The notes below the pieces were generated by a model. That model was given only the letters and a program-made list of their open reading frames with translations, did no database searches and was not told the origin of the DNA. A DNA stretch of 64,000 nucleotides from Oceanidesulfovibrio marinus (GTDB lineage: Bacteria > Desulfobacterota > Desulfovibrionia > Desulfovibrionales > Desulfovibrionaceae): NCBI RefSeq assembly GCF_013085545.1, contig NZ_CP039543.1, positions 2,883,322 to 2,947,321 of the forward strand. The letters run 5' to 3'. Positions 1-64,000 of this stretch are shown here, piece after piece. A program made the position numbers and the translations under genes. Each line of letters starts with the position of its first letter. Within the stretch, counting starts at the first letter, position 1.

Positions 1-25
1 TACGCGCCCCATTCCTGAGAACTCC

Positions 26-108
26 GTCCAGAATACTAGACACAAAAGTCAACGGCACAGACATGAAAGTCTGTGCCCCGTGTTCAATTGTGTCCAGAAA
101 AATAGACA
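26..108. repeat. Pair of imperfect 17-bp direct repeats
   Basis: Positions 26-42 and 92-108 carry near-identical 17-mers beginning GTCCAGAA and ending TAGACA, with about 15 of 17 bases matching. They sit on either side of a perfect hairpin at 54-77. No gene is visible in bases 1-166. Function is unknown; they could be regulator sites for a gene to the left of the window. Confidence 0.4.
54..77 (-). terminator. 9-bp perfect hairpin downstream of eutC
   Basis: GGCACAGAC (54-62) pairs perfectly with GTCTGTGCC (69-77) around a 6-base loop. It lies about 90 bases past the eutC stop, where an operon terminator is expected. The T-run on the minus side is weak (TTTT interrupted), so termination is likely but not certain. 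Confidence 0.45.
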
Positions 109-166
109 AGAATCCGTGCCTCAGGCCCCCAGGGTTCGCGACGCCGCCGCGCGACCGGTTGCGGCG

Positions 167-958
167 TCAGCCCTTCAGCGCCGGCTGGATACCGCTGTAC
201 GGCAGGTAGTCCTGCGCCATCTTGTCCTTGAGCGCCACGCCCGATGTCTGCATGTGGAACGCCGTTTCCACCAGATAGGCCAGCTTCTGCACGGCGGCGT
301 CGACAGTCATGCCGCCGGTGCGCACGTTGGAGATGCAGTTGCGCGACTCGTCCGTTGCGCCCGGCTTTGGCGCGTAGGTCATGTAAATGCCCATGGAGTT
401 GGGCGAGCTCAGGCCCGGCCGTTCACCGATGAGGATGACCGAAAGCCTGGCCTTCAGAATGGCCGCGATCTCGTCGGCAATGGCCACACGGCCGTTCTCC
501 ACCAGGCAGACCGGGGTCACGCGCAGCCCCACGTTGCGGCTGAGAATCAGGAAGGACTCCAGAAACGAGGCCGCATTCTCGTGGATGGCGCGGGAGGAGA
601 GGCCGTCGCTGACCACGATACAGAGATCATACCCCTTGCTTTGCGATTCCAGACGCCTACGTGAATCGTCACTGAGCTTCCGCCCCTTGTCCGGCCGGGT
701 GAGGTACTCGCTGCGGTCCTCCACGCTGCTTGCAAGCCGCAGACAGCTCCCCCCCAGAGCCTCGATCTCTCCGGCCAGCTCGTCAATATTGAAAGGGCTC
801 CACACCGCATCCCGTGCCTGGGCGTGGGCCAGCTTGAAGGAAAGACTTTCCGAAAGCGGCAGGCTGCAGCCACAACGGCCCAGGCTGATCCGCGCATCCG
901 TGAACCGCTTGAGCTCGCTCCACATGTCCGGCGTGACGTGCGATTGTTTCTTGGCCAT
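167..958 (-). CDS. eutC: Ethanolamine ammonia-lyase small subunit EutC
   Basis: 263 residues, the usual length for the light chain of adenosylcobalamin-dependent ethanolamine ammonia-lyase, which converts ethanolamine to acetaldehyde and ammonia. Family signatures are visible: the DARISLGRCG segment near residue 21, VVSDGLSSRAI near 115, and the glycine-rich IGERPGLSSPNSMG near 177. It lies 35 bases downstream of eutB and is the last gene of the dctPQM-eutBC operon. An AGGA-type ribosome binding site precedes the ATG. No microcompartment shell genes or eutA reactivase are nearby, so the acetaldehyde probably forms free in the cytoplasm or is handled by enzymes encoded elsewhere. Confidence 0.95.
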   Translation of the reverse strand: MAKKQSHVTPDMWSELKRFTDARISLGRCGCSLPLSESLSFKLAHAQARDAVWSPFNIDELAGEIEALGGSCLRLASSVEDRSEYLTRPDKGRKLSDDSRRRLESQSKGYDLCIVVSDGLSSRAIHENAASFLESFLILSRNVGLRVTPVCLVENGRVAIADEIAAILKARLSVILIGERPGLSSPNSMGIYMTYAPKPGATDESRNCISNVRTGGMTVDAAVQKLAYLVETAFHMQTSGVALKDKMAQDYLPYSGIQPALKG

Positions 959-993
959 GCTTTATATCCTAAATATTCTGGTCTCTTAGCGCG

Positions 994-2343
994 TCAGTCA
1001 GTCGGCAGGTTCTCGGGCAGGGCCAGCAGCGTGTTGCCGCCCTCGATGGGCCGCAGGTTGCCCGTGGGGTCCAGCACGCCCGCTCGCTCCAGCCACTCGG
1101 CAAACTCCGGCGCCGGCTTCTTGCCCAGAAGCTTACGCAGATACGCCGCATCGTGGAACGATGTGGACTGGTAGTTGAGCATGATGTCGTCTGCACCGGG
1201 AATGCCCATGACATAATTGCAGCCGGCCGTCCCGAGCAGGGTCAAGAGCGCGTCCATGTCGTCCTGGTCGGCCTCGGCGTGGTTCGTGTAGCAGACGTCC
1301 ACACCCATGGGCAGCCCCAGGAGCTTGCCGCAGAAATGGTCCTCCAGGCCGGCGCGTATGATCTGTTTACCATTGAATAGGTACTCCGGTCCGATGAAGC
1401 CGACAACCGTATTCACCAGCAATGGCTTGAACTTTCTGGCCACGGCGTAGGTGCGGGCCTCGATGGTCTGCTGGTCCACGCCGCCGTGGGCGTTGGCCGA
1501 GAGCGCACTGCCCTGCCCTGTCTCGAAGTACATAACGTTTTCGCCAACAGTACCGCGATGTTGCGAGAGCGTGGCCTCGTACGCTTCCTGGAGCATGGCC
1601 AGGGAGATGCCGAAGCTGGTGTTGCCCTTCTCCGTGCCGGCAATGGACTGGAAGCAGAGGTCCACGGGCACGCCTTGCGCGATGGCCTCCATGGTGGTGG
1701 TCACGTGTGTCAGTACGCAGCTTTGCGTTGGGATTTCATGTCGTTGGATGATCATGTCGAGCATCCACAACAGCCGCGAGATGTTCTCCAGGTTGTCCGT
1801 GGCCGGGTTGATGCCGATGACCGCGTCGCCGCAGCCGTAGCACAAACCGTCCAGGGTGGAGGCGGCGATGCCTTCCAGGTCGTCGGTGGGGTGGTTGGGC
1901 TGCAGCCGCACCGAGAAATGGCCGGGCAGGCCGATGGTGTTGCGGAAGCGCGTAACCACCTCGCACTTGGAAGCCACGAGAATGAGATCCTGAAGCCGCA
2001 TCAGCTTGGAGACAGCAGCGACCATCTCCGGAGTCAGGCCAGGGGCCAGCGCCTGCAGCGCTGCCGTATCGGCCGCGTCCGTGAGCAGCCAGTCCCGCAT
2101 GTCGCCCACGGTGAAGCTGCTCACCGGGGCAAAGGCTTCGGCGTCATGGCCGTCGATAATCAGCCTTGTGACCTCGTCCTTTTCGTACGGGATCACGCAT
2201 TCGTTCAGAAATTTCTTGAGTGGCACGTCCGCGAGCTTCATCTGCGCTTGAACGCGCTCTTCCTCAGACGACGCGGCTATGCCGGCCAGCACGTCGCCCG
2301 ATCGCAGCGGCGTGGCCTTGGCCATCAGTTCGCGCAGGGTCAT
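994..2343 (-). CDS. eutB: Ethanolamine ammonia-lyase large subunit EutB
   Basis: 449 residues, the standard size of the TIM-barrel catalytic subunit that binds ethanolamine and adenosylcobalamin with EutC. Recognisable family stretches include the RFRNTIGLPGHFSVRLQPNHP segment in two halves around residue 130-150, DGLCYGCGDAVIGINPATDN near 165, and YFETGQGSALSANAHGG near 275. It is transcribed with eutC and with the TRAP transporter genes upstream, with a gap of about 120 bases after dctM. The B12 requirement fits an organism that also controls nrdDG with a cobalamin riboswitch (see 38 kb). Confidence 0.97.
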   Translation of the reverse strand: MTLRELMAKATPLRSGDVLAGIAASSEEERVQAQMKLADVPLKKFLNECVIPYEKDEVTRLIIDGHDAEAFAPVSSFTVGDMRDWLLTDAADTAALQALAPGLTPEMVAAVSKLMRLQDLILVASKCEVVTRFRNTIGLPGHFSVRLQPNHPTDDLEGIAASTLDGLCYGCGDAVIGINPATDNLENISRLLWMLDMIIQRHEIPTQSCVLTHVTTTMEAIAQGVPVDLCFQSIAGTEKGNTSFGISLAMLQEAYEATLSQHRGTVGENVMYFETGQGSALSANAHGGVDQQTIEARTYAVARKFKPLLVNTVVGFIGPEYLFNGKQIIRAGLEDHFCGKLLGLPMGVDVCYTNHAEADQDDMDALLTLLGTAGCNYVMGIPGADDIMLNYQSTSFHDAAYLRKLLGKKPAPEFAEWLERAGVLDPTGNLRPIEGGNTLLALPENLPTD

Positions 2344-2462
2344 CGTTCCTTTCTCCGGTTGGGCTTGTGTCGTGTAGTTTGCGCTCTATGCCGGGACGTA
2401 CGCCGGAGGCGTCCGCACCCACCGTACTTCAGCGGGCGCGGAGCATCCAACGAAGCTGTCCA

Positions 2463-3788
2463 CTAACCGCCGAAGTACAGCTGCGGCAGGTACAGGGCGA
2501 TCTGCGGGAACGCCATGACGAGGCCGAGGCCGATAACCATGAGGATAACGAACGGAACGATGGAGCCGTAGATGTCCACCAGCGTCACCTCCTTGGGGGC
2601 CATGGCCTTCATGAGGAACAGATTGTAGCCGAACGGCGGGGTCATGTACGCGATCTGGCAGGTAACCGTGTACAGCACGCCGTACCAGACCGGGTTGAAG
2701 CCCAGCTCGATGATCAGCGGGATGTACAGTGGCGCCACGATGACGAGCATGGCCGTATCATCCAGGAACATGCCCATGATGATGTAGGAGACCTGCATCA
2801 TGATGAGAACGCCCCAGGGGCTGAGGCCCCACTCGTCCAGGAAGAGTATCTCGATGGCGTGCACGGCGCCCAGGCCGTCGAATACCGCGCCGAAGCACAG
2901 GGCCGCCAGAATGATCCACATGAACATGCAGCTCACGGACAGCGTCTTGTGCAGGGCCGAATCGAGCACCTTGAAGCTCAGCCGCCGGTTGGCGAGGGCG
3001 GCCAGGGTCGCGGCTCCCGCGCCCACAGCCGAGCTTTCCACCAGGCTGGTCACGCCCATCATGAACAAGCCGGTCACGGTGAAGACGATGATCAGCGGCA
3101 GCACGCCGGCGCGCAGGAGCCGCATCTTCTCGCTCCAGGTGATCTGCGCGCGTTCCTCGGCGCTCAGGGCCGGGCCCAGATCCTTCTGGATGAAGCAGCG
3201 GATGACGATGTAGCCGATGAAGAGCACGGCGAAGAGCAGGCCGGGCAAAACGCCGGCCAGCCAGAGCTGGCTCACGGGCTGTCTGGCGATCATGCCGTAG
3301 AGCACGAGCACGATGCTGGGCGGCACCATGATGCCGAGCGAGCTGCCGGCCTGGATGACGCCCGTGACCATCTTCTTGTCGTAGCCACGTTTGAGCATCT
3401 CCGGCAGCGCGATACTTGTGCCGATGGCCATTCCCGCTACGCTCAGGCCGTTCATGGCCGAGATGGCCACCATGAGCACGACCGTGCCTATGGCCAGGCC
3501 GCCGCGTAGCGGTCCCATCCACACGTGCAACATTTTATAGAGATCGTCCGCGATTCCTGATTCCGAAAGTATGTAGCCCATGAAGATGAACAGGGGCAGC
3601 GTGAGCATGGGGAACCAGTTGAGCAGCACGATGCTTGCGTTGAAGGGCATCTCCGCGCCGCCGTCGCCCCACAGGAAGAGGGATGCGACCGCGCCGACAA
3701 AGCCCACCACTCCGAAGACCCGCTGACCTGTCAGCAGCAGAAGCAGCAGGCTGGAGAACATCAAAAGGGCGATCATTTCGTGGCTCAT
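2463..3788 (-). CDS. dctM: TRAP transporter large permease (DctM family)
   Basis: 441 residues and about 12 hydrophobic segments, typical of the DctM subunit that couples sodium entry to uptake of the ligand delivered by the periplasmic binding protein. The family motif region GSSLGIMVPPSIVLVLYG is present near residue 147. The ATG overlaps the dctQ stop by 4 bases (ATGA), indicating translational coupling. It lies between the binding-protein gene and eutBC, so the likely cargo is ethanolamine or a related amine; this is inferred from context only. Confidence 0.93.
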   Translation of the reverse strand: MSHEMIALLMFSSLLLLLLTGQRVFGVVGFVGAVASLFLWGDGGAEMPFNASIVLLNWFPMLTLPLFIFMGYILSESGIADDLYKMLHVWMGPLRGGLAIGTVVLMVAISAMNGLSVAGMAIGTSIALPEMLKRGYDKKMVTGVIQAGSSLGIMVPPSIVLVLYGMIARQPVSQLWLAGVLPGLLFAVLFIGYIVIRCFIQKDLGPALSAEERAQITWSEKMRLLRAGVLPLIIVFTVTGLFMMGVTSLVESSAVGAGAATLAALANRRLSFKVLDSALHKTLSVSCMFMWIILAALCFGAVFDGLGAVHAIEILFLDEWGLSPWGVLIMMQVSYIIMGMFLDDTAMLVIVAPLYIPLIIELGFNPVWYGVLYTVTCQIAYMTPPFGYNLFLMKAMAPKEVTLVDIYGSIVPFVILMVIGLGLVMAFPQIALYLPQLYFGG

Positions 3789-4321
3789 GGCAGGTAATCT
3801 CCAAACGTTTCAGCCACATCAATACCCTTTGCTCTGCAGATGTCCTTGATGGAGCGTGATATGGTCTGCAACAGCATCAGGACGATGCCGATGACCATGA
3901 TGATCTTGATGGGGGCCAGCGGCGGCGCCCAGGCCGAGTAGTTGGTCTGGCCGTACTCGATGGAGTACACCGTGCTGGAAATGCTGCCGTACAGCAGGAC
4001 GAGCAGATAGACGATGAGCAGAATGTTGGTGAACGAATCAACGATTGCTCGGGTTCTTTCGGACCACCTGGTATAGAGCACGTCCATGCGGACATGGCCT
4101 CTGAGGATAAGTGAATAACCACCGCCCAGCAGGTAGTAGGCCGCCATGGTGAACTGTGCCATTTCCACGGCCCAGATGACCGGCGAGTTGAAAATCGTCC
4201 GCGACAACGAGGCGTACAGAAGTATCGCCATCATCACGAACACCAGATACATGACCAGCTTACCGATCCTGCGGTTCACCGCGTCTACGTATCGTACGAA
4301 AGTCACAATTGATTTAAACAA
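3785..4321 (-). CDS. dctQ: TRAP transporter small permease (DctQ family)
   Basis: 178 residues with four hydrophobic helices and the DctQ-type core VIWAVEMAQFTMAAYYLLGGGY near residues 48-70, in which the bound partner is the DctM subunit. The reading frame starts at a TTG: a GAGGTGG ribosome binding site lies 4-6 bases before it, while the next in-frame start (GTG, five codons later) is too far from that site. The gene is separated from dctP by 225 bases that contain a strong hairpin and is overlapped by dctM at its 3' end. Confidence 0.9.
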   Translation of the reverse strand: MFKSIVTFVRYVDAVNRRIGKLVMYLVFVMMAILLYASLSRTIFNSPVIWAVEMAQFTMAAYYLLGGGYSLILRGHVRMDVLYTRWSERTRAIVDSFTNILLIVYLLVLLYGSISSTVYSIEYGQTNYSAWAPPLAPIKIIMVIGIVLMLLQTISRSIKDICRAKGIDVAETFGDYLP

Positions 4322-4466
4322 GATCCACCTCTTCGGGCAGTATTGGCCGGATTACACTCCCGGAACCCGGTTAACGTAGTAGACACACGCCCGAGCCCGT
4401 GCTGCATTTCCCCGCGGACACCTTCCTGCGGCCCTCTTCGCTGACGTCGCCGGCCGGCAAGAGCAG

Positions 4467-4504
4467 CCTTCCCCGGCCCATGCGGCGCACGGAACCGGGG
4501 AAGG
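4467..4504 (-). terminator. Intercistronic hairpin between dctP and dctQM
   Basis: CCTTCCCCGG (4467-4476) pairs perfectly with CCGGGGAAGG (4495-4504), a 10-bp stem with no clear U-run. It probably acts as an mRNA-stabilising or partial-termination hairpin that raises binding-protein levels over the permeases, as often seen in periplasmic transport operons. Confidence 0.5.
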
Positions 4505-4546
4505 AACGGTGTCAAAGCGCGGTGGAAACAAACCCGCGGCAGAGTG

Positions 4547-5605
4547 TTAGTCGGCGTAACGGTACGGCTTGCCAGCCTTTTTCATGGTATCGGTGTACTT
4601 CTTGAGGATCTCGACCACCTTGGCGTTGCGGGGGCTCTTGGCCGCGATCTCATCCCAGTACTTGACGGCCTCGGCCTCCACCTTGTCCCACTCGTGCTCG
4701 GGAATGGTGGTGAGCTTGAGCTTGCCGCCGTTGACGCGGTAGTGCGCCTCGCCCCACCAGTACCAGCTCATGCGGTTGTAGTTGGAGCTGTCCATGGTGA
4801 CCTTGAAGAGCGCTTTGAGATGCTCGGGCACGGCTTCCCACTTCTCGGAGTTGGCGAAGTACGAGCCGATCCAGGCGCCGGAGATGTTGTTGGTCAGGTA
4901 GTACTCGGTCACGTCGGCCCAACCCACGGTGTAGTCCTCGGTGATGCCGGACCAGGCAATGCCGTCCAGCTCGCCGGTCTGCAGGGCCACTTCCACGTCC
5001 TCCCACGGCAGAGTCACCGGCACCACGCCGAAGCGCTGCAGGAACTTGCCGCCGGTGGGGAAGGTAAAGACGCGCTTGCCCTTGAGGTCTTCCAGGGAGT
5101 TGATGGGGGACTTGGTGGCGAAGTTGCAGGGGTCCCAGGGGCCGGAGCCGAGCCAGGTCACGCCATCCACCTCGTTGTAGGCCTCTTCCCAGATCTCGTT
5201 GAGCCCGTACTGATTGAACAGGGTGGGCACGTCCAGGGAGTAGCGGGTGGCAAAGGGGAAGTAGGCGGCGAAGACGGAGACATCCACAGGAGCGGCAATG
5301 GAGTCGTCATCGCTCTGCACGGCGTCGATGGTGCCCTTCTGCATGGCGCGGAACAGCTCGGGGGTGGGGACGAGTTGGTCGGCGTTGTACAGCTCGATGA
5401 CCATGTCGCCGTTGGCGATCTTGTTGAAGGCCTCGATCTGAGGCTTGATCACGTGCTCGGCAAGAGCCGGGCCAGCATAGGTCTGCAGGCGCCAGCGGAT
5501 GGGTGTTTTCTTGGCAGCGTGAACAAAAGGCGCTGCGATGGTGGTCGTTGCAGCGGCGGCGGTTGCGCCCACACTGGCTTTTTTGATGAAGTCTCTACGT
5601 TTCAT
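4547..5605 (-). CDS. dctP: TRAP substrate-binding protein (DctP family), Tat-exported
   Basis: 352 residues. The N-terminus MKRRDFIKKASVGA is a twin-arginine (Tat) signal followed by a hydrophobic stretch and FVHA cleavage site. The rest is a DctP fold, with the DLKGKRVFTFPTGGKFLQRFG segment near residue 175 and WSGITEDY near 220. In most DctP proteins the equivalent segment reads LKGxKIR, where the Arg binds the ligand carboxylate; here that Arg position is Phe. This suggests a ligand without a carboxylate, consistent with ethanolamine and eutBC downstream. First gene of the operon. Confidence 0.93.
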   Translation of the reverse strand: MKRRDFIKKASVGATAAAATTTIAAPFVHAAKKTPIRWRLQTYAGPALAEHVIKPQIEAFNKIANGDMVIELYNADQLVPTPELFRAMQKGTIDAVQSDDDSIAAPVDVSVFAAYFPFATRYSLDVPTLFNQYGLNEIWEEAYNEVDGVTWLGSGPWDPCNFATKSPINSLEDLKGKRVFTFPTGGKFLQRFGVVPVTLPWEDVEVALQTGELDGIAWSGITEDYTVGWADVTEYYLTNNISGAWIGSYFANSEKWEAVPEHLKALFKVTMDSSNYNRMSWYWWGEAHYRVNGGKLKLTTIPEHEWDKVEAEAVKYWDEIAAKSPRNAKVVEILKKYTDTMKKAGKPYRYAD

Positions 5606-5820
5606 TGCAATCCACTCCTTCTCTTCATTAAAAAGTTAACGAAATTGAAACCACTCTGATTCTGTTTTTCCCAATCTTGGAAATTATTTTTTGGCGGTTT
5701 AACTCGATTCTCCCCGGCACTTTCATTTTTGCCGAACTTGCGGCATTTACATTTGATTTACCACAATTACAGTTAGTTATGCGCAAAAACACCCACGCGC
5801 ACCAACAGAACACAAGCCCG

Positions 5821-5836
5821 AGCAAGAAGCGTTCCC
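5821..5836 (-). promoter_or_regulatory. Candidate sigma-54 promoter of dctPQM-eutBC
   Basis: Read on the minus strand the sequence is GGGAACGCTTCTTGCT: GG and GC are ten bases apart with the full TTGCT -12 element, against consensus TGGCAC-N5-TTGCW. Transcription would start near 5810, giving a leader of about 200 bases before dctP. A sigma-54 activator gene is divergent. Confidence 0.55.
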
Positions 5837-5913
5837 AAAAAACGTCAATTTTATTTTGTCATTGAATTCGTTTTGTTATAGATTTTTGGCAGGATCAGAG
5901 ATTTAATCTTGTT

Positions 5914-5932
5914 CAAATTTTTTACAAATTTG
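5914..5932. promoter_or_regulatory. Inverted repeat, candidate activator site upstream of dctP
   Basis: CAAATTT (5914-5920) and AAATTTG (5926-5932) form a perfect 7-5-7 inverted repeat about 100 bases upstream of the predicted dctP start point, the usual distance for a sigma-54 enhancer site. It lies in a strongly AT-rich stretch (5640-5990) that also holds AGATT-T-AATCT. Confidence 0.35.
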
Positions 5933-6061
5933 TTATTCAGATCTTAAACTAAATTACATTTGCGTAATAATAATTCTTGGCGTCTGCGCAGAATTGTCAA
6001 CTCCGCATCGCTGCGCTGGAGACCCCTCTGTTCCACCGCGCCGGACGGCACGGGACAGCGA

Positions 6062-6106
6062 ACGCCGCCGGCGCGTTCCGGCGGCGTCAGGCGCAATAAA
6101 TTGCGC
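6062..6106. promoter_or_regulatory. Two adjacent perfect inverted repeats in front of the activator gene
   Basis: ACGCCGCCGG (6062-6071) pairs with CCGGCGGCGT (6078-6087), a perfect 10-bp stem. Three bases later comes the 16-bp palindrome GCGCAATAAATTGCGC (6091-6106). They lie 180-230 bases before the activator ATG. The second looks like a dimer operator, possibly autoregulatory. Nothing coding is seen in 5606-6288. Confidence 0.4.
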
Positions 6107-6288
6107 TATGATTCAGGACTGATAGGCCTAATCAACCTGCAAGAGGGGTACGCTGGGGGATGGCGTTCGGGCCTTGAGGCCCTGCCGGCGCGTGGCTCCT
6201 GCCCGGCATTGCGCCAGGAGGCGTTGACGGAAGCCGCGCGACTCCATAGCGTACTCCGGACGGGCGCCCTGCCCGCCACGGAGCCGCC

Positions 6289-8019
6289 ATGTCAGTCCCG
6301 AACCAGTACCTGCACATCCTGGACAGCGTCAGCTACGCTATTGTCACCATGGATCTCGACTGCCGCGTGACCTACCTCAACGAGCGCGCCAAGATCTTTC
6401 TCACAGGCCGCGGCCGCGACCACTACCGTGTGGGCATCGAGGCGGAATCCATCCTGCCCCTGGCCGCGCCGCAGGCCAGGAAAGCCATGCAGACAGAGGA
6501 GTTCCGGCACGGCGACGGCCGCATCGTGGATCGGGGCGAGGAGCTGTTCTTCGAGATCACGCCGCTCATGGCGGACGGCGTATTGGCCGGCGCCGTGGTC
6601 AGCCTGCAGCGGCCGGAACGATTCGAGGAACTGGCCACCAAACTGGATTCCCACCGCCGGCTTTCCAAGCAGCTCCAGACGATCTTCGACGCCTCCAGCG
6701 ACGGCATCTGGGTCTGCGACGGCGACGGCATCGTCATCAGCATCAACCGCGCCTCGGAGCAGATCAACGGCATCCGCGCCGAGGCCGTAATCGGCCGCAA
6801 CGTGGAGACCATCGTGCTCAGCGGCATGGTGGATCGCTCGGTTACGGTGGAGGTGCTGCGCTGCAAGGAGCAGGTCTCCATCATGCAGCACATCAAGCGC
6901 ACGGAAAAAGAGCTGCTGGTCACAGGCACGCCGGCCTTTGACGAGAAGGGCGAGATCAACCTGGTGGTGGTCAACGAGCGCGACGTGACGGACCTCAATC
7001 GGCTCAAATCGAATCTGGAGAGCATGACCCGGGCCAAGGAAAAGGCCCAGGACGAGCTCACCGGCTTCATGATGCTGGAGCTGGACCAGGCCGGCATCGT
7101 TGCCGAGAGCAAGGCCATGCGCAAGCTCCTGACCACGGCCATGAAGCTGGCGCAGCTCGACGCCTCGGGCATCCTGCTGCTGGGCGAGTCCGGCACGGGC
7201 AAGAGTCTGGCCGCCAAGTTCATACACAAGAACAGCCCCCGCCGGGACAAGCCGTTCATCAGCATCAACTGCGCGGCCCTGCCGGAGTCGCTGTTCGAGG
7301 CCGAGCTCTTCGGCCACGAAAAAGGCGCCTTCACCGGCGCTTCGGAGCGCGGCAAGATCGGGCTCATCGGCCTGGCCGGCGACGGCACTCTGTTTCTGGA
7401 CGAGGTGGGCGAGCTGCCCCTGTCCGTGCAGGCCAAGCTGCTCAAGTGCCTGGACGAGAACGAGTACCTGCCCGTGGGCGGCCGCACGCCCAAGAAGATG
7501 CAGTGCTCCATCATCGCGGCCACCAACCGCGACCTGGAGCTCATGGTCCGGAAAAACAGGTTCCGCCAGGACCTCTTCTACAGGCTGAACACCTTCGTGC
7601 TCTCCATCCCGCCGCTGCGTGAGCGCATGGAAGACCTCTTCGAGCTCACCAGCCACTACCTCACCGTGTATAATGAGAAGTTCGGCCAGACCAAACGGTT
7701 CACAACCCGCACCCTGGACATCTTCCAGGCTTACCCGTTCCCCGGCAACGTCCGCGAGCTGGTGAACATCATCAAGAAAGGCGTGGCCTTACACGACGGC
7801 GACGTGCTCGATGAGTTCTTCGAGGACGCTCTGCACTCGCCGTCAGGCGACTCGCCCAGCCGGGAGCTGAGCCTGTCGCAGGAGCTGGACCGGGCCGAAC
7901 GCCTGGCCCTGCAACGGGCCGTGGCCGCCTGCAGCACCACCCGACAGGTGGCTGCATTGCTCGGCACCAGCCAGCCCACCGTAGTGCGTAAACTCAAGAA
8001 GCACGGCCTCTCGCTTTAG
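6289..8019 (+). CDS. PAS-PAS-AAA+ sigma-54-dependent activator (TyrR-type HTH)
   Basis: 576 residues. Two PAS domains occupy about residues 5-100 and 125-240. The sigma-54 interaction AAA+ domain spans about 265-495, with Walker A GESGTGKS, the GAFTGA loop that contacts sigma-54, and Walker [11 protein letters not shown] short HTH resembling that of TyrR ends the protein ([20 protein letters not shown]). It has no receiver domain, so the signal is presumably a small ligand or redox cue sensed by the PAS domains. It sits between the dctPQM-eutBC operon and gabT-liv-gabD, both preceded by sigma-54 promoter matches, so it may activate either or both. TyrR-type HTH activators often control amino-acid catabolism. 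Confidence 0.93.
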
Positions 8020-8026
8020 CCGTTTT

Positions 8027-8173
8027 GATTCATATCTGAATCGAAGCGTATAAACGCTTCATCCCCGATATCCACCGCCTGCAAGGCGATACAGCCATAT
8101 TCGACGGGGTATCTGGCATGGTTATCCAGCCAGCGCTCTCTCCGCGCCTGTTTTGATTTATAAAAGAATCAAA
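8027..8173. promoter_or_regulatory. Inverted-repeat cluster, candidate enhancer sites upstream of gabT
   Basis: Three perfect inverted repeats are visible: GATTCA-TATC-TGAATC (8027-8042), GAAGCG-TATAAA-CGCTTC (8043-8060), and TTTGATT-TATAAAAG-AATCAAA (8152-8173). The first and third share the TGATT/AATCA core, and a further GATTCAATATCG follows near 8214. They lie 150-290 bases before the predicted sigma-54 start point, suitable for binding the activator encoded immediately upstream. Confidence 0.5.
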
Positions 8174-8293
8174 GGTGTTTCTCTTATATTTCAGTATATT
8201 AACTTTTTTGTTCGATTCAATATCGTATCAGCAATAAATATGCCTTTACTGCCACCATTCTACAACACCCTGCCATTCCATCTTTTTTTATCC

Positions 8294-8309
8294 AGGCATG
8301 CGTTTTGCT
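8294..8309 (+). promoter_or_regulatory. Candidate sigma-54 promoter of gabT
   Basis: AGGCATGCGTTTTGCT matches TGGCAY-N5-TTGCW at every position except the first base, with GG and GC ten bases apart. The predicted start is near 8320, giving a leader of about 70 bases before gabT. The sigma-54 activator gene ends 275 bases upstream. Confidence 0.75.
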
Positions 8310-8391
8310 GTAACCCTATGCCGCTCCACGCAGCAGGCTATGGCATTGCTTCAACCAAATTTCCTGGAATTTTCAATAAAGGACCGCACTC

Positions 8392-9696
8392 ATGCCCCAA
8401 ACCAATGCAGCTCTATTTGAACGACGCAAAAAAGCCGTTGCCAAGGGAGTCTCCAACATCGGCCCCATCTTCGTAGACCACGCCGAAGGCGCGGCCTTCG
8501 TCGACATGGACGGCCGTGAGTTCATCGATTTCGCCGGCGGCATCGGCGTCGTCAACGTAGGCCACTGCAACACCAAGGTTGTCGACGCCATCAAGGAACA
8601 GGCCGACAAGCTGCTGCACTCCTGCTTCCATATTGCCATGTACGAAGGGTACGTGGCCCTGGCCGAAAAGCTGGTCGAGATCTCCCCCGGCGACTTCGAA
8701 AAGCGCGCCGCCTTCTTCAACAGCGGCGCCGAGGCCGTGGAGAACGCCGTGAAGATCTCCCGCTGCGCCAGCGGCAAGCCCGGCGTCATTGTCTTCGAGA
8801 ACAGCTTCCACGGCCGCACCCTGCTGACCATGACCATGACCAGCAAGGTCAAGCCCTACAAGTTCAACTTCGGCCCGTACGCGCCGGAGGTCTACCGCAT
8901 GATCTCCGCCTACTGCTACCGCTGCCCGCTGGGCAAGGAGTACCCCGCCTGCGAGTGCGCCTGCGCCGACAAGCTCAAGGACTTCTTCATCAGCAACGCC
9001 GCGGCCGAGAACATCGCCTGCCTCATCGCCGAGCCCATCCTCGGCGAGGGCGGTTTCATCACCCCGCCGCCCGAGTACTTCCCCAAGCTGCAGCAGATAT
9101 GCAAGGATAACGACATCATTTTCGTGGTCGACGAGGTCCAGGCCGGCATGGGCCGCACCGGCACCATGTTCGCCATGGAGCACTGGGGCGTGGCCGCGGA
9201 CCTGACCACAGTGGCCAAGAGCATGGGCGGCGGCATGCCCATCTCCGGCGTGGTGGGCCGCGCCGACATCATGGATGCGCCGCATCCCGGCGGTCTGGGC
9301 GGCACATACGGCGGCAACCCAGTGAGCTGCGCCGCCTCCCTGGCCGCCATCGACGCCCTGCAGAACGACGGCCTGCTGGACCGGGCCAAGGAGCTGGGCG
9401 CGGACCTGCGCAGCCGCTTCGAAGCGCTGCAGAAGAAGCACCCCATCATCGGCGACATCCGCGGCAAGGGCCCCATGCTGGCCCTGGAGATGGTGGAGGA
9501 CCCGACCACCAAGGAGCCGGCAACGGCCAAGACCAAGGCGCTCACCGCCTACTGCCTGGAGCACGGCCTGATCCTGCTGTCCTGCGGCAACTACGGCAAC
9601 GTCATCCGCACACTCATGCCGCTGGTCATCACCGAGGAGCAGCTGGACAAGGGCATGGCCATTCTGGACGCCGGCCTGACCGCCGTGTGCGCATAG
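8392..9696 (+). CDS. gabT: 4-aminobutyrate aminotransferase (class III, PLP)
   Basis: 434 residues, normal for GABA aminotransferase, which moves the amino group of GABA to 2-oxoglutarate to give succinate semialdehyde. The PLP pocket is visible: NSGAEAVENAVK near 110, ENSFHGRT near 137, DEVQAGMGRTG near 247, and the Schiff-base lysine in VAKSMGGGMP near 275. The pathway is completed by gabD at the end of the cluster, with an importer between. A cysteine cluster, CYRCPLG followed by PACECAC, lies at about residues 175-192 and is richer in Cys than usual. An AAAGGA ribosome site precedes the ATG. Confidence 0.9.
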   Translation: MPQTNAALFERRKKAVAKGVSNIGPIFVDHAEGAAFVDMDGREFIDFAGGIGVVNVGHCNTKVVDAIKEQADKLLHSCFHIAMYEGYVALAEKLVEISPGDFEKRAAFFNSGAEAVENAVKISRCASGKPGVIVFENSFHGRTLLTMTMTSKVKPYKFNFGPYAPEVYRMISAYCYRCPLGKEYPACECACADKLKDFFISNAAAENIACLIAEPILGEGGFITPPPEYFPKLQQICKDNDIIFVVDEVQAGMGRTGTMFAMEHWGVAADLTTVAKSMGGGMPISGVVGRADIMDAPHPGGLGGTYGGNPVSCAASLAAIDALQNDGLLDRAKELGADLRSRFEALQKKHPIIGDIRGKGPMLALEMVEDPTTKEPATAKTKALTAYCLEHGLILLSCGNYGNVIRTLMPLVITEEQLDKGMAILDAGLTAVCA

Positions 9697-9744
9697 GTTT
9701 GAATCGCATTGTCGAATGAGTAATACGTGGAAGGAAACCCGAAA

Positions 9745-10992
9745 ATGGAGAAGGTAATGAAAAAACTGACAATGATCGTGACTATGTGTGCGATGGTCCT
9801 CGCCATGCACCTCGGGCTCGGCACCGCGCACGCCGAGACCGTGGTCAAGGTGGGCAACATCCTCCCGCTTTCCGGTCCCTCGGCTTCCGTGGGCCAGCAG
9901 GGCAAGCAGGCCCGTGAAATGGCCATCGAGGAGATCAACGAGGCCGGCGGCATCAAGTCCCTCGGCGGAGCCAAGATCGAGCTTCTGTACGCCGACTCCA
10001 AGTCCGACCCCAACGTGGGCGTGACCGAGGCCGAGCGCTTCATCAACACGGAAAAGGTCAACGTCATCACCGGCGCCTGGAACTCCGGCGTGACCTACCC
10101 CTCCACCGCGGTGGCCGAGCGCTACGGCGTTCCCTACATCGTTCCCGTGTCCGTGCGCGACACCATCACGGAGCGCGGCTTCAAGTACGTCTTCCGCATC
10201 GCGGCCAAGGACTCCTGGTGGACCCGCGACCAGTTCGCCTTCCTGGACGACATGCAGAAGGAGTTCGGCGACGAGCTGAAGACCGTGGCCTTTGTGTATG
10301 AGAACGGCGACTGGGGCACCGGCTTCGCCGCCCAGTGGGTGGAGCTGGCCAAGGAGCATGGCTACGAGGTGGTTCTGAACGAGCCCTACCCCTCCTCCGC
10401 CACGGACCTCACCCCCGTGGTCAACAAGATCCGCCGCGCCCGCCCTGACGTGCTGATGCTCGTCTCCAACGCGGCAGACGCCATCCTGCTGACCAACACC
10501 CTGGCCGACTACAAGGTCAGCCCCAAGGTCATCATCGGCTCCGGCGGCGGCCACGCCGACCCCACCTTCCTCAGCGCCACCGGCGACAACGCCAAGTATG
10601 TCTTCGACATCGTGGAGTGGGAAGCCGACGTGAACAAGCCCGGCGCCAAGGAAGTGAACGCCAAGTACAAGGAGCGCTACGGCACCAACATGACCGGCGA
10701 GGCCGTGGACGCCTATGTGGCCATGTACGTGATGGCCGATGCGCTGGAGCGCGCCGGCTCTCTGGAGCCCACGGCCATCCGTGACGCCCTGGCCGCCACC
10801 GAGTACTCGGGCGAGGGCCTGATCACGACCTACGACTCCGTCAAGTTCGACGAGACCGGCCAGAACGAGAACGCCGCCCTTGCCGTTGTGCAGATCAACG
10901 ACATCGGCAACGGCCTGGAGCGCATCACCGTGTGGCCCAAGAACGCACGCCGTGAAGGCTACACCCCGGTGTTCCCCATGCCCCAGAAGTAG
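9745..10992 (+). CDS. ABC transporter periplasmic amino-acid-binding protein (LivJ type)
   Basis: 415 residues from the ATG at 9745, chosen because GGAAGG lies about ten bases upstream; a GTG at 9727 and an ATG at 9757 are alternatives. A Sec signal peptide (hydrophobic segment ending AHAE) precedes a type I periplasmic binding fold starting VVKVGNILPLSGPSASVGQQ. The family binds branched-chain amino acids, amides or other amino acids. Its position between gabT and gabD suggests GABA or a related omega-amino acid; this is inferred from context. Confidence 0.88.
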   Translation: MEKVMKKLTMIVTMCAMVLAMHLGLGTAHAETVVKVGNILPLSGPSASVGQQGKQAREMAIEEINEAGGIKSLGGAKIELLYADSKSDPNVGVTEAERFINTEKVNVITGAWNSGVTYPSTAVAERYGVPYIVPVSVRDTITERGFKYVFRIAAKDSWWTRDQFAFLDDMQKEFGDELKTVAFVYENGDWGTGFAAQWVELAKEHGYEVVLNEPYPSSATDLTPVVNKIRRARPDVLMLVSNAADAILLTNTLADYKVSPKVIIGSGGGHADPTFLSATGDNAKYVFDIVEWEADVNKPGAKEVNAKYKERYGTNMTGEAVDAYVAMYVMADALERAGSLEPTAIRDALAATEYSGEGLITTYDSVKFDETGQNENAALAVVQINDIGNGLERITVWPKNARREGYTPVFPMPQK

Positions 10993-11005
10993 ACGAACAG
11001 ACCAG

Positions 11006-11045
11006 AGCCGCGGGCGGGCAACGCCGTCCGCCCGTGGCTTTTTCG
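11006..11045 (+). terminator. Terminator-like hairpin between livJ-type gene and permease genes
   Basis: AGCCGCGGGCGG (11006-11017) pairs with CCGCCCGTGGCT (11028-11039) over 12 bp with one G-U, followed by TTTTT. The strength is that of an intrinsic terminator. Since livHMGF-gabD follow in the same direction without another clear promoter, it probably gives partial termination, so binding protein exceeds permease. Confidence 0.7.
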
Positions 11046-11172
11046 ACAAAGCGATACACGAATTACGCATCGACACGGCGCCGCATCAGAGCCATCCTGC
11101 AAACAAGCTCTGTAGGCGGCGCGACCGAGAACTTCTCATGAACGCATTACACAGCGAATCCCGGAGACGGTG

Positions 11173-12066
11173 ATGGATTTTGTCTTCCTCCTCCAAGACG
11201 TAATCAACGGCGTGCTCATGGGGTCCATTTACGGACTGGTGGCGCTCGGCCTCACGCTCGTCTTCGGCGTGCTCAAGGTTATCAACTTCGCCCACGGCTC
11301 CTTCATCATGGTGGGCATGTTCGTGGCGTACTGGGCCGTGGCGCTCACCGGGCTGCACCCGTATGTGGCGCTGCTGCTGGTCGTTCCCGCCATGTTCTTC
11401 TTCGGCTACGCCTCGCAGCACTGGCTCATCCGGCCCATCTTCAAGGCGGAGCGCGACGTCCGCGAACCCACCACCGTGATCATCGTCACCACGGGCATGT
11501 GGTACGTGCTGGACAACCTCGCGCTGCTGCTCTTCGGCCCGGACTACCGCGCCCTCACCCCCAACCCGCTCAAGGGCCAAATGCTGGAGCTCGGCCAGAT
11601 CTTCATCTCCGTGCCCAAGCTCTACGGCGCTGTCGCCACATTCGCCACCTGCGCCGGCCTCTACTGGTTCATGCAAAAGACGCGCACCGGCCGCGCCATC
11701 CGCGCCGTGAGCCTGGACCGCGACGCCGCCAGTTTGATGGGCATCAACCAATGGAAGATATTCAACATCGCCTTCGGCATCGGTACCGCCATCGCCGGCA
11801 TCGCCGGCGTGGTGCTCACGCCTTTCTACAATGTCTATCCCAGCGTGGGCGTACCCTTTGACGTCAAGTCGTTCGTCATCGTGGTTCTGGGCGGACTGGG
11901 CAGCATCCCCGGAGCCCTTGTGGGCGGCATCATCGTCGGGCTCATCGAATCGCTGGGCCCCATGTACATGACCGCCACCTGGACCGAGGCCATTGTGTAC
12001 GGCCTCTTCTTGATGGTGCTCTTCTTCAAACCTTCCGGCCTGTTCGGCCAGAAGCACGATTGGTAA
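11173..12066 (+). CDS. livH: ABC transporter permease LivH family
   Basis: 297 residues, strongly hydrophobic with about eight membrane helices. The LivH signature GSIYGLVALGLTLVFGVLKV lies near residue 16, and a coupling-loop-like segment (DRDAASLMGIN) near 185. The ATG at 11173 is preferred over the GTG at 11170 because GGAG lies 6 bases before it. It forms the inner-membrane channel with LivM; the neighbours encode the two ATPases. Confidence 0.92.
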   Translation: MDFVFLLQDVINGVLMGSIYGLVALGLTLVFGVLKVINFAHGSFIMVGMFVAYWAVALTGLHPYVALLLVVPAMFFFGYASQHWLIRPIFKAERDVREPTTVIIVTTGMWYVLDNLALLLFGPDYRALTPNPLKGQMLELGQIFISVPKLYGAVATFATCAGLYWFMQKTRTGRAIRAVSLDRDAASLMGINQWKIFNIAFGIGTAIAGIAGVVLTPFYNVYPSVGVPFDVKSFVIVVLGGLGSIPGALVGGIIVGLIESLGPMYMTATWTEAIVYGLFLMVLFFKPSGLFGQKHDW

Positions 12067-12078
12067 GCCCAATACGAG

Positions 12079-13134
12079 ATGACCATGACGCCGAAACAAT
12101 TCAAGCAGACACTTCTCGCCGTGCTCATCGCCACGGCGTTCTTGCTGCCCCTGGTGGTGCAGAGCCCCACGTACCTGCACCTTCTGATAATGCTCTATCT
12201 TTTCGCCTACATGACCACGAGCTGGAACCTGGTCGGCGGCTTTGCAGGCGTGCTGCCGCTGGGCCACTCCGTGTTCGTGGGCATCGGGGCGTACATCTCC
12301 ACGGCCCTCTGGCTGCAGTGGGGAGTCAGCCCCTGGATCGGCATGCTCGCCGGCGGTCTGGTGGCCGCCTTCGTGGGCTACCTGATAGGCAAACCCACGC
12401 TCAAGATGCGCGGCGCGTACTTCGCACTGTCCACCATGGCCTTTGTGGAAGGCGTCCGCGTAATCGTGGAGAACCTCGATTACCTGGGCCCGCTCAAGCT
12501 CAACGGGCCGCGCGGCCTGAACATCCCGCCGCTCTCTCCGGGCGAGGGTGGCTTCTGGGCCTTCCAGTTCTCCACCAAGGAGCCCTACTACTACATCATC
12601 CTGGTCATGCTCATCGCCGTGGCGCTGCTCACCTGGTACATCTCCCGCTCCAAGCTGGGCTACTGCCTGCAGGCTGGCGGCGAGGAGCCGGAAGCGGCCC
12701 AGGCCCTGGGCGTGAACGTGGCGCGGAGCAAGGTCGTCGCCATGGTCATGAGCTCGTTCCTCACGGCCCTGGCCGGCACGTTCCTGGCCCAGCTCACCCT
12801 GTTCATCTACCCCAAGAGCGTGCTGACCCTCGACCTCTCCTTCGAGCTCGCGTTCATCGCGCTGGTGGGCGGCCGCGGCTCCATAGCCGGGCCCATCCTG
12901 GGCGCGTTCCTGCTCCGGCCGGTCAGCGAGCTCAGCCGCATCTACTTCAGCGACAGCCTGCCCGGCATGCACCTCATCATCTACGGCGTCATCCTCATCG
13001 TGGTCATGCTGTACCAGCCGCGCGGACTGGCCGAACCCCTGGGCCGACTCTTCAACAAGGTCGCCGCCAAGTTCACCTCCGGCGGCTCCTCGGAGACTCC
13101 CGGCGTGACCGAGAACGCCAAGGAGGGTGCGTAA
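12079..13134 (+). CDS. livM: ABC transporter permease LivM family
   Basis: 351 residues with eight to ten predicted helices. Family motifs include TSWNLVGGFAGVLPLGHSVF near residue 47 and the coupling segment EPEAAQALGVNVARSKVVA near 210. The last 25 residues are a hydrophilic Ser/Gly-rich tail. It starts 12 bases after livH and its stop overlaps the start region of livG, so all five transport genes appear co-transcribed. Confidence 0.92.
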   Translation: MTMTPKQFKQTLLAVLIATAFLLPLVVQSPTYLHLLIMLYLFAYMTTSWNLVGGFAGVLPLGHSVFVGIGAYISTALWLQWGVSPWIGMLAGGLVAAFVGYLIGKPTLKMRGAYFALSTMAFVEGVRVIVENLDYLGPLKLNGPRGLNIPPLSPGEGGFWAFQFSTKEPYYYIILVMLIAVALLTWYISRSKLGYCLQAGGEEPEAAQALGVNVARSKVVAMVMSSFLTALAGTFLAQLTLFIYPKSVLTLDLSFELAFIALVGGRGSIAGPILGAFLLRPVSELSRIYFSDSLPGMHLIIYGVILIVVMLYQPRGLAEPLGRLFNKVAAKFTSGGSSETPGVTENAKEGA

Positions 13135-13860
13135 ATGGCCATGCTTGAGCTCAAGAACCTGACCATGGACTTCGGCGGCCTGCGCGCCGTGGACAATCTC
13201 AGCCTGAACATCGAGAAGCAGGCCATCCTGGGACTCATCGGCCCCAACGGCGCCGGCAAGTCCACGGCCTTCAACTGCGTGGCCGGCGTGTACAAGCCCA
13301 CGGGCGGCGAGATCCTCTTCGACGGCGAGAACATCGTGGGCCAGAAGCCCTGGAACCTCTGCAAGAAGGGCATGGCCCGCACCTTCCAGATCGTCAAACC
13401 GTTCGGCACCAAGTCCGTGCTCTACAACGTCATGGTGGGGGCCTTTGCCCGCACGGACAGCACGGAGCAGGCCCGCCGCGACGCCGAGGAGGTGCTGGAG
13501 TTCCTGAACATGGCGGACAAGAAGGACCTCCGTTCCAGCTCCCTGACCATTGCCGACCGCAAGCGGCTGGAGATCGCCCGCGCCCTGGCCACCAAGCCCA
13601 AGCTGCTGCTTCTGGACGAGGTTATGGCCGGCCTGCGTCCCACGGAGGTGGACGAGATGATCGCCATCATCAAGCAGATGCGCGACAACGGCGTCACCGT
13701 CTTTGTCATCGAGCACATCATGCGTGCGATCATGGCCCTGTCCGACGAAATCGTGGTTATCCACTTTGGAAAGAAAATCTGTTCCGGCGAACCGCAGGCA
13801 GTGGCCTGCGACGAGAATGTGATCAAGGCGTACCTGGGAGAAGACTATGCCGCTGCTTGA
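13135..13860 (+). CDS. livG: ABC transporter ATP-binding protein LivG family
   Basis: 241 residues. Walker A is GPNGAGKST near residue 37. Walker B LLLLDEVMAGL near 155 is followed by the H-loop histidine in VIEHIM. The ABC signature region reads SSLTIADRKRLEIARAL, where the usual LSGGQ or LSYG is replaced by LTIAD, which is a fairly divergent signature. Its ATG directly follows the livM stop and its 3' end overlaps livF by 14 bases. Confidence 0.92.
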   Translation: MAMLELKNLTMDFGGLRAVDNLSLNIEKQAILGLIGPNGAGKSTAFNCVAGVYKPTGGEILFDGENIVGQKPWNLCKKGMARTFQIVKPFGTKSVLYNVMVGAFARTDSTEQARRDAEEVLEFLNMADKKDLRSSSLTIADRKRLEIARALATKPKLLLLDEVMAGLRPTEVDEMIAIIKQMRDNGVTVFVIEHIMRAIMALSDEIVVIHFGKKICSGEPQAVACDENVIKAYLGEDYAAA

Positions 13861-14557
13861 GTTGAACGACGTCAATGTCTCCTACGGCGATGTTCAGGTT
13901 CTGTACGACGTGTCCCTGCACGTGAACGAGGGCGAGGTCGTCTCCATCATCGGCGGCAACGGCGCCGGCAAGACCACCCTGCTGCGCACCATCTCCGGCC
14001 TGCTCGGCGTGGGCTCGGGCGCCATCAACTTCGAGGGCGCGCCCCTGCATACGCTGACACCCGAGAAAATCGTGGAGCGCGGCGTGGTTCAGGTTCCGGA
14101 GGGACGAAAGCTCTTCCACCTCATGACTGTTTTCGATAATCTCATCGTTGGCGCGTACAACAGGCGCGCCAATGCGGTGAAGGACGAAACCCTCAAGAAC
14201 GTGTACGAGCTCTTTCCAAGACTCAAGGAACGCACCGAGCAGCTTGCCATGACCCTTTCCGGCGGCGAGCAGCAGATGGTGGCCATCGGCCGCGGCATGA
14301 TGGCCTGCCCCAAGCTGCTCATGCTCGACGAACCATCCCTTGGCCTGGCCCCCATTCTGATGCAGGAAATCTTCAACAATGTACGGGCTATTGCCGACCA
14401 GGGCGCTACGGTGCTTCTGGTGGAGCAGGACGTGAAGAACTCGTTGGCCCTTTCGGACCGGGCCTACGTGCTGGAGCACGGCCGCGTCGCTATGGAAGGC
14501 GAAGCCTCGCATCTGATGAACGATCCGCATGTGAAGACCGCCTACCTCGGCCTCTAG
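13847..14557 (+). CDS. livF: ABC transporter ATP-binding protein LivF family
   Basis: 236 residues, the usual LivF length. Walker A GGNGAGKTT near residue 37, signature LSGGEQQMVAIGRGM near 138 and Walker B LLMLDEPSLGLAP near 158 are intact. It overlaps livG by 14 bases, which indicates translational coupling. It pairs with LivG to power the importer. Confidence 0.94.
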   Translation: MPLLELNDVNVSYGDVQVLYDVSLHVNEGEVVSIIGGNGAGKTTLLRTISGLLGVGSGAINFEGAPLHTLTPEKIVERGVVQVPEGRKLFHLMTVFDNLIVGAYNRRANAVKDETLKNVYELFPRLKERTEQLAMTLSGGEQQMVAIGRGMMACPKLLMLDEPSLGLAPILMQEIFNNVRAIADQGATVLLVEQDVKNSLALSDRAYVLEHGRVAMEGEASHLMNDPHVKTAYLGL

Positions 14558-14574
14558 GCCGCCGCGCCATTGGG

Positions 14575-14590
14575 GCGGACCATGGTCCGC
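14575..14590. promoter_or_regulatory. 16-bp perfect palindrome between livF and gabD
   Basis: GCGGACCATGGTCCGC is a perfect palindrome 66 bases before the gabD ATG. It could be a regulator site or a small mRNA hairpin; no T-run follows. Confidence 0.35.
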
Positions 14591-14655
14591 TTCCGGCGTG
14601 CGCACGGGCTCTCGTTCATGACGACGATTGTGATCAAACTTTAGGAGACACGACA

Positions 14656-16110
14656 ATGTCGCTTTTGGAACGCGTTTTGTCGCGAAACGCCTGCCTTGTG
14701 GGCAGTGAATGGATCGCGGCTGATTCTGGAGATACCATCAAGGTGGACAACCCGGCCACCGGGGAGATTATCGGCACGGTGCCCAAATGCGGCAAGGCCG
14801 AGACCGCCCGCGCCATCGAGGCCGCCGCCGCTGCCTTTGCCGGCTGGCGCGCCCGCACGGCCATCCAGCGCGCCGACGTCATCCTGCGCTGGCGCGACCT
14901 GATCATGGAGCACCAGGACGAGCTGGCCGAGCTGATGACCCTGGAGCAGGGCAAGCCCCTGCCCGAGGCAAGCGGTGAGATCGCCTACGGCGCCGGCTAT
15001 CTGCGCTGGTTCGCCGAGGAAGCCCGCCGGGTCTACGGCGAGATCGTCCCGCCGCCCGTGCCCGGCAGGACCCTGCTCGTGACCAAGGCCCCGGTTGGCG
15101 TGGTGGGCATCATCACCCCCTGGAACTTCCCCATGGCCATGATCGCCCGCAAGATCGGCCCGGCCCTGGCCGTTGGCTGCCCCTCGGTCATCAAGCCGGC
15201 CAGCCAGACGCCCTTCTCCGCTCTGGCCATGGCCGAGCTGGCCCTGGAAGCCGGCGTGCCCGAGGGCATCATCAACGTGGTCACCGGCGACGCCCGGGCC
15301 ATCGGCGGCGAGCTCACCGCCAACCCCACCGTGCGCAAGGTCAGCTTCACCGGCTCCACCAGCGTGGGCAAGGTCCTGCTGGAGCAGTGTGCCGGCACCG
15401 TGAAGAAGGTCTCCATGGAGCTGGGCGGCAACGCGCCCTTCCTGATCTTCGACGACGCCAACCTGGACCGCGCCGTGGCCGGCGCCGTGGCCAGCAAGTA
15501 CCGCAACAGCGGCCAGACCTGCGTGTGCACCAACCGCTTCTACGTGCAGGACGGCGTGTACGACGAGTTCGTGGAGAAGTTCAGCAAGGCCGTGGCCGAG
15601 CTCAAGGTGGGCAACGGCATGGACGAAGGCGTGACCCAGGGCCCGCTCATCGACGGCAAGGCCGTGGCCCACGTGGAGTCCCAGATCGGCGACGCCTTGA
15701 GCAAGGGCGGCCGCGTCGTGGTCGGCGGCAAGCGCCACGAGCTGGGCGGCAACTTCTTCGAGCCCACCGTGCTGGCCGACGCCACGCGGGAGATGTGCTT
15801 TGCCAAGGACGAGACCTTTGGCCCGCTGGCCCCGGTCTTCCGCTTTACCGAGGAAGAAGAGGCCGTGGCCCAGGCCAACGACACCAACTACGGCTTGGCC
15901 GCCTACCTCTACACCCGCAGCATCGGCCGCGCCTTCCGCGTCTCCGAGACCCTGGAGTACGGCCTTGTGGGCGTCAACGAGGGCCTGCTCTCCAGTTGCG
16001 AGGCGCCCTTCGGCGGCGTCAAGGAAAGCGGACTGGGCCGCGAAGGCTCCAGCCACGGCATCGACGACTACGTGGAGCTCAAGTACACCTGCATGAGCCT
16101 GGAGGACTAG
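14656..16110 (+). CDS. gabD: NAD(P)-dependent succinate-semialdehyde dehydrogenase
   Basis: 484 residues, the standard GabD length. The catalytic Glu is in MELGGNAPFLIF near 255 and the nucleophilic Cys in NSGQTCVCTNRF near 289; GQTCVCTNR is characteristic of the GabD subgroup. It oxidises the succinate semialdehyde from GabT to succinate. Preceded by AGGAG 9 bases before the ATG. It ends the gabT-liv-gabD cluster at a strong terminator. Confidence 0.93.
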   Translation: MSLLERVLSRNACLVGSEWIAADSGDTIKVDNPATGEIIGTVPKCGKAETARAIEAAAAAFAGWRARTAIQRADVILRWRDLIMEHQDELAELMTLEQGKPLPEASGEIAYGAGYLRWFAEEARRVYGEIVPPPVPGRTLLVTKAPVGVVGIITPWNFPMAMIARKIGPALAVGCPSVIKPASQTPFSALAMAELALEAGVPEGIINVVTGDARAIGGELTANPTVRKVSFTGSTSVGKVLLEQCAGTVKKVSMELGGNAPFLIFDDANLDRAVAGAVASKYRNSGQTCVCTNRFYVQDGVYDEFVEKFSKAVAELKVGNGMDEGVTQGPLIDGKAVAHVESQIGDALSKGGRVVVGGKRHELGGNFFEPTVLADATREMCFAKDETFGPLAPVFRFTEEEEAVAQANDTNYGLAAYLYTRSIGRAFRVSETLEYGLVGVNEGLLSSCEAPFGGVKESGLGREGSSHGIDDYVELKYTCMSLED

Positions 16111-16225
16111 AAGCCAGCAGTGCTCTTTTGCCCTGTGGCGGCGTCAGGCTCGCCTGCCTTGCCACAAACAAAATGGCTGCTGTTGAGATAGCTTCTATCC
16201 CCTTATATAAATGATAACGCCGTAC

Positions 16226-16261
16226 GCGGCGGTCGGGAATGAACCCGGCCGCCGTTTTTTT
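16226..16261 (+). terminator. Intrinsic terminator after gabD
   Basis: CGGCGGTCGGG (16227-16237) pairs with CCCGGCCGCCG (16244-16254), with one G-U, followed by seven Ts. It closes the gabT cluster against the convergent LysE gene. Confidence 0.9.
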
Positions 16262-16314
16262 ATTCGGAAGGTAACGATTTGTTGCCTTGCCGACTGTTGA
16301 CCGTACAATGCGGA

Positions 16315-16977
16315 TCAGGCGTGGCGGGCGCTGAAAAAGAGCTTCAGGCCAAAGGCGATGAGGATGCCGCCGGTGATCCGGTCCAGGGTGCGCACCACGC
16401 CCGGACGGCAGAGCGCCGCGGCCAGGGGCCGGGTCATGGCGATGAGCAGCACGAACCAGAGGAAGCTCTCCAGCACGTGGATGGAGGCGAGGAGCAGCGT
16501 GAAGGAGCGCACATCCACACCGGCCGGCACGAACTGCGGCAGAAAGGTCACGTAGAACACGCCGACCTTGGGGTTCAGGATGTTCGTGAGCAGGCCGCGG
16601 GATAGCCATATGCTTGGCCAACCGCCGGCTGGGACGGCTGTCGAAGCTCCCGGTGCTGCGCTCTCCCCGGCCGCCTCGTCCATTCTGCTGCGCGCATTGA
16701 GCGCCATGCGGCCGCCCAGATAGATGAGGTAGGCGGCCCCTGCCCAACGTAACGCGGTGTAGGCCGTTCGGGAGGCGTCGAGCAGCGCGCCCAGTCCGAA
16801 GGCCGCGACAATGCCCCACAGCAGGCAGCCCAGACAGATGCCCGCTCCGGCGCACAGGGCGCGCCAGCCGTTCTCGCTGGCCGCGGTGCGCAGAACCAGC
16901 GCCGTGTCCAGGCCCGGAGTAATGGCCAGCAGCCCTGCCGCGGGCACAAAAGCTATCAAGGCTTCGCTCGGTCCCAT
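16315..16977 (-). CDS. LysE/RhtB-family amino-acid exporter
   Basis: 220 residues with about six hydrophobic helices, the size of LysE/RhtB exporters that move amino acids or their derivatives out of the cell. The N-terminal helix has the family pattern AGLLAITPGLDTALVLRTA (typical form xxPGPxxxxV). The middle loop (residues 110-140) is charged and less conserved. It is convergent with gabD and separated from the histidine kinase gene by about 200 bases. The substrate cannot be read from the sequence. Confidence 0.88.
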   Translation of the reverse strand: MGPSEALIAFVPAAGLLAITPGLDTALVLRTAASENGWRALCAGAGICLGCLLWGIVAAFGLGALLDASRTAYTALRWAGAAYLIYLGGRMALNARSRMDEAAGESAAPGASTAVPAGGWPSIWLSRGLLTNILNPKVGVFYVTFLPQFVPAGVDVRSFTLLLASIHVLESFLWFVLLIAMTRPLAAALCRPGVVRTLDRITGGILIAFGLKLFFSARHA

Positions 16978-17113
16978 TGCTCTTCCTCGCCATCGCCGCT
17001 AACCGCGCCGCGTCTTTGCGCGTTCTGCTCCGGCGCTGCCCGATTCCTACGCCCGAGCCCTGCCCCGGCGCAAGCGCTCAAGGCCCGGCACCAGCCCACA
17101 GGTATCCGCGCGG

Positions 17114-18691
17114 CTAGAGCATCCTGGTATTCTGCGAACCCGCCACGCTCCCGGCGATGGGCAACGTGAAAAAGAAGACGCTGCCCTGACTGCTATGGGG
17201 TTCCACCCAGATGCGGCCGCCGTGGACCTCGACAATTTCCCTGCAGATGGCCAGGCCGAGGCCGGTGCCGGCCGGCCGGTCGGTGAGCGTGTCCCCGAGC
17301 TGGCGGAAGCGCTCGAAGATGGCCTCGCGATGCTCCGGCTGGATGCCGATGCCCGTGTCCGAGACGCTGACAACCACGGTGTCGGCGTTCCGCTCCACAC
17401 GCACTGTTACCTCCCCAGCGGGAGTGAACTTGGCCGCATTCGAGACGAGATTGATAAGCACCTGGAGGATACGGTTGCGGTCGCACCGCACCCGCGGAAT
17501 TCCATTGGTGACAAGCATGGAGCTCTCGATTGGCTTGCCGTCGAAGAGGTTGCCGCAAACGTTGAGCGCATGCTCCACGATCTCGGCCACGTCATACGGT
17601 TCCATGCTCCAGTCCACAGCGCCGGCGTCCAGCTTGTTCAGGTCGAGCACGTCGTTGATGAGGAAGGTCAGCCGTTCGCTCTCCGAGACGATGATCTGCA
17701 TGTTCTCGTCGAGCTGGCGCTTGATCTTGGCGAGCTTGGGGTCGCTGTTGGGCACAAGGGGGAAGACATAGCGCCGGAGCCGCTTGTGGCTGAGCTTGGC
17801 GTAGCCGCGCACCGAGGTCAGCGGCGTGCGCAGCTCGTGCGAGACCATGGACAGGAACTCGCTCTTCATGCGGTTGGACTCCTCGGCGCTGTCCTTGGCC
17901 ATCTGCAGCTGCTGCTGGATCTTGCTGCGCTCGGCCACCTCCTGCTCCAGGTCGCGGCTGTAGCGGGCCAGGGCTTCGTCACGGCGCTGGACCTCATCGA
18001 GCATCTCATTGAAGGTGTGTGCGAGCTGGCCCAGCTCGTCCCCGCCGTACTGCTGGGCGCGTGCGGTGTAGTCCCTGTCGCGCGAGATGCGCCGCGCCGT
18101 TTCCGCCAGGGCCGCGGCCGGCGTGATCATGATCCGCTTGAACACGGTGGAGAGCGCGAAGGCCACGATAGCCGCGGCCACGCACACAAGAAAGGCTAGG
18201 CCGAGGTTGGCGTGCAGGCGGTTGTCCAGCTCCTGCAGGTCGCTCTCCACGTAGAGCGTGCCCACAGGCTCGCCCTCCACGTGAACCGGCAAGTACCGGG
18301 CCATGCTGTGACCGTCCAGGCGCATGCCCTCGCCGAACATGGGGATGCCCAGCCTGGCGAACCCTTTGACCTGCTCCACGTCTCCGCGGGCGTAGGCTGC
18401 GAACAGGGAGCCATTCGCCGCATAAAGCCACCCGCCGCGGATGCGCGGGTTGTTGGCCAGGGCGGAGAGTGTCTCCTCCGCGGCCCCTGCATCCTGAAAG
18501 TAGAGCGCAGCGTTGAGGTTCCCGGCAATAATCCGGGAGATGACGTCCAGATCGCGCTCCATGCCCTTGCGGAAGGAAAGGTAGTCGTTGAGCAACAAGG
18601 TGGTGGAGGCGAGAATCACGGCCGTCATACTGGTGAACATGATCACCAGCAGCAGCTTCCGGCCAATGGAAAGATCGCGAAAGAAACACAT
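17114..18691 (-). CDS. Membrane sensor histidine kinase with CHASE8-like sensor and HAMP
   Basis: 525 residues. A first membrane helix (about 12-32) precedes a periplasmic segment that resembles CHASE8 (IAGNLNAALYFQD, then LANNPRIRGGWLYAANGSLFAAY). A second helix lies near 165-185, followed by HAMP, a coiled coil, HisKA with the phosphoacceptor in SHELRTPLTS, and HATPase with N, G1 and G2 boxes intact (NLVSNAAKF, DTGIGI, GTGLGLAI). It follows YfiR-like and TonB-receptor genes in one operon. In the Pseudomonas YfiBNR system YfiR restrains a CHASE8 diguanylate cyclase; here a kinase takes that place. No response regulator is adjacent. Confidence 0.9.
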   Translation of the reverse strand: MCFFRDLSIGRKLLLVIMFTSMTAVILASTTLLLNDYLSFRKGMERDLDVISRIIAGNLNAALYFQDAGAAEETLSALANNPRIRGGWLYAANGSLFAAYARGDVEQVKGFARLGIPMFGEGMRLDGHSMARYLPVHVEGEPVGTLYVESDLQELDNRLHANLGLAFLVCVAAAIVAFALSTVFKRIMITPAAALAETARRISRDRDYTARAQQYGGDELGQLAHTFNEMLDEVQRRDEALARYSRDLEQEVAERSKIQQQLQMAKDSAEESNRMKSEFLSMVSHELRTPLTSVRGYAKLSHKRLRRYVFPLVPNSDPKLAKIKRQLDENMQIIVSESERLTFLINDVLDLNKLDAGAVDWSMEPYDVAEIVEHALNVCGNLFDGKPIESSMLVTNGIPRVRCDRNRILQVLINLVSNAAKFTPAGEVTVRVERNADTVVVSVSDTGIGIQPEHREAIFERFRQLGDTLTDRPAGTGLGLAICREIVEVHGGRIWVEPHSSQGSVFFFTLPIAGSVAGSQNTRML

Positions 18692-18703
18692 GCCCTTCTT
18701 ATC

Positions 18704-19300
18704 CTAGTTCCCGTCCACCACGCGCGCGAGGCGCATGAGCTTGGAGCTGATAGCGAGCCCTTCGCGACGGGCGGCGTCGGGGTTGATGGCAAATCCCACG
18801 CGGCCGTTTTCCAGGGAGAACTCCAGCACGCCGCCGCGCTGCGCAAAGCCGGAGATATCGCCGACAAAGAGGACGCCGCGACTGCCCAGCGTGGCGAGCA
18901 CCTCGTCGAATCGCTCGGCCCAGTCCCTGCCGACAAAGACGATATGGCACGCCCCGACCTCGGCCGGCTCCCTGGCAAAGTGCACCGCAAGGGGCATGTC
19001 CTTGATCTGTTTGCCTTCCAGCAGACCGAGGGCTTCGCCAAAGGGATTGCGGCCAAGAATGCAGATGCGGAAGGTCTTGGCCTCGCGCATCCTGACCTCG
19101 GACCACTCCACGAACTTGGCGAACTTGTAGAGCAGCGCCACCTTCACTTCCTGCTCCGTGGGCTGGCGCACCTCGCCGGTTCTGGCGGCAATGGGCCGCA
19201 GCACCACATACGCCAGAATGATCATGGCGATGGCGACCCGGCAAAGCCACTCCGGGAAAAGCGATCCGCTGTCTTGCGCGGCGCCGATCCGATGCCTCAT
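18704..19300 (-). CDS. YfiR-family periplasmic protein (DUF4154)
   Basis: 198 residues. A hydrophobic segment at about 22-38 serves as signal or anchor. The DUF4154 core starts at EVKVALLYKFAKFVEW and ends with the FAINPDAARREGLAISSKLMRLA-type segment, both hallmarks of YfiR. Its start codon overlaps the stop of the TonB-receptor gene (TGATG) and the kinase gene starts 12 bases after it. YfiR proteins bind and repress CHASE8 sensor proteins from the periplasm, so the likely partner is the kinase downstream. Confidence 0.88.
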   Translation of the reverse strand: MRHRIGAAQDSGSLFPEWLCRVAIAMIILAYVVLRPIAARTGEVRQPTEQEVKVALLYKFAKFVEWSEVRMREAKTFRICILGRNPFGEALGLLEGKQIKDMPLAVHFAREPAEVGACHIVFVGRDWAERFDEVLATLGSRGVLFVGDISGFAQRGGVLEFSLENGRVGFAINPDAARREGLAISSKLMRLARVVDGN

Positions 19301-21462
19301 CAGAATCGCCAGGTCACCTTTGCGAGCACGCTGCGCTCGATTTGGGAGTCGCCCAGGTAGACGATCCTGTCCTTGAACTCCTCGTGGTGGTTATGGAGCA
19401 GGTTCCTGCCAATCAGCGCGATCTCAAGGGCCTCGTACGGCGACCAGGCGAGCCGTGCATCCATCTCCAGATAGGAATCAACCTCCAGGGATGCGAGCTC
19501 GTCCGTGTACCGGCCGGTCACATCGAGCTCGATACCCGAGGGCAGGTCCATGTGCGACTGCAGCGAGGCCGTGCTCTCGGGGCTGTCCTCCGTACCGCCC
19601 ATGGGCAGCAGGTTGCGGCCCGCCGAGCGCTGCCACGTATCCACGTGCTGGTAGCTGTAGCTCGCATCCAGCCGCCACCAGTCCGTCGCCTCCCACCGTG
19701 CGGAAAGCTCCACGCCGTAGCCGGTTCCCTTCCTGCCGTTGCTGACCTTCAAGCCAAACAGCGCGTAGCCCGGGCCGAGAACCAGGTTGTCGGCCTCCAT
19801 GACCATCAGCTTGTCGTAGAAGTTGACGAAGCCCGCGATATCCAGGCTGAACCTGTCCACGGGCTGCATGCGGTAGCCCATCTCGATGGCCACGAGCTCT
19901 TCGGAGACAAAGTCGTCGCTGCCCTGGACCACGGGGATGACCGGTATGGAGTAGCCGCCGGCGCCTGCGCCGCTGGCCAGGCCCGTAGCCAGCAGTGTCC
20001 TGACCCCGCCGGCCGCGCCGATCAGCGCCGCTGTGGGCGAAAGATTGACGTTTGTAATCGCCATGGCCGGCTCACGCAGGTAGAGCTGGTCACGCTCGGC
20101 GCGCGACGGCGTGCGCACGGCGCGGGAAACGGCCGCCCAGAGCGTATGCCGCTCGCTGGGCGTCCACAGCAGCCGCGCCGAAGGCTGCACCTCGAACCCG
20201 GTGTAGTCGTTGTGCTCCAGCTTGCAGCCCAGGATGAGGGCCAGCCGGTCCTCCCACAGGGTGATCGTGTCGTGCACAAAGGCGCTGTAAATGGATCGCT
20301 GCAGGTGGGACGGCGACATGGTGGCCGACCAGTACGGCTCGCTGGTGAACTTGTCCCAGATGGAGCGATAGCCGATCCCCGCTATCACGTCGTGGCGCGA
20401 GCCGATGGGGAAGTGAATCTGGGAATCGAAGTCCAGGGTGTACGTGCCTTCGGTGGAGGTCTGATCCGGCCCGTACACGCCGCCCTGGAACCGCCGCTTC
20501 AGCTCCACGGCGTCGAAAAACACCTGCACGGCCAGGTTCACGTCGCGACCGAAGTCGTGCTCCAGCCGCGTGAGGATGTTGCCGCCCCAGTATGGAGCGT
20601 CGTACTCGTCCAGGTAGAGGCTGCCCGGCGCGTACGGGCTGGGAATCCAGGTGTTCTGGCCCACGCGGCCGGAAAAGATGTCGGCCGTCACAGTCACGCG
20701 GTCGTTGTCCGTGGGCGTCATGTCGGCGCGCAACCCGCCGCGCAGCGAGCTCCACCCGTCCTGGCCGCGTGAGCCGTCGTCGTGCACAGAGGCGTCGCGC
20801 AGGGCGCCCTTGCCCCAGATGCGGTAGGACAGGTCGTCGCCCACTGTGCCGCCGTAGCGAACCTCGCTGATGCCCTCTTCCGTGCCGCCGGCCGCCACCA
20901 CGAGCCCCCCCTGCGTATCGGCCGCGTTCTTGGTAATGATGTTGATGATGCCGTTGACCGCGTTGGCGCCCCACACCGCGCCGCCGGGCCCGCGGATGAT
21001 CTCGATGCGGTCCACATCCTCCAGCATGGTGTCGCGGATGTCCCAGTACACGCCGGAAAAGGTGGGCGTGTAGATGGTCATGCCGTCCTTGAGCACCAGA
21101 AGCTTGCCCGAAAAGCGTTGGCCGAAGCCGCGGACCGACACGGACCAGGAGTTGGCGTTGATCTGCGCCACATTGACCCCCGGCACGGTGCGCAAAAGAT
21201 CCGGGATGGTGGTGGCGGATGAACGGCGGATGTCTTCGGATGTGATCACGTAGCCGGCCGAGGCCGTCTTGAACAGGGCCTTCTTGGCGCGACACGCCGT
21301 GACCACCTGTAAGTTGACGAGCGTTTCAAGAGAGAGCTCGGTGATGTCCACCTGGGAAGCGTTCGATTCTTCCTGGGCCTGCGCCGCCACCGGCAGGCAA
21401 ACGCAACACATGACAAGACCCAGAATGATGCGCTGCACCATCACGGGCAGCAAATTATCCAT
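19300..21462 (-). CDS. TonB-dependent outer-membrane receptor
   Basis: 720 residues. Signal peptide at about 1-28 (ending AQAQ). The N-terminal ELSLETLVNLQVVTA segment is a TonB-box-like region typical of receptors linked to YfiR. The plug domain follows (VITSEDIRRSSATTIPDLLR, then DRIEIIRGPGGAVWGANAVNG), and then a beta-barrel ending in a C-terminal aromatic residue (KVTWRF). The ligand is unknown. Its coupling to a YfiR protein and a sensor kinase suggests that ligand uptake or envelope state is reported to the kinase. Confidence 0.92.
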   Translation of the reverse strand: MDNLLPVMVQRIILGLVMCCVCLPVAAQAQEESNASQVDITELSLETLVNLQVVTACRAKKALFKTASAGYVITSEDIRRSSATTIPDLLRTVPGVNVAQINANSWSVSVRGFGQRFSGKLLVLKDGMTIYTPTFSGVYWDIRDTMLEDVDRIEIIRGPGGAVWGANAVNGIINIITKNAADTQGGLVVAAGGTEEGISEVRYGGTVGDDLSYRIWGKGALRDASVHDDGSRGQDGWSSLRGGLRADMTPTDNDRVTVTADIFSGRVGQNTWIPSPYAPGSLYLDEYDAPYWGGNILTRLEHDFGRDVNLAVQVFFDAVELKRRFQGGVYGPDQTSTEGTYTLDFDSQIHFPIGSRHDVIAGIGYRSIWDKFTSEPYWSATMSPSHLQRSIYSAFVHDTITLWEDRLALILGCKLEHNDYTGFEVQPSARLLWTPSERHTLWAAVSRAVRTPSRAERDQLYLREPAMAITNVNLSPTAALIGAAGGVRTLLATGLASGAGAGGYSIPVIPVVQGSDDFVSEELVAIEMGYRMQPVDRFSLDIAGFVNFYDKLMVMEADNLVLGPGYALFGLKVSNGRKGTGYGVELSARWEATDWWRLDASYSYQHVDTWQRSAGRNLLPMGGTEDSPESTASLQSHMDLPSGIELDVTGRYTDELASLEVDSYLEMDARLAWSPYEALEIALIGRNLLHNHHEEFKDRIVYLGDSQIERSVLAKVTWRF

Positions 21463-22141
21463 TCGGCCCTATCCCCTGATCCATTACCCACGACCCGTTC
21501 AACTCAAATCGCCCATCCTTGCATCGCATGAACCCGTTCTCCATCGGACAGGATGGTAGGCTTAAAATCTCTGTGATAAATATGCAAGTCCTTAAAAACG
21601 TTCATACCTTTTCATCGCAAAAGCTGTATACGCCAACCCCTGACATAGCACTTCGGGCATGAGCCTACCCTATTTTTATTGGGTGTGCCGGAACAGAACC
21701 AGCGTGTGGTTCTCGGCTCTGTGATTTATCCCTCACGCATGGAACATCGCCGGCAGTACAAAATCACACCGCGATGCTCCGCAATATGCACCTGCTTCAT
21801 TGCATGCATAATTCAACACTACTACTTGAGATAGATAATTTTTGCTGGCTTTCACGCAGCGACTTGCAATGTTCTAGACTTCTCTCGGCTGGAAACGCAG
21901 CCCGCCCATGTAGCGACGCGCCGACCCCGCATAACACGGAAATATCCATAACAGTGACAACTGCGCAATTGCATGTACACGCCATCCATTTTTGTCCACA
22001 ATGTGTGCGAACATGAAGGATTGTCATTCTCGATCCCGCCAGCGTATCGCCATAACCTCATAATATACTAAACTCTTACGAAACCGGCAGGGATTGTGAA
22101 TCGGCAGGGGCGTACCCACAGCGCCATCCGGAGGCCAGGCC
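21463..22141. other. Non-coding stretch between TonB receptor and trmO
   Basis: No convincing gene is present; the short frames here lack ribosome sites and family features. It is AT-rich compared with its surroundings. A perfect inverted repeat AGAACC-N7-GGTTCT lies at 21695-21713 and an ACCC-N10-GGGT hairpin near 21667-21684. A TATACT -10-like element lies at 22064-22069 before trmO without a clear -35. Confidence 0.4.
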
Positions 22142-22591
22142 ATGACCATACCCTACAGCCCTATTGGTTTCTTCAAGACGCTCCACAAGAACGTGGCAGG
22201 AACGCCGGACCAGCCCAGCGACGCCATTGGCATGCCGGGAAACGTCCTGGTTCTGCCGGAGTATCAGGGCGGCCTGCAGGACCTCGTGGGCTTCTCCCAC
22301 GTCATCCTGCTCTACCACATGCATGAAGCCGCACCCCGGGGCACAGAGCCGCGCGGCGTCTTCGCCACCCGTTCCCCTGCCAGGCCCAACCCCATCGGGA
22401 TGTCGGTCCTGCGCCTCAACGCCATACGTGACGGCGTCGTGCTTCTGGAAAACGTGGACGTCCTGGACGGAACGCCTGTGCTGGACATCAAGCCATACAT
22501 CCCGGACTTCGACGTCTGGCCGGCACACTGTCCCGACCGGACCGGAGCCGGCTCCACGCCATACCGCAGCGGCGAAAACGCCGCCTGCTGA
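22142..22591 (+). CDS. trmO: TsaA/TrmO-like protein (tRNA threonylcarbamoyladenosine N6-methyltransferase family)
   Basis: 149 residues covering one TrmO N-terminal beta-barrel domain. Diagnostic blocks are present: SPIGFFKTLHKN at the start, DLVGFSHVILLYHMH near 47, TRSPARPNPIGMSVLRL near 76, and LDIKPYIPDFD near 118. The family uses SAM to N6-methylate t6A37 of threonine tRNAs. The protein lacks the C-terminal domain of E. coli TrmO, as do many short homologs, so its exact reaction is less certain. It overlaps no neighbour and is followed 26 bases later by a hydrolase gene. Confidence 0.85.
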   Translation: MTIPYSPIGFFKTLHKNVAGTPDQPSDAIGMPGNVLVLPEYQGGLQDLVGFSHVILLYHMHEAAPRGTEPRGVFATRSPARPNPIGMSVLRLNAIRDGVVLLENVDVLDGTPVLDIKPYIPDFDVWPAHCPDRTGAGSTPYRSGENAAC

Positions 22592-22617
22592 ACACTGCAT
22601 TTGCGGAGGATTGCGAT

Positions 22618-23343
22618 ATGTCGACCATGCTTCTCGTTCACGGCGCCTTCCAGGGCGGTTGGGTCTGGTCCGAGACGGCCGCGGCCCTTGCCCAGCGCGG
22701 ACACACCGTGCACAGGCCCACCCTGTCCGGCTGCGGCTACCTGCACCACGGATTCCGCAACGGCTACGACCTCAATACCTACATCCAGGACATCTCGAAC
22801 TACATCCAGTTCGAGGGCCTCGACGACTTCACCCTGGTGGCGCACAGCTACTCCGGCATGATCTGCGGGGCCGTGGCTTCGCGCACGCCGCACCTCATCA
22901 ACCGCGTCATCTATGTGGACGCGCTGCTGCCGGAGACGAATCGCTCGTTTGTGGACATCGCCGGGGAAGGCTTCCGCCACATGCTGGAGGCGCACAAGAC
23001 CAAGGGCGGCCGGATCATGCCGTGGCCGCTGCAGGTCTTCGGCGTGCCGGATGAAAAGGCCGACTGGTTCCGCACGCGGCTGTGCGACTTTCCCGAGTCC
23101 GCGTTCTCCACGCCCTTCCCGGGCGAGTTCGACCCCACGGCCGTGCCGGCTGCGTACATCACCTGCGAGAAGACGCCCAGCCCGTTCATCCGCGCCATGG
23201 CCGGCAAGGCGGAACGCTACGGCTGGCACCTGTCCACGCTGGACTCCGGCCACTGCTCCATGACCAGCCACCCACAGGAGCTGGCCGCCATGCTGGACGA
23301 AATCGCGCGTATGGAGCTGCCCGCCTCCGCCAACGCGGCCTGA
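22618..23343 (+). CDS. Alpha/beta-hydrolase, esterase-like
   Basis: 241 residues starting with the LLVHGAFQGGWVW block (oxyanion-hole HGxxxG type). The nucleophile elbow is AHSYSG near residue 82, and the catalytic histidine is in LDSGHCSMTSHP near 216. The pattern resembles the plant MES-type and related bacterial carboxylesterases. AGGA-type ribosome site upstream; probably co-transcribed with trmO. The substrate is unknown. Confidence 0.85.
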   Translation: MSTMLLVHGAFQGGWVWSETAAALAQRGHTVHRPTLSGCGYLHHGFRNGYDLNTYIQDISNYIQFEGLDDFTLVAHSYSGMICGAVASRTPHLINRVIYVDALLPETNRSFVDIAGEGFRHMLEAHKTKGGRIMPWPLQVFGVPDEKADWFRTRLCDFPESAFSTPFPGEFDPTAVPAAYITCEKTPSPFIRAMAGKAERYGWHLSTLDSGHCSMTSHPQELAAMLDEIARMELPASANAA

Positions 23344-23499
23344 GCGGACCAGGAGACCGGCAACCATGGCCGGAACGCGCGTCGTTCGGACGGCTCGCGT
23401 CCATAGTTGGCGCCCGTGGTTGGCGCGTGGAGTCGCCATCTCGAAGACTACGTTCCTCAAGAACGCGGCCCGCACAATGAACAGGAACTGGAGAAGCCG

Positions 23500-24243
23500 A
23501 TGAGCCTGCACGCGACATTGCACAAGAATTTGCAGCACTTCCGCCTGGAGCTGCGCCTGGACTGCGGCGACGGCGAGCTGCTGGCCATCGTCGGTCCTTC
23601 CGGCTCCGGCAAGACCACTGTGCTGCGCTGTCTGGCCGGGCTGGAGCCCCTCGACGACGGCGAGATACGCTTTGGCCAGGAGACCTGGTGCCAGGGAAAC
23701 CGCCGCCACATGACGCCCCAGCGCCGGCGCGTCGGCCTGCTCTCCCAGGACGCCCTGCTCTTCCCGCACATGACCCTGCTGCAGAACGTGCGCTTTGCCG
23801 CCGCGCAGGACATGGTCCCGCCCTCGGCTCTGCTCGCATCCATGGGGCTGGAGCACCTGCAGGACTGCAAGCCGCACGAGGTTTCCGGCGGCGAGCGCCA
23901 ACGCGCCGCCCTCTGCCAGGTGCTGGCGCGCATGCCGCGCCTGCTCCTTCTGGACGAGCCCTTCTCCGCCCTCGACGTGGAGAACCGCTTCATCCTGCGC
24001 AAACGGCTGCACGCCATCCGCACCACGTGGAAGATTCCGGTCATCCTGGTCACGCACGATCTGGCCGAGGCCACGGCCATGGCCGACACGGTGCTCTCCC
24101 TGCGCAACGGCCGCGAGGACCCGGCCTGGCTGGAGCGGCAGCTCCGCCTGCTGCACGGCGAGGAGTCGCTGGAAACCGCCGAGCCCGAACCATCATCCAC
24201 CTGCTACAACACCATCGACGCCCGCTACGGAGCCCTCTCATGA
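23500..24243 (+). CDS. ABC transporter ATP-binding protein (ModC/CysA-like)
   Basis: About 247 residues from the ATG at 23500, preceded by GGAGAAG; an upstream in-frame start at 23407 would add 31 residues without family similarity. Walker A is GPSGSGKTT, signature VSGGERQRAALCQ and Walker B LLLLDEPFSALD, with the H-loop in VTHDLAEA. No C-terminal oxyanion (TOBE) domain is present, unlike E. coli ModC. The stop overlaps the start of the binding-protein gene (ATGA). Confidence 0.9.
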   Translation: MSLHATLHKNLQHFRLELRLDCGDGELLAIVGPSGSGKTTVLRCLAGLEPLDDGEIRFGQETWCQGNRRHMTPQRRRVGLLSQDALLFPHMTLLQNVRFAAAQDMVPPSALLASMGLEHLQDCKPHEVSGGERQRAALCQVLARMPRLLLLDEPFSALDVENRFILRKRLHAIRTTWKIPVILVTHDLAEATAMADTVLSLRNGREDPAWLERQLRLLHGEESLETAEPEPSSTCYNTIDARYGALS

Positions 24244-25007
24244 AAAAGCTCGCAACACTCGTTCTGGCCTGCCTTGTCCTTTTCGGCGCAACGCAGCTTG
24301 CCCGTGCCGACGACTCCCTGACCATCGCCGCCGGCGCCGGCTACAAGAAGCTGGTCACGGCCCTGGGCAAGGCATTCACCGCGGAAACCGGCATCGAGAC
24401 ACAGCAGATATACGGCAACATGGGACAAGTGACCGCCCAGGCGCAGAACAGCGGCGTGGTGGATACGGTCATCGGCGATAAGCGCTATCTGGACGGCTCG
24501 GACCTGCCATTCAGCACGGAATACGTGATCGGCAAGGGCAAGCTCGTGCTGGCCGTGGCCAAGGGTGTGTCGCTCCCGGCCGTGTTCGACCTCAAGGTGC
24601 TGGACGCAGAAAGCGCGCCCAAGGTGCTGACCGATCCCGCCGTCACGCGCATCGCGCACCCTGACGCCAAGAAGGCCATCTACGGCCGGGCGGCCACGCA
24701 GTTTCTCGCCAACACCGGCCTGGCCGAGCAGCTCGAGCCCAAGCTCATCGAGGTGGGCACGGTGCCGCAGGTCTCGGCGTACGTGGTCAACGGCGAGGTG
24801 GACCTGGGATTCATCAACCTCACCGACGGCTACGCCATCCAGGACCGCGCGGCGCGCATCATTCCCGTGGACGAAGCGCTGTACGAGCCCATCACCATCG
24901 TGGCCAAGACGTTGAACGGCTGTCCGTCGCCGGATATTGCCAAGCGTTTCGGCGAGTTTCTGCAAACGGACACCGCGCGCGCCATCGCCACGAAGCACGG
25001 GCTCTAG
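24240..25007 (+). CDS. ModA-like periplasmic binding protein of unknown ligand
   Basis: 255 residues with a Sec signal peptide (cleavage after ARA), then a type II binding fold beginning SLTIAAGAGYKK. It aligns with ModA/WtpA proteins through the ETGIETQQIYGNMGQVTAQAQ region. In those proteins the two anion-binding loops carry serines (SSLT and GSSG types); here they read AGYKK and GNMGQ, so molybdate or tungstate is doubtful. The gene order is ATPase, binding protein, permease, with 4-base coupling to the ATPase gene. Confidence 0.8.
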   Translation: MKKLATLVLACLVLFGATQLARADDSLTIAAGAGYKKLVTALGKAFTAETGIETQQIYGNMGQVTAQAQNSGVVDTVIGDKRYLDGSDLPFSTEYVIGKGKLVLAVAKGVSLPAVFDLKVLDAESAPKVLTDPAVTRIAHPDAKKAIYGRAATQFLANTGLAEQLEPKLIEVGTVPQVSAYVVNGEVDLGFINLTDGYAIQDRAARIIPVDEALYEPITIVAKTLNGCPSPDIAKRFGEFLQTDTARAIATKHGL

Positions 25008-25019
25008 GATATCGCGGCC

Positions 25020-25703
25020 ATGCTGGACGTGATCGGCGTGCTTTCCGACCAGGCAGTGGCCGGACCAATGCTCCTCAGCCTGCAGACGGCGGCCGTGGCC
25101 GCACCGTGCCTGGCCACGGTCGGCGTCTGTTTGGGGTATCTACTGGGCCGCGGCCGCGGACCGTGGATATCGGCGCTGGACTTCCTGGTCACGCTGCCGC
25201 TGGTCTTCCCGCCCATCGCCACAGGCTTTCTGCTGCTCATGCTGCTGGGCCGGCGGGGATTGCTGGGAGCCATGCTCTCGGAGCGGCTGGGCGTGGAGTT
25301 CGTGTTCAGCTTCTGGGGCGTGGCGCTGGCCTCCTTCGTGGCCGGGCTGCCCCTCATCGTGAAGCCGGTGCAGGCGGCCGTACAGCGGGAGACCGGCCGG
25401 CTCATCGAGGCGGCCTACGTGCTCGGCAAGTCGCGGTTCACGACCTTTCTTCGGGTAGTGCTGCCGTCCATCCGCCGCAGCGTGTGCGTGGGGCTGTTCC
25501 TGGCCCTGGCGCGCTCCCTGGGCGAGGTGGGCGTCACGCTCATGCTGGGCGGCAACATCGTGGGCAAGACCAACACGGTCTCGCTGGAGATCTACAATGC
25601 GGTGTTCACCGGCGAGTACGACCGCGCCTTTGCCCTCGTGATTGTCCTGGGCATCGTCTCGCTCATGCTCGTGGCCTCCACGCGGCGGCTGGCCGTAAGC
25701 TAA
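25020..25703 (+). CDS. ABC transporter permease (ModB/CysT-like)
   Basis: 227 residues with about five to six helices, the size of ModB. The EAA coupling loop is visible as EAAYVLGKSRFTTFLRVVLP near residue 135, and the family segment ARSLGEVGVTLMLGGN near 175. It starts 12 bases after the binding-protein gene and completes a three-gene importer. The next gene is convergent. Confidence 0.88.
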   Translation: MLDVIGVLSDQAVAGPMLLSLQTAAVAAPCLATVGVCLGYLLGRGRGPWISALDFLVTLPLVFPPIATGFLLLMLLGRRGLLGAMLSERLGVEFVFSFWGVALASFVAGLPLIVKPVQAAVQRETGRLIEAAYVLGKSRFTTFLRVVLPSIRRSVCVGLFLALARSLGEVGVTLMLGGNIVGKTNTVSLEIYNAVFTGEYDRAFALVIVLGIVSLMLVASTRRLAVS

Positions 25704-25804
25704 CGCCCGCCACTCTTCCTCCACAAGCCCCGCCGCATCCGGAATCACCAACCTACGCCCGGACCAGACGGAATCTACAGCCGCGTCCAAGTCCTGTCCC
25801 GGGC

Positions 25805-27238
25805 TCAGCTCGTCACCATCTTCGTCAGGTCCACGCCGTGCTTGCGCATACGGTTGAGCACCGTGCCGCGATGCACGCCCAACAGCCGCGCGGCCTCGGA
25901 CTTGTTGCCCCCGGTGCGGGTCAGAGCATCCAGCAGCTCGGCCTTTTCCGGATCCACGCCCGCCTCAGCGCGTGCGGCCGCCGCGCCGTTGGAGACGGCA
26001 TCGACAGGGAGATATGGCGGCGGTGCCGGCGAGCAGAGCCGCCTGGACGCAGTGACGTGCGGGGGCAGGTGCTCCACGCGGATGACGCCCTCGCCGGCGT
26101 GGGTGCGGGCGAACTCCAGGGCGGAACGCAGCTCGCGCACGTTGCCCGGCCAGTCATAGGCCAGAATCACGTTCATGGCTTCGGGCTCCATGCCCGAGTC
26201 TACGGGCAGCCGGCTGTTCTGGAGGAAGTGGTCGCAGAGCAGCGGGATGTCCTCCTTGCGTTCGCGCAGGGGCGGGATGTGCACGGGCAGGACATTGATG
26301 CGGTAGAAGAAGTCCTCGCGGTACTTCCCTTCGGCCACGAGGCGGGCAAGGTCGCGGTTGGTGGCTGCGATGAAACGCACGTCCGTGTCGATGGGCTTGT
26401 GGTCGCCCACGCGCTCTATGCGGTGCGTCTCCAGCACGCGCAGCAGCTTGACCTGGATGGCCAGGGGCACGTCGCCGATCTCGTCCAGGAAGAGGTCGCC
26501 GCCGTGGGCGGCCTCCATACGGCCCTGCCGATGGCGGATGGCGCCGGTGAACGCGCCCTTCACGTGGCCGAAGAGTTCGCTCTCGAACAGAGCTTCGTTG
26601 ATGGCGGCGCAGTTGAGCTGGATATAGGGCCCGAGGCGGCGCGGTCCCAGCTCGTGGATGGCGCGGGCCGCCAGCTCCTTGCCCGTGCCGGACTCGCCGT
26701 AGATGATCACGGGTGCGTCGCTCTGGGCGGTGCGCTCCAGGGCGCGGAACAGCTTGATCATGGCGGGCGAACGACCGACCAGGCCATGGAATCCGGCCGA
26801 GGCTGAGAGCTTCTGCGAGAGCTCGCGGATGGTCTCATCGCGCTGCACGAGCTCGGAGATATCGGTGAGCGTCTCCACGGCGCCGATCACGCGGTCCCCG
26901 TCCTTGAGCAAGGAGGCGTTCTTGAGCACGGGCACGCAGCCGCCGTCCTTGCGGATGATGGAGCACTGCTTGCGCGATTCATGGCCGCGGTCGAAGAGCC
27001 GGCACCAGTGGTCGCGGCCCTCCCGGCGCGATGTCTCGCACACGTCGCAGCGCAGAATGGAGCAGGAGCGCCCCACCAGCTCCTCGCTGCTATACCCGGT
27101 GAGCCGCTCGATGGCCGGGTTGGCCATGCGAATCCGGCCTTTGACGTCCACGACCACCAGCCCCTCGGCAATGGTGTTGTACAGGGTCCGCAGGCACTCC
27201 GAAGAGCAGGAGATGTTGAAATCATCGTCCATGGTCAT
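25805..27238 (-). CDS. PAS-AAA+ sigma-54-dependent activator (Fis-type HTH), likely regulator of the octaheme operon
   Basis: 477 residues from the ATG at 27238; the longer open frame to 27376 would run through the divergent promoter. One PAS domain (about 10-120) contains a group of cysteines (CDVCETSRREGRDHWC and a further KQCSI), suggesting metal, heme or redox sensing. AAA+ follows with Walker A GESGTGKE, GAFTGA and DLFLDEIGD, then a Fis-type HTH (GNKSEAARLLGVHRGTVLNR). It is divergent from the ferredoxin/octaheme operon, which has a sigma-54 promoter and repeated upstream sites. Confidence 0.92.
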   Translation of the reverse strand: MTMDDDFNISCSSECLRTLYNTIAEGLVVVDVKGRIRMANPAIERLTGYSSEELVGRSCSILRCDVCETSRREGRDHWCRLFDRGHESRKQCSIIRKDGGCVPVLKNASLLKDGDRVIGAVETLTDISELVQRDETIRELSQKLSASAGFHGLVGRSPAMIKLFRALERTAQSDAPVIIYGESGTGKELAARAIHELGPRRLGPYIQLNCAAINEALFESELFGHVKGAFTGAIRHRQGRMEAAHGGDLFLDEIGDVPLAIQVKLLRVLETHRIERVGDHKPIDTDVRFIAATNRDLARLVAEGKYREDFFYRINVLPVHIPPLRERKEDIPLLCDHFLQNSRLPVDSGMEPEAMNVILAYDWPGNVRELRSALEFARTHAGEGVIRVEHLPPHVTASRRLCSPAPPPYLPVDAVSNGAAAARAEAGVDPEKAELLDALTRTGGNKSEAARLLGVHRGTVLNRMRKHGVDLTKMVTS

Positions 27239-27260
27239 GCTCGGAGTATGCGCACCGTTT

Positions 27261-27298
27261 CGACACCTGTCTAGACACCTGCTGCATCGCTTCGACAC
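27261..27298. promoter_or_regulatory. Repeated GACAC sites, candidate enhancer for the activator
   Basis: GACACCTG occurs at 27262-27269 and 27274-27281, 12 bases apart, around the 10-bp palindrome TGTCTAGACA (27268-27277). A third CGACAC at 27293 lies 32 bases (three helical turns) from the first. They are 100-135 bases upstream of the predicted sigma-54 start point of the ferredoxin operon and just in front of the activator gene. Confidence 0.6.
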
Positions 27299-27370
27299 TT
27301 TTTCGCCACATTCTGCCGCACCGCATCCGCCCAACCCTGGTATAGCCCGCTTTTTACGCCGATCCGGAAG

Positions 27371-27386
27371 TGGCATGGTTACTGCT
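27371..27386 (+). promoter_or_regulatory. Strong sigma-54 promoter of the octaheme-cytochrome operon
   Basis: TGGCATGGTTACTGCT matches TGGCAY-N5-TTGCW at all but one position, with the GG and GC dinucleotides ten bases apart. The start is expected near 27397, about 45 bases before the first gene. The divergent neighbour encodes a sigma-54 activator. Confidence 0.85.
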
Positions 27387-27441
27387 TTTCTGCCTTCAGA
27401 ACCATTTTATGCTCTCAGTAATATCCGGAGGCTTTTGTTTC

Positions 27442-28467
27442 GTGTCCCGTAAAAAATCCACCATATCCCGGCGCTCCTTTCTGCGCGGCGCGGCCATCGC
27501 CGGTGTCGGCGCGCCTGCTCTGGCGCGTGCCGGCGCGCAGGACGCCAAAGGCGAAGAGCTCGCCACCCTGCTCGACATATCCAAGTGCGTTGGCTGCGGC
27601 GCCTGCGTTGTTGCCTGCGGCGAGGCCAACGAGTCCCGCTACCCCAAGCCCGAGAAGCCCTTTCCCGAGATGTTCCCGCCCCGCGTGAAGGTCGCGGACT
27701 GGTCGGACGACCGCTACGTGGACGACCGGCTGACCCCGTACAACTGGCTGTTCGTGGACAACATCACCGTGAACCACGAGGGCACGGAGCACGAGATCCA
27801 CATGCCGCGGCGGTGCATGCACTGCACGAATCCGCCCTGCGCCAACCTCTGCCCCTGGGGCGCGGCGGCCAAGAAGGACGACGGCGCCGTGGTCATCGAC
27901 CCGGACGTCTGCCTCGGCGGCTCCAAGTGCAAGTCCGTGTGCCCGTGGGACATTCCCCAGCGGCAAACCGGCGTGGGCTTGTACCTGGACCTGCTGCCTC
28001 GCTTCGCCGGCAACGGCGTGATGTTCAAGTGCGACCGCTGCCAGCCGCGCATGGCCGAGGGTAAGCTGCCGGCCTGCATCGAGGCGTGCCCCATGCAGGT
28101 GCAGCAGATCGGCCCGCGCAGCGAGATCATCGCCAAGGCCAAGGCCCTGGCCGCAGAGATGAACGGCTACATCTACGGCCTGGAGGAGAACGGCGGCACT
28201 AACACCATTTACGTTTCGCCCGTGCCCTTCGAGAAGCTGGAGCAAGCCCGCGCCAAGGTCGCCCCCAGCGCAGGAAAGAAAGGCAAGGGCAAGCACGCGA
28301 GTAAGGGTAAGAACTCTGGCCGGCCGAACCTCACGCAGGTGGGCTCGCCCTTTGAGAAGGAAGACATGTTCGCCGCCGCCGTGTTCACGGCTCCTGTGGC
28401 GGGCCTTGCCGCCGGGGCGATCCGGCTGCTGCGCAAGACGCAGTCCGGTCACGGGGAGGACTCGTAA
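27442..28467 (+). CDS. Tat-exported four-cluster [4Fe-4S] ferredoxin subunit
   Basis: 341 residues from a GTG start at 27442, selected because CCGGAGG lies ten bases upstream and it places the Tat motif SRRSFLRG at residue 10. Four cysteine groups follow (CVGCGACVVAC; CMHCTNPPCANLC; CLGGSKCKSVC; CDRCQPRM...CIEAC), the arrangement of DmsB/NrfC-type electron-transfer subunits. A Lys/Gly-rich linker and a hydrophobic segment near the C-terminus (FTAPVAGLAAGAIRLL) probably anchor it at the outer face of the membrane. First gene of the octaheme operon. Confidence 0.9.
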   Translation: MSRKKSTISRRSFLRGAAIAGVGAPALARAGAQDAKGEELATLLDISKCVGCGACVVACGEANESRYPKPEKPFPEMFPPRVKVADWSDDRYVDDRLTPYNWLFVDNITVNHEGTEHEIHMPRRCMHCTNPPCANLCPWGAAAKKDDGAVVIDPDVCLGGSKCKSVCPWDIPQRQTGVGLYLDLLPRFAGNGVMFKCDRCQPRMAEGKLPACIEACPMQVQQIGPRSEIIAKAKALAAEMNGYIYGLEENGGTNTIYVSPVPFEKLEQARAKVAPSAGKKGKGKHASKGKNSGRPNLTQVGSPFEKEDMFAAAVFTAPVAGLAAGAIRLLRKTQSGHGEDS

Positions 28468-28904
28468 TGCGCACGCGCACCCTGCTCTTCGCCCTGCTCA
28501 TGGCGGCCATGGCCATCAGCGGCTTCGGCCAGATGCCCATCTTCAAGCGTTACTACATCGCCGACATTCCCGGCATGGCCTGGACCGCGGACTACTACTT
28601 CACCCACATGATGCACTACGCGGGCGGGGCCATCCTGCTGGCGCTGCTGGGCTACGCCGCCGTACGGCTCTTTGCCGCGGCGGGCCGCGTCACCCTCTCC
28701 GGCTGGCTGCGCATCGGGCTGTGGGCGCTCATTGCGGTTACCGGCCTGGCGCGCGTGACCAAGAACCTGCCGGACATGCACCTCGGCCCGGAGCTGACCA
28801 TGGCAGTGGATGTGACCCACCTCGCCGCCGTGATGCTGCTGGGGCTGACCGCGCTCATGGCGCGGCTTCTGGGCCGCGGCGAATACCTGCGGGTGGAGGA
28901 GTAG
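28467..28904 (+). CDS. Four-helix membrane protein of the octaheme operon (possible b-heme subunit)
   Basis: 145 residues with four hydrophobic helices. Histidines suited to heme or cluster contact occur in FTHMMHYAGG (near 47-51), DMHLG (near 111) and VDVTHLAAV (near 121). The start overlaps the ferredoxin stop (TAATG). Proteins of this type accompany the ferredoxin and octaheme cytochrome and probably pass electrons between the quinone pool and the ferredoxin; the cofactor is not proven by sequence. Confidence 0.75.
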   Translation: MRTRTLLFALLMAAMAISGFGQMPIFKRYYIADIPGMAWTADYYFTHMMHYAGGAILLALLGYAAVRLFAAAGRVTLSGWLRIGLWALIAVTGLARVTKNLPDMHLGPELTMAVDVTHLAAVMLLGLTALMARLLGRGEYLRVEE

Positions 28905-28906
28905 CC

Positions 28907-29044
28907 ATGACGCTGCTCCTATTCGCTCTCTTTTTTGTTGGGATATGTGGTAATTTCATGTATATCCCATATAGCCAGAAGACCTTGCCCATCACCGTCT
29001 TGAACAGGCGGACACCAATAAGGACAGGGGGACAGGACCGATGA
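28907..29044 (+). CDS. 45-residue single-helix membrane micro-protein, coupled to the octaheme gene
   Basis: A short frame starts at ATG 28907 with a very strong ribosome site, GGAGGAG, 5 bases upstream. It ends in a TGA overlapping the octaheme ATG (ATGA). The product begins MTLLLFALFFVGICGNFMY, a clear membrane helix, followed by a basic tail. The ribosome site and the 4-base coupling argue that it is translated, either as a small subunit or to feed ribosomes to the cytochrome gene. I do not recognise the family. Confidence 0.6.
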   Translation: MTLLLFALFFVGICGNFMYIPYSQKTLPITVLNRRTPIRTGGQDR

Positions 29045-30693
29045 AACGAATCATGTCACCGAGCCTGTGGACGCTTCCGGCTCTCCTGGCGCTCGCACTG
29101 CTCTGCGTATGGCCAGTACTGGCGGCCACGGAGCAGCAGGACGACGCGCCGGCCAAACCCTACGGCGCGGACGAGGCGCGGGCCCGCACCAAGCTGCCGG
29201 CCCGATGGATCACCACCGACCACTCCAAGCACGAGGCCCTGCAGGGCAACTTCACCTCCGGCCCGGAGGTCACCAAGGCGTGCCTCTCCTGCCACAACGA
29301 GGCCGCCAAGCAGGTGCACCAGACCATCCATTGGACATGGCTCTGCCCGCATGACGAAACGCACGAAATGGGCAAGTACGGCCTCACGCTGAACAACTTC
29401 TGCGTGGCCGTGCCTTCCAACGAGCCGCGCTGCACATCCTGCCACGTGGGCTACGGCTTCAAGGACGCGAGCTTCGACTTCAGCGACCCCACCAAGGTGG
29501 ACTGCCTCGTTTGCCACGATCAGACCGGCACGTACAAGAAGTTCCCGGCCGGCGCCGGCAACCCCGTGACCAAGCCCACGGTCTTTCCCGGCAACGGCAA
29601 GGAGTATCTCCCGCCCGACTGGAACAAGGTGGCGCAGTCCGTGGCGCGGCCCAGCCGCAAAAACTGCGGCGACTGCCACTTCATGGGCGGCGGCGGTGAC
29701 GGCGTGAAGCACGGCGACCTCGATTCCTCCTTGTACAACCCGGACAAGGAGCTCGACGTGCACATGGCGGCCGACGGCGCCAACTTCACCTGCGTGCGCT
29801 GCCACACCACGGACGCGCACAAGATTGCCGGACGCTGCTACAAGAACCCGGCGCATGTGGACCGCAGAAGTCTCATCGACGACGACCAGATGACGCGCAT
29901 CGCCTGCGAGTCCTGTCATACGGCCACGCCGCACAAACCCGGCGTCAAGGCCAACGACCACACGGACAAGGTTGCCTGCCAGGCCTGCCACATCCCCACC
30001 ATGGCACGCGCCAAGCCCACCAAGATGTGGTGGGACTGGTCCCAGGCCGGCAAGAAAAAGGACGGCAAGCCTTTTACCGAGGACGGTCCTCTCGGCAAGC
30101 ACATCTACGACACCAAGAAGGGCGACTTCCGCTGGGAAATGAACGTGGTCCCCGAGTACCGCTGGTTCAACGGCACCATGCTCTATGTGACCCTGGACGA
30201 CGAGATCGACCCCGCCCAGGTGGTGGAGCTCAACTGGCCCGTGGGCGGATACAGCGACACCAACTCGCGCATCTACCCCTTCAAGATGCACCGCGGCAAG
30301 CAGCCCTACGACTCCGGCCGCAACCGCATGGTCATCCCGCACCTCTTCGGCAAGGATGACGCCGCGTACTGGAAGAACTACGACTGGGGCAAGGCCATCG
30401 CCGCCGGCCAGGCGTACAAGGGGCTTGAGTACAGCGGCCAGTACGACTTTGTGGAGACCGCCTACTACTACCCAACCACGCACATGGTCGCGCCCGAGGA
30501 CAAGGCCCTGGCCTGCGAAAGCTGCCATTCCTCCAACGGCCGCCTTGTGAAGCTCGCCGGGTTCTACATGCCTGGCCGCGACCACTTCGGCATTATCGAC
30601 ACGCTCGGCTACGCCGCCGCCATCCTCGCCCTGCTGGCCGTGCTCGGCCATGGCCTGGTGCGGTACGTGGCCGGAAAGAGAAGGAGCAGCTAA
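29041..30693 (+). CDS. Octaheme c-type cytochrome of the tetrathionate-reductase (OTR) family
   Basis: 550 residues. A signal peptide (about 1-29, ending VLAA) leads to a periplasmic domain with eight CxxCH heme motifs: CLSCH, CTSCH, CLVCH, CGDCH, CVRCH, CESCH, CQACH and CESCH. A C-terminal helix (LGYAAAILALLAVLGHGLV) anchors it. OTR proteins reduce tetrathionate, nitrite and hydroxylamine in vitro; the natural substrate is not settled. It follows a micro-ORF by 4-base overlap and precedes a cytochrome b gene. The operon suggests a quinone-linked periplasmic reductase or oxidase. Confidence 0.93.
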   Translation: MKRIMSPSLWTLPALLALALLCVWPVLAATEQQDDAPAKPYGADEARARTKLPARWITTDHSKHEALQGNFTSGPEVTKACLSCHNEAAKQVHQTIHWTWLCPHDETHEMGKYGLTLNNFCVAVPSNEPRCTSCHVGYGFKDASFDFSDPTKVDCLVCHDQTGTYKKFPAGAGNPVTKPTVFPGNGKEYLPPDWNKVAQSVARPSRKNCGDCHFMGGGGDGVKHGDLDSSLYNPDKELDVHMAADGANFTCVRCHTTDAHKIAGRCYKNPAHVDRRSLIDDDQMTRIACESCHTATPHKPGVKANDHTDKVACQACHIPTMARAKPTKMWWDWSQAGKKKDGKPFTEDGPLGKHIYDTKKGDFRWEMNVVPEYRWFNGTMLYVTLDDEIDPAQVVELNWPVGGYSDTNSRIYPFKMHRGKQPYDSGRNRMVIPHLFGKDDAAYWKNYDWGKAIAAGQAYKGLEYSGQYDFVETAYYYPTTHMVAPEDKALACESCHSSNGRLVKLAGFYMPGRDHFGIIDTLGYAAAILALLAVLGHGLVRYVAGKRRSS

Positions 30694-30694
30694 G

Positions 30695-31339
30695 ATGAGC
30701 GGAACCAACAACACCCGGCGCATCTTTCTCTACTCCCGGTTCGAGCGCATCAACCACTGGGTCCAGGCGGCCCTGGTGCTCACCCTGCTCGTCACGGGTT
30801 TCGAGATCCACGGCACGTACACGTTGCTCGGCTTCGAGACGGCGTTTGACGTCCACAACTTCTGCGCGTGGACCTGGCTCGTGCTCTTCATCTTCGACGT
30901 CTTCTACCTCGTGGTCACCGGCGAGTGGCGCCAGTACACGCCGACCATGAAGAAGCTCTTCGACGTGATGCGCTACTACATGATCGGTATCTTCCGTGGC
31001 GAGCCGCATCCTGTGCCCAAGTCCGAGCGCGCCAAGCACAACCCGCTGCAGCGCCTCACCTATCTGGGAATCGTCAGCTTCCTGATTCCCTTCCAGATGG
31101 CCACGGGGTTCCTCTACTATTACTACAACGACTGGGCGACCATCGGCCTGGGCGGGCTCTCCCTGGGCACCATGGCCGCGCTGCACACCATTGGCGCGTT
31201 CGCCTTCCTGGTCTTCATTATCGTCCACGTCTACATGACCACCACCGGCCACACGGTCTTCTGCCACATCAGGGCCATGTGCACCGGCTGGGAGGATGTG
31301 GAAGACTCCTCCGAAACCAAGGAAGGCGCTTCAGCGTAA
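30695..31339 (+). CDS. Cytochrome b (thiosulfate-reductase / formate-dehydrogenase gamma type)
   Basis: 214 residues from the ATG at 30695 with AAGGAG 8 bases upstream. It has four main helices with histidines placed for two b hemes: INHWVQAAL near 18, DVHNFCAW near 50, ALHTIGAF near 170 and IIVHVYMTTTGH near 184. This is the usual membrane quinone-reactive partner of periplasmic cytochromes or ferredoxins, and it is the last gene of the octaheme operon. Confidence 0.9.
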   Translation: MSGTNNTRRIFLYSRFERINHWVQAALVLTLLVTGFEIHGTYTLLGFETAFDVHNFCAWTWLVLFIFDVFYLVVTGEWRQYTPTMKKLFDVMRYYMIGIFRGEPHPVPKSERAKHNPLQRLTYLGIVSFLIPFQMATGFLYYYYNDWATIGLGGLSLGTMAALHTIGAFAFLVFIIVHVYMTTTGHTVFCHIRAMCTGWEDVEDSSETKEGASA

Positions 31340-31368
31340 GACACTTCAAGCACGCGCCCGACCCAAGA

Positions 31369-31404
31369 CAAAGCCTCGCACCGGACATCCGGAACGGGGC
31401 TTTG
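31369..31404 (+). terminator. Terminator after the octaheme operon
   Basis: CAAAGCC (31369-31375) pairs with GGCTTTG (31398-31404), with an inner CCGG-ACAT-CCGG hairpin, then TTATAT. It lies 30 bases after the cytochrome b stop and before a convergent gene. Confidence 0.65.
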
Positions 31405-31490
31405 TTATATGAAGATTTCAGGAGACTGCGCGGTGAGGGGCTCCGCCTCACATTCCTGCAGGCTCCTTCATCGTATTTGCACAAACCGGA

Positions 31491-32600
31491 CTATCTGGCC
31501 TGATCGCTCACATCCTCGTAGGTGCCATAGTCCTGGCCCAGGGGGATAATCAGATTCTTCCCGCCGTCCATGGGCAGCTTGTCGAAATGGACAACCTTGT
31601 AGTTCTGGTTCTCGTAGGTCCGCACATACACGGCCTTGCGCGCAAAATCATACACTGTGGTCCACTGGGTATAGTCGTACTCCGGCTTCCCGTCGCCGCC
31701 CACGCCCCGGGAGATGCCTTTGGAGATGGCGAAACCGGCGATCAGGTTCATGCCCAGGGCCACTGCAGCGTCTGCGTCATCCGGCTGCAGCACGGAGTTG
31801 GCGAAGACAGCCGCCCGCACGAAACGGGACGGCGGGGTGAAGTCGCCGGGCAGACCAAGCAGGCCGGTCCCTTCGCCCAGGGAAAGCGCCTTGTAGTCGC
31901 CGATCTGGGCGGAGTCCACGTTGTCGGGGCGCAGGTTGATGAATTGCCGCAGATGGGTCAGATGCCACTCGAAGGACGGCGCGTTGGTGAACACACCCAC
32001 CGGGTTGTCTGTAATGGTCACCTCGCCGTTGATGGACTCGATGACGGCGGCCTTGCCCGTGGCGTCCATGACGTACCAATGGCACAGCACCACTTGATGA
32101 ATCGCCTCGACCTCCACGCCGGCGACATGGATCTTGGGCAGCGCGGCCTTGACCTCATCGATGGTGGCGAAGTTCGTCAGCAGCCAGGCAATGATATGGG
32201 TCTGCGCCACGGTATTTGGATAATCCGCGGGCTTCACGCCAGGGAACTTCGTCTCCCCCTCCTTCATCCAGAAACCGCCCGCATACAGCCCCTTCTCGTT
32301 CATGCCTTCCAGCGGCACTTTCAGATTGAACCCGTTGGGGCCGACAAAGCCGTACTTGGCCGTCCACTGCAGGCCATGGCCGTCGTTGGGGGTGGGAGAG
32401 GTCCATTGCAATCCATGCGGGGAAACCATCAGCGCGGAATCGATGTAATTGCCAAACTCCATGGAACGCGCCCAGACAACGGAACCGTCCTTGGCGATAA
32501 CCCGCATGCCGGTGCAGGCCGACGAAGAAACCGGAACGGAAAAGAGTCCGGCGACAAGAAAAAATAAAATGGCAAATGTTTTCAGGCTGAAAGATAGCAT
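31491..32600 (-). CDS. Choloylglycine-hydrolase-family (Ntn) linear amidase, exported
   Basis: 369 residues from the ATG at 32600, which has an AAGGGG-type ribosome site; an upstream ATG at 32636 lacks one. A signal peptide ends at VSSSA, leaving Cys as the first mature residue (CTGMRVIAKDG), the catalytic nucleophile of this Ntn-hydrolase family. Conserved downstream features include WARSMEFG, the SINGEVTITDNPVGVFTNAPSF region in two halves near 215-235, and a late Arg/Asn pair. Members cleave bile salts, penicillin V or acyl-homoserine lactones; export to the periplasm resembles the gram-negative type. Confidence 0.88.
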   Translation of the reverse strand: MLSFSLKTFAILFFLVAGLFSVPVSSSACTGMRVIAKDGSVVWARSMEFGNYIDSALMVSPHGLQWTSPTPNDGHGLQWTAKYGFVGPNGFNLKVPLEGMNEKGLYAGGFWMKEGETKFPGVKPADYPNTVAQTHIIAWLLTNFATIDEVKAALPKIHVAGVEVEAIHQVVLCHWYVMDATGKAAVIESINGEVTITDNPVGVFTNAPSFEWHLTHLRQFINLRPDNVDSAQIGDYKALSLGEGTGLLGLPGDFTPPSRFVRAAVFANSVLQPDDADAAVALGMNLIAGFAISKGISRGVGGDGKPEYDYTQWTTVYDFARKAVYVRTYENQNYKVVHFDKLPMDGGKNLIIPLGQDYGTYEDVSDQAR

Positions 32601-33693
32601 GCAATAACCCCTTGATATGTTGAAAGCCATACTCACAGTACTTTGCGACGGCCACTCCTGATTCCTTCATCGCAACACGGGACGCATGTCAATATCATTC
32701 ATTGTAAAACTCGATCGAGACAAGGTCTTTGTGCGTGACTTTCTTCTGGTTCAACAATTCACTCCATCCCATTTGAGCTTTTTTTGCGTCATAGATACGC
32801 AGTATTGCTGCATCTGAGCGCATACTTGCCGCCACGCCTGCTGTCCTGGTGTTCCATCATCTTGGTTATATTGTCCGTTCCTTCAACTGTGACGGATGCG
32901 TTGGGGCGGCCACACCGAGTGATGCCCCATCCCGGCATGCAACCATTGTCCCGGCCATGGCCGTCAACAGCCCGCATCCGATTCATGACCCGAGGAACCG
33001 AGCACCGAGAAACACCACTCCGGTCCCCTATCCGGCTGGCCCTGTCCGGCCAGCGTAACACGCTGAAACAACTCGTATGCGCTTATTGATTTCAGCACGC
33101 CTACACCGGCTCGAATAATAAACTATCCTCTCAAATTTTTGCCTGATCCTCTAATAGACGGTTGGACCAGTTGTTCACGACCCCCCCACTCTGATAAGGA
33201 TCACTGGACGAAACGACTGGCCTGATGGGTCGAAAGGGCGCCCCGCCTGAAGCGACGATTTCCGGTTTAATCGTTGTCAAAAAATGAGTATCCCACCGAG
33301 TGTACGAGCCGTCGGCCTGCTTCGTCATCCAGGAAACGAGACGGCTCATGACCACGACGAACATCCGGACTCCGCCAACGCGGCCTCTCAGGTCGGTCAT
33401 GGAAGCCGTCGCCAACTCATGCAGCGAGCTGTCGCTCAGGGACGTCAGGGAACCATTGAAACCAGCCTCCTGATGCGGCGTTTGATATCGGTGCATGCCA
33501 ATACGGCACGTGACGGCCACGATCCGCCGATACGATTGGGACGTGATCTCGTTTGAAACACGCATGGCAACGTTATTTGCAGGAAAAACGCATGATGCAT
33601 GCACATTACGGCGTTGCAGTGAGGGAACCATTGCATCGCCGGATTGCATCATGATCGAAATAAGGAACAAACAACAAGCTGAGGTAAGGAAGC
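32601..33693. other. Gene-free stretch of about 1.1 kb
   Basis: No gene here can be supported. A 191-codon minus-strand frame (33131-33706) has no ribosome site, runs into the promoter of the next gene and matches no family I recognise; a KPEIVASGG segment recalls subtilases but the catalytic motifs are absent. The DNA is less GC-rich than its neighbours. It may be remnant sequence. Confidence 0.4.
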
Positions 33694-34827
33694 ATGGAAA
33701 AAGCAAAAGTATACTTTACTGATTTCCGCACAAAAGCTTTTGGTGACGGACTGCCCACAAAGCTCAAGAAAATGATCAAAAAAGCCGGCATAGGCGACAT
33801 AGAGATGGAAGGCAGGTTCGCCGCCATCAAGCTGCATTTCGGTGAGCTGGGAAACATCAGCTACCTGCGTCCCAACTATGCCAGGGCCGTGGCGGATGTG
33901 GTCAAGGAGCTGGGCGGCAGGCCCTTCCTGACCGACTGCAACACCATGTACCCGGGCAAGCGGAAGAATGCCCTGGAGCATCTTGAGTGCGCCTGGGAAA
34001 ACGGCTTTACCCCGCTGACCGTGGGCTGCCCGATCCTGATCGGCGACGGTCTCAAGGGAACCGACGATATCGCCGTTCCCGTGGAGGGCGGCGAGTACGT
34101 GAAGGAAGCCAAGATCGGCCGAGCCGTGATGGACGCGGATGTCTTCATCAGCCTGACCCACTTCAAGGGCCACGAGGTGACCGGGTTCGGCGGCGCCATC
34201 AAGAACATAGGCATGGGCTGCGGCTCACGCGCGGGCAAGACGGAGCAGCACAGCGACAGCAAGGCGTCCGTCGACGAAGAGCTGTGCAAAGGCTGCCGCA
34301 CCTGCCTGAAGGAATGCGCCAACAACGCCCTGGAGTTCAACTCCGAGATCAAGAAGGCGCACGTCATCCAGGAGAACTGCGTGGGCTGCGGACGTTGCCT
34401 TGGAGCATGTAACTTCGACGCCATCTCCTTCGGCTTCAACGCGGCTGTGGCATCGCTGAACTGCCGCATGGCGGAGTACACCAAGGCTGTTGTGGATGGC
34501 CGTCCGCACTTCCACATCTCGCTGATTGTGGACGTCTCCCCCAACTGCGACTGCCACGGTGAAAACGACGTGCCGATTCTGCCGAACATCGGCATGTACG
34601 CATCCTTCGACCCTCTGGCCCTGGACCAGGCCTGCGTGGACGCCTGCATGGCGGCCACCCCGCTGCCTGGCAGCCAGCTCGCCGACAACATGGCGAAGTC
34701 GGATTTCGTGGACCATCACGACCACTTCACCAACACCAGACCCGAGTCCGAATGGAAGACCTGCCTGGAGCACGCCGAGAAGATCGGTCTGGGGACCCGG
34801 GAGTATGAGCTGATCGTGGTCAAATAG
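33694..34827 (+). CDS. DUF362 protein with two [4Fe-4S] ferredoxin clusters
   Basis: 377 residues. The N-terminal DUF362 fold (about 1-185) contains VYFTDFRTK, KLHFGELGNISYLRP, and LTHFKGHEVTGFGGAIKNIGMG in two parts. A ferredoxin insert follows with CKGCRTCLKEC and CVGCGRCLGAC, each ending a standard 4Fe-4S motif, and then the DUF362 C-terminal part (FDPLALDQACVDAC). AAGGA lies five bases before the ATG. These proteins are common in strict anaerobes; their reaction is not known. It stands alone. Confidence 0.88.
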   Translation: MEKAKVYFTDFRTKAFGDGLPTKLKKMIKKAGIGDIEMEGRFAAIKLHFGELGNISYLRPNYARAVADVVKELGGRPFLTDCNTMYPGKRKNALEHLECAWENGFTPLTVGCPILIGDGLKGTDDIAVPVEGGEYVKEAKIGRAVMDADVFISLTHFKGHEVTGFGGAIKNIGMGCGSRAGKTEQHSDSKASVDEELCKGCRTCLKECANNALEFNSEIKKAHVIQENCVGCGRCLGACNFDAISFGFNAAVASLNCRMAEYTKAVVDGRPHFHISLIVDVSPNCDCHGENDVPILPNIGMYASFDPLALDQACVDACMAATPLPGSQLADNMAKSDFVDHHDHFTNTRPESEWKTCLEHAEKIGLGTREYELIVVK

Positions 34828-34902
34828 AACGAAAACCGACGTCCTTGGGCATATCCTGTATGGGCACATACCGGCATGCCTGGGACGTTGCGACTTGCAG
34901 CG

Positions 34903-34934
34903 AACTCTCCCTCTCCTCCGGCAGGGGGAGAGTT
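34903..34934. terminator. Hairpin between the convergent DUF362 and nrdG genes
   Basis: AACTCTCCC (34903-34911) pairs with GGGAGAGTT (34926-34934). There is no strong T-run on either side. A second palindrome, CGGGCCTAGGCCCG (35002-35015), overlaps the nrdG stop. Both could serve as bidirectional terminators. Confidence 0.45.
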
Positions 34935-35006
34935 GCTGTTATGATAGCCTGAATCCTAAGACTGTTGGATTAGACAGCCTGCCGGGCCTGACAGGCCGGC
35001 GCGGGC

Positions 35007-35744
35007 CTAGGCCCGGACCACCAGCCGCGCTCCAGCTCCCAGAGCCTGCCGCAGCAGCGCCGCAAGCTGCTCGGATACATGCGCGCGGTCGGACGCAGCC
35101 AGGCGCTCATCGGCGCAGCCATCCGGCTGGAAGGCCTGCAGCGCCCATGTAAGCTGACCTGCCGCCCTTGGCAGGGCGGCGATTTCTCCAGCCACCTCAC
35201 ACAGCTCCTCTTCGGAAAGCAGCGACGGATGCCACGTGGTGCGCAGCTCGAAAGGAATGCCCGCCTCCTGCAGCATGGCCAGGCTTTCCCAGGCCTTGTC
35301 CGCGCTCTCCGGTGCGCCTGTAATGCGCGCATAGACCGGGCGGGGAGCCTTCAGGTCGAACCCGACCCAGCCGCACAGGGGCAGCACGCGCGCCAGGGCC
35401 CGGGGCGTCATGCCGCTGGTGTGCAGCCCCACCTCGAAGCCCAGGTCGCGTACATGGCGCATGGAGTCTTCCAGGCCCGGTTGGAGCAGTGGCTCGCCGC
35501 CCGAGAACACCACGGCGTCCAGCAGGCCCTGCCGGGATTCAAGCCAGCGCAGGACCTCCGACCAGGGGCGTTCCCCTTCGCCGAATGGCCTCAGGACCGC
35601 ATTGTGGCAGTAGGGGCAACGCCAGGTGCAGCCCTGGCAAAAGACCACGGCGGCCAGCTTTTCCGGCCAATCCGCCGTGCTCAGGGGGGTGAGGCCGCCC
35701 ACGACCAGGTCGGCGGCCCCACTTTCAAGGTTCAAAGACGTCAC
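35007..35744 (-). CDS. nrdG: Anaerobic ribonucleotide reductase activase (radical SAM)
   Basis: 245 residues. The radical-SAM cluster motif is CTWRCPYC (CxxxCxxC) within FCQGCTWRCPYCHN near residue 34. The GGEPLLQPG SAM-contact segment lies near 82. It makes the glycyl radical on NrdD. It overlaps the nrdD stop by 4 bases. It is longer than E. coli NrdG (about 154 residues) and resembles the longer activases of deltaproteobacteria. Confidence 0.93.
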   Translation of the reverse strand: MTSLNLESGAADLVVGGLTPLSTADWPEKLAAVVFCQGCTWRCPYCHNAVLRPFGEGERPWSEVLRWLESRQGLLDAVVFSGGEPLLQPGLEDSMRHVRDLGFEVGLHTSGMTPRALARVLPLCGWVGFDLKAPRPVYARITGAPESADKAWESLAMLQEAGIPFELRTTWHPSLLSEEELCEVAGEIAALPRAAGQLTWALQAFQPDGCADERLAASDRAHVSEQLAALLRQALGAGARLVVRA

Positions 35745-37933
35745 GCGGGCACCGCGTTATCGTGCGCAGGCTCGCTGAAGCACACGCGCTCGTCGTACTC
35801 GCCCTTCTTGCCTATGTTGAAGGCCGAGCGCGGCCGGTAGTAGCCCATGACGCGGGTCCAGACCTCGCACGCCTGATCGCGGCCTTCGCCCGCACAGGTG
35901 GGGCAGGTCTCGTGCTCGCCCGCGAGGTAGCCGTGGCTGGGGCACACGGAGAAGGTCGGCGTCACCGTAATGTAGGGCAGAGCGAAGCGCGAGAGGGACC
36001 GGCGCACCAGCTCCTTGCAGGCGGCCGAGCTGGAAACGCGCTCACCCATGTACAGGTGCAGCACCGTGCCGCCGGTGTATTTGCGCTGCAGCTCCTCCTG
36101 CCGGGCCAGCGCCTCGAAGGGGTCGTCCGTGAAGTTCACGGGCAGCTGGGAGGAGTTGGTGTAGTACGGCTGTTCCTTGGTGCCTGCCTGCAGGATGTCC
36201 GGGAAGCGGCGGCGGTCCTCCTTGGCGAAGCGGTACGTCGTGCCCTCCGCCGGGGTGGCTTCCAGGTTGTACAGATGCCCGGTCTCCTCCTGGAACTCCG
36301 TCATGCGCGTCCGCACGTGGTCCAGGAAGCGCACGGCAAAGGCATAGCCGTCGTCCGTGGTGATGTCCTCCCGGTCGTCCGTGAAGTTACGGATCATCTC
36401 GTTGATGCCGTTGACGCCGATGGTGTTGAAGTGGTTGCGGAGCGAGCCCAGGTAGCGCTTGGTGTAGGGGAAGAGCCCGGCGTCCATGCGCGACTGGATC
36501 TCCTTGCGCTTGATCTCAAGGCTCGTGCGCGCGGTCTCCAGCAAGGCGTCCAGGCGGGCGAACAGTGCGCGCTCATCCCCGCGGAGAAGGTAGCCCAGGC
36601 GCGCGCAGTTGATGGTGACCACGCCCAGCGACCCGGTCTGCTCCGCGCTGCCGAAGAGCCCATTGCCGCGCTTCAGCAGCTCGCGCAGGTCCAGCTGCAG
36701 ACGGCAGCACATGGAGCGCACCATGTTGGGCTCCAGGTCCGAGTTCACGAAGTTCTGGAAGTACGGCAGGCCGTACTTGGCGGTCATCTCGAAGAGCAGG
36801 TCCACGTTGGGGTTGTCCCAGGGAAAATCCTTGGTGATGTTGTACGTGGGGATGGGAAAGGTGAACACCCGGCCCTTTGCGTCTCCCGCGGTCATGACCT
36901 CGATGTAGGCGCGGTTGATCATGTCCATCTCGGCCTGCAGCTCGCCGTAGGTGAAGGGCATCTCCTCCCCGCCGATGACCGGATGCTGCTCGACGAGATC
37001 CTCCGGGCAGGTCCAGTCGAAGGTGAGGTTGGTGAAAGGCGTCTGCGTGCCCCAGCGCGATGGCACGTTCAGGTTGTAAATGAGCTCCTGGATGCACTGG
37101 CGCACCTCTTCGTAGGCGAGCTTGTCCTTGCGCAGGAAGGGAGCCATATAGGTATCGAAAGAGCTGAAGGCCTGCGCGCCCGCCCATTCGTTCTGCAACG
37201 TTCCAAGAAAGTTCACGATCTGGCCCACGGCGCTGGAGAGGTGCTTGGGAGGTTTGGCCTCCACCTTGCCGGGCACGTTGTTCAGGCCCTCGGTCAGAAG
37301 CGTCCGCAGGGACCAGCCCGCGCAGTAGCCGGAGAGCATATCCAGGTCGTGGATGTGCATGTCGCCCTCGCGGTGCGCCCGGCCCACCTCCGGCGGGTAC
37401 ACGTGGTTCAGCCAGTAGTTGGCCGTCACCTTGCCGGAGACGTTCAGTATGAGCCCGCCGAGCGAGTATCCCTGGTTGGCGTTGGCGTTGACCCGCCAAT
37501 CCTGCCGGTCCAGGTACTCGTTCATGCTTGACGCCACGTCCACCACGGTCTTCCTGTCCTGGCGGAGCTTGGCGCGCTGCTCGCGGTACACGCTGTAGGC
37601 GCGCATGGTCCTGAAATGATTGGCTGAGATAAGGGCCTGCTCCACCGTGTCCTGGATGTTTTCAATATCCGGCACACGGCCCGAGAAGCGATGCGACAGG
37701 ACCTTCACCACCTGTGCGGTGAGCAGGCCGGCCTCGGCGTCGTCGAATTCGTCCGTAGCCGCGCCCGCACGGCGGATGGCCGAGCGGATCTTATCGACAT
37801 TGAAATCGATGACCTCGCCGCTACGCTTGCGCACCTGGACCGGCGGCGCAATGGGTCGCAGGGGCGTGAGTATGGCGGCGGGAGCAGCCTGATCTGGAAG
37901 AGGTTCAGTGAGGCGTTGGACGTTCTGGGACAT
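35741..37933 (-). CDS. nrdD: Anaerobic ribonucleoside-triphosphate reductase (class III)
   Basis: 730 residues. An ATP-cone domain occupies about 30-125 (VRKRSGEVIDFNVDKIRSA). The barrel follows, and the C-terminus has a four-cysteine zinc site (CPSHGY...CPTC, with CEVW downstream) and the glycyl-radical loop RVMGYYRP near 705. It reduces NTPs to dNTPs without oxygen. It overlaps nrdG, and its long leader carries a cobalamin riboswitch, so it is expected to be shut down when B12 is ample. This suggests that a B12-dependent class II reductase (NrdJ) exists elsewhere in the genome. Confidence 0.96.
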   Translation of the reverse strand: MSQNVQRLTEPLPDQAAPAAILTPLRPIAPPVQVRKRSGEVIDFNVDKIRSAIRRAGAATDEFDDAEAGLLTAQVVKVLSHRFSGRVPDIENIQDTVEQALISANHFRTMRAYSVYREQRAKLRQDRKTVVDVASSMNEYLDRQDWRVNANANQGYSLGGLILNVSGKVTANYWLNHVYPPEVGRAHREGDMHIHDLDMLSGYCAGWSLRTLLTEGLNNVPGKVEAKPPKHLSSAVGQIVNFLGTLQNEWAGAQAFSSFDTYMAPFLRKDKLAYEEVRQCIQELIYNLNVPSRWGTQTPFTNLTFDWTCPEDLVEQHPVIGGEEMPFTYGELQAEMDMINRAYIEVMTAGDAKGRVFTFPIPTYNITKDFPWDNPNVDLLFEMTAKYGLPYFQNFVNSDLEPNMVRSMCCRLQLDLRELLKRGNGLFGSAEQTGSLGVVTINCARLGYLLRGDERALFARLDALLETARTSLEIKRKEIQSRMDAGLFPYTKRYLGSLRNHFNTIGVNGINEMIRNFTDDREDITTDDGYAFAVRFLDHVRTRMTEFQEETGHLYNLEATPAEGTTYRFAKEDRRRFPDILQAGTKEQPYYTNSSQLPVNFTDDPFEALARQEELQRKYTGGTVLHLYMGERVSSSAACKELVRRSLSRFALPYITVTPTFSVCPSHGYLAGEHETCPTCAGEGRDQACEVWTRVMGYYRPRSAFNIGKKGEYDERVCFSEPAHDNAVPA

Positions 37934-37999
37934 TATGATCTCCGACTGCTGAAGGTTTTAGCGATGACGCGGGGGTCAGCGCCTGCAGCCGGAGAACAT

Positions 38000-38011
38000 G
38001 GAACATGTTCC
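38000..38011. promoter_or_regulatory. 12-bp palindrome in the nrdD leader
   Basis: GGAACATGTTCC is a perfect palindrome 67 bases before the nrdD start, preceded by a partial copy GAACATG. It may be part of the riboswitch expression platform (an RNA hairpin) or a protein site. It does not match the NrdR box pattern. Confidence 0.35.
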
Positions 38012-38069
38012 CTTTCGATCTGCCGCACGGCCCTCCCACGAGGCTCACGCGTCAAACCGCCGGGACGCT

Positions 38070-38275
38070 CGGTCCTGACGGGAGCGGGCAGGTCTTCGGA
38101 CTTGCGGGCGTGTGCGGCATGCTCGCCGCCTTCCTCGCCCCCCGACTTCCCGGCATGCTCGCCAGTGTCTCACTGTGGGGGCTCGTTCCCGTTCACCGCT
38201 GCGGGGCAGCTCCGGATTCGCACCGGATTCCCTTTTCACCCGGACTGGTCCGGGCACCTGCTCTGGTCATTTTTT
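38070..38275 (-). promoter_or_regulatory. Cobalamin (B12) riboswitch controlling nrdDG
   Basis: Read on the minus strand, the leader has the ordered conserved blocks of the cobalamin riboswitch. GGTGCGAATCCGGAGCTGCC and CCGCAGCGGT lie around 38190-38235, ACACTGGC around 38161-38168, and GAAGACCTGCC around 38087-38097, with helices between them. It lies about 130 bases upstream of nrdD. B12 riboswitches often repress B12-independent isozymes, which fits a class III reductase. Confidence 0.92.
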
Positions 38276-38283
38276 AGAGCTGG

Positions 38284-38605
38284 CGGACTGCAAAGTCAAA
38301 TCGCGCCTGCCACATAAGAGATTGGTTTATTTATAGAAAATGCCAGAAAGTGACAGCACTGCAAGCTGACAATGGGTTGAAATTACGGAATTAACCGAGC
38401 CAATTTGGCTGACAGGAAAAAATTCTAGAAAAAATCTCAACGAATCGTTCCTGCCTCGGATGGAGGCTCTGCCGGAAGCTCCGCGACGGCACGGCGAGCA
38501 CCTTCTGGCAGGTGTTCGACTCATATGGATGTGCTGGACGCTTCCACCCCTCAAAAGAATCTCGGATCATCGAGGCGGCGCGGGAAAAGCCCCTGCTGCG
38601 CCATG
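38284..38605. other. Non-coding AT-rich stretch, probable nrdD promoter region
   Basis: No gene is seen. On the minus strand a TATAAA -10-like element (38330-38335) precedes the riboswitch by about 50 bases, with a poor -35 (TGCTGT) 17 bases upstream. The region marks the edge of the lower-GC segment that runs to 46.3 kb. Confidence 0.35.
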
Positions 38606-38637
38606 AAAAAGAGGGTGCCGTGAAACACGGTCACCCT
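38606..38637 (-). terminator. Terminator following the tRNA-Phe-like fragment
   Basis: On the minus strand AGGGTG-A-CCGTG pairs with CACGGCACCCT (one bulged A), followed by CTTTTT. It lies just downstream of the tRNA-like fragment, the same layout as the intact tRNA-Phe and its terminator at 46264. Confidence 0.75.
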
Positions 38638-38645
38638 GTTAAATG

Positions 38646-38696
38646 TCATGGCCAAGGGACAGAATCGAGCTACCGACGCAGGGGCTTTCAGCCCGC
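38646..38696 (-). pseudogene. tRNA-Phe 3'-part fragment (possible att scar)
   Basis: This stretch resembles the 3' two-thirds of the intact tRNA-Phe at 46308-46383. It shares the identical 14-mer AGGGACAGAATCGA (38655-38668), the CTGAAA anticodon-loop core, a T-arm that still folds (GGTAG/CTGTC with G-U pairs), and the TCATGG flank beyond the 3' end. The 5' part (D-arm and acceptor 5' strand) is missing, and the CCA end has a two-base deletion. Orientation is the same as that of the intact gene, as expected for the far end of an element integrated into a tRNA 3' end. Confidence 0.7.
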
Positions 38697-38871
38697 GTTC
38701 ATATGGTGGGTGGGGAACCTTCGACTTCGACAACACCGGACGACCGCATTCCACTTGTGACGGCGGCAAGCCGATGTATCTATATCAAAACCCCAGGCCA
38801 GAGGGGCGCCCTGTCTGACCTAGCCCGGGAAGGCGGCGCAGCCCGTCACCATATTTCCACCGCACCGCCGC

Positions 38872-39978
38872 TCAGCTGTCCGAGGAGCCGGCTCTATAGG
38901 CCGCTACGAATTTATTCGCCTGCGTTATGGCCTCTTCAACACTCTCGATCGTCACCGGGATGGACATATTGTGGATGCGGCTTTTCGGGCGGAGCACAAA
39001 CGTTGCCGTCTTGCGAAGCTGTTCTGCATCCGGTTCGGGTATGCCCAGGTCTTTCAGTGATGCCGGCAGACCCACCGCGGTGTAGAAGTCCAGCATATCC
39101 TTCATGAACGCGTCGTCTCGTTTTTCCAGCATGAACTGGGCGATCAGCCCCAACGCGACCTCCTCGCCGTGCAACACGCCCTTGGCTCCCGGCAAATCCG
39201 CCAGGGCCATGCCGATGGCGTGCGCGGCGGCCACACCGCAGCCTTCAAAGCCAAGCCCGCTCAAAAGCGTGTTGGCCTCGACGACCTTCTCGACAGCCTC
39301 GCTGACGCGCTGCTCCCGCACGTGGCGAACCGCCTCCGGAGCATATTTGCGTACGATCGTATAGCAGGCGTCGGCAAGACAGATGGCGGCCTCGGTCGGT
39401 CTGGCGCCGAAGAAGTTATCGCAACCGGAAGCGACACACTGATCTGCCTCGAACTTCGTGACCAGCGCATCCGCAATGCCTGCTATGAAAAACCGGACAG
39501 GCGCGCGGGCTACAATCCCTGTATCGACCAGCACCGCATCCGGATTGTTTTCCAGAAACCGCGGTCCGATGAAGGTGCCGTCGTCGTTGTAGGTGATGGC
39601 AAGCCTGCCGGTGGCGGAGTCGTTGGACGCGATTGTCGGCACGATGATCACGTGGATGCCGGTTTCGATCTTCACGGCCTTGGCGGTATCGATGGCCTTG
39701 CCGCCGCCAAAGCCGAGAACGCAGTCGCAGCCTTCGTCCCGGGCTTTTTGTGACGCGCTTTCGATAGCAGCAGGAGAGCATTCGCCGCCAAAGTCCACAA
39801 ACAGCGGCGTAATGTCCTCTCGCTTCAAGGCCTGAACAAGCGCCTCTTCATAAAGACTCCTGACAAACGCATCGGCGACAACCAGGGGCTTTTTACCGAA
39901 CGGCCGGACATACTCTCCAATGTTATCAAGTAGTCCGTCCCCCAGCTTGTACACCAGCGGAAAACCCATCGCTTTCAT
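38872..39978 (-). CDS. GldA-like metal-dependent alcohol dehydrogenase
   Basis: 368 residues from the ATG at 39978 with GGAGG upstream; the longer frame lacks one. The NAD-binding segment VLGFGGGKAIDTAKA lies near residue 85, then VPTIASNDSATGRLAI near 112. Metal ligands appear in the expected places: Asp in AGIADALVTKFEA, His in AAAHAIGM and His in GVLHGEEVALGL. It belongs to the glycerol-dehydrogenase branch of the iron-type alcohol dehydrogenases. Last gene of the aldolase-kinase-TRAP operon. In the sulfo-sugar hypothesis it would reduce sulfolactaldehyde to dihydroxypropanesulfonate; otherwise it may oxidise a polyol. Confidence 0.88.
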   Translation of the reverse strand: MKAMGFPLVYKLGDGLLDNIGEYVRPFGKKPLVVADAFVRSLYEEALVQALKREDITPLFVDFGGECSPAAIESASQKARDEGCDCVLGFGGGKAIDTAKAVKIETGIHVIIVPTIASNDSATGRLAITYNDDGTFIGPRFLENNPDAVLVDTGIVARAPVRFFIAGIADALVTKFEADQCVASGCDNFFGARPTEAAICLADACYTIVRKYAPEAVRHVREQRVSEAVEKVVEANTLLSGLGFEGCGVAAAHAIGMALADLPGAKGVLHGEEVALGLIAQFMLEKRDDAFMKDMLDFYTAVGLPASLKDLGIPEPDAEQLRKTATFVLRPKSRIHNMSIPVTIESVEEAITQANKFVAAYRAGSSDS

Positions 39979-40005
39979 CTCAAAAAACCTCCGTCCCAAA
40001 AGTAA

Positions 40006-40028
40006 CGGGGCGCCACGCTGACGCCCCG
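40006..40028 (-). terminator. Hairpin between TRAP binding-protein gene and dehydrogenase gene
   Basis: CGGGGCG (40006-40012) pairs with CGCCCCG (40022-40028); on the minus strand TTACTTTT follows. Probably partial termination or mRNA-end protection after dctP. Confidence 0.5.
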
Positions 40029-40068
40029 CCACTCATAGAGACACATTATAGACGTTACACAACCAGTG

Positions 40069-41100
40069 TCACTGATTGTTTACTTTCGCTTGTGCTTCTT
40101 CCACGGCGCTGAGCATGATCTTCAACCATTTGTCGCCATACTTTTCGACGTACCAGTCCTCCATATGCTGCCTGGCGCCGAGGAACGTCTCCCGGTCCGC
40201 GGCCGTGGGCTCGTAGATCTCGCCGCCCGCGGCGATAAAGTCCTCGTTGGCGCTGGCTTCCGTCTCTGCATTGAACTTGGTCTGCTCTGCGGCGGCTGCG
40301 GTGAACCCGTCCAGCACGACCTTCTGCAGGTTCTCGGGCAGGCTCTTCAGCCAGCTGTCGCTGACAAAGTAGTAGCCAAAGAGGAAGGTGTGGCGATCCA
40401 GGATCAGGTGCTTGATGCTCTCGTAAAACTTGTTGGACATGACGTCCGGCGTGCCGTTCTTGGTGCCGTCGACAACGCCGGTGGCCAGCGCCGTATACAG
40501 CTCGCCCCAGGCGACAGGCGTTGCCGAGGCGCCGAGGCTCTTGACGAACTCCTGCTGCAACGAAGAGCTGATGGTCCTGATCTTCAGTCCTTTCAGATCG
40601 TCAGCCGTATGGATTGCCTTGTCCGTGGTGAAGAATGAACGCCAGCGGCCGCCGTCGCTGACTGCGGTCAGCCTGACATTGGGCAGCTGTTCAAGGATCG
40701 CATCGCGCATCTTGTCGGTGAAGGACCCTGCCATGAATGCGTAGGCCACCTCGTCATTGGGCAGGACATACTGCAGATCCACAACACTCAGCTCCGGGAT
40801 GAACGGAGTCACGCCGCCGATGGAAACGTGAGCCGATTCCAGAACACCGGCGTTCACCTGCTCCATTACCTCTTGATAATTGCCGAGCTGGTTGCCGGGA
40901 AAGATCTGAACCTCGATCGCGCCATCCGACTTTTCCTCGATGTACTTTTTGAGGGAGGTCGACCCGACGTAATCGTCGTTGTTCATTGTGGCCGGACCCG
41001 CATGGGCAATCTTCAGGGTGAAGTCCGCCGCAGCCGCCGGGTTGGCCATCAGCCCGACCATAACCACAAACGCGACGATACACATGGTGAGCTTCATCAT
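40069..41100 (-). CDS. TRAP substrate-binding protein (DctP family) of the aldolase operon
   Basis: 343 residues from the ATG at 41100, with AAGGAG five bases upstream. A Sec signal peptide ends PAAAA, before DFTLKIAHAGP. The ligand arginine is present in DLKGLKIRTISS near residue 165, followed by ATPVAWGELYTALATGVVDG, as in DctP proteins that bind acidic ligands. This differs from the first TRAP binding protein at 4.5 kb, which lacks that Arg. A carboxylate or sulfonate sugar is therefore a plausible ligand. Confidence 0.9.
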   Translation of the reverse strand: MMKLTMCIVAFVVMVGLMANPAAAADFTLKIAHAGPATMNNDDYVGSTSLKKYIEEKSDGAIEVQIFPGNQLGNYQEVMEQVNAGVLESAHVSIGGVTPFIPELSVVDLQYVLPNDEVAYAFMAGSFTDKMRDAILEQLPNVRLTAVSDGGRWRSFFTTDKAIHTADDLKGLKIRTISSSLQQEFVKSLGASATPVAWGELYTALATGVVDGTKNGTPDVMSNKFYESIKHLILDRHTFLFGYYFVSDSWLKSLPENLQKVVLDGFTAAAAEQTKFNAETEASANEDFIAAGGEIYEPTAADRETFLGARQHMEDWYVEKYGDKWLKIMLSAVEEAQAKVNNQ

Positions 41101-41126
41101 GCACTCCTTCTTTGAAAGGTTGTTTG

Positions 41127-42410
41127 TCATACAGGAAATCCCAACAATCTTGGCAGAGTAAGCGATATCACCGGGCAGAACGTTATCAGAATCAGAACGA
41201 GGCCCTGGATTAGGTAGAAAGGCAGCATCTCGCGAACGATTGTCTCGACCTTGACGCCCGACACGGCGGAAGAGGCGAACAGCGCCAAACCAAACGGCGG
41301 TGTCGCCAACCCCATGGTCAGGTTGAGGCACATGATCACGGCGAAATGGACCGGGTTGATGCCCAGACCCAGCATGGTCGGTCCCAGGATCGGCCCCAGG
41401 ATCAAAATCGCTGGTCCCGCATCGAGAAACATGCCTGTAATCAGCAACAGCACATTGGCGACAATCAGGAACACGGCCGCATTGTCGGTCAGGCCGATCA
41501 CAAGCCGCGCAAGCGATTGTGGCACGCCTGCAATATTCAGCACCCAGCCGAACAGCGAAGCCGAGCCGATCATCAGCAGGATGATCGCTGAGGAACCTGC
41601 AGACCGGCGCAATATCTTTGCCAAATCGCCAACCTTCAGCGATCGAATCGCAAGGCTCAGGATGAGCGCGTAGACCACCGCGACCGCAGCAGCCTCGGTG
41701 GGGGAAACAATGCCCAGCAGGATGCCGCCCAGAATGATGACCGGGGTAAGGAGCGGAAAAAAGCCCTCGAACGACGCATGGGCGACTTCCCTTGCCGTGG
41801 CCCTGCTCTCCTGCTTCGGCAGATTATGCTTCCGGGCGATGAAGGCCGTCATGATCATTAGCCCCACACCCATCAACAGGCCTGGTATGAAACCGGCGGC
41901 GAACAGCGCTCCGACCGACACGTTCATGATGTAGGCGTAGACGATCATGATGATGCTTGGCGGTATGACCGGACCAATGATCGATGAAGCCGCAGTCACC
42001 GCCGTGGCAAAGGAACGCTTGTAGCCGTCTTGCTCCATGGCCGGGATAAGCATCGATCCCAGCGCCGAGACATCCGCGACGGCAGAGCCGCTCAGGCCCG
42101 CGAACAGGATCGAGCTGAGGATATTGACGTGCGCGAGTCCCCCGCGGCAGTGGCCGATCAATACCTGCGCCAGCCTGACAAGGCGATGGGTAATACTCCC
42201 GGCGTTCATGATCTCACCCGCCAGGATGAAAAGCGGGACCGCCACAAGAGGGAACTGGTTGATTCCTGCAAACATGCGCTGCAAGCTGATCTGAAGCAAA
42301 GCAGCATTGCCTTGCAGGGAGAACCCCAGCAAGGGACCGAACGCCAGTGCAAAGACGATCGGCACGCCTATCAGTGCGGTGACGATGGTGAAAATAATGA
42401 AGAGGGGCAT
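41127..42410 (-). CDS. TRAP transporter large permease (DctM family)
   Basis: 427 residues and about 12 helices, with the family motif SSIIGPVIPPSIIMIVYAY near 147 and the first-helix segment TALIGVPIVFALAFGP. It lies 19 bases after the small permease and is followed by the binding-protein gene 26 bases later; the order Q-M-P is common. It is the ion-coupled translocation channel for the sugar-type substrate. Confidence 0.92.
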   Translation of the reverse strand: MPLFIIFTIVTALIGVPIVFALAFGPLLGFSLQGNAALLQISLQRMFAGINQFPLVAVPLFILAGEIMNAGSITHRLVRLAQVLIGHCRGGLAHVNILSSILFAGLSGSAVADVSALGSMLIPAMEQDGYKRSFATAVTAASSIIGPVIPPSIIMIVYAYIMNVSVGALFAAGFIPGLLMGVGLMIMTAFIARKHNLPKQESRATAREVAHASFEGFFPLLTPVIILGGILLGIVSPTEAAAVAVVYALILSLAIRSLKVGDLAKILRRSAGSSAIILLMIGSASLFGWVLNIAGVPQSLARLVIGLTDNAAVFLIVANVLLLITGMFLDAGPAILILGPILGPTMLGLGINPVHFAVIMCLNLTMGLATPPFGLALFASSAVSGVKVETIVREMLPFYLIQGLVLILITFCPVISLTLPRLLGFPV

Positions 42411-42429
42411 GGGCGGATATCCTATTCAA

Positions 42430-42921
42430 TCATTCGGACTGTACGAACGGGCTTAAGATGTTCTCGATGCACAGCGGCACGATCAAGGCGAACCCGACAG
42501 GCAGCGCAAGATAGGAGTAGCCGTGGGAAAGCCAGTCCATGGACGGGATGATTCTGGCCATCCCCTGTTTGACGAACGGAACGCCGTATACGATTACCGT
42601 AATCGCCACGAAGAGAACCGCAGCATTGGCAACCGCGCACAGCAATTTCGAGCATGCCTTGGGAAGCCTGTCAGAGGCGAGGTTGGTAGCGATGTGACCG
42701 CCCCGCATGCCCACCGGCGCCCCCAGGAACGACATCCAGACAAGACAGACAAGCGTGAAGTCCTCGCTCCACGGAATGGGGTTGTTCAGGCAGTAACGCC
42801 AGACGACGGAACAGAACAGCAACCCCGCCAGCACCCCCAGCAGAACGGTGAGGATGGCTTCGCACATCTTGATTATCAGGGTATTGCACAGCACAAGGCC
42901 GCTGAACGCACGCTTGAGCAT
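42430..42921 (-). CDS. TRAP transporter small permease (DctQ family)
   Basis: 163 residues from the ATG at 42921 (AGGGA ribosome site), with four helices and the DctQ core YCLNNPIPWSEDFTLVCLVW near 48-67 followed by GAPVGMRGGHIATN. It precedes dctM by 19 bases and follows the kinase gene by 75 bases. Confidence 0.9.
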   Translation of the reverse strand: MLKRAFSGLVLCNTLIIKMCEAILTVLLGVLAGLLFCSVVWRYCLNNPIPWSEDFTLVCLVWMSFLGAPVGMRGGHIATNLASDRLPKACSKLLCAVANAAVLFVAITVIVYGVPFVKQGMARIIPSMDWLSHGYSYLALPVGFALIVPLCIENILSPFVQSE

Positions 42922-42996
42922 GTTCCCTTCCCTCACTTCACTACTTCAGTTGGTCGACACATGGTTCTCGCTCCTGACAACGAAACGGCCAACGAA

Positions 42997-43890
42997 CTAT
43001 ACGTGGCCGAGAAATACATCGACCTGCTCCCGGGTCGGGATACCCGTTGAACCCCCGGGGACAGTGCATTTCAACGCGGCGGCGGCGCTGGAAAAACGGA
43101 GCGCCTGCTCTATCCCCATGCCTTCCGCCAGCCCCACGGCAAAGGCGCCATGAAAGGTGTCGCCTGCGCCAAGCGTGTCTACGCAATCAATTTCGAACTT
43201 GGGCATGTGCTTGAAGATGTCGCCGTCCATCCAGCAGCACCCTTTCTCGCCTGCTGTGATGGCCACCCATCTGCCCGTTGCCTTGGCTGTTGCGCGAAGG
43301 TTTGCTTCCAGGTCTTTCTGTCCACCTACCAGTTCCGCGCCGCCTTCGGAAAAGACGATGTAGTCGGCCAGGGAAACCAGGGCTGTTGTGTCATACGGGG
43401 CCATATCCCCATCTATGACTGTGGTGATGCCCTTTTTCCTGGCGTACTCCAGCGCCGCACGTCCGCCTTCGGGCCAACGCACGTCGGCAAGAACCACGTC
43501 GGCTTGTCCAATGACGTCCCAGGGCAGCCAGGATGCATCCGGAGCGATATCCGCGTCACTGAAGTTGACCACCTGCCGTTCACCGTGGCTGTCCACAACA
43601 ACGGAAGAAACCTGCGTGGAAAAGCCGTCCACAAGCCGAACGCATGAGGCGTTCACCCCGCGTTCAGTCAACGAGTCCACCATGAACCGGCCACCGGCGT
43701 CATTTCCAAGGCGGCCGATGAACCATGCCTCGTGCCCCATCGCCGCAACGGCAAGGGCGGCGACAGCGGCAGGGCCTCCGGCGGCCGCGGCATAGTGCGT
43801 GGCGAAGAACTTGCCCCCACCGGACGGGAGCTCGTTGACCCGAAACATGTAGTCCATACAGCCGAGGCCGACGCAGACAATCCTGGCCAT
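42997..43890 (-). CDS. PfkB-family sugar kinase resembling sulfofructose kinase YihV
   Basis: 297 residues. PfkB motifs are intact: AGGPAAVAALAVAAMG near 37-52 and the catalytic TLGAGDTFHGA near 245. Compared from memory with E. coli YihV, the pattern matches without gaps through residue 140. The three side chains reported to hold the sulfonate of sulfofructose in YihV are all present at the same numbers: Lys27 (GGGKFF), Asn109 (VVNFS) and Arg138 (LADVRW). The shared LADVRW, DGD.AP.D and FSE..GAELVGG-type blocks support the grouping. I infer phosphorylation of a sulfonated (or similarly charged) ketohexose. It sits between the aldolase and TRAP genes. Confidence 0.85.
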   Translation of the reverse strand: MARIVCVGLGCMDYMFRVNELPSGGGKFFATHYAAAAGGPAAVAALAVAAMGHEAWFIGRLGNDAGGRFMVDSLTERGVNASCVRLVDGFSTQVSSVVVDSHGERQVVNFSDADIAPDASWLPWDVIGQADVVLADVRWPEGGRAALEYARKKGITTVIDGDMAPYDTTALVSLADYIVFSEGGAELVGGQKDLEANLRATAKATGRWVAITAGEKGCCWMDGDIFKHMPKFEIDCVDTLGAGDTFHGAFAVGLAEGMGIEQALRFSSAAAALKCTVPGGSTGIPTREQVDVFLGHV

Positions 43891-43903
43891 GAAACAATCC
43901 GCC

Positions 43904-44746
43904 CTATGCTGCCTTGTTTACCGAATTGAACAACACCATCTTCTTTGACACCGCGGAAGCTATGGCGGCGATACCGCATTCGAAATCTTGCAGCAGCCCG
44001 CTGTCAGGGGATGCGTTGAGCTGAGCGGTGAGGGCGTTTTTGCAAGCGACCTGGAGACCCGTGTTCACGTTGATCTTTCGAATCCCATTGGCGACAGCAT
44101 CTTTGACGTGCTCATCAAGGACTCCGGAGGCGCCGTGCAAGACGAGCGGAGCTTTGATCTTTTGGTGCAGTGCTCGCAGCAGATCCTGATCCAGGGAGGC
44201 GCCGGCTGTTTTCATGCCGTGGATAGACCCCAGGGAAACCGCGACGAGATCCACCCCGGTGCGCTCTACGAACTCAACGGCCATGTCCGGATCAGTCATG
44301 TCTTTTTCGGAAACCGGATCCGTGCCGTGGGGAACGATGCCCACCTCGCCCTCCGCTGTGGCGCCGTGGTCGTGAGCCATAGCGACCACTTCTTTTGTCT
44401 TGGCGACATTTTCCTCGAAAGGAAGCGCGGAACCATCGAACATGACGGAGGTGACGCCCAGCTCCAACGCCCGGCGCACCAGCTCCACGTCCCTGGAGTG
44501 GTCGATATGGATTGCGACCGGCACATCCGATTCTTCAGCAACGGCCCGGCACGCGGCCACGAGGGGCTTGAGCCCTATGTATTTGATAGAAAGCATGCCC
44601 ACGGCAAGAATGGCGGGCGAACGATTTTCGCAAGCGGCTGTCACCACCCCTCTGGCAAACTCAAGGTTGTGGACGTTGAAATGGCCGACAGCCCAATTGT
44701 CGTCATACCTCAAACCCAACTCATTCACATTAACAAGGTTCAACAC
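43904..44746 (-). CDS. Class II (zinc) ketose-bisphosphate aldolase
   Basis: 280 residues, the GatY/KbaY/FbaA class II family that splits ketose 1,6-bisphosphates or 1-phosphates into DHAP and an aldehyde. The catalytic Asp and metal His are in HIDHS near 81. Further metal ligands are Glu in AEGEVGIVPHG near 134, His in SLGSIHGMK near 177 and His in LVLHGASGV near 207; the KINVNTGLQ phosphate loop is near 227. E. coli sulfoglycolysis uses a class I aldolase (YihT), so this would be an unrelated replacement if the pathway is a sulfo-sugar route. First gene of the operon. Confidence 0.9.
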   Translation of the reverse strand: MLNLVNVNELGLRYDDNWAVGHFNVHNLEFARGVVTAACENRSPAILAVGMLSIKYIGLKPLVAACRAVAEESDVPVAIHIDHSRDVELVRRALELGVTSVMFDGSALPFEENVAKTKEVVAMAHDHGATAEGEVGIVPHGTDPVSEKDMTDPDMAVEFVERTGVDLVAVSLGSIHGMKTAGASLDQDLLRALHQKIKAPLVLHGASGVLDEHVKDAVANGIRKINVNTGLQVACKNALTAQLNASPDSGLLQDFECGIAAIASAVSKKMVLFNSVNKAA

Positions 44747-44817
44747 AATTCTCCAAATAATTAATGTGTTAGCATAAGCACATCAGGACCCGCTTGGTCA
44801 TTCTTGACTTTATGAAA

Positions 44818-44846
44818 ATAGTGTAAAATATCTATCAAAACGTCAA
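44818..44846 (-). promoter_or_regulatory. Sigma-70 promoter of the aldolase-kinase-TRAP operon
   Basis: On the minus strand TTGACG (44841-44846), a 17-base spacer and CACTAT (44818-44823) form a good sigma-70 promoter. The leader of about 65 bases contains an inverted repeat ATGTG-N10-CACAT (44764-44783), a candidate operator for the divergent DeoR-type regulator. Confidence 0.65.
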
Positions 44847-45037
44847 GTTTTTTTCAAATTGCGGCCACCATTTTGTCACTTTGATACAATTTCTAGGTAA
44901 TTATGGAAAAAAAATTACAGCACCTGACAGGGTTGCCGTCAGCCGAAAAAGTCGGCCATATGGACGCAAATGCTGTCGATAAAGACTTTCAGGATGCAGT
45001 TCCGTTCATCGGCAGCGTAAACACCTTAAACACAATC

Positions 45038-45066
45038 TTGCAAAGTGTAACACGCCCTACTATGTT
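45038..45066 (+). promoter_or_regulatory. Sigma-70 promoter of the DeoR-type regulator
   Basis: TTGCAA (45038-45043), a 17-base spacer and TATGTT (45061-45066) precede the regulator gene by about 100 bases. The intergenic region 44747-45165 is AT-rich and otherwise empty. Confidence 0.5.
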
Positions 45067-45165
45067 ATCGATTCATTGAATATCTGGACACGCGAACGGA
45101 ATTGATGAACAGCAAACACATTTCGCACATGAATACTTAATCATTTTATGAAGGAATGCGGTAGC

Positions 45166-45945
45166 ATGAAGGTACAGAGCAGGCGCGAGCTCATATCCAA
45201 GCTGGTCAATGAACAGGGTTTTGCATCCTTGGAGTTTCTGGCCGAAAAGTGTGGGGTGTCAACCCAGACTATCCGGCGGGATCTGCAAGCGTTGTGCGAT
45301 GACAATATGATTACACGCCACCATGGCGGCGCAAGTCCAAACTCTTCTCTGCTCAACACCAGCTATGACGTGCGACGTATCTCTCTGCTGCCGGAGAAGC
45401 GGGAGCTCGCAGCAGAAGCCGTCCGCCAAATTGCGCCAAACCGCATGCTCTTTCTCTCCGCGGGTTCGACAATGGAGGTGGTTGCCCAAGAGCTCAAGAA
45501 GCTCTCTTCCATCTGCGTCCTGACCAACAACTTGCATGCCGCCATGCACCTGTACCGGGAAGAGAACATCGACTTGTTCATGTCCTGCGGACAGGTCCGC
45601 AAGAGCAATGGCGGCATTGTCGGCACCAATTCCATCGATTTTGTGTCCAACTTCCGCGTCGACTATATGATCATGGGTATCGGAGCAATCTCACCGGACG
45701 GTTTATTGCTTGAGTACGACTACAATGAAGGCTTGCTCATGCGACGTATGATGCAGAACGCCAACAAAGTAATCCTCGTTACGGACTCGACAAAATACGA
45801 GCGCAATGCAACGGTCAAGGTCGCCCATCTCAGTGACGTGGACATCCTGGTCACGGACCAGGAACCTCCTGTCGCCATTGCCGATATCTGTAGCTCGAAC
45901 AATGTCCGCGTCGTCATCCCGCATGGCATGCACGAGGACAAATAG
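45166..45945 (+). CDS. DeoR-family repressor (GlpR/YihW-like)
   Basis: 259 residues from the ATG at 45166, which has AAGGAA upstream; the earlier ATG at 45148 has none. The N-terminal winged HTH includes VSTQTIRRDLQAL and ITRHHGGAS. The sensor domain has the sugar-phosphate pattern AGSTMEVVAQEL, LTNNLHAAMHLY and LLLEYDYNEG. GlpR, and YihW of the E. coli sulfoquinovose cluster, belong to the same subfamily and respond to pathway phosphates. It is divergent from the aldolase operon, which it probably represses until the substrate is imported. Confidence 0.9.
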   Translation: MKVQSRRELISKLVNEQGFASLEFLAEKCGVSTQTIRRDLQALCDDNMITRHHGGASPNSSLLNTSYDVRRISLLPEKRELAAEAVRQIAPNRMLFLSAGSTMEVVAQELKKLSSICVLTNNLHAAMHLYREENIDLFMSCGQVRKSNGGIVGTNSIDFVSNFRVDYMIMGIGAISPDGLLLEYDYNEGLLMRRMMQNANKVILVTDSTKYERNATVKVAHLSDVDILVTDQEPPVAIADICSSNNVRVVIPHGMHEDK

Positions 45946-46263
45946 ACGCACGCACTTCTGGAACGCCAGACGACTCCGATGCGCCAGCCTGAACGTGCTC
46001 GGGTTTATGAAACCGTCGCTATCCCGCACAACAAGCCACCGCACCCTTGAACAGGGGTGAATACGCCCTGACACCACGCCACATGGCGGCCGCGCCGTCC
46101 AGACTGGGTATCGAGGCGTTGCAAAGCGTCACGAACCCTTCCAAGGAGAGCGGGCAGGCTCGCACAACGCGACTTGGTATGAGAATGATAGGTTGCCAGG
46201 ACTGACGATTGGCAACCTGCAGGACCGTGGGCATCGAGCAAGGCGTACATCCACACCGGCATG
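45946..46263. other. Non-coding stretch between the repressor gene and tRNA-Phe
   Basis: No gene can be supported. A perfect 9-bp hairpin AGGTTGCCA (46190-46198) / TGGCAACCT (46210-46218) lies here without a T-run. In the island model this is the inner margin of the element next to the tRNA 3' end. Confidence 0.4.
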
Positions 46264-46298
46264 AAAAAAGGGCTTGGCGAAAATTTCGCCAAGCCCTT
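46264..46298 (-). terminator. Terminator of tRNA-Phe
   Basis: AAGGGCTTGGCGAAA and TTTCGCCAAGCCCTT form a 15-bp perfect stem (46268-46298), with Ts on the minus-strand exit side. It begins 10 bases after the tRNA 3' end. Confidence 0.92.
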
Positions 46299-46307
46299 GA
46301 AATATCA

Positions 46308-46383
46308 TGGTGCCGAGGGACAGAATCGAACTGCCGACACGGGGATTTTCAGTCCCCTGCTCTACCAACTGAGCTACCTCGGC
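46308..46383 (-). tRNA. tRNA-Phe (anticodon GAA)
   Basis: 76 bases including an encoded CCA. Acceptor GCCGAGG pairs with CCTCGGC. The D-arm is TAGCTCAGTTGGTAGAGC, the anticodon arm GGGGA-CTGAAAA-TCCCC with GAA at 46348-46350, and the T-arm GGCAG-TTCGATT-CTGTC. All stems pair. Its 3' end faces the aldolase/TRAP cluster, and a partial copy lies 7.6 kb away at 38.65 kb. Confidence 0.97.
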
Positions 46384-46446
46384 CCAAAGAGAAGGTCTTT
46401 TACAGAATGGCGGCCGGGTCGGTCAAGGATTTTCCCAGAAAAAAAT

Positions 46447-46497
46447 GAGATCGAGCCCTGCACCAACGGATTACAAGTCCGTTGCTCGTGTCCCGGC
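46447..46497 (-). pseudogene. Decayed tRNA-Thr(TGT)-like remnant
   Basis: On the minus strand a GCCGG start, a shortened D-region ending GAGC, a perfect anticodon arm AACGGA-CTTGTAA-TCCGTT (46465-46483, anticodon TGT) and a truncated T-arm-like AGGGCTCGAT are seen. No acceptor 3' strand or CCA remains, so it is not functional. It lies 64 bases upstream of tRNA-Phe in the same orientation. Confidence 0.6.
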
Positions 46498-46641
46498 ATC
46501 GCCATCGCACCCAAAAGCCGACAAGAAGTGTACGCCTGCACATAGACCTTGTCCATGTGCCGGAGCTTCTGGTTCGAGGTCTGTTTGCCCTTCGCCGATG
46601 TGCTGCATGTATGGCGATGAAGCCCGCGCCACCACGAGTGG

Positions 46642-46679
46642 AGCCCGGACATGCGGCGCCTGCCGCCTTCTACCGGGCT
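46642..46679. terminator. Hairpin downstream of comM
   Basis: AGCCCGG (46642-46648) pairs with CCGGGCT (46673-46679) around an inner GCGGC/GCCGC hairpin, ten bases from the comM stop. Likely the comM terminator, without a long T-run. Confidence 0.5.
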
Positions 46680-46687
46680 TTGTCCTG

Positions 46688-48232
46688 CTAGATAGCGCCC
46701 TGGCGGTCCAGCCCTCTATAGTTGATGGCCTCGGCCAGATGGGCCGTGGCGATGCGCTCCGCCCCTTCCAGGTCGGCTATGGAGCGCGCGATGCGCAGTA
46801 CCCGCGTGTACGCCCGGGCAGATAGCCCCAGGCGCCGCACGGCCTGGCCCAGGAACTCATGCTCGGACTCGTCCAGCACGCAGTGCTTCTCCAGTAGCCG
46901 GCCCGAGAGCCCGGCGTTGGTGTAGATGCCGTCCTCGGCGTAGCGCTCCCGCTGGATGGCCCGCGCCGCGTCGATGCGTTGGCGCATGGTGGCGGAGTCT
47001 GCGCCACGGTTCCCTGGCCGCAGGTCCTCGTAGTCCACGGCCGGCACCTCTACATGGAGGTCGATGCGGTCCAGCAGCGGCCCCGAGAGCCGCGAGCGGT
47101 AGCGCTGTATCTGCGCGCCGCCGCAAGTGCACGGGTGCTTGGGATGAGTCAGGTAGCCACAAGGGCAGGGGTTCATGGCCGCCACCAGCATGAGCCCGGC
47201 AGGATAGGTAAGCGAGATGGCCGCGCGGGAGATGGTCACGTAGCCGTCTTCCAGCGGTTGCCGCAGCACCTCCAGCACCTGTTTCTTGAACTCGGGCAGC
47301 TCGTCCAGGAAAAGCACGCCCCGGTGGGAGAGCGAGACCTCGCCGGGCCGCGGGTACACGCCCCCACCCACCAGGCCAGCGTCGGAAATGGTGTGGTGCG
47401 GGCTGCGAAACGGCCGCTGCGTCACCAGGGCTTCGCCCGGTGGCAGCCTGCCGGCCACGCTGTAAATTTTGGTGACCTCCAGCGCCTCCTCGAAGGAGAG
47501 CGGTGGCAGCACCGTGGGGATGCGCTGGGCGAGCATGGTCTTGCCCGATCCGGGCGGCCCCAGGAACAGCAGATTGTGCCCGCCGGCCGCGGCGATCTCC
47601 ACGGCGCGTTTGGCGTGCTCCTGCCCTTTGACCTCGGAGAAATCCGCGCTGAAGCCCGGCGCCAGCCGGTCCCCGTCAAACAGGCCCGCTAGATCCGGCT
47701 CCAGAGCCGGGATGGGCTTTTCCCCGGTGACGTGGTCCACGGCTTCGGCCAGATGGGAAACGGGATGCACGGGCAGCCCCTCCACCACGGAGGCTTCAGC
47801 GCCGTTGCCTGCCGGCACCAGAATGCCGCGGGCGCCCGCCTCACGCGCACACAGCGCCAGCGGCAACGCACCCGGTATGGGCCGGACCTCGCCCGAAAGC
47901 GAGAGCTCGCCGGCGGCGTACCAGCCATCCAGAGCGTCCGGAGGGATGATCTCGGCGGCGGCAAGCAGGGCCAGAGCCAGCGGCAGGTCGTAGCCGCTGC
48001 CCTCCTTGCGCCTGTCGGCAGGGGCGAAGTTCACGGTGATGCGGCCCGGTGAGAGTCGGAGGCCGGTGTTGCGCAGTGCGGAGAAGACCCGCTCCTTGGA
48101 CTCGCGCACGGCGCCTTCGGCCAGGCCGACCATGGAAAAGGCCGGCATGCCCTGGCGGGCGAAGTCCACCTCCAGCCGAATCGTGTAGGCGTCGATGCCC
48201 AGGAGGGCTGCGCTGTGGATGGCGACGATCAT
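46688..48232 (-). CDS. comM: ComM/YifB-family Mg-chelatase-like AAA+ ATPase
   Basis: 514 residues from the ATG at 48232 (MIVAIHSAALLGIDA, the usual family start). The N-terminal Lon-protease-like domain is followed by a Mg-chelatase AAA+ module: Walker A GPPGSGKTM near 225, Walker B GVLFLDELPEF near 300, and the CPCGY zinc-type loop near 365. ComM helicases promote branch migration during natural transformation; in species not known to be competent the role is less clear. It is downstream of two signal-peptidase genes and 43 bases from the nearer one. Confidence 0.93.
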   Translation of the reverse strand: MIVAIHSAALLGIDAYTIRLEVDFARQGMPAFSMVGLAEGAVRESKERVFSALRNTGLRLSPGRITVNFAPADRRKEGSGYDLPLALALLAAAEIIPPDALDGWYAAGELSLSGEVRPIPGALPLALCAREAGARGILVPAGNGAEASVVEGLPVHPVSHLAEAVDHVTGEKPIPALEPDLAGLFDGDRLAPGFSADFSEVKGQEHAKRAVEIAAAGGHNLLFLGPPGSGKTMLAQRIPTVLPPLSFEEALEVTKIYSVAGRLPPGEALVTQRPFRSPHHTISDAGLVGGGVYPRPGEVSLSHRGVLFLDELPEFKKQVLEVLRQPLEDGYVTISRAAISLTYPAGLMLVAAMNPCPCGYLTHPKHPCTCGGAQIQRYRSRLSGPLLDRIDLHVEVPAVDYEDLRPGNRGADSATMRQRIDAARAIQRERYAEDGIYTNAGLSGRLLEKHCVLDESEHEFLGQAVRRLGLSARAYTRVLRIARSIADLEGAERIATAHLAEAINYRGLDRQGAI

Positions 48233-48275
48233 CGTTTCTATCCAGAGAGCGAGGCGGAGAGTTCCACGAGTACGT

Positions 48276-48875
48276 CTATTCCACAATCTTGCCGATACGG
48301 TTCCAGCGGAAGTTGTCCAGGCCGTTGCTTGACCAATAGATCATCCAGGCCTTTCCGACAACGGCGCTTTTGTCCACAAAGCCCCAAAAGCGTGAATCCA
48401 GGGATTCATCGCGGTTGTCGCCCATCACGAAGTACTTGCCTTCGGGCACGGTACGCGGCGCCATGTTGTCGCGCATGGTCTGGAAGTGCGGATCGGTGTG
48501 CTGAACATACGGCTCGTCGAGCTTCTCGCCATTCACGTACACATCCTTGTTGCGAACCTCCACGGTGTCGCCTGGCGCGCCGATAACGCGCTTAATGAAA
48601 TCCTCGCTCGGGTCCTTTGGATACTCGAAGACGATAATATCCCCGCGCTCCGGCTCGGAGAACTCTATAAGCGCGATATGCGTGTAAGGAATCTTGAGGC
48701 TGTAGCTGAAGCGGGGAACAAGAATGTGGTCCCCGATCTGGAGTGTTTCGAGCATCGATCCGGACGGAATGACAAACGACTGGACAATGAAGGCCCGGAT
48801 TATGATCGCGAGAATGAACGCGAGGACAATGGATTCCGTATAGTCTTTGAGTATCTTCCGCCAGCGGGGGGTCAT
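48276..48875 (-). CDS. lepB: Signal peptidase I, copy 1
   Basis: 199 residues. A membrane helix near residues 13-32 is followed by the catalytic Ser in IPSGSMLETLQIGDHILV near 37 and the general-base Lys in IKRVIGAPGDTVEVRN near 92. The GDNRDESLDSRFWGFV box is near 152. It cleaves Sec and Tat signal peptides at the periplasmic face. It is very similar to the next gene upstream, and both keep all catalytic residues. Confidence 0.95.
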   Translation of the reverse strand: MTPRWRKILKDYTESIVLAFILAIIIRAFIVQSFVIPSGSMLETLQIGDHILVPRFSYSLKIPYTHIALIEFSEPERGDIIVFEYPKDPSEDFIKRVIGAPGDTVEVRNKDVYVNGEKLDEPYVQHTDPHFQTMRDNMAPRTVPEGKYFVMGDNRDESLDSRFWGFVDKSAVVGKAWMIYWSSNGLDNFRWNRIGKIVE

Positions 48876-49048
48876 CTTCGGCTCCTGGGCAATAGCGAGA
48901 TCGGTTGCGCAGTCCCCCTCTCCCCATCGTCAGGAACCGGGAAAATCGCGTGAACGTTATGGGTGCTTTGTACCGGCTTTCGGCTTTCCTGCAAATGATG
49001 CAAGACGGTCCGGGCAAGCCATGCGCTCCGGCAGCCCCCAGCAAGCCA

Positions 49049-49081
49049 CCCGCGATCCCGGGTCATGCTCAGGATCGCGGG
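49049..49081 (-). terminator. 10-bp hairpin between the two lepB genes
   Basis: CCCGCGATCC (49049-49058) pairs perfectly with GGATCGCGGG (49072-49081). The 332-base gap between the genes holds no other clear feature. It may end or stabilise the upstream lepA-lepB transcript so that copy 1 has its own promoter. Confidence 0.5.
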
Positions 49082-49207
49082 CAGGCTACACATGTCGGAT
49101 GGTATGATGTACGCGCCGCACAGGGAAGGCGGCAGGCTGTTTCGCCGCGGAAGGCGGCGAGCAAGGAATCTCGTGAGCGTGTCGCGTATAGCAACAGGCT
49201 CACATTA

Positions 49208-49810
49208 TTATCGTACGATGTCGCCGATCCGGTTCCAGCGGATGTTGCTCACGCCCCGCCATGACCAGTAGATGACCCAGGCCTTGCCCTCAATCTTGTG
49301 CCGGTCCACGAATCCCCAGAAGCGCGAGTCGTGCGATTCGTCGCGGTTGTCGCCCATGACGAAGTACTCGTTCTCCGGCACGGTGCGCGGCGCCATGTTG
49401 TCGCGCAAGCTTTCCAGTATTCGCGAGTCCGTGTGCTGTACGTACGGCTCGTCGAGCTTCTTGCCGTTCACGTACACGTCCTTGTTGCGAATCTCCACCG
49501 TGTCGCCGGGCAGACCGATGACGCGCTTGATGAAGTCCTGGCTGGGGTTCACGGGGTACTCGAAGACGATGACGTCCCCGCGCTCGGGCTGGGAGAACTC
49601 CACCACCTCGATGTCCGTGAACGGGACCTTGACGCCGTAAATGAGCTTGGAGACGAGCAGGTGGTCGCCGATCTGCAGGGTTTCGAGCATGGAGCCCGAG
49701 GGGATTTTGAAGGCCTGGACAAAGAAGGCGCGGATGATCATCGCGAGAATAAAGGCGATGACGATGGCTTCGGTATATTCCTTGAGCATCTTTTGCCAGC
49801 GTGGGGTCAT
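49208..49810 (-). CDS. lepB: Signal peptidase I, copy 2
   Basis: 200 residues, with Ser in IPSGSMLETLQIGDHLLV, Lys in IKRVIGLPGDTVEIRN and GDNRDESHDSRFWGFV, matching copy 1 almost throughout. It lies 45 bases downstream of lepA, the classical lepA-lepB arrangement, so this copy is likely the ancestral one. Divergence from copy 1 is mostly in the N-terminal helix and in the loop around residues 55-70. Confidence 0.95.
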   Translation of the reverse strand: MTPRWQKMLKEYTEAIVIAFILAMIIRAFFVQAFKIPSGSMLETLQIGDHLLVSKLIYGVKVPFTDIEVVEFSQPERGDVIVFEYPVNPSQDFIKRVIGLPGDTVEIRNKDVYVNGKKLDEPYVQHTDSRILESLRDNMAPRTVPENEYFVMGDNRDESHDSRFWGFVDRHKIEGKAWVIYWSWRGVSNIRWNRIGDIVR

Positions 49811-49855
49811 GGTAGGTTCCTTGCGTAAGCCGTGGGTGCGGAAAAAACGGCGCGG

Positions 49856-51661
49856 CTAGTCGTCGTTGGTGCGCAGGGCTGCCAGAAAGGCCTCCTGCGG
49901 TATTTCCACGTTGCCCATGCGTTTCATACGCTTTTTTCCGGCTTTTTGTTTTTCCAGGAGCTTGCGTTTGCGGGTGATGTCGCCGCCGTAACACTTGGCG
50001 GTGACGTTTTTGCGCATCGGGGGGTTGCGTTCACGCGCAATGATCTTCTGGCCGATGGACGCCTGGACAACCACCTCGAACAGCTGCCGCGGGATGGACT
50101 TCTTCAGCTTCAGGGCGATGGCCCGTCCCTGCTGCTGGGCCTTATCGCGGTGAATGATCGTGGACAAAGCGTCCACGGGCTCGCCGTTGATGAGCATGTC
50201 CAGCTTCACGAGGTCGGCCGGCCGGTAATCGATGATTTCGTAATCCAACGAGGCGTAGCCGCGCGTGGCCGACTTGAGGCGATCGAAGAAGTCGAACACG
50301 ATCTCGGCGAACGGCAGCTCATAGGTGATGATGACGCGGTTGGAAGACAGGTAGCGCACGTCCTTCTGCAGGCCGCGCTTTTCTTCGCAGAGCTTGAAGA
50401 TGTTGCCCACGTACTCGCCGGGAGCGTGGATCTCCATGCGCACATAGGGTTCGCTGAAAACGGCGATCTCGCTCGGGTCCGGCAGCTTGGCCGGGTTGTC
50501 GATGAACAGTGTGCCGCCCTGCACGGTCTCCACCTTGTAGACTACGGTGGGGGCTGTGGTGATGAGGTTGGCCTCGAACTCGCGCTCCAGCCGCTCCTGG
50601 ATAATCTCCATGTGCAGCATGCCCAGGAAGCCGGCGCGGAAGCCGAAGCCCAGGGCCTGGGATGTCTCGGGCTCGAAGTTGAAGGCCGCGTCGTTGAGCT
50701 GGAGCTTTTCCAGCGCGGACTTGAGCGCCTCGTACTCCGAGGGCTCCGTGGGGTAGAGCCCGCAGAAGACCATGGCTTTGACCGGCTTGAAGCCGGAGAG
50801 CGGCTTGTCCGCAGGCTTTTTCGCATGGGTGATGGTGTCGCCCACGCGGGCGTCCTGCAGCTCCTTGATGGACGCGGTGAGAAAGCCCACCTCGCCCACG
50901 CTGAGCCGCTTTACCTGCACGGCGTCCGGCGAGAAGATGCCGAGCTGCGTGACCTCGAACTCCTTCTTCGTGGACATCATGCGGATGGGGTCGCCCGGAG
51001 CCACGGTGCCGTCCACCACGCGGAAGAGCACCACCACGCCCTGGTAGGAATCGTACCAGGAGTCGAAGACGCGCGCACGCAGCGGCGCGTCCGGGTCGCC
51101 CTTGGGCGGCGGCAGGTCCTTGACGATGGCTTCGAGCACGGCGGGAACGCCCACACCCGTCTTGGCCGAGACCTCCAGCGCCGTGGAGGCGTCCAGGCCG
51201 ATGGTCTCCTCGATCTCCTGGCGGATGCGGTCCGGCTCGGCCGAGGGCAGATCGATCTTATTCAGGACCGGGATGACCTCCAGGTCATGGTCCAGAGCCA
51301 GGTAGACGTTGGCCAGGGTCTGCGCCTCCACGCCCTGGGTGGCGTCCACCACCAGCAAGGCGCCCTCGCACGACGCCAGGGAGCGGGAGACCTCATAGCT
51401 GAAGTCCACGTGGCCGGGCGTGTCGATGAGGTTGAGTGTATACTCCTGCCCGTCATTGGCCTTGTAGGGGATGCGCACGGCTTGCGCCTTGATGGTGATG
51501 CCGCGCTCCCGCTCCAGGTCGAGACGGTCGAGGAACTGCTCGCGCTTCTGGCGTTCGTCCACCAGCCCGGTGACCTCGAGAATCCGGTCGGCCAGGGTCG
51601 ACTTGCCATGGTCGATGTGCGCGATGATGCTGAAGTTACGAATGTTGGAGACCTTGGTCAT
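49856..51661 (-). CDS. lepA: Elongation factor 4 (LepA), ribosome back-translocase GTPase
   Basis: 601 residues from the ATG at 51661 ([21 protein letters not shown]); a longer in-frame extension lacks homology. G1 is [10 protein letters not shown]3 DTPGHVDF and G4 NKIDLP. The C-terminal LepA-specific domain begins around 490 and includes [33 protein letters not shown] (in parts), then a Lys-rich tail. First gene of the lepA-lepB-lepB-comM set. Confidence 0.97.
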
Positions 51662-51843
51662 AGTTGAGACGTACTCGCTTTGCGCCGGTGTAATCCGACA
51701 GGGGTACGGAGACACAACGCGGGATGATATGCAAAACAGCACTTCTTAAGCCATTCGTCCACCCTTGTCTAATCCCAACAGCCGGCGGTTTCCCCTTGCA
51801 TTCCAGGGGGTAATTTTATACAGGGAAAATGGAGAAAATAGTT

Positions 51844-52413
51844 ATGCGCCTATTGCACTTACATGGCATCTTGTCAATGCGAATGGTCGTCCCGCTCCTC
51901 ACCCTGACCTGCCTGCTTCTGGCCTCGGGAGTCGGCGTCGCTCATGCCCAGTCCAAGAGCGGCCAGTCAGAGTGCGGCTGGGACTCGTTGCTCAAAACGG
52001 CTTGTTACAACGCCCAGGCCACCGACAGAACAGCACAGTCCGCGCAATCCCAGAAAGACTTCATGGAAAAATCCCTGCGCAAGGTGGACGAGGTCGAAAA
52101 CGTGCCCGCGGAGGCGCGCCGCGACGTCAAGCGCAAGATACGCCAGGCCATCCGCGAGATGGGCGACGTCTCCCGCAGTGCCCGCGACGTCTCCCGTTCC
52201 ATGGAGCGTATCTGCGGCGAAAAGATCGTGCTGCGCAATCGACGCAGCGCTGCTAAGAAATACGATGATCTGCGTCAGGAGATCAACTCCGCGGCTCGGC
52301 GGTTCAACGGCCTGCGCGACGACTTTACCGGCGCCATCAAATTGTTCAATGAGGCCCTGACCGACCTCGCCATGTACGGCTCCGCCCTGCCCCAGATCGA
52401 TACTACCCAATAA
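51844..52413 (+). CDS. Exported helical protein of unknown function, copy A
   Basis: 189 residues from the ATG at 51844, which has GGAG nine bases upstream; an ATG at 51829 is the alternative. A signal peptide ends GVAHAQS. The mature part is almost wholly helical and charged, with two cysteines near its start (SECGWDSLLKTACYN) and one later (MERICGEK). The QEINSAARRFNGLRDDF segment matches the companion gene at 52679, as do the spacing and the late Cys. I do not recognise a named family. The pair probably forms periplasmic coiled coils. Confidence 0.7.
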   Translation: MRLLHLHGILSMRMVVPLLTLTCLLLASGVGVAHAQSKSGQSECGWDSLLKTACYNAQATDRTAQSAQSQKDFMEKSLRKVDEVENVPAEARRDVKRKIRQAIREMGDVSRSARDVSRSMERICGEKIVLRNRRSAAKKYDDLRQEINSAARRFNGLRDDFTGAIKLFNEALTDLAMYGSALPQIDTTQ

Positions 52414-52678
52414 TCCCCACACGCGCCCCTTCTCCGGATGCTGGGCCGTAGCCTGACGCCCGGCAGCACTGCCGCATCGGACAAGAAACCTGTCCCGCAC
52501 GGGTTTGCAGTCGCCAGGTGCTGCGCCGCCTCTCCTTTCGTGTACCTTTGCTATCGGCCGTTTTCCACGTGCTGCGTCCAACGTATTTGGTTTTTCCACC
52601 AAATACTTCTTCCTACGCGCCGCCCCCTTCTGCTATTCTCTTGAACAAATCTGTCCAAGCCAGCGCAGAGGAGCATGT

Positions 52679-53227
52679 ATGGTGGCGCTCTCGAACAGAT
52701 ATCCTGCCAAGACCCTGCTGATCGCGGGCATTGCGCTCTTTGCGACGCTTTCCCTGGCAGGGACAGGCAGCTCCGCCTCACGGCAGCATCGCCAGTGGGA
52801 CAGGCTCTCGGCCGTAGCCTGCGAGTACGCCGACGAAGCGCGCGCCCTGGCCCTGCATGCAGCCGAGGTTCTTGTCTCCATCGACACCCTGGCCGGCGAG
52901 GCCAGCCGATCCGTCCCGACCGAGATCATGGCCCGCGAGATCGGCAATCCCCTTGCGCAGGTTCGCCGCGACGCCCGGGACTTCCGCGGCGCCGTCCGGA
53001 GCTTCGAGACCGGCATGCGGCGTCTGTGCGAAGGCCGCGCCGACGGCGCTTCCCTGCGAAATGCGACCGAATGGTTCAACAATCTCGTCCAGGAGATCAA
53101 CGCCGCCCAGGATGAATTTTCCCGCACCCAGCGGCGGCTGGGCGAGCTGCAAACGATCTATCTCCTGCGCTCGGAAAGCCCGGACCCCATCCGGCGCATT
53201 GGTAAGGAACCCGGATTCGACCAGTAA
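52679..53227 (+). CDS. Exported helical protein of unknown function, copy B
   Basis: 182 residues from ATG 52679, with AGAGGAG five bases upstream; the open frame extends further back without a ribosome site. A signal peptide (LLIAGIALFATLSLAG) leads to a helical, Arg/Glu-rich domain with Cys in SAVACEYAD and MRRLCEGR. VQEINAAQDEFSRTQRRL parallels copy A. It is adjacent to copy A in the same direction, with a 265-base gap that shows no gene. A strong hairpin follows. Confidence 0.7.
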   Translation: MVALSNRYPAKTLLIAGIALFATLSLAGTGSSASRQHRQWDRLSAVACEYADEARALALHAAEVLVSIDTLAGEASRSVPTEIMAREIGNPLAQVRRDARDFRGAVRSFETGMRRLCEGRADGASLRNATEWFNNLVQEINAAQDEFSRTQRRLGELQTIYLLRSESPDPIRRIGKEPGFDQ

Positions 53228-53320
53228 TTCCAATCTTTGCGTTCCACGCCCTCCGCATGTATACGGATCATGTAGGCCATTTCAGGCTATTGAAGCTCCC
53301 ACGCTGACTGCGTTGCCTGG

Positions 53321-53371
53321 AAAAGCTCAACCCTCGCATATTTTTAATACGCATCGGCCTTGAGCTTTTCT
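53321..53371 (+). terminator. Terminator after the helical-protein pair
   Basis: AAAAGCTCAA (53321-53330) pairs perfectly with TTGAGCTTTT (53360-53369); the loop contains an inner GCATAT/AATACGC pairing. It lies about 95 bases after the stop of copy B. Confidence 0.7.
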
Positions 53372-53453
53372 GACGCCTGCCAGTGTGGTTTTTGAACAGC
53401 CTGTCTGGAAACGTCTTTTCAAACAGCTTGTTATGGATCGCAGCGGATAACCC

Positions 53454-54332
53454 ATGCCCCGGCTGCTCACGCTCATAGTCCATACCGACCCGGCCACGCG
53501 CGATGACGTGCGCCGCTCCCTTGCGCCCGCCGATTTCCTGCAGGTGCTAGGCGAGGCCGCCTCGGTGGACGAGGCCATCTCTTTGCTGGAGCACGTGCCG
53601 TACGGCGCCGTGATCAGCGGCCTGGACATCGAGGAGCCCGGCGACGGCTTCGAGCTGGCGCGCAAGCTGGCCGGCCGCAAGAACAAGCCGGCCATCGTCT
53701 ACCTGGCCGAGGAGGAAAGCCGCGCCTTCGAGGCCTTCGAGCTCGGCGCCATGGACTACATCCTCTGGCCGTGCACCAAGGAGCGCCTGGCCCGCACCAT
53801 GGACAAGCTCAGGCAGTTCAAGGCGCACTTCAAGCTCGTCCCGGTGCCGGAAGGCTCGCCGGACAGCGGCTACATCATGGAGCGCTTTGACGAAGGCGAG
53901 CAGACCCTGCAGCTCGATCTGGGCGAGGAGGAGCAGGACAACTTCCTTTCCGCGCTGCGCCAGGCCTGGGACTACACCCGCCGCGTGGCCCCGGTGGAGC
54001 TGGAGAAGCTCGCCGTGAGCCTGGAAGGCCGCACCATCCTCATCCCCTATACCAAGGTTATCTTCGTGGAGGCGGTGGAGGACTACGCGTACGTCCACAC
54101 CTCCCAGGAAAAATATCTCACGTCGTACCGTTTGAAGAACCTGGAGGAACGGCTCAAGCCGCACCGCTTCTTCCGCGTTCATCGCAAGTACTTGGTCAAC
54201 TTGGACATGGTCACGGAGATCGCCTCCCTGCCCGGGTCCAATTTCATGTTGCGCACGGCTGGCAAGACACGCATCGAGCTGCCCATCAGCCGCCGCCGTA
54301 TAAACGAACTCAAGCAGATGCTTGGACTTTGA
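53454..54332 (+). CDS. LytTR DNA-binding regulator with degenerate receiver
   Basis: 292 residues. The N-terminal receiver fold (about 4-122) keeps the phosphoacceptor-like Asp in GLDIEEPGDGFEL. However, the metal-binding acidic pair reads HTD (LIVHTDP) and the invariant Lys is replaced by Trp (YILWPCTKERL). A charged linker leads to a LytTR domain (about 185-290): IPYTKVIFVEAVEDYAYVHT, RFFRVHRKYLVNL and PISRRRINELKQ. It probably binds DNA without classical phosphorylation. No kinase gene is adjacent. The start codon has a poor ribosome site. Confidence 0.85.
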   Translation: MPRLLTLIVHTDPATRDDVRRSLAPADFLQVLGEAASVDEAISLLEHVPYGAVISGLDIEEPGDGFELARKLAGRKNKPAIVYLAEEESRAFEAFELGAMDYILWPCTKERLARTMDKLRQFKAHFKLVPVPEGSPDSGYIMERFDEGEQTLQLDLGEEEQDNFLSALRQAWDYTRRVAPVELEKLAVSLEGRTILIPYTKVIFVEAVEDYAYVHTSQEKYLTSYRLKNLEERLKPHRFFRVHRKYLVNLDMVTEIASLPGSNFMLRTAGKTRIELPISRRRINELKQMLGL

Positions 54333-54516
54333 CATACCCCGTGCCCGTGCGTCCGTTTGCGCCATTCGCCGCTCACCCCCGCGATAGCGCCTTTGGCCGA
54401 CAGATGCTTGGGTATGGACCGCCGCCACGATACAGGAGAAGAGCCGGCGCAGGTCCGCCGGTCAGTACAGCCGGCAGGCGACTCCGGCGCAAGGCGGTCC
54501 GACGAGGAGACAAATC

Positions 54517-56487
54517 ATGCAAAACTCCGATGACAAACCCGGCGTACCCCTACGCTCCGCAACGTCCAACGAGGAGGCGCAGGGCGCCATCGATGCGTTA
54601 CTCCACGAGGAACGCGTCTTCCGCCCCCTGCCGGAAACCCTCTCGCGCGCCAACATCTCGCCCCACCAGCTGGCCGAGGCGCGGGAGCAGGCCGACAGGG
54701 ACTCCCTGGCCTACTGGGAAGAGGCTGCCGAGGAGCTGGAGTGGTTCGCCAAGTGGGACAGCGTGCTGGACGACTCCAATGCGCCCTTCTACCGCTGGTT
54801 CCCGGGCGCGCAGTGCAATATCGTGCACAACGCCCTGGACCGCCACATCGAGACCGCGAACAAGAACAAGCTCGCGCTCATCTGGGAAGGCGAGCCCGGC
54901 GACTCGCGCACCTTCACCTACTACGAGCTCTACCGGCATGTGAACAAGTTCGCCAACGCCCTGCGCTCCCTGGGCATCTCCCGCGGCGACCGCGTCATCG
55001 TCTACATGCCGCCCCTGCCCGAGACCATCATCGCCATGCTGGCCGTGGCCAAGATTGGCGCGGCCCACTCCCTGGTCTTTGCCGGCTTCTCGGCCAAGGC
55101 TCTGCGCGACCGCATTAACGACTCCCAGGCCAAGTGCGTCATCACGGCCGACGGCTTCTACCGCAACGGCCGCGTGGTACATCTCAAGAGCACCGTGGAC
55201 GAAGCCCTGGCCGGCGTGTGCGAGACCTGCGCCGAGTCCATGGTCGTGGTCCACCGCGCCAACGTGGAAACCGACATGCAGGAGGGCCGCGACTACTGGT
55301 ACGAAGATCTCGTGCGCCAGGCCCGGCCCTACGCCGAAACCGAGGTCATGGATGCCTCGGACCCGCTCTTCCTGCTGCACACCTCCGGCGCCACCGGCAA
55401 GCCCAAGGGCATTGTCCACGGCCACGGCGGCTATATGGTGGGCGTGCACCGCACCTTCTCCTGGGTCTTCGACATCAAGCCCACCGACCTCTTCTGGTGC
55501 ACGGCCGATCCGGGCTGGATTACCGGCCACAGCTACGGCGTGTACGGCCCGCTGCTCAACGGCGCCACCACCGTGCTCTACGAGGGCCACCCCCTCTACC
55601 CTCAGGCCGACCGCGTCTGGTCCACGGTGGAGCGTTACGGCGTGACCATTCTCTACACCGTGCCCACGCTCATCCGGATGCTCATGCGCTTCGGCGACGA
55701 GTACCCGCGCATGCGCGACCTCTCCACCCTGCGGCTGCTCGGCTCCGTGGGCGAGCCCATCAATCCCGAGGCCTGGGTCTGGTTCCACAAGGTCATCGGC
55801 AAGGGTGACTGCCCCCTGCTTGACACCTGGTGGCAGACCGAGACCGGCATGTTCATGATCAGCCCCCTGCCCGTCTCCCTGCTCAAGCCCGGCTCCGTGA
55901 CCAAGCCCCTGCCCGGCGTGGAGGTGGACGTGTACGACGAGAACGGCCATCCCGTGCCCCCCGGCAAGGGCGGCCTGCTCGTGGTCACCAAGCCGTGGCC
56001 GTCCATGATGATCGACGTGTACAACGACCCGGAACGCTACAAGGAAACATACTGGTCCAAGTTCCCGGGCGTGTACCTGGCCGGAGACGTGGCCCGCAAG
56101 GACGAGGATGGCTACATCTGGATCCAGGGCCGCGCCGACGACGTTCTCGTCATCGCCGGCCACCGCATCGGCACGGCCGAGCTGGAAAGCGCCCTGGCCT
56201 CGCACAAGGCCGTGGCCGAAGCCGCCGTCATCGGCATCCCGGACGCCATCAAGGGCGAGGTGGCCAAGGCCTTCGTGCTGCTCAACCAGGACTGGGAACC
56301 CTCCCACCAGCTCACCAAGGAGCTCAAGGAGCACATCCGCCGCGAGCTCGGCCCGGTCGCCGTGGTCAAAACCATCGCCTACCCGGACAGCCTGCCCAAA
56401 ACACGCTCCGGCAAGATCGTGCGCCGCATCCTCAAAGCCCAGGAGCTCGGCCAGGACGTGGGCGACACCAGCACCCTGGAGCACTGA
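54517..56487 (+). CDS. acs: Acetyl-CoA synthetase (AMP-forming)
   Basis: 656 residues, standard Acs length. The AMP-binding P-loop is HTSGATGKPKGIVHGHGGY near 288, followed by the Acs-type WWQTETG near 438 and the acetylatable lysine in PKTRSGKIVRR near 630. It activates acetate to acetyl-CoA at the cost of ATP to AMP. GAGGAG precedes the ATG. Single-gene unit followed by a hairpin array. Confidence 0.96.
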   Translation: MQNSDDKPGVPLRSATSNEEAQGAIDALLHEERVFRPLPETLSRANISPHQLAEAREQADRDSLAYWEEAAEELEWFAKWDSVLDDSNAPFYRWFPGAQCNIVHNALDRHIETANKNKLALIWEGEPGDSRTFTYYELYRHVNKFANALRSLGISRGDRVIVYMPPLPETIIAMLAVAKIGAAHSLVFAGFSAKALRDRINDSQAKCVITADGFYRNGRVVHLKSTVDEALAGVCETCAESMVVVHRANVETDMQEGRDYWYEDLVRQARPYAETEVMDASDPLFLLHTSGATGKPKGIVHGHGGYMVGVHRTFSWVFDIKPTDLFWCTADPGWITGHSYGVYGPLLNGATTVLYEGHPLYPQADRVWSTVERYGVTILYTVPTLIRMLMRFGDEYPRMRDLSTLRLLGSVGEPINPEAWVWFHKVIGKGDCPLLDTWWQTETGMFMISPLPVSLLKPGSVTKPLPGVEVDVYDENGHPVPPGKGGLLVVTKPWPSMMIDVYNDPERYKETYWSKFPGVYLAGDVARKDEDGYIWIQGRADDVLVIAGHRIGTAELESALASHKAVAEAAVIGIPDAIKGEVAKAFVLLNQDWEPSHQLTKELKEHIRRELGPVAVVKTIAYPDSLPKTRSGKIVRRILKAQELGQDVGDTSTLEH

Positions 56488-56507
56488 GAGCTTGGACTTA
56501 CATTGTT

Positions 56508-56598
56508 CCGAGGGCCTTGCCCTCGGGCTCCCACCAGGGAGCAACGCTCCCTGGACCCAATATTGGGGTCCGAGGACCAGTGGTCCCCGGCAGGGGGA
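56508..56598. repeat. Array of consecutive palindromes after acs
   Basis: Back-to-back hairpins: CCGAGGGC/GCCCTCGG (56508-56526), CCAGGGAGC/GCTCCCTGG (56534-56554), GGACCC/GGGTCC around AATATTG (56553-56571), GGACCA/TGGTCC (56574-56586) and TCCCC/GGGGA (56584-56598). Such arrays resemble REP-type intergenic elements and could terminate transcription in both directions. Confidence 0.7.
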
Positions 56599-56643
56599 CC
56601 GGGGGACAGAGTCCACCGGCTGCCATAAACACACCTGCTCAAA

Positions 56644-56955
56644 TCAAAGCTCTTTCATGCGGGGCCGGTCGGCGGTGGGGTCGAAGGCGTCGAGGGTGTA
56701 GAGGCGGATCTTGGTGGAGCGGGGGAACTCCTTCTTGAGCAGCGTCTTGAGGAGTTTTTTCAGCTTTTTGGCCGTGACGTCCGAGTACACGGCGTGGTCA
56801 AAGCCATCCTGGGTCACGGTGTAGGTATCGGCGCCGGTCTTGTGCAGCAGCACGGAGCGGTTGCGCTTGTAGGTGCGCATATCCAGGGCGTCGCCCACCG
56901 GGAGCTTGGCGAGGCGCTCCAGCACGGCCTCAACGGCCGAGGCCTTGTCGATCAT
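56644..56955 (-). CDS. Conserved small protein of unknown function
   Basis: 103 residues from the ATG at 56955 (GGAGA seven bases upstream); the frame extends further without a site. It is rich in Lys and Leu, with KKLKKLLKTLLKKEFP near 75-90 and the segment LHKTGADTYTVTQDGFDHAVYSD near 35-57 (in parts). There is no signal peptide or membrane helix. I do not recognise a family. It ends against the acs hairpin array and follows the HDOD gene. Confidence 0.65.
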   Translation of the reverse strand: MIDKASAVEAVLERLAKLPVGDALDMRTYKRNRSVLLHKTGADTYTVTQDGFDHAVYSDVTAKKLKKLLKTLLKKEFPRSTKIRLYTLDAFDPTADRPRMKEL

Positions 56956-57045
56956 CGGGAAGTCTCCATGGTTGTTGTGGTACCGTCCATGGAGGGGGCA
57001 TGGCAAGGCCGCGCTGGCGAAGGGGGACGCGGCGGCTGCGGTTGA

Positions 57046-57897
57046 TCAGCCGAGGAAGGCGGTGCGGGATTTTTCGAACTCGATGCTCGCGTCCAGAAAG
57101 ATGGCCTGGAACTCGTCTTCACTGATGGGGAAGTAGTCGCAGACTGTGGGTTCAAGCCCGCACTGCAAGGTAGCCGCGCCGGTGCCCACGCCGTGCATCT
57201 GGGCCAGGGCGTCGCCCAGGTGCACGCAGTAGACCAGGGGTCGGTACTCCTCCGGGGCCTTGTGCGGCGTATGGTGGTAGCGAATGGCGGCCAGCAGGTT
57301 GGCCGGCAGGCGCCAGTGCTTGCCGAGCACCATGCCCGCCTCGCTGTGGTCCGTCTCCAGGGCCAGGCGTTCCGCCTCCATGAAATCCTGCGCCGCTTTG
57401 GACTCCACGGCCTCCATCAGCTCGTGTGTCTTGCCGGCGACAAACTGCGAGAGCACTGATTTGCCTATATCGTGAAGTATGCCAGCGGTGAAGGCGTCTT
57501 CGGCCCGCAGGGGCTCGGTGCAGTAGGCGGCGATCTCCCGGCTGGCGATGGCCGTGAGCAGGCTGTGTTCCCACAGCTCGCCGCGTTCGGCCGCATATCC
57601 TGCCAGCTCCTCGCCGTACACCTCCGGCGCGCAGGAGGCGATGGCGATGCCGGCGATCATCTTCTCACCCAGAAACGAGACGGCCCGGCTCACCGAGGTA
57701 ACCTTGTGCCCCAGGCCAAAGGCCGGGGAGTTGACCACCTTGAGCACGTTGGCGGTCAACGCGGCGTCAAGTTCGACGATGTGGGTGATCTGCTCGAAGC
57801 TGGAACCCGATGACTGCATGAGCTCAATGAGCTGGGTGGCAGAGGCGGACAGCGGGGACAGCCGCTTTATCTTGTCAACAATTTCCCGTAGTTCCAT
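57046..57897 (-). CDS. HDOD-domain signalling protein
   Basis: 283 residues covering one HDOD domain: LSPLSASATQLIELMQ at the start, LDAALTANVLKVVNSPAFG near 45, SRAVSFLGEKMI near 70 and GILHDIGKSVL near 140. The H-D pair is kept in LHDIG, but other HD metal ligands are mostly absent, as usual for HDOD. It is followed by a small unknown gene and preceded by cheD, 51 bases away, suggesting a link to motility or c-di-GMP-type control. The exact role is unknown. Confidence 0.88.
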   Translation of the reverse strand: MELREIVDKIKRLSPLSASATQLIELMQSSGSSFEQITHIVELDAALTANVLKVVNSPAFGLGHKVTSVSRAVSFLGEKMIAGIAIASCAPEVYGEELAGYAAERGELWEHSLLTAIASREIAAYCTEPLRAEDAFTAGILHDIGKSVLSQFVAGKTHELMEAVESKAAQDFMEAERLALETDHSEAGMVLGKHWRLPANLLAAIRYHHTPHKAPEEYRPLVYCVHLGDALAQMHGVGTGAATLQCGLEPTVCDYFPISEDEFQAIFLDASIEFEKSRTAFLG

Positions 57898-57948
57898 TGA
57901 TTCCCTTTATTTCAGAACAGCCTCCTGAAACCGGCTGGCGCATACACA

Positions 57949-58470
57949 TCACAGCCCCCACGAAGGCCGGCCCGGAGATGACACCAGGACATGCCCGGTG
58001 TCCTTTTCTATGCTCACTGTCCTGCTGATCGTGCCCCCCAGATCCGATGCCGAGACGCGCAGACCGTTTCTGGCCAGATGCTCCATGACGGCATCGCAGT
58101 TGCGCTCTCCGATGTTGAAGCTCGCGTTCGACTTGATGATGCTCGCTCCGCCGCACACCTTGACCACGTAGCCTTTGGATCGCTTGCCGCTGCGCGCCTT
58201 GGACGCCTGCTTCAAGAGTTCGTCCACGCCCGTATCGGCAAAGTAGCCCGGCATGGCGCAGGCCCGCTGCAGATTGGTCTGCGAGCACGGCAGCGCCACG
58301 TGCACCATGCCCACAAAGCCGCTCACAGGATCGTACAGCATGACCGCCACGCACGAGCCCAGAGCGAACGTCTTGATGCCGACATGCTCGCCGTTGATCA
58401 CGCCGATGCCGCCGACGCCGATAACCATCATCGGTTGTTTGGATGTAGGCATAACGGATTTCCTGCTCAT
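57949..58470 (-). CDS. cheD: Chemoreceptor glutamine deamidase CheD
   Basis: 173 residues. CheD signatures are present: the catalytic Cys in ALGSCVAVMLYD near 40, the His in GMVHVALP near 58, and GGASIIKSNASFNIGERN near 115. CheD deamidates receptor glutamines and interacts with CheC in some species. No cheC, receptor or other chemotaxis gene is in the window; the neighbour is an HDOD gene in the same direction. Confidence 0.92.
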   Translation of the reverse strand: MSRKSVMPTSKQPMMVIGVGGIGVINGEHVGIKTFALGSCVAVMLYDPVSGFVGMVHVALPCSQTNLQRACAMPGYFADTGVDELLKQASKARSGKRSKGYVVKVCGGASIIKSNASFNIGERNCDAVMEHLARNGLRVSASDLGGTISRTVSIEKDTGHVLVSSPGRPSWGL

Positions 58471-58615
58471 GCTCTACCGCTTATACGATTCCCTGTTGTA
58501 AGAAAAGGGAGAACCGCATCTTGTTGCTTCTTGACCGCAGCCCCGCCTCTCGGGCTATTATGGCCTCCTTTGAGAACGCGAATGATGCGCACCGGAAGCA
58601 TCGAGGAGGCGGACA

Positions 58616-60130
58616 ATGCAGTTACGGGGAAGCGGAATCCTGATGCACGTGAGCTCGCTGCCGTCCGGGTACGGCATAGGCGACGCCGGGCCAAAGGCGC
58701 GCGCCTTTGTCGATCTTCTGGCCAAGGCGAAGCAGCGCTACTGGCAGATATTGCCCCTGGGACCAACATCCACGGCCATTGGCAACTCGCCCTACTCCTC
58801 GTTCTCCGCCTTTGCCGGCAACCCCCTGCTCATCAGCCCGGAGGAGATCGCCGCGGCAGGCATCCTGCAGACCACGGAGCTTGGCCGTATCGTGGAGGAG
58901 GACCCCACCCGCGTCAACTACGACAACGTACAGGTCCACAAGGAGACGCTGCTGCACCGCGCCTTTGACGCCGTGGAGAACAGCATCGATAATGATCCTG
59001 GCTTCCAACATTTTTGCACGCGCGAGGCGCATTGGCTCGAAGACTACGCCCTCTTCGTCAGCCTGAAGGAGCACTTCGACGGCGCCATGTGGACCCAGTG
59101 GCCCGTGGAGTACCGCGACCGCAACCCCGGCGCGTTGCAGGACTGGCGCGGCCAGAGCGCCCGCCTGCTGCAGTACGAGCGTTTCGTGCAGTACCTTTTC
59201 CAGACGCAATGGCTGGCGCTCAAGGAGTACGCCAACTCCAGGGGCGTGCGCCTCATCGGCGACATGCCTATCTACGTGACCTTCGACTCCGCCGACGTCT
59301 GGGCCAACCCCGGTCTGTTCAAGCTGGACAACAACAGGCAGCCCTATGTGGTGGCCGGCGTGCCGCCGGACTTCTTCAGCGCCACGGGCCAGCTCTGGGG
59401 CAACCCCATCTACGACTGGCAGCGGCACCAGGACGAGGGTTTCGACTGGTGGATACGGCGCCTGGCGCGCACCTTCCAGCACACAGACTCGGTCCGGCTC
59501 GACCACTTCCGGGGCTTTGCCGCCTACTGGGAGGTGCCGGCCGACCACGAGACGGCCCAACACGGGTCGTGGGTGGAGGCTCCGGGCGAGGCGCTCTTCG
59601 CCACGCTCTACAAGACCTTCAACTGTGTGCCCATCATTGCGGAGGATTTGGGCGTGATCACGGCGGACGTGCGCGAGCTCAAGGACCGCTTCGGCTTTCC
59701 GGGCATGAAGGTGCTGCTCTTCGCCTTTGGCGACAACATCGCCCAGTCGCCGTACATCCCCCACGCCGTGGAGGAGAACTCCATCATCTACACCGGCACG
59801 CACGACAACAACACCTTCAACGGCTGGTTCTTCGGCGAGGCGTCTCAGGACGACAAGGAGCGCTTCAAGCAGTACTGCGGCCTGTCCACGGACCCACACC
59901 ATCCGCACCGGCACGCCATCCGCCTGGCCATGACCAGCGTGTCGCGCACGGCGCTTTTCCCCATGCAGGACGTTTTCGGCCTTGGCAGCGACTCGCGCAT
60001 GAACGTGCCCGCCGTGGCCGGCGGCAACTGGACGTGGCGGATGCGGCCCGAGGACCTGGACGAAGCCCACGCCTTTGACCGCGGCATGGGCTTTCTGGAG
60101 GAGATGACCCGGCTGACCAACCGCGACTGA
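58616..60130 (+). CDS. malQ: 4-alpha-glucanotransferase (amylomaltase)
   Basis: 504 residues, the GH77 length. The start GSGILMHVSSLPSGYGIGD is typical. The nucleophile Asp is in VRLDHFRGF near 298, the acid/base Glu in IIAEDLGVIT near 345, and the third Asp in YTGTHDNNT near 395. It rearranges alpha-1,4-glucan chains in glycogen and maltodextrin metabolism. GAGGAGG lies before the ATG. Single-gene unit. Confidence 0.96.
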   Translation: MQLRGSGILMHVSSLPSGYGIGDAGPKARAFVDLLAKAKQRYWQILPLGPTSTAIGNSPYSSFSAFAGNPLLISPEEIAAAGILQTTELGRIVEEDPTRVNYDNVQVHKETLLHRAFDAVENSIDNDPGFQHFCTREAHWLEDYALFVSLKEHFDGAMWTQWPVEYRDRNPGALQDWRGQSARLLQYERFVQYLFQTQWLALKEYANSRGVRLIGDMPIYVTFDSADVWANPGLFKLDNNRQPYVVAGVPPDFFSATGQLWGNPIYDWQRHQDEGFDWWIRRLARTFQHTDSVRLDHFRGFAAYWEVPADHETAQHGSWVEAPGEALFATLYKTFNCVPIIAEDLGVITADVRELKDRFGFPGMKVLLFAFGDNIAQSPYIPHAVEENSIIYTGTHDNNTFNGWFFGEASQDDKERFKQYCGLSTDPHHPHRHAIRLAMTSVSRTALFPMQDVFGLGSDSRMNVPAVAGGNWTWRMRPEDLDEAHAFDRGMGFLEEMTRLTNRD

Positions 60131-60270
60131 TTATTTTTGCCTTTCGCCCGGCGAGTTGGTATCGTTGCCTCCACGCGGGAAGCCCGGCTCCTGCGGCCGA
60201 TGCCGTTACCACCTTCGAGGGGCGACACGCCGCGTCCTGCCGGCGTCCACGCGGATGGCGGACCTTCCCT

Positions 60271-60972
60271 ATGCCCTCGTTCGATCAGCACAGCCCCATT
60301 GTTCCCTACCTCGGCTTTTCGTTGTACTCCATGGCGCCAGGTTCATTGGAGAACGAACGCGCTCTGGACCCATCCAAGGCGCCGGGGCAGCCCATCATTC
60401 CTGCGGTCCCTGCCGACGTCACCGCGCCCAACGAGGCGTTCTGCCGGGAGATGTGGGAGCGGTTCGGCATGCCGGAGCATATCCGCGAGCATTCGCGCCT
60501 CGTCTCGCTGATCGCCCACGCCCTGGCCCTGGCCGGCAAGGAAGCGGGCGCGCCCGTGGACCCGGACAGCGTACTTGCCAGCGCCATGCTCCACGACATC
60601 GCCAAGGACTTCACCATCCGCCACGGCGGCAACCACGCCCTGCTCGGCGCGGCCTGGACCCTGGAAGCCACGGGAAGCCCGCTCATCGCCCAGGGAGTGA
60701 TGCACCACGTCTTCTGGCCGTGGGCCGTGGATCTGGACGCCGCCTTCCTGCCCCTGGCCCTTATTTACGCGGACAAGCGCGTGCGGCACGACGCCATCGT
60801 GACCCTTGAGGAACGCTTCGACGACCTCATGACGCGCTACGGCATCAACGAGTCGGTCCGGATACGGATCAGAATCTCTCAACGACAGGCCGAGGCCATT
60901 GCCGTGCGCCTCAACGACCTGCTTGGTGTGGATATCAATGCGTGTACTTTTGATAGCGGGCGGCTGGTCTGA
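60271..60972 (+). CDS. HD-domain phosphohydrolase
   Basis: 233 residues. The metal-binding pattern is visible: His in HIREHSRLVS near 70, the HD pair in SAMLHDIAKDF near 109, and HH in GVMHHVFWPW near 150. The first 50 residues are low in conservation, so a later start is possible. Such proteins hydrolyse nucleotides or sugar phosphates; the HDIAKD form resembles tRNA-related and YqeK-like HD proteins. Its 3' end overlaps the ddl start by 35 bases. Confidence 0.8.
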   Translation: MPSFDQHSPIVPYLGFSLYSMAPGSLENERALDPSKAPGQPIIPAVPADVTAPNEAFCREMWERFGMPEHIREHSRLVSLIAHALALAGKEAGAPVDPDSVLASAMLHDIAKDFTIRHGGNHALLGAAWTLEATGSPLIAQGVMHHVFWPWAVDLDAAFLPLALIYADKRVRHDAIVTLEERFDDLMTRYGINESVRIRIRISQRQAEAIAVRLNDLLGVDINACTFDSGRLV

Positions 60973-61843
60973 CGAACGCGCCGTTTCTTTGTCCGGGGCC
61001 CGCGGCATTGCGGACGCCCTCGGCGCTCTCGGCCACGAAACCGTCTGGTTCGATCCTGCCGGCCGGCTGACGGAGCTGGCGGACGCTGCGCGAGACGCGG
61101 ACTTCGCCTTTCTCAACCTGCACGGCGCTCCGGGCGAGGACGGCCTGATCCAGGCCATGCTCGACCGTGTGGGCTGCCCCTACCAGGGCAGCGGCCCTGC
61201 CGGCTCGTTCCTGGCCCTGCACAAGGCCGCGGCCAAAGCGCTCTTCGAGAATGCCGGCCTGCGCACGCCGGCGTGGGAGTTCCTCACGGCGCCGCCCCCC
61301 CTGGAATGGGAGCCGGCTGTGGGTTACCCCCTGTATGTGAAGCCCAACCTGGGCGGCTCCAGCGTGGGCATGGGTCGGGCGGAAGACCGCGCCCGGCTCG
61401 AAGCGACCATGACCGTCGCTTTCCGCCACGGCCACGAGGTTCTGGTGGAAGAGGCTCTGAGCGGCGAGGAGGTCACCGTCTCCGTGCTCGGCGGCGAGGC
61501 CCTGCCGCCCATCCTGATCCGGCCCAAACGCTGCGACTTCTTCGACTACGCCTCCAAGTACGAGCAGGGCGGCGCCGAGGAGCTCTGCCCGGCGCCCATT
61601 CCGGACGAGCTCACCGCAGAGACCGGGCGCATGGCCCTGGAGGCGCACCGCGTCCTGGGGCTGGAAGGTTACAGCCGGTCCGACTTCCTGGTGGTGGACG
61701 GCGTGCCGTACCTCCTGGAGGTCAACACCCTGCCCGGCATGACGCCCACGAGCCTGCTCCCCCAGTCGGCGGCCGCCGCCGGCATGGATTTCCCGGCGCT
61801 GGTGGCCCGGCTCATCGAGCTCGGCATGCAGGACCGCGGCTGA
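60938..61843 (+). CDS. ddl: D-alanine--D-alanine ligase
   Basis: 301 residues from the ATG at 60938, giving the standard [17 protein letters not shown] start. The ATP-grasp fold is intact: [13 protein letters not shown] near 70, [17 protein letters not shown] near 95, [11 protein letters not shown] near 143 and [13 protein letters not shown] near 267. It makes the D-Ala-D-Ala dipeptide for peptidoglycan. The first 35 bases lie inside the preceding HD gene, implying coupled translation. Confidence 0.93.
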
Positions 61844-61860
61844 TCGATCGCGCAACGCCC

Positions 61861-61888
61861 TTGACCGACTGCCTGTGGGTTATATATC
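61861..61888 (+). promoter_or_regulatory. Probable sigma-70 promoter of carA
   Basis: TTGACC (61861-61866), a 16-base spacer and TATATC (61883-61888) lie about 40 bases before the carA ATG. A GTGGG-N8-CCCAC hairpin (61875-61892) overlaps the -10 and could be an operator. Confidence 0.55.
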
Positions 61889-61928
61889 CCACTTCACAAC
61901 ATTGTTATTCATACCTAAGGATAGACGT

Positions 61929-63089
61929 ATGCGCGCATTGCTCGCTCTGGAAGACGGCCTCATTCTCGAAGGCCGCTCCTTTACCGGCCCCGGCGAAACC
62001 TCCGGCGAGGTCATTTTCAACACCGGCATGACCGGCTACCAGGAGGTGCTCACCGACCCCTCCTACGCCGGCCAGATGGTCGCCATGACCTACCCGCTGA
62101 TGGGTAACTACGGCGTGAACCAGGAGGACGTGGAGTCCCACCGCATCTTTGTGGAAGGCTTCATCGTCAAGGAGTGCTGCAAGACACCCTCCAACTGGCG
62201 CGCCATCGCCTCTCTGCCGGACTATCTGGCCGAGCAGGGCGTGATGGGTATCGAGGGTATCGACACCCGCGCCCTGACCCGCCACCTTCGCCTGCAGGGG
62301 GCCAAGCGCGGCATCATTTCCACGGAGGTCGGCGATCCGCAGGCCCTGGTGGAGCGCGCCAAGTCCCTGCCCTCCATGGAAGGCCAAAACCTGGCCGAGG
62401 TTGTCTCGCCCTCCGGCCCGTACACCTGGGACGGCACCCGGCCCCAGCCCGCCACCCTGGCCGCGGACGGCTCCTACGCCTGGCCCGGCCTGGCCCACGG
62501 TGAACGCGGCATCCGCGTGCTGGTCTACGACTTCGGCATCAAGTGGAACATCCTGCGCCTGCTCCAGGAGCAGGGCATGGACCTGCTCGTCGTCCCGGCC
62601 GGCTTCACCGCATCCCAGGTGCGCAGCGTCCGGCCCGACGCCGTGTTCCTCTCCAACGGCCCCGGCGACCCGGCCGCGCTCACCGGCTGCATTGAGCAGC
62701 TCACGGCCCTGACGCAGGAGTATCCCATGGCCGGCATCTGCCTGGGCCACCAGCTCCTGGGCCACGCCCTGGGCGGCTCCACCTTCAAGCTCAAGTTCGG
62801 CCACCACGGCATGAACCACCCTGTGAAGGACCTGGCCAGCGGGCACATCGAGGTCTCGTCCCAGAACCACGGCTTCTGCGTGGACATAGACACCCTGGCC
62901 GACGTGACCCTGACGCACATGAACCTGAACGACAACACCCTGGAAGGCTTTGCGCACAACAAGCTGCCTGTCATCGCCATCCAGTACCACCCGGAGGCCA
63001 GTCCCGGCCCGCACGATAGCCGCAACTTCTTCCGCCGGTTCCGCAACCTGGCCGTGACAACCTCCGGCATTGCCGCACCGGCCGAATGA
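61929..63089 (+). CDS. carA: Carbamoyl-phosphate synthase small (glutaminase) subunit
   Basis: 386 residues from the ATG at 61929 (TAAGGA ribosome site). The N-terminal CarA domain starts [18 protein letters not shown]. The class I amidotransferase domain has Cys in [16 protein letters not shown] near 275 and the His/Glu pair in [11 protein letters not shown] near 360. It releases ammonia from glutamine for arginine and pyrimidine synthesis. The large subunit gene is not in the window; a TPR gene follows directly. Confidence 0.96.
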
Positions 63090-63142
63090 TTTGCGCATGA
63101 CGCGCGCCTGGTGACACCTTTCTCCCCCACGAGGACGCCAGC

Positions 63143-63946
63143 ATGTCTACCGAGCTGACACAAGCACGACAGAAAATCTCTCAGGTAAGCACGTTCCTCA
63201 AGCAGGCGAAGTACATACCTGCGGTGGAATCGCTGCACCAGGCGGTGCGCATCGTCATATCCCAGCCACTCATGCGGCAGGAGAAGGAGGAGTTCGCCGA
63301 GCTGCTGCAGAAGGCGGCCTACACCCTCGACTCCCACAAAGGCTTCCGGCAGGTCATCCCCCTCAAGGTGGAGTACACCCCCGGCCAGGAACGGGAGCTG
63401 CTCGGCGTGCTCGGCGCCTGCCTGTCCGAGCTGCGCAGTTCGGCCCTGAGCGAGGCCAAGGACCAGCTCGCCGCGCTGGAAAGACGCCGGGACGATGAGC
63501 TGGAGCGCGGCCAGCAGCTCATCGACGCCGCGGAGTACGATCAGGCCCGCGGCGTTTTTGACGAACTTCTGGGCATGATTCCGGACGATCCGGACCTGAA
63601 GGGCGACATCGGCGACCGTTTTCTGCGCGCCGGCCGCTACGAAGAGGCGTTCCACTACCTCTCCCAGGCCCTGGAGCAGTCCCCGGAGTCCATCCACTTC
63701 TACAACCGCATCGGCATAGCCCTGCGCAAGCTGGGCCGCTACGAAACAGCGGAGCGCTACTACCTCAAGGCGCTGGAGTACTCCAAGGACGACCCCAATC
63801 TCTACTTCAACGTGGGCCGGCTCTACGTGGACTGGAAGAAGTGGGACGACGTGGCGCTGATGGCGCAGAAGGCGCTCAAGCACAATCCGGACTTCAAGGA
63901 AGCGGGCAAGATGCTCGCCTTCGCCAACAAGCAGAAGGCCAAGTAG
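63143..63946 (+). CDS. Tetratricopeptide-repeat protein
   Basis: 267 residues, no signal peptide or membrane helix. The C-terminal half (about 130-255) has at least three TPR units of the type GDRFLRAGRYEEAFHYLSQALEQSP (in parts), then YNRIGIALRKLGRYETAERYY and YFNVGRLYVDWKKWDDVALM. The N-terminal 125 residues are helical and without a recognised domain. Probably a cytoplasmic scaffold. It lies 53 bases after carA and may be co-transcribed with it. Confidence 0.85.
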   Translation: MSTELTQARQKISQVSTFLKQAKYIPAVESLHQAVRIVISQPLMRQEKEEFAELLQKAAYTLDSHKGFRQVIPLKVEYTPGQERELLGVLGACLSELRSSALSEAKDQLAALERRRDDELERGQQLIDAAEYDQARGVFDELLGMIPDDPDLKGDIGDRFLRAGRYEEAFHYLSQALEQSPESIHFYNRIGIALRKLGRYETAERYYLKALEYSKDDPNLYFNVGRLYVDWKKWDDVALMAQKALKHNPDFKEAGKMLAFANKQKAK

Positions 63947-63965
63947 GCCCGGCAGGAACGGGCTC

Positions 63966-64000
63966 ATGCGCCTGGCAGAGACCGACGTCCTCGTGCTTGG
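63966..64000 (+). CDS. Start of a gene running off the window
   Basis: An ATG at 63966, 19 bases after the TPR stop and preceded by AGGAA, opens MRLAETDVLVL at the window edge. TDVLVLG often begins FAD-binding Rossmann proteins such as L-aspartate oxidase or fumarate reductase, but 11 codons cannot decide this. Confidence 0.4.
   Translation, partial: MRLAETDVLVL

Follow-up and report, generated by a model that had tools for sequence, protein, structure and literature searches.

A tRNA-Phe gene in a 64,000-nucleotide stretch of the Oceanidesulfovibrio marinus genome (hereafter the window, to which all coordinates refer) probably marks the insertion site of an old 7.7 kb island, integrated at the tRNA 3' end and since deprived of its integrase, whose cargo is an operon for a sulfonated ketose together with its regulator. 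We give this reading a probability of roughly two in three. The anatomy of the block, the kinship of its genes and islands found at the same tRNA gene in related genomes all bear on it.

A catabolic operon and its divergent regulator

The seven genes between the tRNA boundaries were described in an earlier note, from the DNA letters alone, as an aldolase, PfkB kinase, TRAP and GldA operon with a divergent DeoR-type regulator, and Pfam and NCBIfam searches confirm that description. Six genes lie on the minus strand, namely a class II aldolase, a proposed sulfofructose-1-phosphate aldolase (43904-44746); a PfkB kinase resembling the sulfofructose kinase YihV (42997-43890); the TRAP small permease DctQ (42430-42921; PF04290, 89.6 bits), large permease DctM (41127-42410; TIGR00786, 421.8 bits) and substrate-binding protein DctP (40069-41100; PF03480, 215.8 bits, with SiaP/IseP-type TRAP proteins as its PDB matches); and a GldA-type iron/zinc alcohol dehydrogenase, a proposed sulfolactaldehyde (or polyol) oxidoreductase (38872-39978; NF006941, 398 bits against a cut-off of 336, with PDB glycerol dehydrogenases matched at about 241-246 bits). 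The DeoR/GlpR-family regulator (PF00455 and PF08220) is on the plus strand at 45148-45945.

The lower GC content attributed to the block holds as a local contrast but is modest genome-wide, at only about the 11th percentile: positions 38872-45945 have a GC of 0.568, whereas a genome-wide sample of 400 kb gives 0.616 and equally low values occur in 11% of 7 kb stretches. Codon usage behaves similarly, with a block GC3 of 0.72 that is low against the rest of the window (0.83) but less so against the genome (0.78), in which 13% of seven-gene runs are as low.

Among solved PfkB kinases, YihV is the nearest to the window kinase both by sequence (phmmer, 255.9 bits to 7ag6, the next solved kinases scoring 193 and 111) and by modelled fold (Z 46.0 to the YihV-sulfofructose complex vs 41.6), which makes sulfofructose kinase its putative activity. 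Residues K27, N109 and R138 are shared with YihV. The aldolase finds its best solved matches in YaSqiA and HpSqiA (170 and 167 bits, Z 40.9 and 40.1), but ordinary FBP aldolases score almost as high as SqiA on structure (Z 39.0 vs 40.9). In a small, long-branched tree its clade stands apart from the Yersinia and Hafnia SqiA enzymes.

Orthologues of the kinase (51-56% identical), aldolase (61-66%) and regulator (54-60%) occur in operons of Desulfobulbaceae and Desulfosarcinaceae that also carry TRAP genes, a GH31 glycosidase and an isomerase for which sulfoquinovose isomerase is the only NCBIfam match. These operons, together with the proximity of the kinase to YihV, support the label of a sulfo-sugar-type pathway first given to the block. 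A lyase near one of them (L085) is not claimed as SuyB, NCBIfam giving galactarate dehydratase below cut-off.

Proposed pathway and alternative substrates

The best reading of the operon is that of a truncated hybrid sulfo-EMP module, entered at a sulfonated ketose and yielding DHAP and sulfolactaldehyde, the latter reduced by the GldA homologue. The TRAP system would import the sulfonated sugar, and the YihV-like kinase would phosphorylate C1 of a sulfonated ketose, 6-deoxy-6-sulfofructose or a close relative, which the class II aldolase would then cleave to DHAP, destined for glycolysis, and 3-sulfolactaldehyde. Reduction of the aldehyde by the GldA homologue would give dihydroxypropanesulfonate for export or for desulfonation elsewhere, and the DeoR-type regulator would derepress the operon in response to a pathway intermediate. 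The sulfolactaldehyde reductases so far described in the sulfo-EMP pathway are of the YihU type, not GldA (PMC12890257).

The pathway had been thought self-contained, and one operon does hold ketose kinase, ketose-1-phosphate aldolase and aldehyde oxidoreductase families, but the genome lacks the isomerase and glycosidase that would precede them. Searches of the genome returned no SqvD match beyond E=0.03 and no YihS-type isomerase (PF07221), and GH31 (PF01055) is absent from this genome, from the one congener compared and from Desulfovibrio sp. UBA6079, in searches that detected the positive controls. With neither sulfoquinovose isomerase nor GH31 enzyme available, known enzymes offer the route no entry at sulfoquinovose.

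The same absence would suit a non-sulfonated substrate, with the GldA homologue oxidising a polyol to a ketose, the PfkB kinase phosphorylating C1, and the aldolase releasing DHAP and an aldehyde, for example glycolaldehyde or lactaldehyde. Small polyols and ketones are substrates of GldA-type enzymes; the window protein matches the NF053832 glycolaldehyde reductase family at 358 bits, below cut-off, and the aldolase is not clearly a SqiA in the tree. However, the kinase is clearly closer to YihV than to any ribokinase or fructokinase, and the kinase, the aldolase and the regulator each have orthologues in operons that encode a homologue of sulfoquinovose isomerase, so that a non-sulfonated substrate is somewhat unlikely.

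Block boundaries at tRNA-Phe

The intact tRNA-Phe(GAA) gene (46308-46383, minus strand; ARAGORN, and Rfam RF00005 at 70.4 bits), which would be the regenerated target gene, has its 3' end towards the block and is followed by a terminator hairpin at 46264-46300 with a 15 bp perfect stem and a T run (inverted repeat 46268-46282/46284-46298, 100% complementary). At the far end of the block, on the same strand, lies a tRNA-Phe 3' fragment at about 38648-38694, comprising nucleotides 29-76 with a 2-nt deletion near the 3' end, a probable att-site relic, and behind it a terminator at 38604-38640. The two copies form the region's longest direct repeat (38651-38694 and 46312-46355; 44 nt, 82% identical, spacing 7661). 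In a search against 4.76 Mb, the fragment and the tRNA-Phe of this genome match with E=4.7e-7, and the fragment's alignment score of 48 compares with maxima of 24 in 901 other window stretches and 29 in 2000 shuffles. The alignment does not stop at the tRNA end but extends through both terminators, so that the repeated unit is tRNA nucleotides 29-76 plus terminator. The earlier description of an operon bounded by two tRNA-Phe copies, each with its own terminator, is confirmed.

Just within the block edge at about 46094-46154 (plus strand) sits a scrap that the earlier note had overlooked, a 61 bp remnant of an IS481-family insertion sequence, derived from its 5' end. The scrap counts among the features in favour of an island. 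It is 84% identical to two intact genomic copies, which are themselves 97% identical and whose open reading frame is an IS481 transposase (NF033577, 270 bits); there is no sign of this element having moved the block. A supposed decayed IS3-type transposase at 38716-38820 was rejected, having no family match.

tRNA-Phe islands in related genomes

Five genomes of the same family (G111, G121, G330, G116 and G119) possess islands with an intact tRNA-Phe gene, a same-orientation 3' fragment 6.6-39 kb away, a tyrosine integrase adjoining the fragment, and a terminator after both tRNA copies; the combination of fragment and integrase is also present in G143, G144 and G016. The fragment begins at tRNA nucleotide 29 in the window and at nucleotides 24-29 in these five genomes and in G143 and G144. 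tRNA-Phe is a repeated integration site in the family, used by elements that substitute their own 3' half and terminator for those of the resident tRNA gene. The intact tRNA-Phe, integrase and matching fragment boundaries of the five controls support the proposal of integration at a tRNA 3' end, and by analogy with them the island reading of the block is strongly supported.

The integration event we infer would have begun with a tyrosine integrase recombining at about tRNA nucleotides 29-76. The 3' half and terminator of the present intact gene (46308-46383) would have come in with the element, and the host's original 3' half and terminator would have been pushed to the far end, at about 38604-38694, leaving one operon and its regulator as the remaining cargo. 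No integrase was detected in or near the block, in agreement with the earlier note, and searches for leftovers of one between the fragment and gldA (blastn and tblastx, with seven controls) found only the tRNA core and terminator side convincing. Because the integrase is absent, the block is classed as a decayed relic of a tRNA-gene island and not as a complete element.

In the only congener compared (G001), a terminator 93% identical to that of the intact copy is located behind a tRNA-Phe fragment; a gene beside that fragment, with TOBE and recombinase folds, was rejected as an integrase because its reading direction is towards the fragment and its matches are to molybdate regulators.

Since core identity is only 82%, a partial tandem tRNA duplication is formally possible, and the fragment could then be the decayed second member of a tRNA-Phe pair between which the operon inserted without a tRNA integrase, perhaps through IS481-mediated or homologous recombination. 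Three relatives (G008, G021 and G034) have tandem tRNA-Phe pairs spaced 160-240 bp apart, the repeat includes the terminator, and the IS481 relic lies within the block edge. Yet the fragment ends at nucleotide 29, as integrase-made fragments in several relatives do, for which gene decay gives no reason, and terminators follow both copies in integrase-made islands as well, making this origin improbable. The differing terminator of the fragment had been considered an argument against integration and was dropped, as the two terminators align and the integrase-bearing islands of relatives share the two-terminator layout.

Distribution of the block

Rather than recurring with its fragment in all relatives, the block is patchily distributed. 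The congener has no aldolase match, and positions 31.3-46.7 kb of the window are without counterpart there; as it differs from the window on both flanks of the block, an empty site could not be shown. Among 348 genomes of the order, only one other has an aldolase 60% alike, and that genome, Desulfovibrio sp. UBA6079 (G337, L073/L086; same family, other genus), possesses all seven genes in the same order and orientation at 44-66% identity. Its operon lies 2.9 kb from the sole tRNA-Phe, which is intact and on the gldA side, and is without a tRNA-Phe fragment. A sample of 394 further genomes from the phylum contained nothing more than 37% identical to the block, and close orthologues of its genes occur in other families. 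An old vertically inherited locus, lost by most relatives and only incidentally near tRNA-Phe, would account for the complete collinear operon in another genus and the modest genome-wide GC contrast, but is very unlikely given the absence of the block from the congener, from nearly all genomes of the order and, above 37% identity, from the phylum sample, the close orthologues in other families and the att-type boundary of the fragment.

Significance

In three published accounts (PMC6278857, PMC12890257, PMC13219744), sulfate and sulfite reducers figure as secondary users of C2 and C3 sulfonates that other bacteria leave behind. Tentatively, some sulfate reducers may run sulfoglycolysis themselves, this lineage keeping only a mobile lower half that starts from a sulfonated ketose, or from a sulfo-polyol after its oxidation by the GldA homologue, imported by a dedicated TRAP system, so that a single cell could draw from one molecule both carbon and, after desulfonation, sulfite as electron acceptor. 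If true, sulfofructose-type kinase and aldolase genes carried among Desulfovibrionaceae on tRNA islands, together with the more complete operons of Desulfobulbaceae and relatives that include a sulfoquinovose-isomerase homologue, would put sugar cleavage inside sulfate reducers and shorten the path from plant sulfolipid to hydrogen sulfide.

Comparison with known systems

The block resembles tyrosine-integrase islands in tRNA genes (Islander type, PMC4383910) in its regenerated tRNA gene, its displaced same-orientation 3' fragment and the foreign cargo between them, and it matches the integrase-bearing tRNA-Phe islands of relatives in fragment boundary. It differs from Islander-type elements in being without an integrase and in an att core decayed to 82% identity.

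With the E. coli sulfo-EMP pathway, encoded by the yih genes, the operon has in common a YihV-like PfkB kinase. CsqR (YihW) is a member of the DeoR family. In it the E. coli pathway, too, has a local regulator (PMC10991401). The window differs from E. coli in having a class II aldolase where E. coli has class I, a GldA-type in place of a YihU-type reductase, and a TRAP transporter, and YihQ, YihR and YihS are without counterpart. The hybrid sulfo-EMP/EMP2 clusters of Vibrio (PMC13372026) and Yersiniaceae (PMC9594981) similarly combine sulfo-EMP-type genes with a class II, SqiA-type SFP aldolase, but they include a sulfoquinovose isomerase, and the window aldolase falls in a separate clade. The sulfoquinovose-type operons of other Desulfobacterota (metagenome-assembled genomes L084, L085 and L087, and the g48 genomes L075/L076) differ in having no GldA and, in most cases, in carrying a homologue of sulfoquinovose isomerase along with either a GH31 glycosidase or a mutarotase; they share with the window an orthologous kinase, aldolase and TRAP transporter and, in L084, L085 and L087, an orthologous regulator.

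Anatomy of the tRNA-Phe-bounded block

The window (C1:2883322-2947321 of a single-contig, 4.76-Mb genome that its relatives and named homologues place in the order Desulfovibrionales) contains one tRNA by ARAGORN, a minus-strand tRNA-Phe(GAA) at 46308-46383. The longest direct repeat in 37.9-47.5 kb pairs this gene with 38651-38694 (44 nt, 82%, same orientation, spacing 7661); the alignment scores twice the best among 901 other window stretches, and a genome search with the fragment recovers the intact tRNA-Phe gene at E=4.7e-7. Because the alignment runs from tRNA position 29 beyond the 3' end and through the terminator, the repeated unit is the gene's 3' half plus its terminator. The seven genes enclosed match the family profiles first described for them, namely gldA, dctP, dctM, dctQ, a PfkB kinase and a class II aldolase on the minus strand, and a divergent DeoR/GlpR regulator. 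ARAGORN, the repeat and the family matches bear out the anatomy proposed in the earlier note, an intact tRNA-Phe and a same-orientation 3' fragment around a gene block. A 61-bp IS481 relic at the tRNA edge of the block shows later mobile-element traffic. Two 1.2-kb IS481-family copies, 97% identical, lie in the genome (L078:5936-7149 and L079:8817-10030).

Nearby, a strong cobalamin riboswitch (38070-38276, 119.7 bits) precedes the anaerobic ribonucleotide reductase gene nrdD, of which a second, similar gene lies at C1:3649209, and two similar signal peptidase I-like genes are adjacent in tandem (48276-48875 and 49208-49810).

Probable island origin of the block

Five genomes of the same family carry an intact tRNA-Phe with a same-orientation fragment 6.6 to 39 kb away: G111 (L211), G121 (L212/L213), G330 (L216), G116 (L220/L221) and G119 (L222/L223). 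Each fragment starts at tRNA nt 24-29 and is adjoined by a tyrosine integrase; G143, G144 and G016 also have a tRNA-Phe fragment and an integrase. A terminator follows both tRNA-Phe copies in all five complete islands and in G016. The window's anatomy is exactly that of these five islands, minus the integrase. The tRNA fragment has decayed, and the probable integration event is therefore old. A Desulfovibrionaceae element family specific to tRNA-Phe swaps in a new tRNA 3' half and terminator; in G016 the integrase frame apparently begins within the antisense strand of the fragment (L042:5257-6723).

A separate tRNA-Phe 3' fragment (nt 34-76 and its terminator, 93%; L029:419-504) occurs in the congener G001, near a TOBE and recombinase-fold regulator gene and next to genes mostly missing from O. 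marinus, another sign that tRNA-Phe is an integration hot spot; the G001 assembly yielded no intact tRNA-Phe. In this one congener compared, the counterpart of the window ends on one side at ~31.3 kb and restarts at 46.7 kb on another contig, so the comparison shows no empty site; the aldolase has no match there at 1e-40.

Among 348 genomes of the order, a 60% alike aldolase occurs only in Desulfovibrio sp. UBA6079 (G337), the next best, at 45-52%, being in four genomes; in a phylum-wide sample of 394 other genomes, nothing exceeds 37% identity to the kinase. The whole seven-gene set recurs in G337 with its order and orientation conserved, and the sole tRNA-Phe of that genome lies 2.9 kb past gldA, the side that holds the fragment in the window. 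This closeness may be chance, because the FAD gene separating tRNA-Phe from the operon also adjoins tRNA-Phe in G016, with no operon beside it. Just downstream of the G337 tRNA-Phe is a 3' fragment-like piece of another tRNA (L086:18414-18486), followed by a toxin-antitoxin-like pair.

The block is GC-poorer than its neighbours (GC3 0.72, versus 0.83 elsewhere in the window), as had been noted, but genome-wide its composition falls only within the lowest 11-13% (reference, 400 kb sampled evenly round the chromosome), which is compatible with foreign origin, short of proof. Patchy distribution and integrase-bearing controls of matching anatomy indicate that the suggested integration origin is very probably right, and that the block is very probably a decayed tRNA-Phe island.

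Proposed function of the cargo

The cargo is a reduced, hybrid sulfoglycolysis-like operon, whose substrate we infer. The kinase retrieves the sulfofructose kinase YihV at 255.9 bits, ahead of the next chain (193) and ribokinases (~111). Its predicted model (pLDDT 94.7) superposes on the YihV-sulfofructose complex with Z 46.0 and rmsd 1.3 over 296 residues, the next protein scoring 41.6. In compared alignments, YihV Lys27, Asn109 and Arg138, presumably the sulfonate-binding residues, are conserved in the block kinase and absent from ribokinases. For the aldolase, the best solved matches by sequence and by fold are the Yersinia and Hafnia class II sulfofructose-phosphate aldolases (predicted model, pLDDT 92.3; Z 40.9 and 40.1), with ordinary class II aldolases less than 2 Z units behind; in a small tree its clade is separate from the Yersinia and Hafnia enzymes.

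Gene context gives the strongest functional evidence. In metagenome-assembled genomes of Desulfobulbaceae and Desulfosarcinaceae, the kinase has orthologues at 51-56%, the aldolase at 61-66% and the regulator at 54-60%, with genes for an isomerase, a glycosidase of family GH31 and a TRAP transporter beside them, suggesting a sulfo-sugar role. The isomerase has sulfoquinovose isomerase as its sole NCBIfam match (308 bits, under strict cut-off). The GH31 proteins are nearer alpha-xylosidase than YihQ, so their role is taken from their neighbours. Seemingly fuller sulfoquinovose-type operons of sulfate-reducer lineages (L084, L085 and L087 in these genomes, L075/L076 in g48) combine isomerase homologue, GH31, kinase, class II aldolase and TRAP genes, some with a mutarotase.

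Genome-wide searches of O. marinus and G337 found no GH31 gene and no SqvD-type isomerase; a YihS-type isomerase is absent from O. marinus, and G337 gives only a sub-threshold match. Known sulfoquinovose entry is therefore unavailable, which leaves a ketose as the expected starting point of the module, with sulfofructose the simplest candidate. Alternatively, the operon may draw on a sulfonated polyol that the GldA homologue oxidises, or may act on a non-sulfonated ketose.

Comparison with known systems

Vibrio (PMC13372026) and Yersiniaceae (PMC9594981) have described hybrid clusters that join sulfo-EMP genes to an aldolase of SqiA type. According to a 2026 review (PMC12890257), sulfo-EMP belongs to Gammaproteobacteria and Actinobacteria, and sulfo-EMP2 to Firmicutes. 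Elsewhere in the literature consulted, Desulfovibrionaceae figure as users of dihydroxypropanesulfonate or isethionate (PMC6278857, PMC13219744). No report of sulfoglycolysis in Desulfobacterota was found in the literature searched, which is weak evidence given its coverage of a minority of journals. Islands with a regenerated tRNA gene at one end and a displaced fragment at the other form a classical type (PMC4383910), whose layout the O. marinus block shares.

Follow-up and report, generated by a model that had tools for sequence, protein, structure and literature searches.

The 64,000-nucleotide stretch of the Oceanidesulfovibrio marinus genome analyzed here (the window) carries an operon with which this sulfate/sulfite-reducing bacterium probably takes up a sugar sulfonated at C6 and carries out the first half of its degradation. 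The candidate substrate class is a sulfonated sugar like that of plant sulfolipids. The order of genes on the minus strand is aldolase, kinase, DctQ, DctM, DctP and GldA, with a spacing of 13 bases between aldolase and kinase and with a divergent regulator:

38872–39978, minus strand: GldA-family metal-dependent alcohol dehydrogenase, likely start at 39978 (family match, tree)
40069–41100, minus strand: TRAP substrate-binding protein DctP, likely start Met at 41100, binding Arg in GLKIRT
41127–42410, minus strand: TRAP large permease DctM, grouping with the TRAPs of sulfo-EMP clusters (family match, tree)
42430–42936, minus strand: TRAP small permease DctQ (family match)
42997–43890, minus strand: YihV-like PfkB kinase of 297 aa with K27/N109/R138, candidate sulfofructose (sulfoketose) 1-kinase (sequence, alignment, fold)
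43904–44746, minus strand: class II (metal-dependent) ketose-phosphate aldolase of 280 aa, candidate sulfofructose-1-phosphate aldolase (sequence, fold)
44747–45147, no strand: intergenic stretch separating the regulator gene from the operon, presumably with the operator/promoter (position alone)
45148–45945, plus strand: divergent DeoR/GlpR-type transcriptional regulator of 265 aa, equally placed in the related genome G032 (family match)

A preliminary description of the kinase had listed an aldolase, a TRAP binding protein with the conserved Arg and a GlpR-type regulator as its companions, and all of them were found; the aldolase belongs to class II, unlike YihT, the class I aldolase of the sulfo-EMP pathway. 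A GabD-like gene at 14656–16110 was considered as a member of the system and excluded, as it sits in an unrelated cluster of aminotransferase/amino-acid-transporter type. Elsewhere in the window, 48276–48875 and 49208–49810 form a tandem pair of similar, type I signal peptidase-like genes.

The kinase reading frame was confirmed at 43890–42997 on the minus strand, encoding 297 residues. Its best sequence match in the PDB is E. coli YihV (5e-75, 256 bits), compared with 193 bits for 2rbc, about 111 for ribokinases and only 77 for YdjH, to which the kinase is therefore not close. The alignment with YihV spans 294 residues at 42% identity and holds all three residues of the triad in register. A fold search with the AlphaFold model (pLDDT 94.7) returned YihV chains as its eight highest matches (TM 0.89–0.97); the fold matches include 7ag6, titled in the PDB ‘SF kinase YihV ... 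in complex with sulfofructose’. YihV is thus the closest characterized relative of this PfkB-fold protein both by sequence and by fold.

In the kinase phylogeny, the window protein forms one clade with those of G032 (57%), a member of the same family, and of Desulfofustis (51%), with support of 100/99. The proposed kinship with YihV proved weaker than stated: the Desulfobacterota kinases constitute a clade of their own, placed near and outside the gammaproteobacterial YihV clade, and a joint clade of the two is not rejected (AU p = 0.27), the deeper branching being poorly supported. The kinase is rare, being present in 3 of the 348 genomes of the class (E 1e-50), and a sample of 395 genomes across the phylum yielded no additional carrier. 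Relatives in GTDB contigs were recruited by an alignment scan, a single-protein scan having returned zero matches.

The residues K27, N109 and R138, which we take to be the sulfonate contacts of YihV, occur in the window kinase at YihV’s own residue numbers, so that the preliminary description is borne out by the alignment in both sequence and numbering. These contact residues of YihV are said to have been described by Sharma et al. (ACS Cent Sci, 2021). The further claim that ordinary PfkB kinases lack the triad stands for the full set, the three positions being occupied by T/I/E in ribokinase and by gap/T/L in YdjH; it fails for K27 and R138, which are generic to the YihV-like subfamily. Among the 92 YihV-like kinases gathered, K27 was present in 92, R138 in 91 and N109 in 51, and because of these counts N109 is the informative position, while the other two mark the subfamily. 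Both also occur in kinases with other gene neighborhoods and no sulfo context, and kinases adjoining a DHDPS-type aldolase and an ABC transporter carry K-P-R. In a thinned set, N109 was found at 19 of the 22 loci with strong sulfo markers (YihS, SftI, close YihU or close SuyB in the locus) and at 12 of the 44 loci without them; the three marker-bearing loci that lack it have S, S and A. A phylogeny-corrected test of this association comprised just three independent pairs, too few for power. The triad by itself was dropped as proof of function, since K and R occur subfamily-wide.

Variants at this position were observed in two further settings. In Roseomonas-type genomes (L108, L109 and L111), a K-A-R YihV-like kinase lies near SuyA/SuyB homologs, with the SuyB of L108 at about 70%. 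In another genome of the same family as O. marinus (G017; L035, 4140–10126), two TRAP sets and a class II aldolase (45%) accompany a YihV-like kinase (42%) in which Gly replaces N109; the substrate there may be another anionic ketose.

The case for a sulfosugar function is made mainly by gene context. In Desulfofustis (L043), the kinase, the aldolase (66%) and the TRAP genes flank a sulfoquinovose-isomerase-type gene, for which the best NCBIfam model is the SftI model ‘sulfoquinovose isomerase’ (310 bits, below the cut-off of 700). The same contig encodes SuyA, SuyB, a LarA racemase and an Ldh_2 dehydrogenase, and its SuyB is 85% identical to that of O. marinus. The seven-gene order of the window recurs in G032, where genes for a SlaB/GabD-like protein, an aldehyde:ferredoxin oxidoreductase, an ABC transporter, a DhpA-like protein and SuyAB lie no more than about 30 kb from the operon. 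The SlaB-like protein of G032 is closer to E. coli GabD than to other solved relatives, and for that reason the SLA specificity of this gene is unproven by sequence alone.

In O. marinus itself, an operon at about 1.58 Mb (L150, 4944–14371) comprises a presumed regulator, a DhpA-like gene, TRAP genes, a SlaB-like gene and SuyAB, the last being 1.3 Mb from the kinase operon. Its SuyB is 73% identical to the Cupriavidus pinatubonensis SuyB encoded beside hpsN/hpsO. In each of the four genomes checked, O. marinus included, a dsrA gene exceeded the family cut-off, so that the O. marinus genome holds genes for the predicted DhpA, SlaB-like, SuyAB and dissimilatory sulfite reductase activities. The neighborhoods in Desulfofustis and G032, this operon with dsrA, and the TRAP grouping described below all support the earlier prediction that the kinase phosphorylates a sulfonated ketose.

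YihS had no match at E 0.01 in the genomes of O. marinus (G000), G017 and G032, in a search without a positive control. No SftI/SqvD-type isomerase was detected in the same three genomes, the Desulfofustis gene being recovered as a control, and no GH31 protein (the sulfoquinovosidase family) was detected in them either, with matches in control genomes. The ketose is consequently without a known source in O. marinus and G032. Isomerase genes were likewise not found in widespread alpha- and betaproteobacterial clusters around K-N-R kinases (L042, L080, L095, L096, L103 and relatives), which combine a LacD-type aldolase, SDR and zinc dehydrogenases and an ABC transporter, often with a GabD-like or TSUP gene; a so far undescribed sulfosugar pathway is possible there.

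In the TRAP trees, DctP and DctM of the operon group with the transporters of YihS/YihU/YihV clusters from Vibrio (L066, L068, L070) and Testudinibacter (L069), as well as with those of SftI-type loci, namely the SftI/YihQ-like cluster of Rhodospirillales (L060) and Desulfofustis L043; this sample is biased, because most TRAPs entered it through kinase loci. The operon transporter separates from the TRAP of the O. marinus DhpA operon (SH-aLRT 99). A class-wide DctP search retrieved only two other fairly close homologs, from G261 (51%) and G011 (40%). YihV-type kinase clusters with TRAP genes were seen in Vibrio, Photobacterium and Testudinibacter (L066, L068, L069, L070, L163); most also contain YihS and YihU, and in L163 only TRAP, class II aldolase and kinase genes were seen. 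In the literature searched, we found no paper combining sulfoquinovose, a TRAP transporter and the term sulfoglycolytic.

Among solved structures, the aldolase comes closest to class II sulfofructose-phosphate aldolases from Yersinia aldovae and Hafnia paralvei. The best PDB sequence matches are 8q57/8q58 (170 bits), with a small margin over FBA, KbaY and YdjI (157–159), and six of the seven highest fold matches of the model (pLDDT 88.5) are SFP aldolases SqiA. R85 (in DHSR), G133 (in EGE, 132–134) and S171 (in AVS) are common to SqiA-type enzymes, while KbaY, FBA and YdjI mostly differ at these positions, YdjI having the Arg; R85 may act as an anion anchor. The aldolase tree places the window protein in its own clade with the homologs of Desulfofustis, G032 and G017, outside the proven SqiA clade. 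Assignment to SqiA as a clade was accordingly rejected, and the functional analogy is retained.

From these data we infer the following route, in which the substrate, the order of reactions and the flow to sulfide within a single cell are all putative. The TRAP transporter would import an anionic sulfosugar or a derivative, and the kinase would phosphorylate its ketose form at C1, most likely 6-deoxy-6-sulfofructose. The class II aldolase would then cleave the phosphorylated sulfoketose to DHAP, which could enter glycolysis, and 3-sulfolactaldehyde. From the latter, the SlaB-like dehydrogenase would form sulfolactate by oxidation, SuyAB would split this into pyruvate and sulfite, and Dsr would reduce the sulfite to sulfide.

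Other substrates have to be weighed against this one. In Pfam and NCBIfam the kinase and the aldolase receive just the general names PfkB and class II aldolase, and no match reaches an equivalog cut-off, as would suit a common sugar operon of fructose/tagatose or ribokinase-like type unrelated to sulfonates; such an operon is highly improbable given a kinase much nearer to YihV than to ribokinases, uptake by TRAP rather than PTS or ABC, and two relatives with sulfonate-gene neighborhoods. Carboxylates, the usual ligands of TRAP binding proteins, suggest a different analogy, in which a sugar acid would be imported and the kinase and aldolase would convert a keto-uronate to DHAP and a semialdehyde acid. 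E. coli YdjH/YdjI are annotated as a kinase/class II aldolase pair for just such a compound (octuluronate), and YdjI likewise has an Arg following its DH motif. The occurrence of K27 and R138 in kinases without sulfo genes and the lack of a detected SQ isomerase in the YihS and SftI searches of O. marinus are also compatible with a carboxylate. Yet the kinase scores far higher with YihV than with YdjH and retains N109, its relatives adjoin SftI-type isomerase, SuyAB, SlaB-like and DhpA-like genes, and the transporter groups with sulfo-EMP TRAPs, so that we consider a carboxylate substrate quite unlikely.

The GldA-family enzyme bears on how a sulfosugar would enter the route. It retains the metal ligands Asp/His/His and forms, with the GldAs of G032 and G261, a clade apart from E. 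coli GldA (100/100), distinguished by an additional Arg right after the Asp of STD/SND on the substrate side. G261 has an orthologous TRAP (DctP 51%, DctM 62%) together with a GldA (45%) in a locus that lacks both kinase and aldolase, which indicates that GldA goes with the transported substrate. (This G261 pair, L180 8141–12347, lies near a second, DhpA-operon-like TRAP, a sigma-54-type regulator and a TSUP-like gene.) GldA may oxidize the sulfosugar in place of an isomerase, reduce sulfolactaldehyde to DHPS, or serve glycerol use. Under the first role, a sub-case of the sulfosugar reading, a sulfonated polyol or reduced sulfosugar would be imported and oxidized by GldA to the sulfoketose. 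Enzymes of this family oxidize vicinal diols to hydroxyketones, GldA is the sole redox enzyme of the operon, no isomerase was found, and the distinct clade, the extra Arg and the pairing in G261 point the same way. Against it, we know of no sulfohexitol that is a substrate in the environment, and the enzyme could instead act on sulfolactaldehyde or glycerol; we hold this role as a tentative and somewhat doubtful proposal. The complete scheme, in which one sulfate/sulfite reducer would take a sulfosugar to H2S through isomerase-free GldA entry from a sulfonated polyol or similar compound, kinase and aldolase, and SlaB, SuyAB and Dsr, appears rather unlikely. A GldA gene together with DhaK/DhaL/DhaM-like genes is also included in the YihQ/S/T/U/V cluster of Gilliamella (L065, 7958–11127), where the set is proposed to serve the use of glycerol freed from sulfoquinovosyl glycerol; that GldA falls with E. 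coli GldA in the ordinary clade, unlike the three discussed above.

Anaerobic conversion of sulfoquinovose to sulfide has been described as an interspecies relay, in which a first species cleaves the sugar and releases DHPS or isethionate for respiration by Desulfovibrio or Bilophila (PMC6278857, PMC12330013, PMC13219744). If our sulfosugar reading is true, the relay would be closed within one cell, a sulfite reducer having its own sulfosugar kinase and aldolase, with sulfolactate desulfonation encoded beside them or elsewhere in its genome. A Desulfobacterota lineage would also be added to sulfoglycolysis, and the question of a missing enzyme, i.e., the substitute for an SQ isomerase, would be raised.

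In comparison with known systems, the lower half of the proposed route resembles the DHPS pathway of Desulfovibrio sp. DF1, whose DHPS-induced genes encode DhpA, SlaB, an aldehyde:ferredoxin oxidoreductase and an organosulfonate-type ABC transporter, with SuyAB (PMC6278857). The same gene types occur in O. marinus and G032; DF1 is described for DHPS only, whereas O. marinus adds a sulfosugar kinase and aldolase, and its DhpA operon has a TRAP instead of an ABC transporter. An identification of DhpA with GldA-type enzymes was rejected, as DhpA of DF1 is a protein of the 3-hydroxyisobutyrate-dehydrogenase family (PMC6278857). Passage from a sulfosugar to sulfite by sulfolactate sulfo-lyase within a single organism has a precedent in the sulfofucose pathway of Paracoccus wurundjeri (PMC12421959), and the route proposed here is alike in this respect. 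In contrast, P. wurundjeri employs Entner–Doudoroff-type steps with no kinase/aldolase pair and ends at sulfite, without Dsr coupling.

In the upper half, E. coli YdjH/YdjI resemble the window in pairing a PfkB kinase with a class II aldolase for an anionic ketose substrate, but YdjH is a distant relative of the window kinase and has other residues at the three triad positions. E. coli YihV of the sulfo-EMP pathway shares the fold, 42% sequence identity, K27/N109/R138 and a nearby DeoR/GlpR-type regulator; the window system differs in the separate Desulfobacterota clade of its kinase, uptake by TRAP, the class II aldolase and a cluster without YihS, YihQ and YihU. The hybrid combination of YihV and SqiA is already known (PMC10991401, PMC12890257), with clusters in Hafnia paralvei and Serratia fonticola (PMC10991401), and among our loci a YihV-type kinase occurs with a class II aldolase in Serratia (L047, L053), Yersinia (L056) and Vibrio (L066, L068, L070). 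These hybrid clusters resemble the window in joining a YihV-type kinase to a class II aldolase, those of Vibrio having a TRAP as well; they keep YihU and an isomerase of SftI type or YihS, and the window aldolase represents a separate class II lineage.
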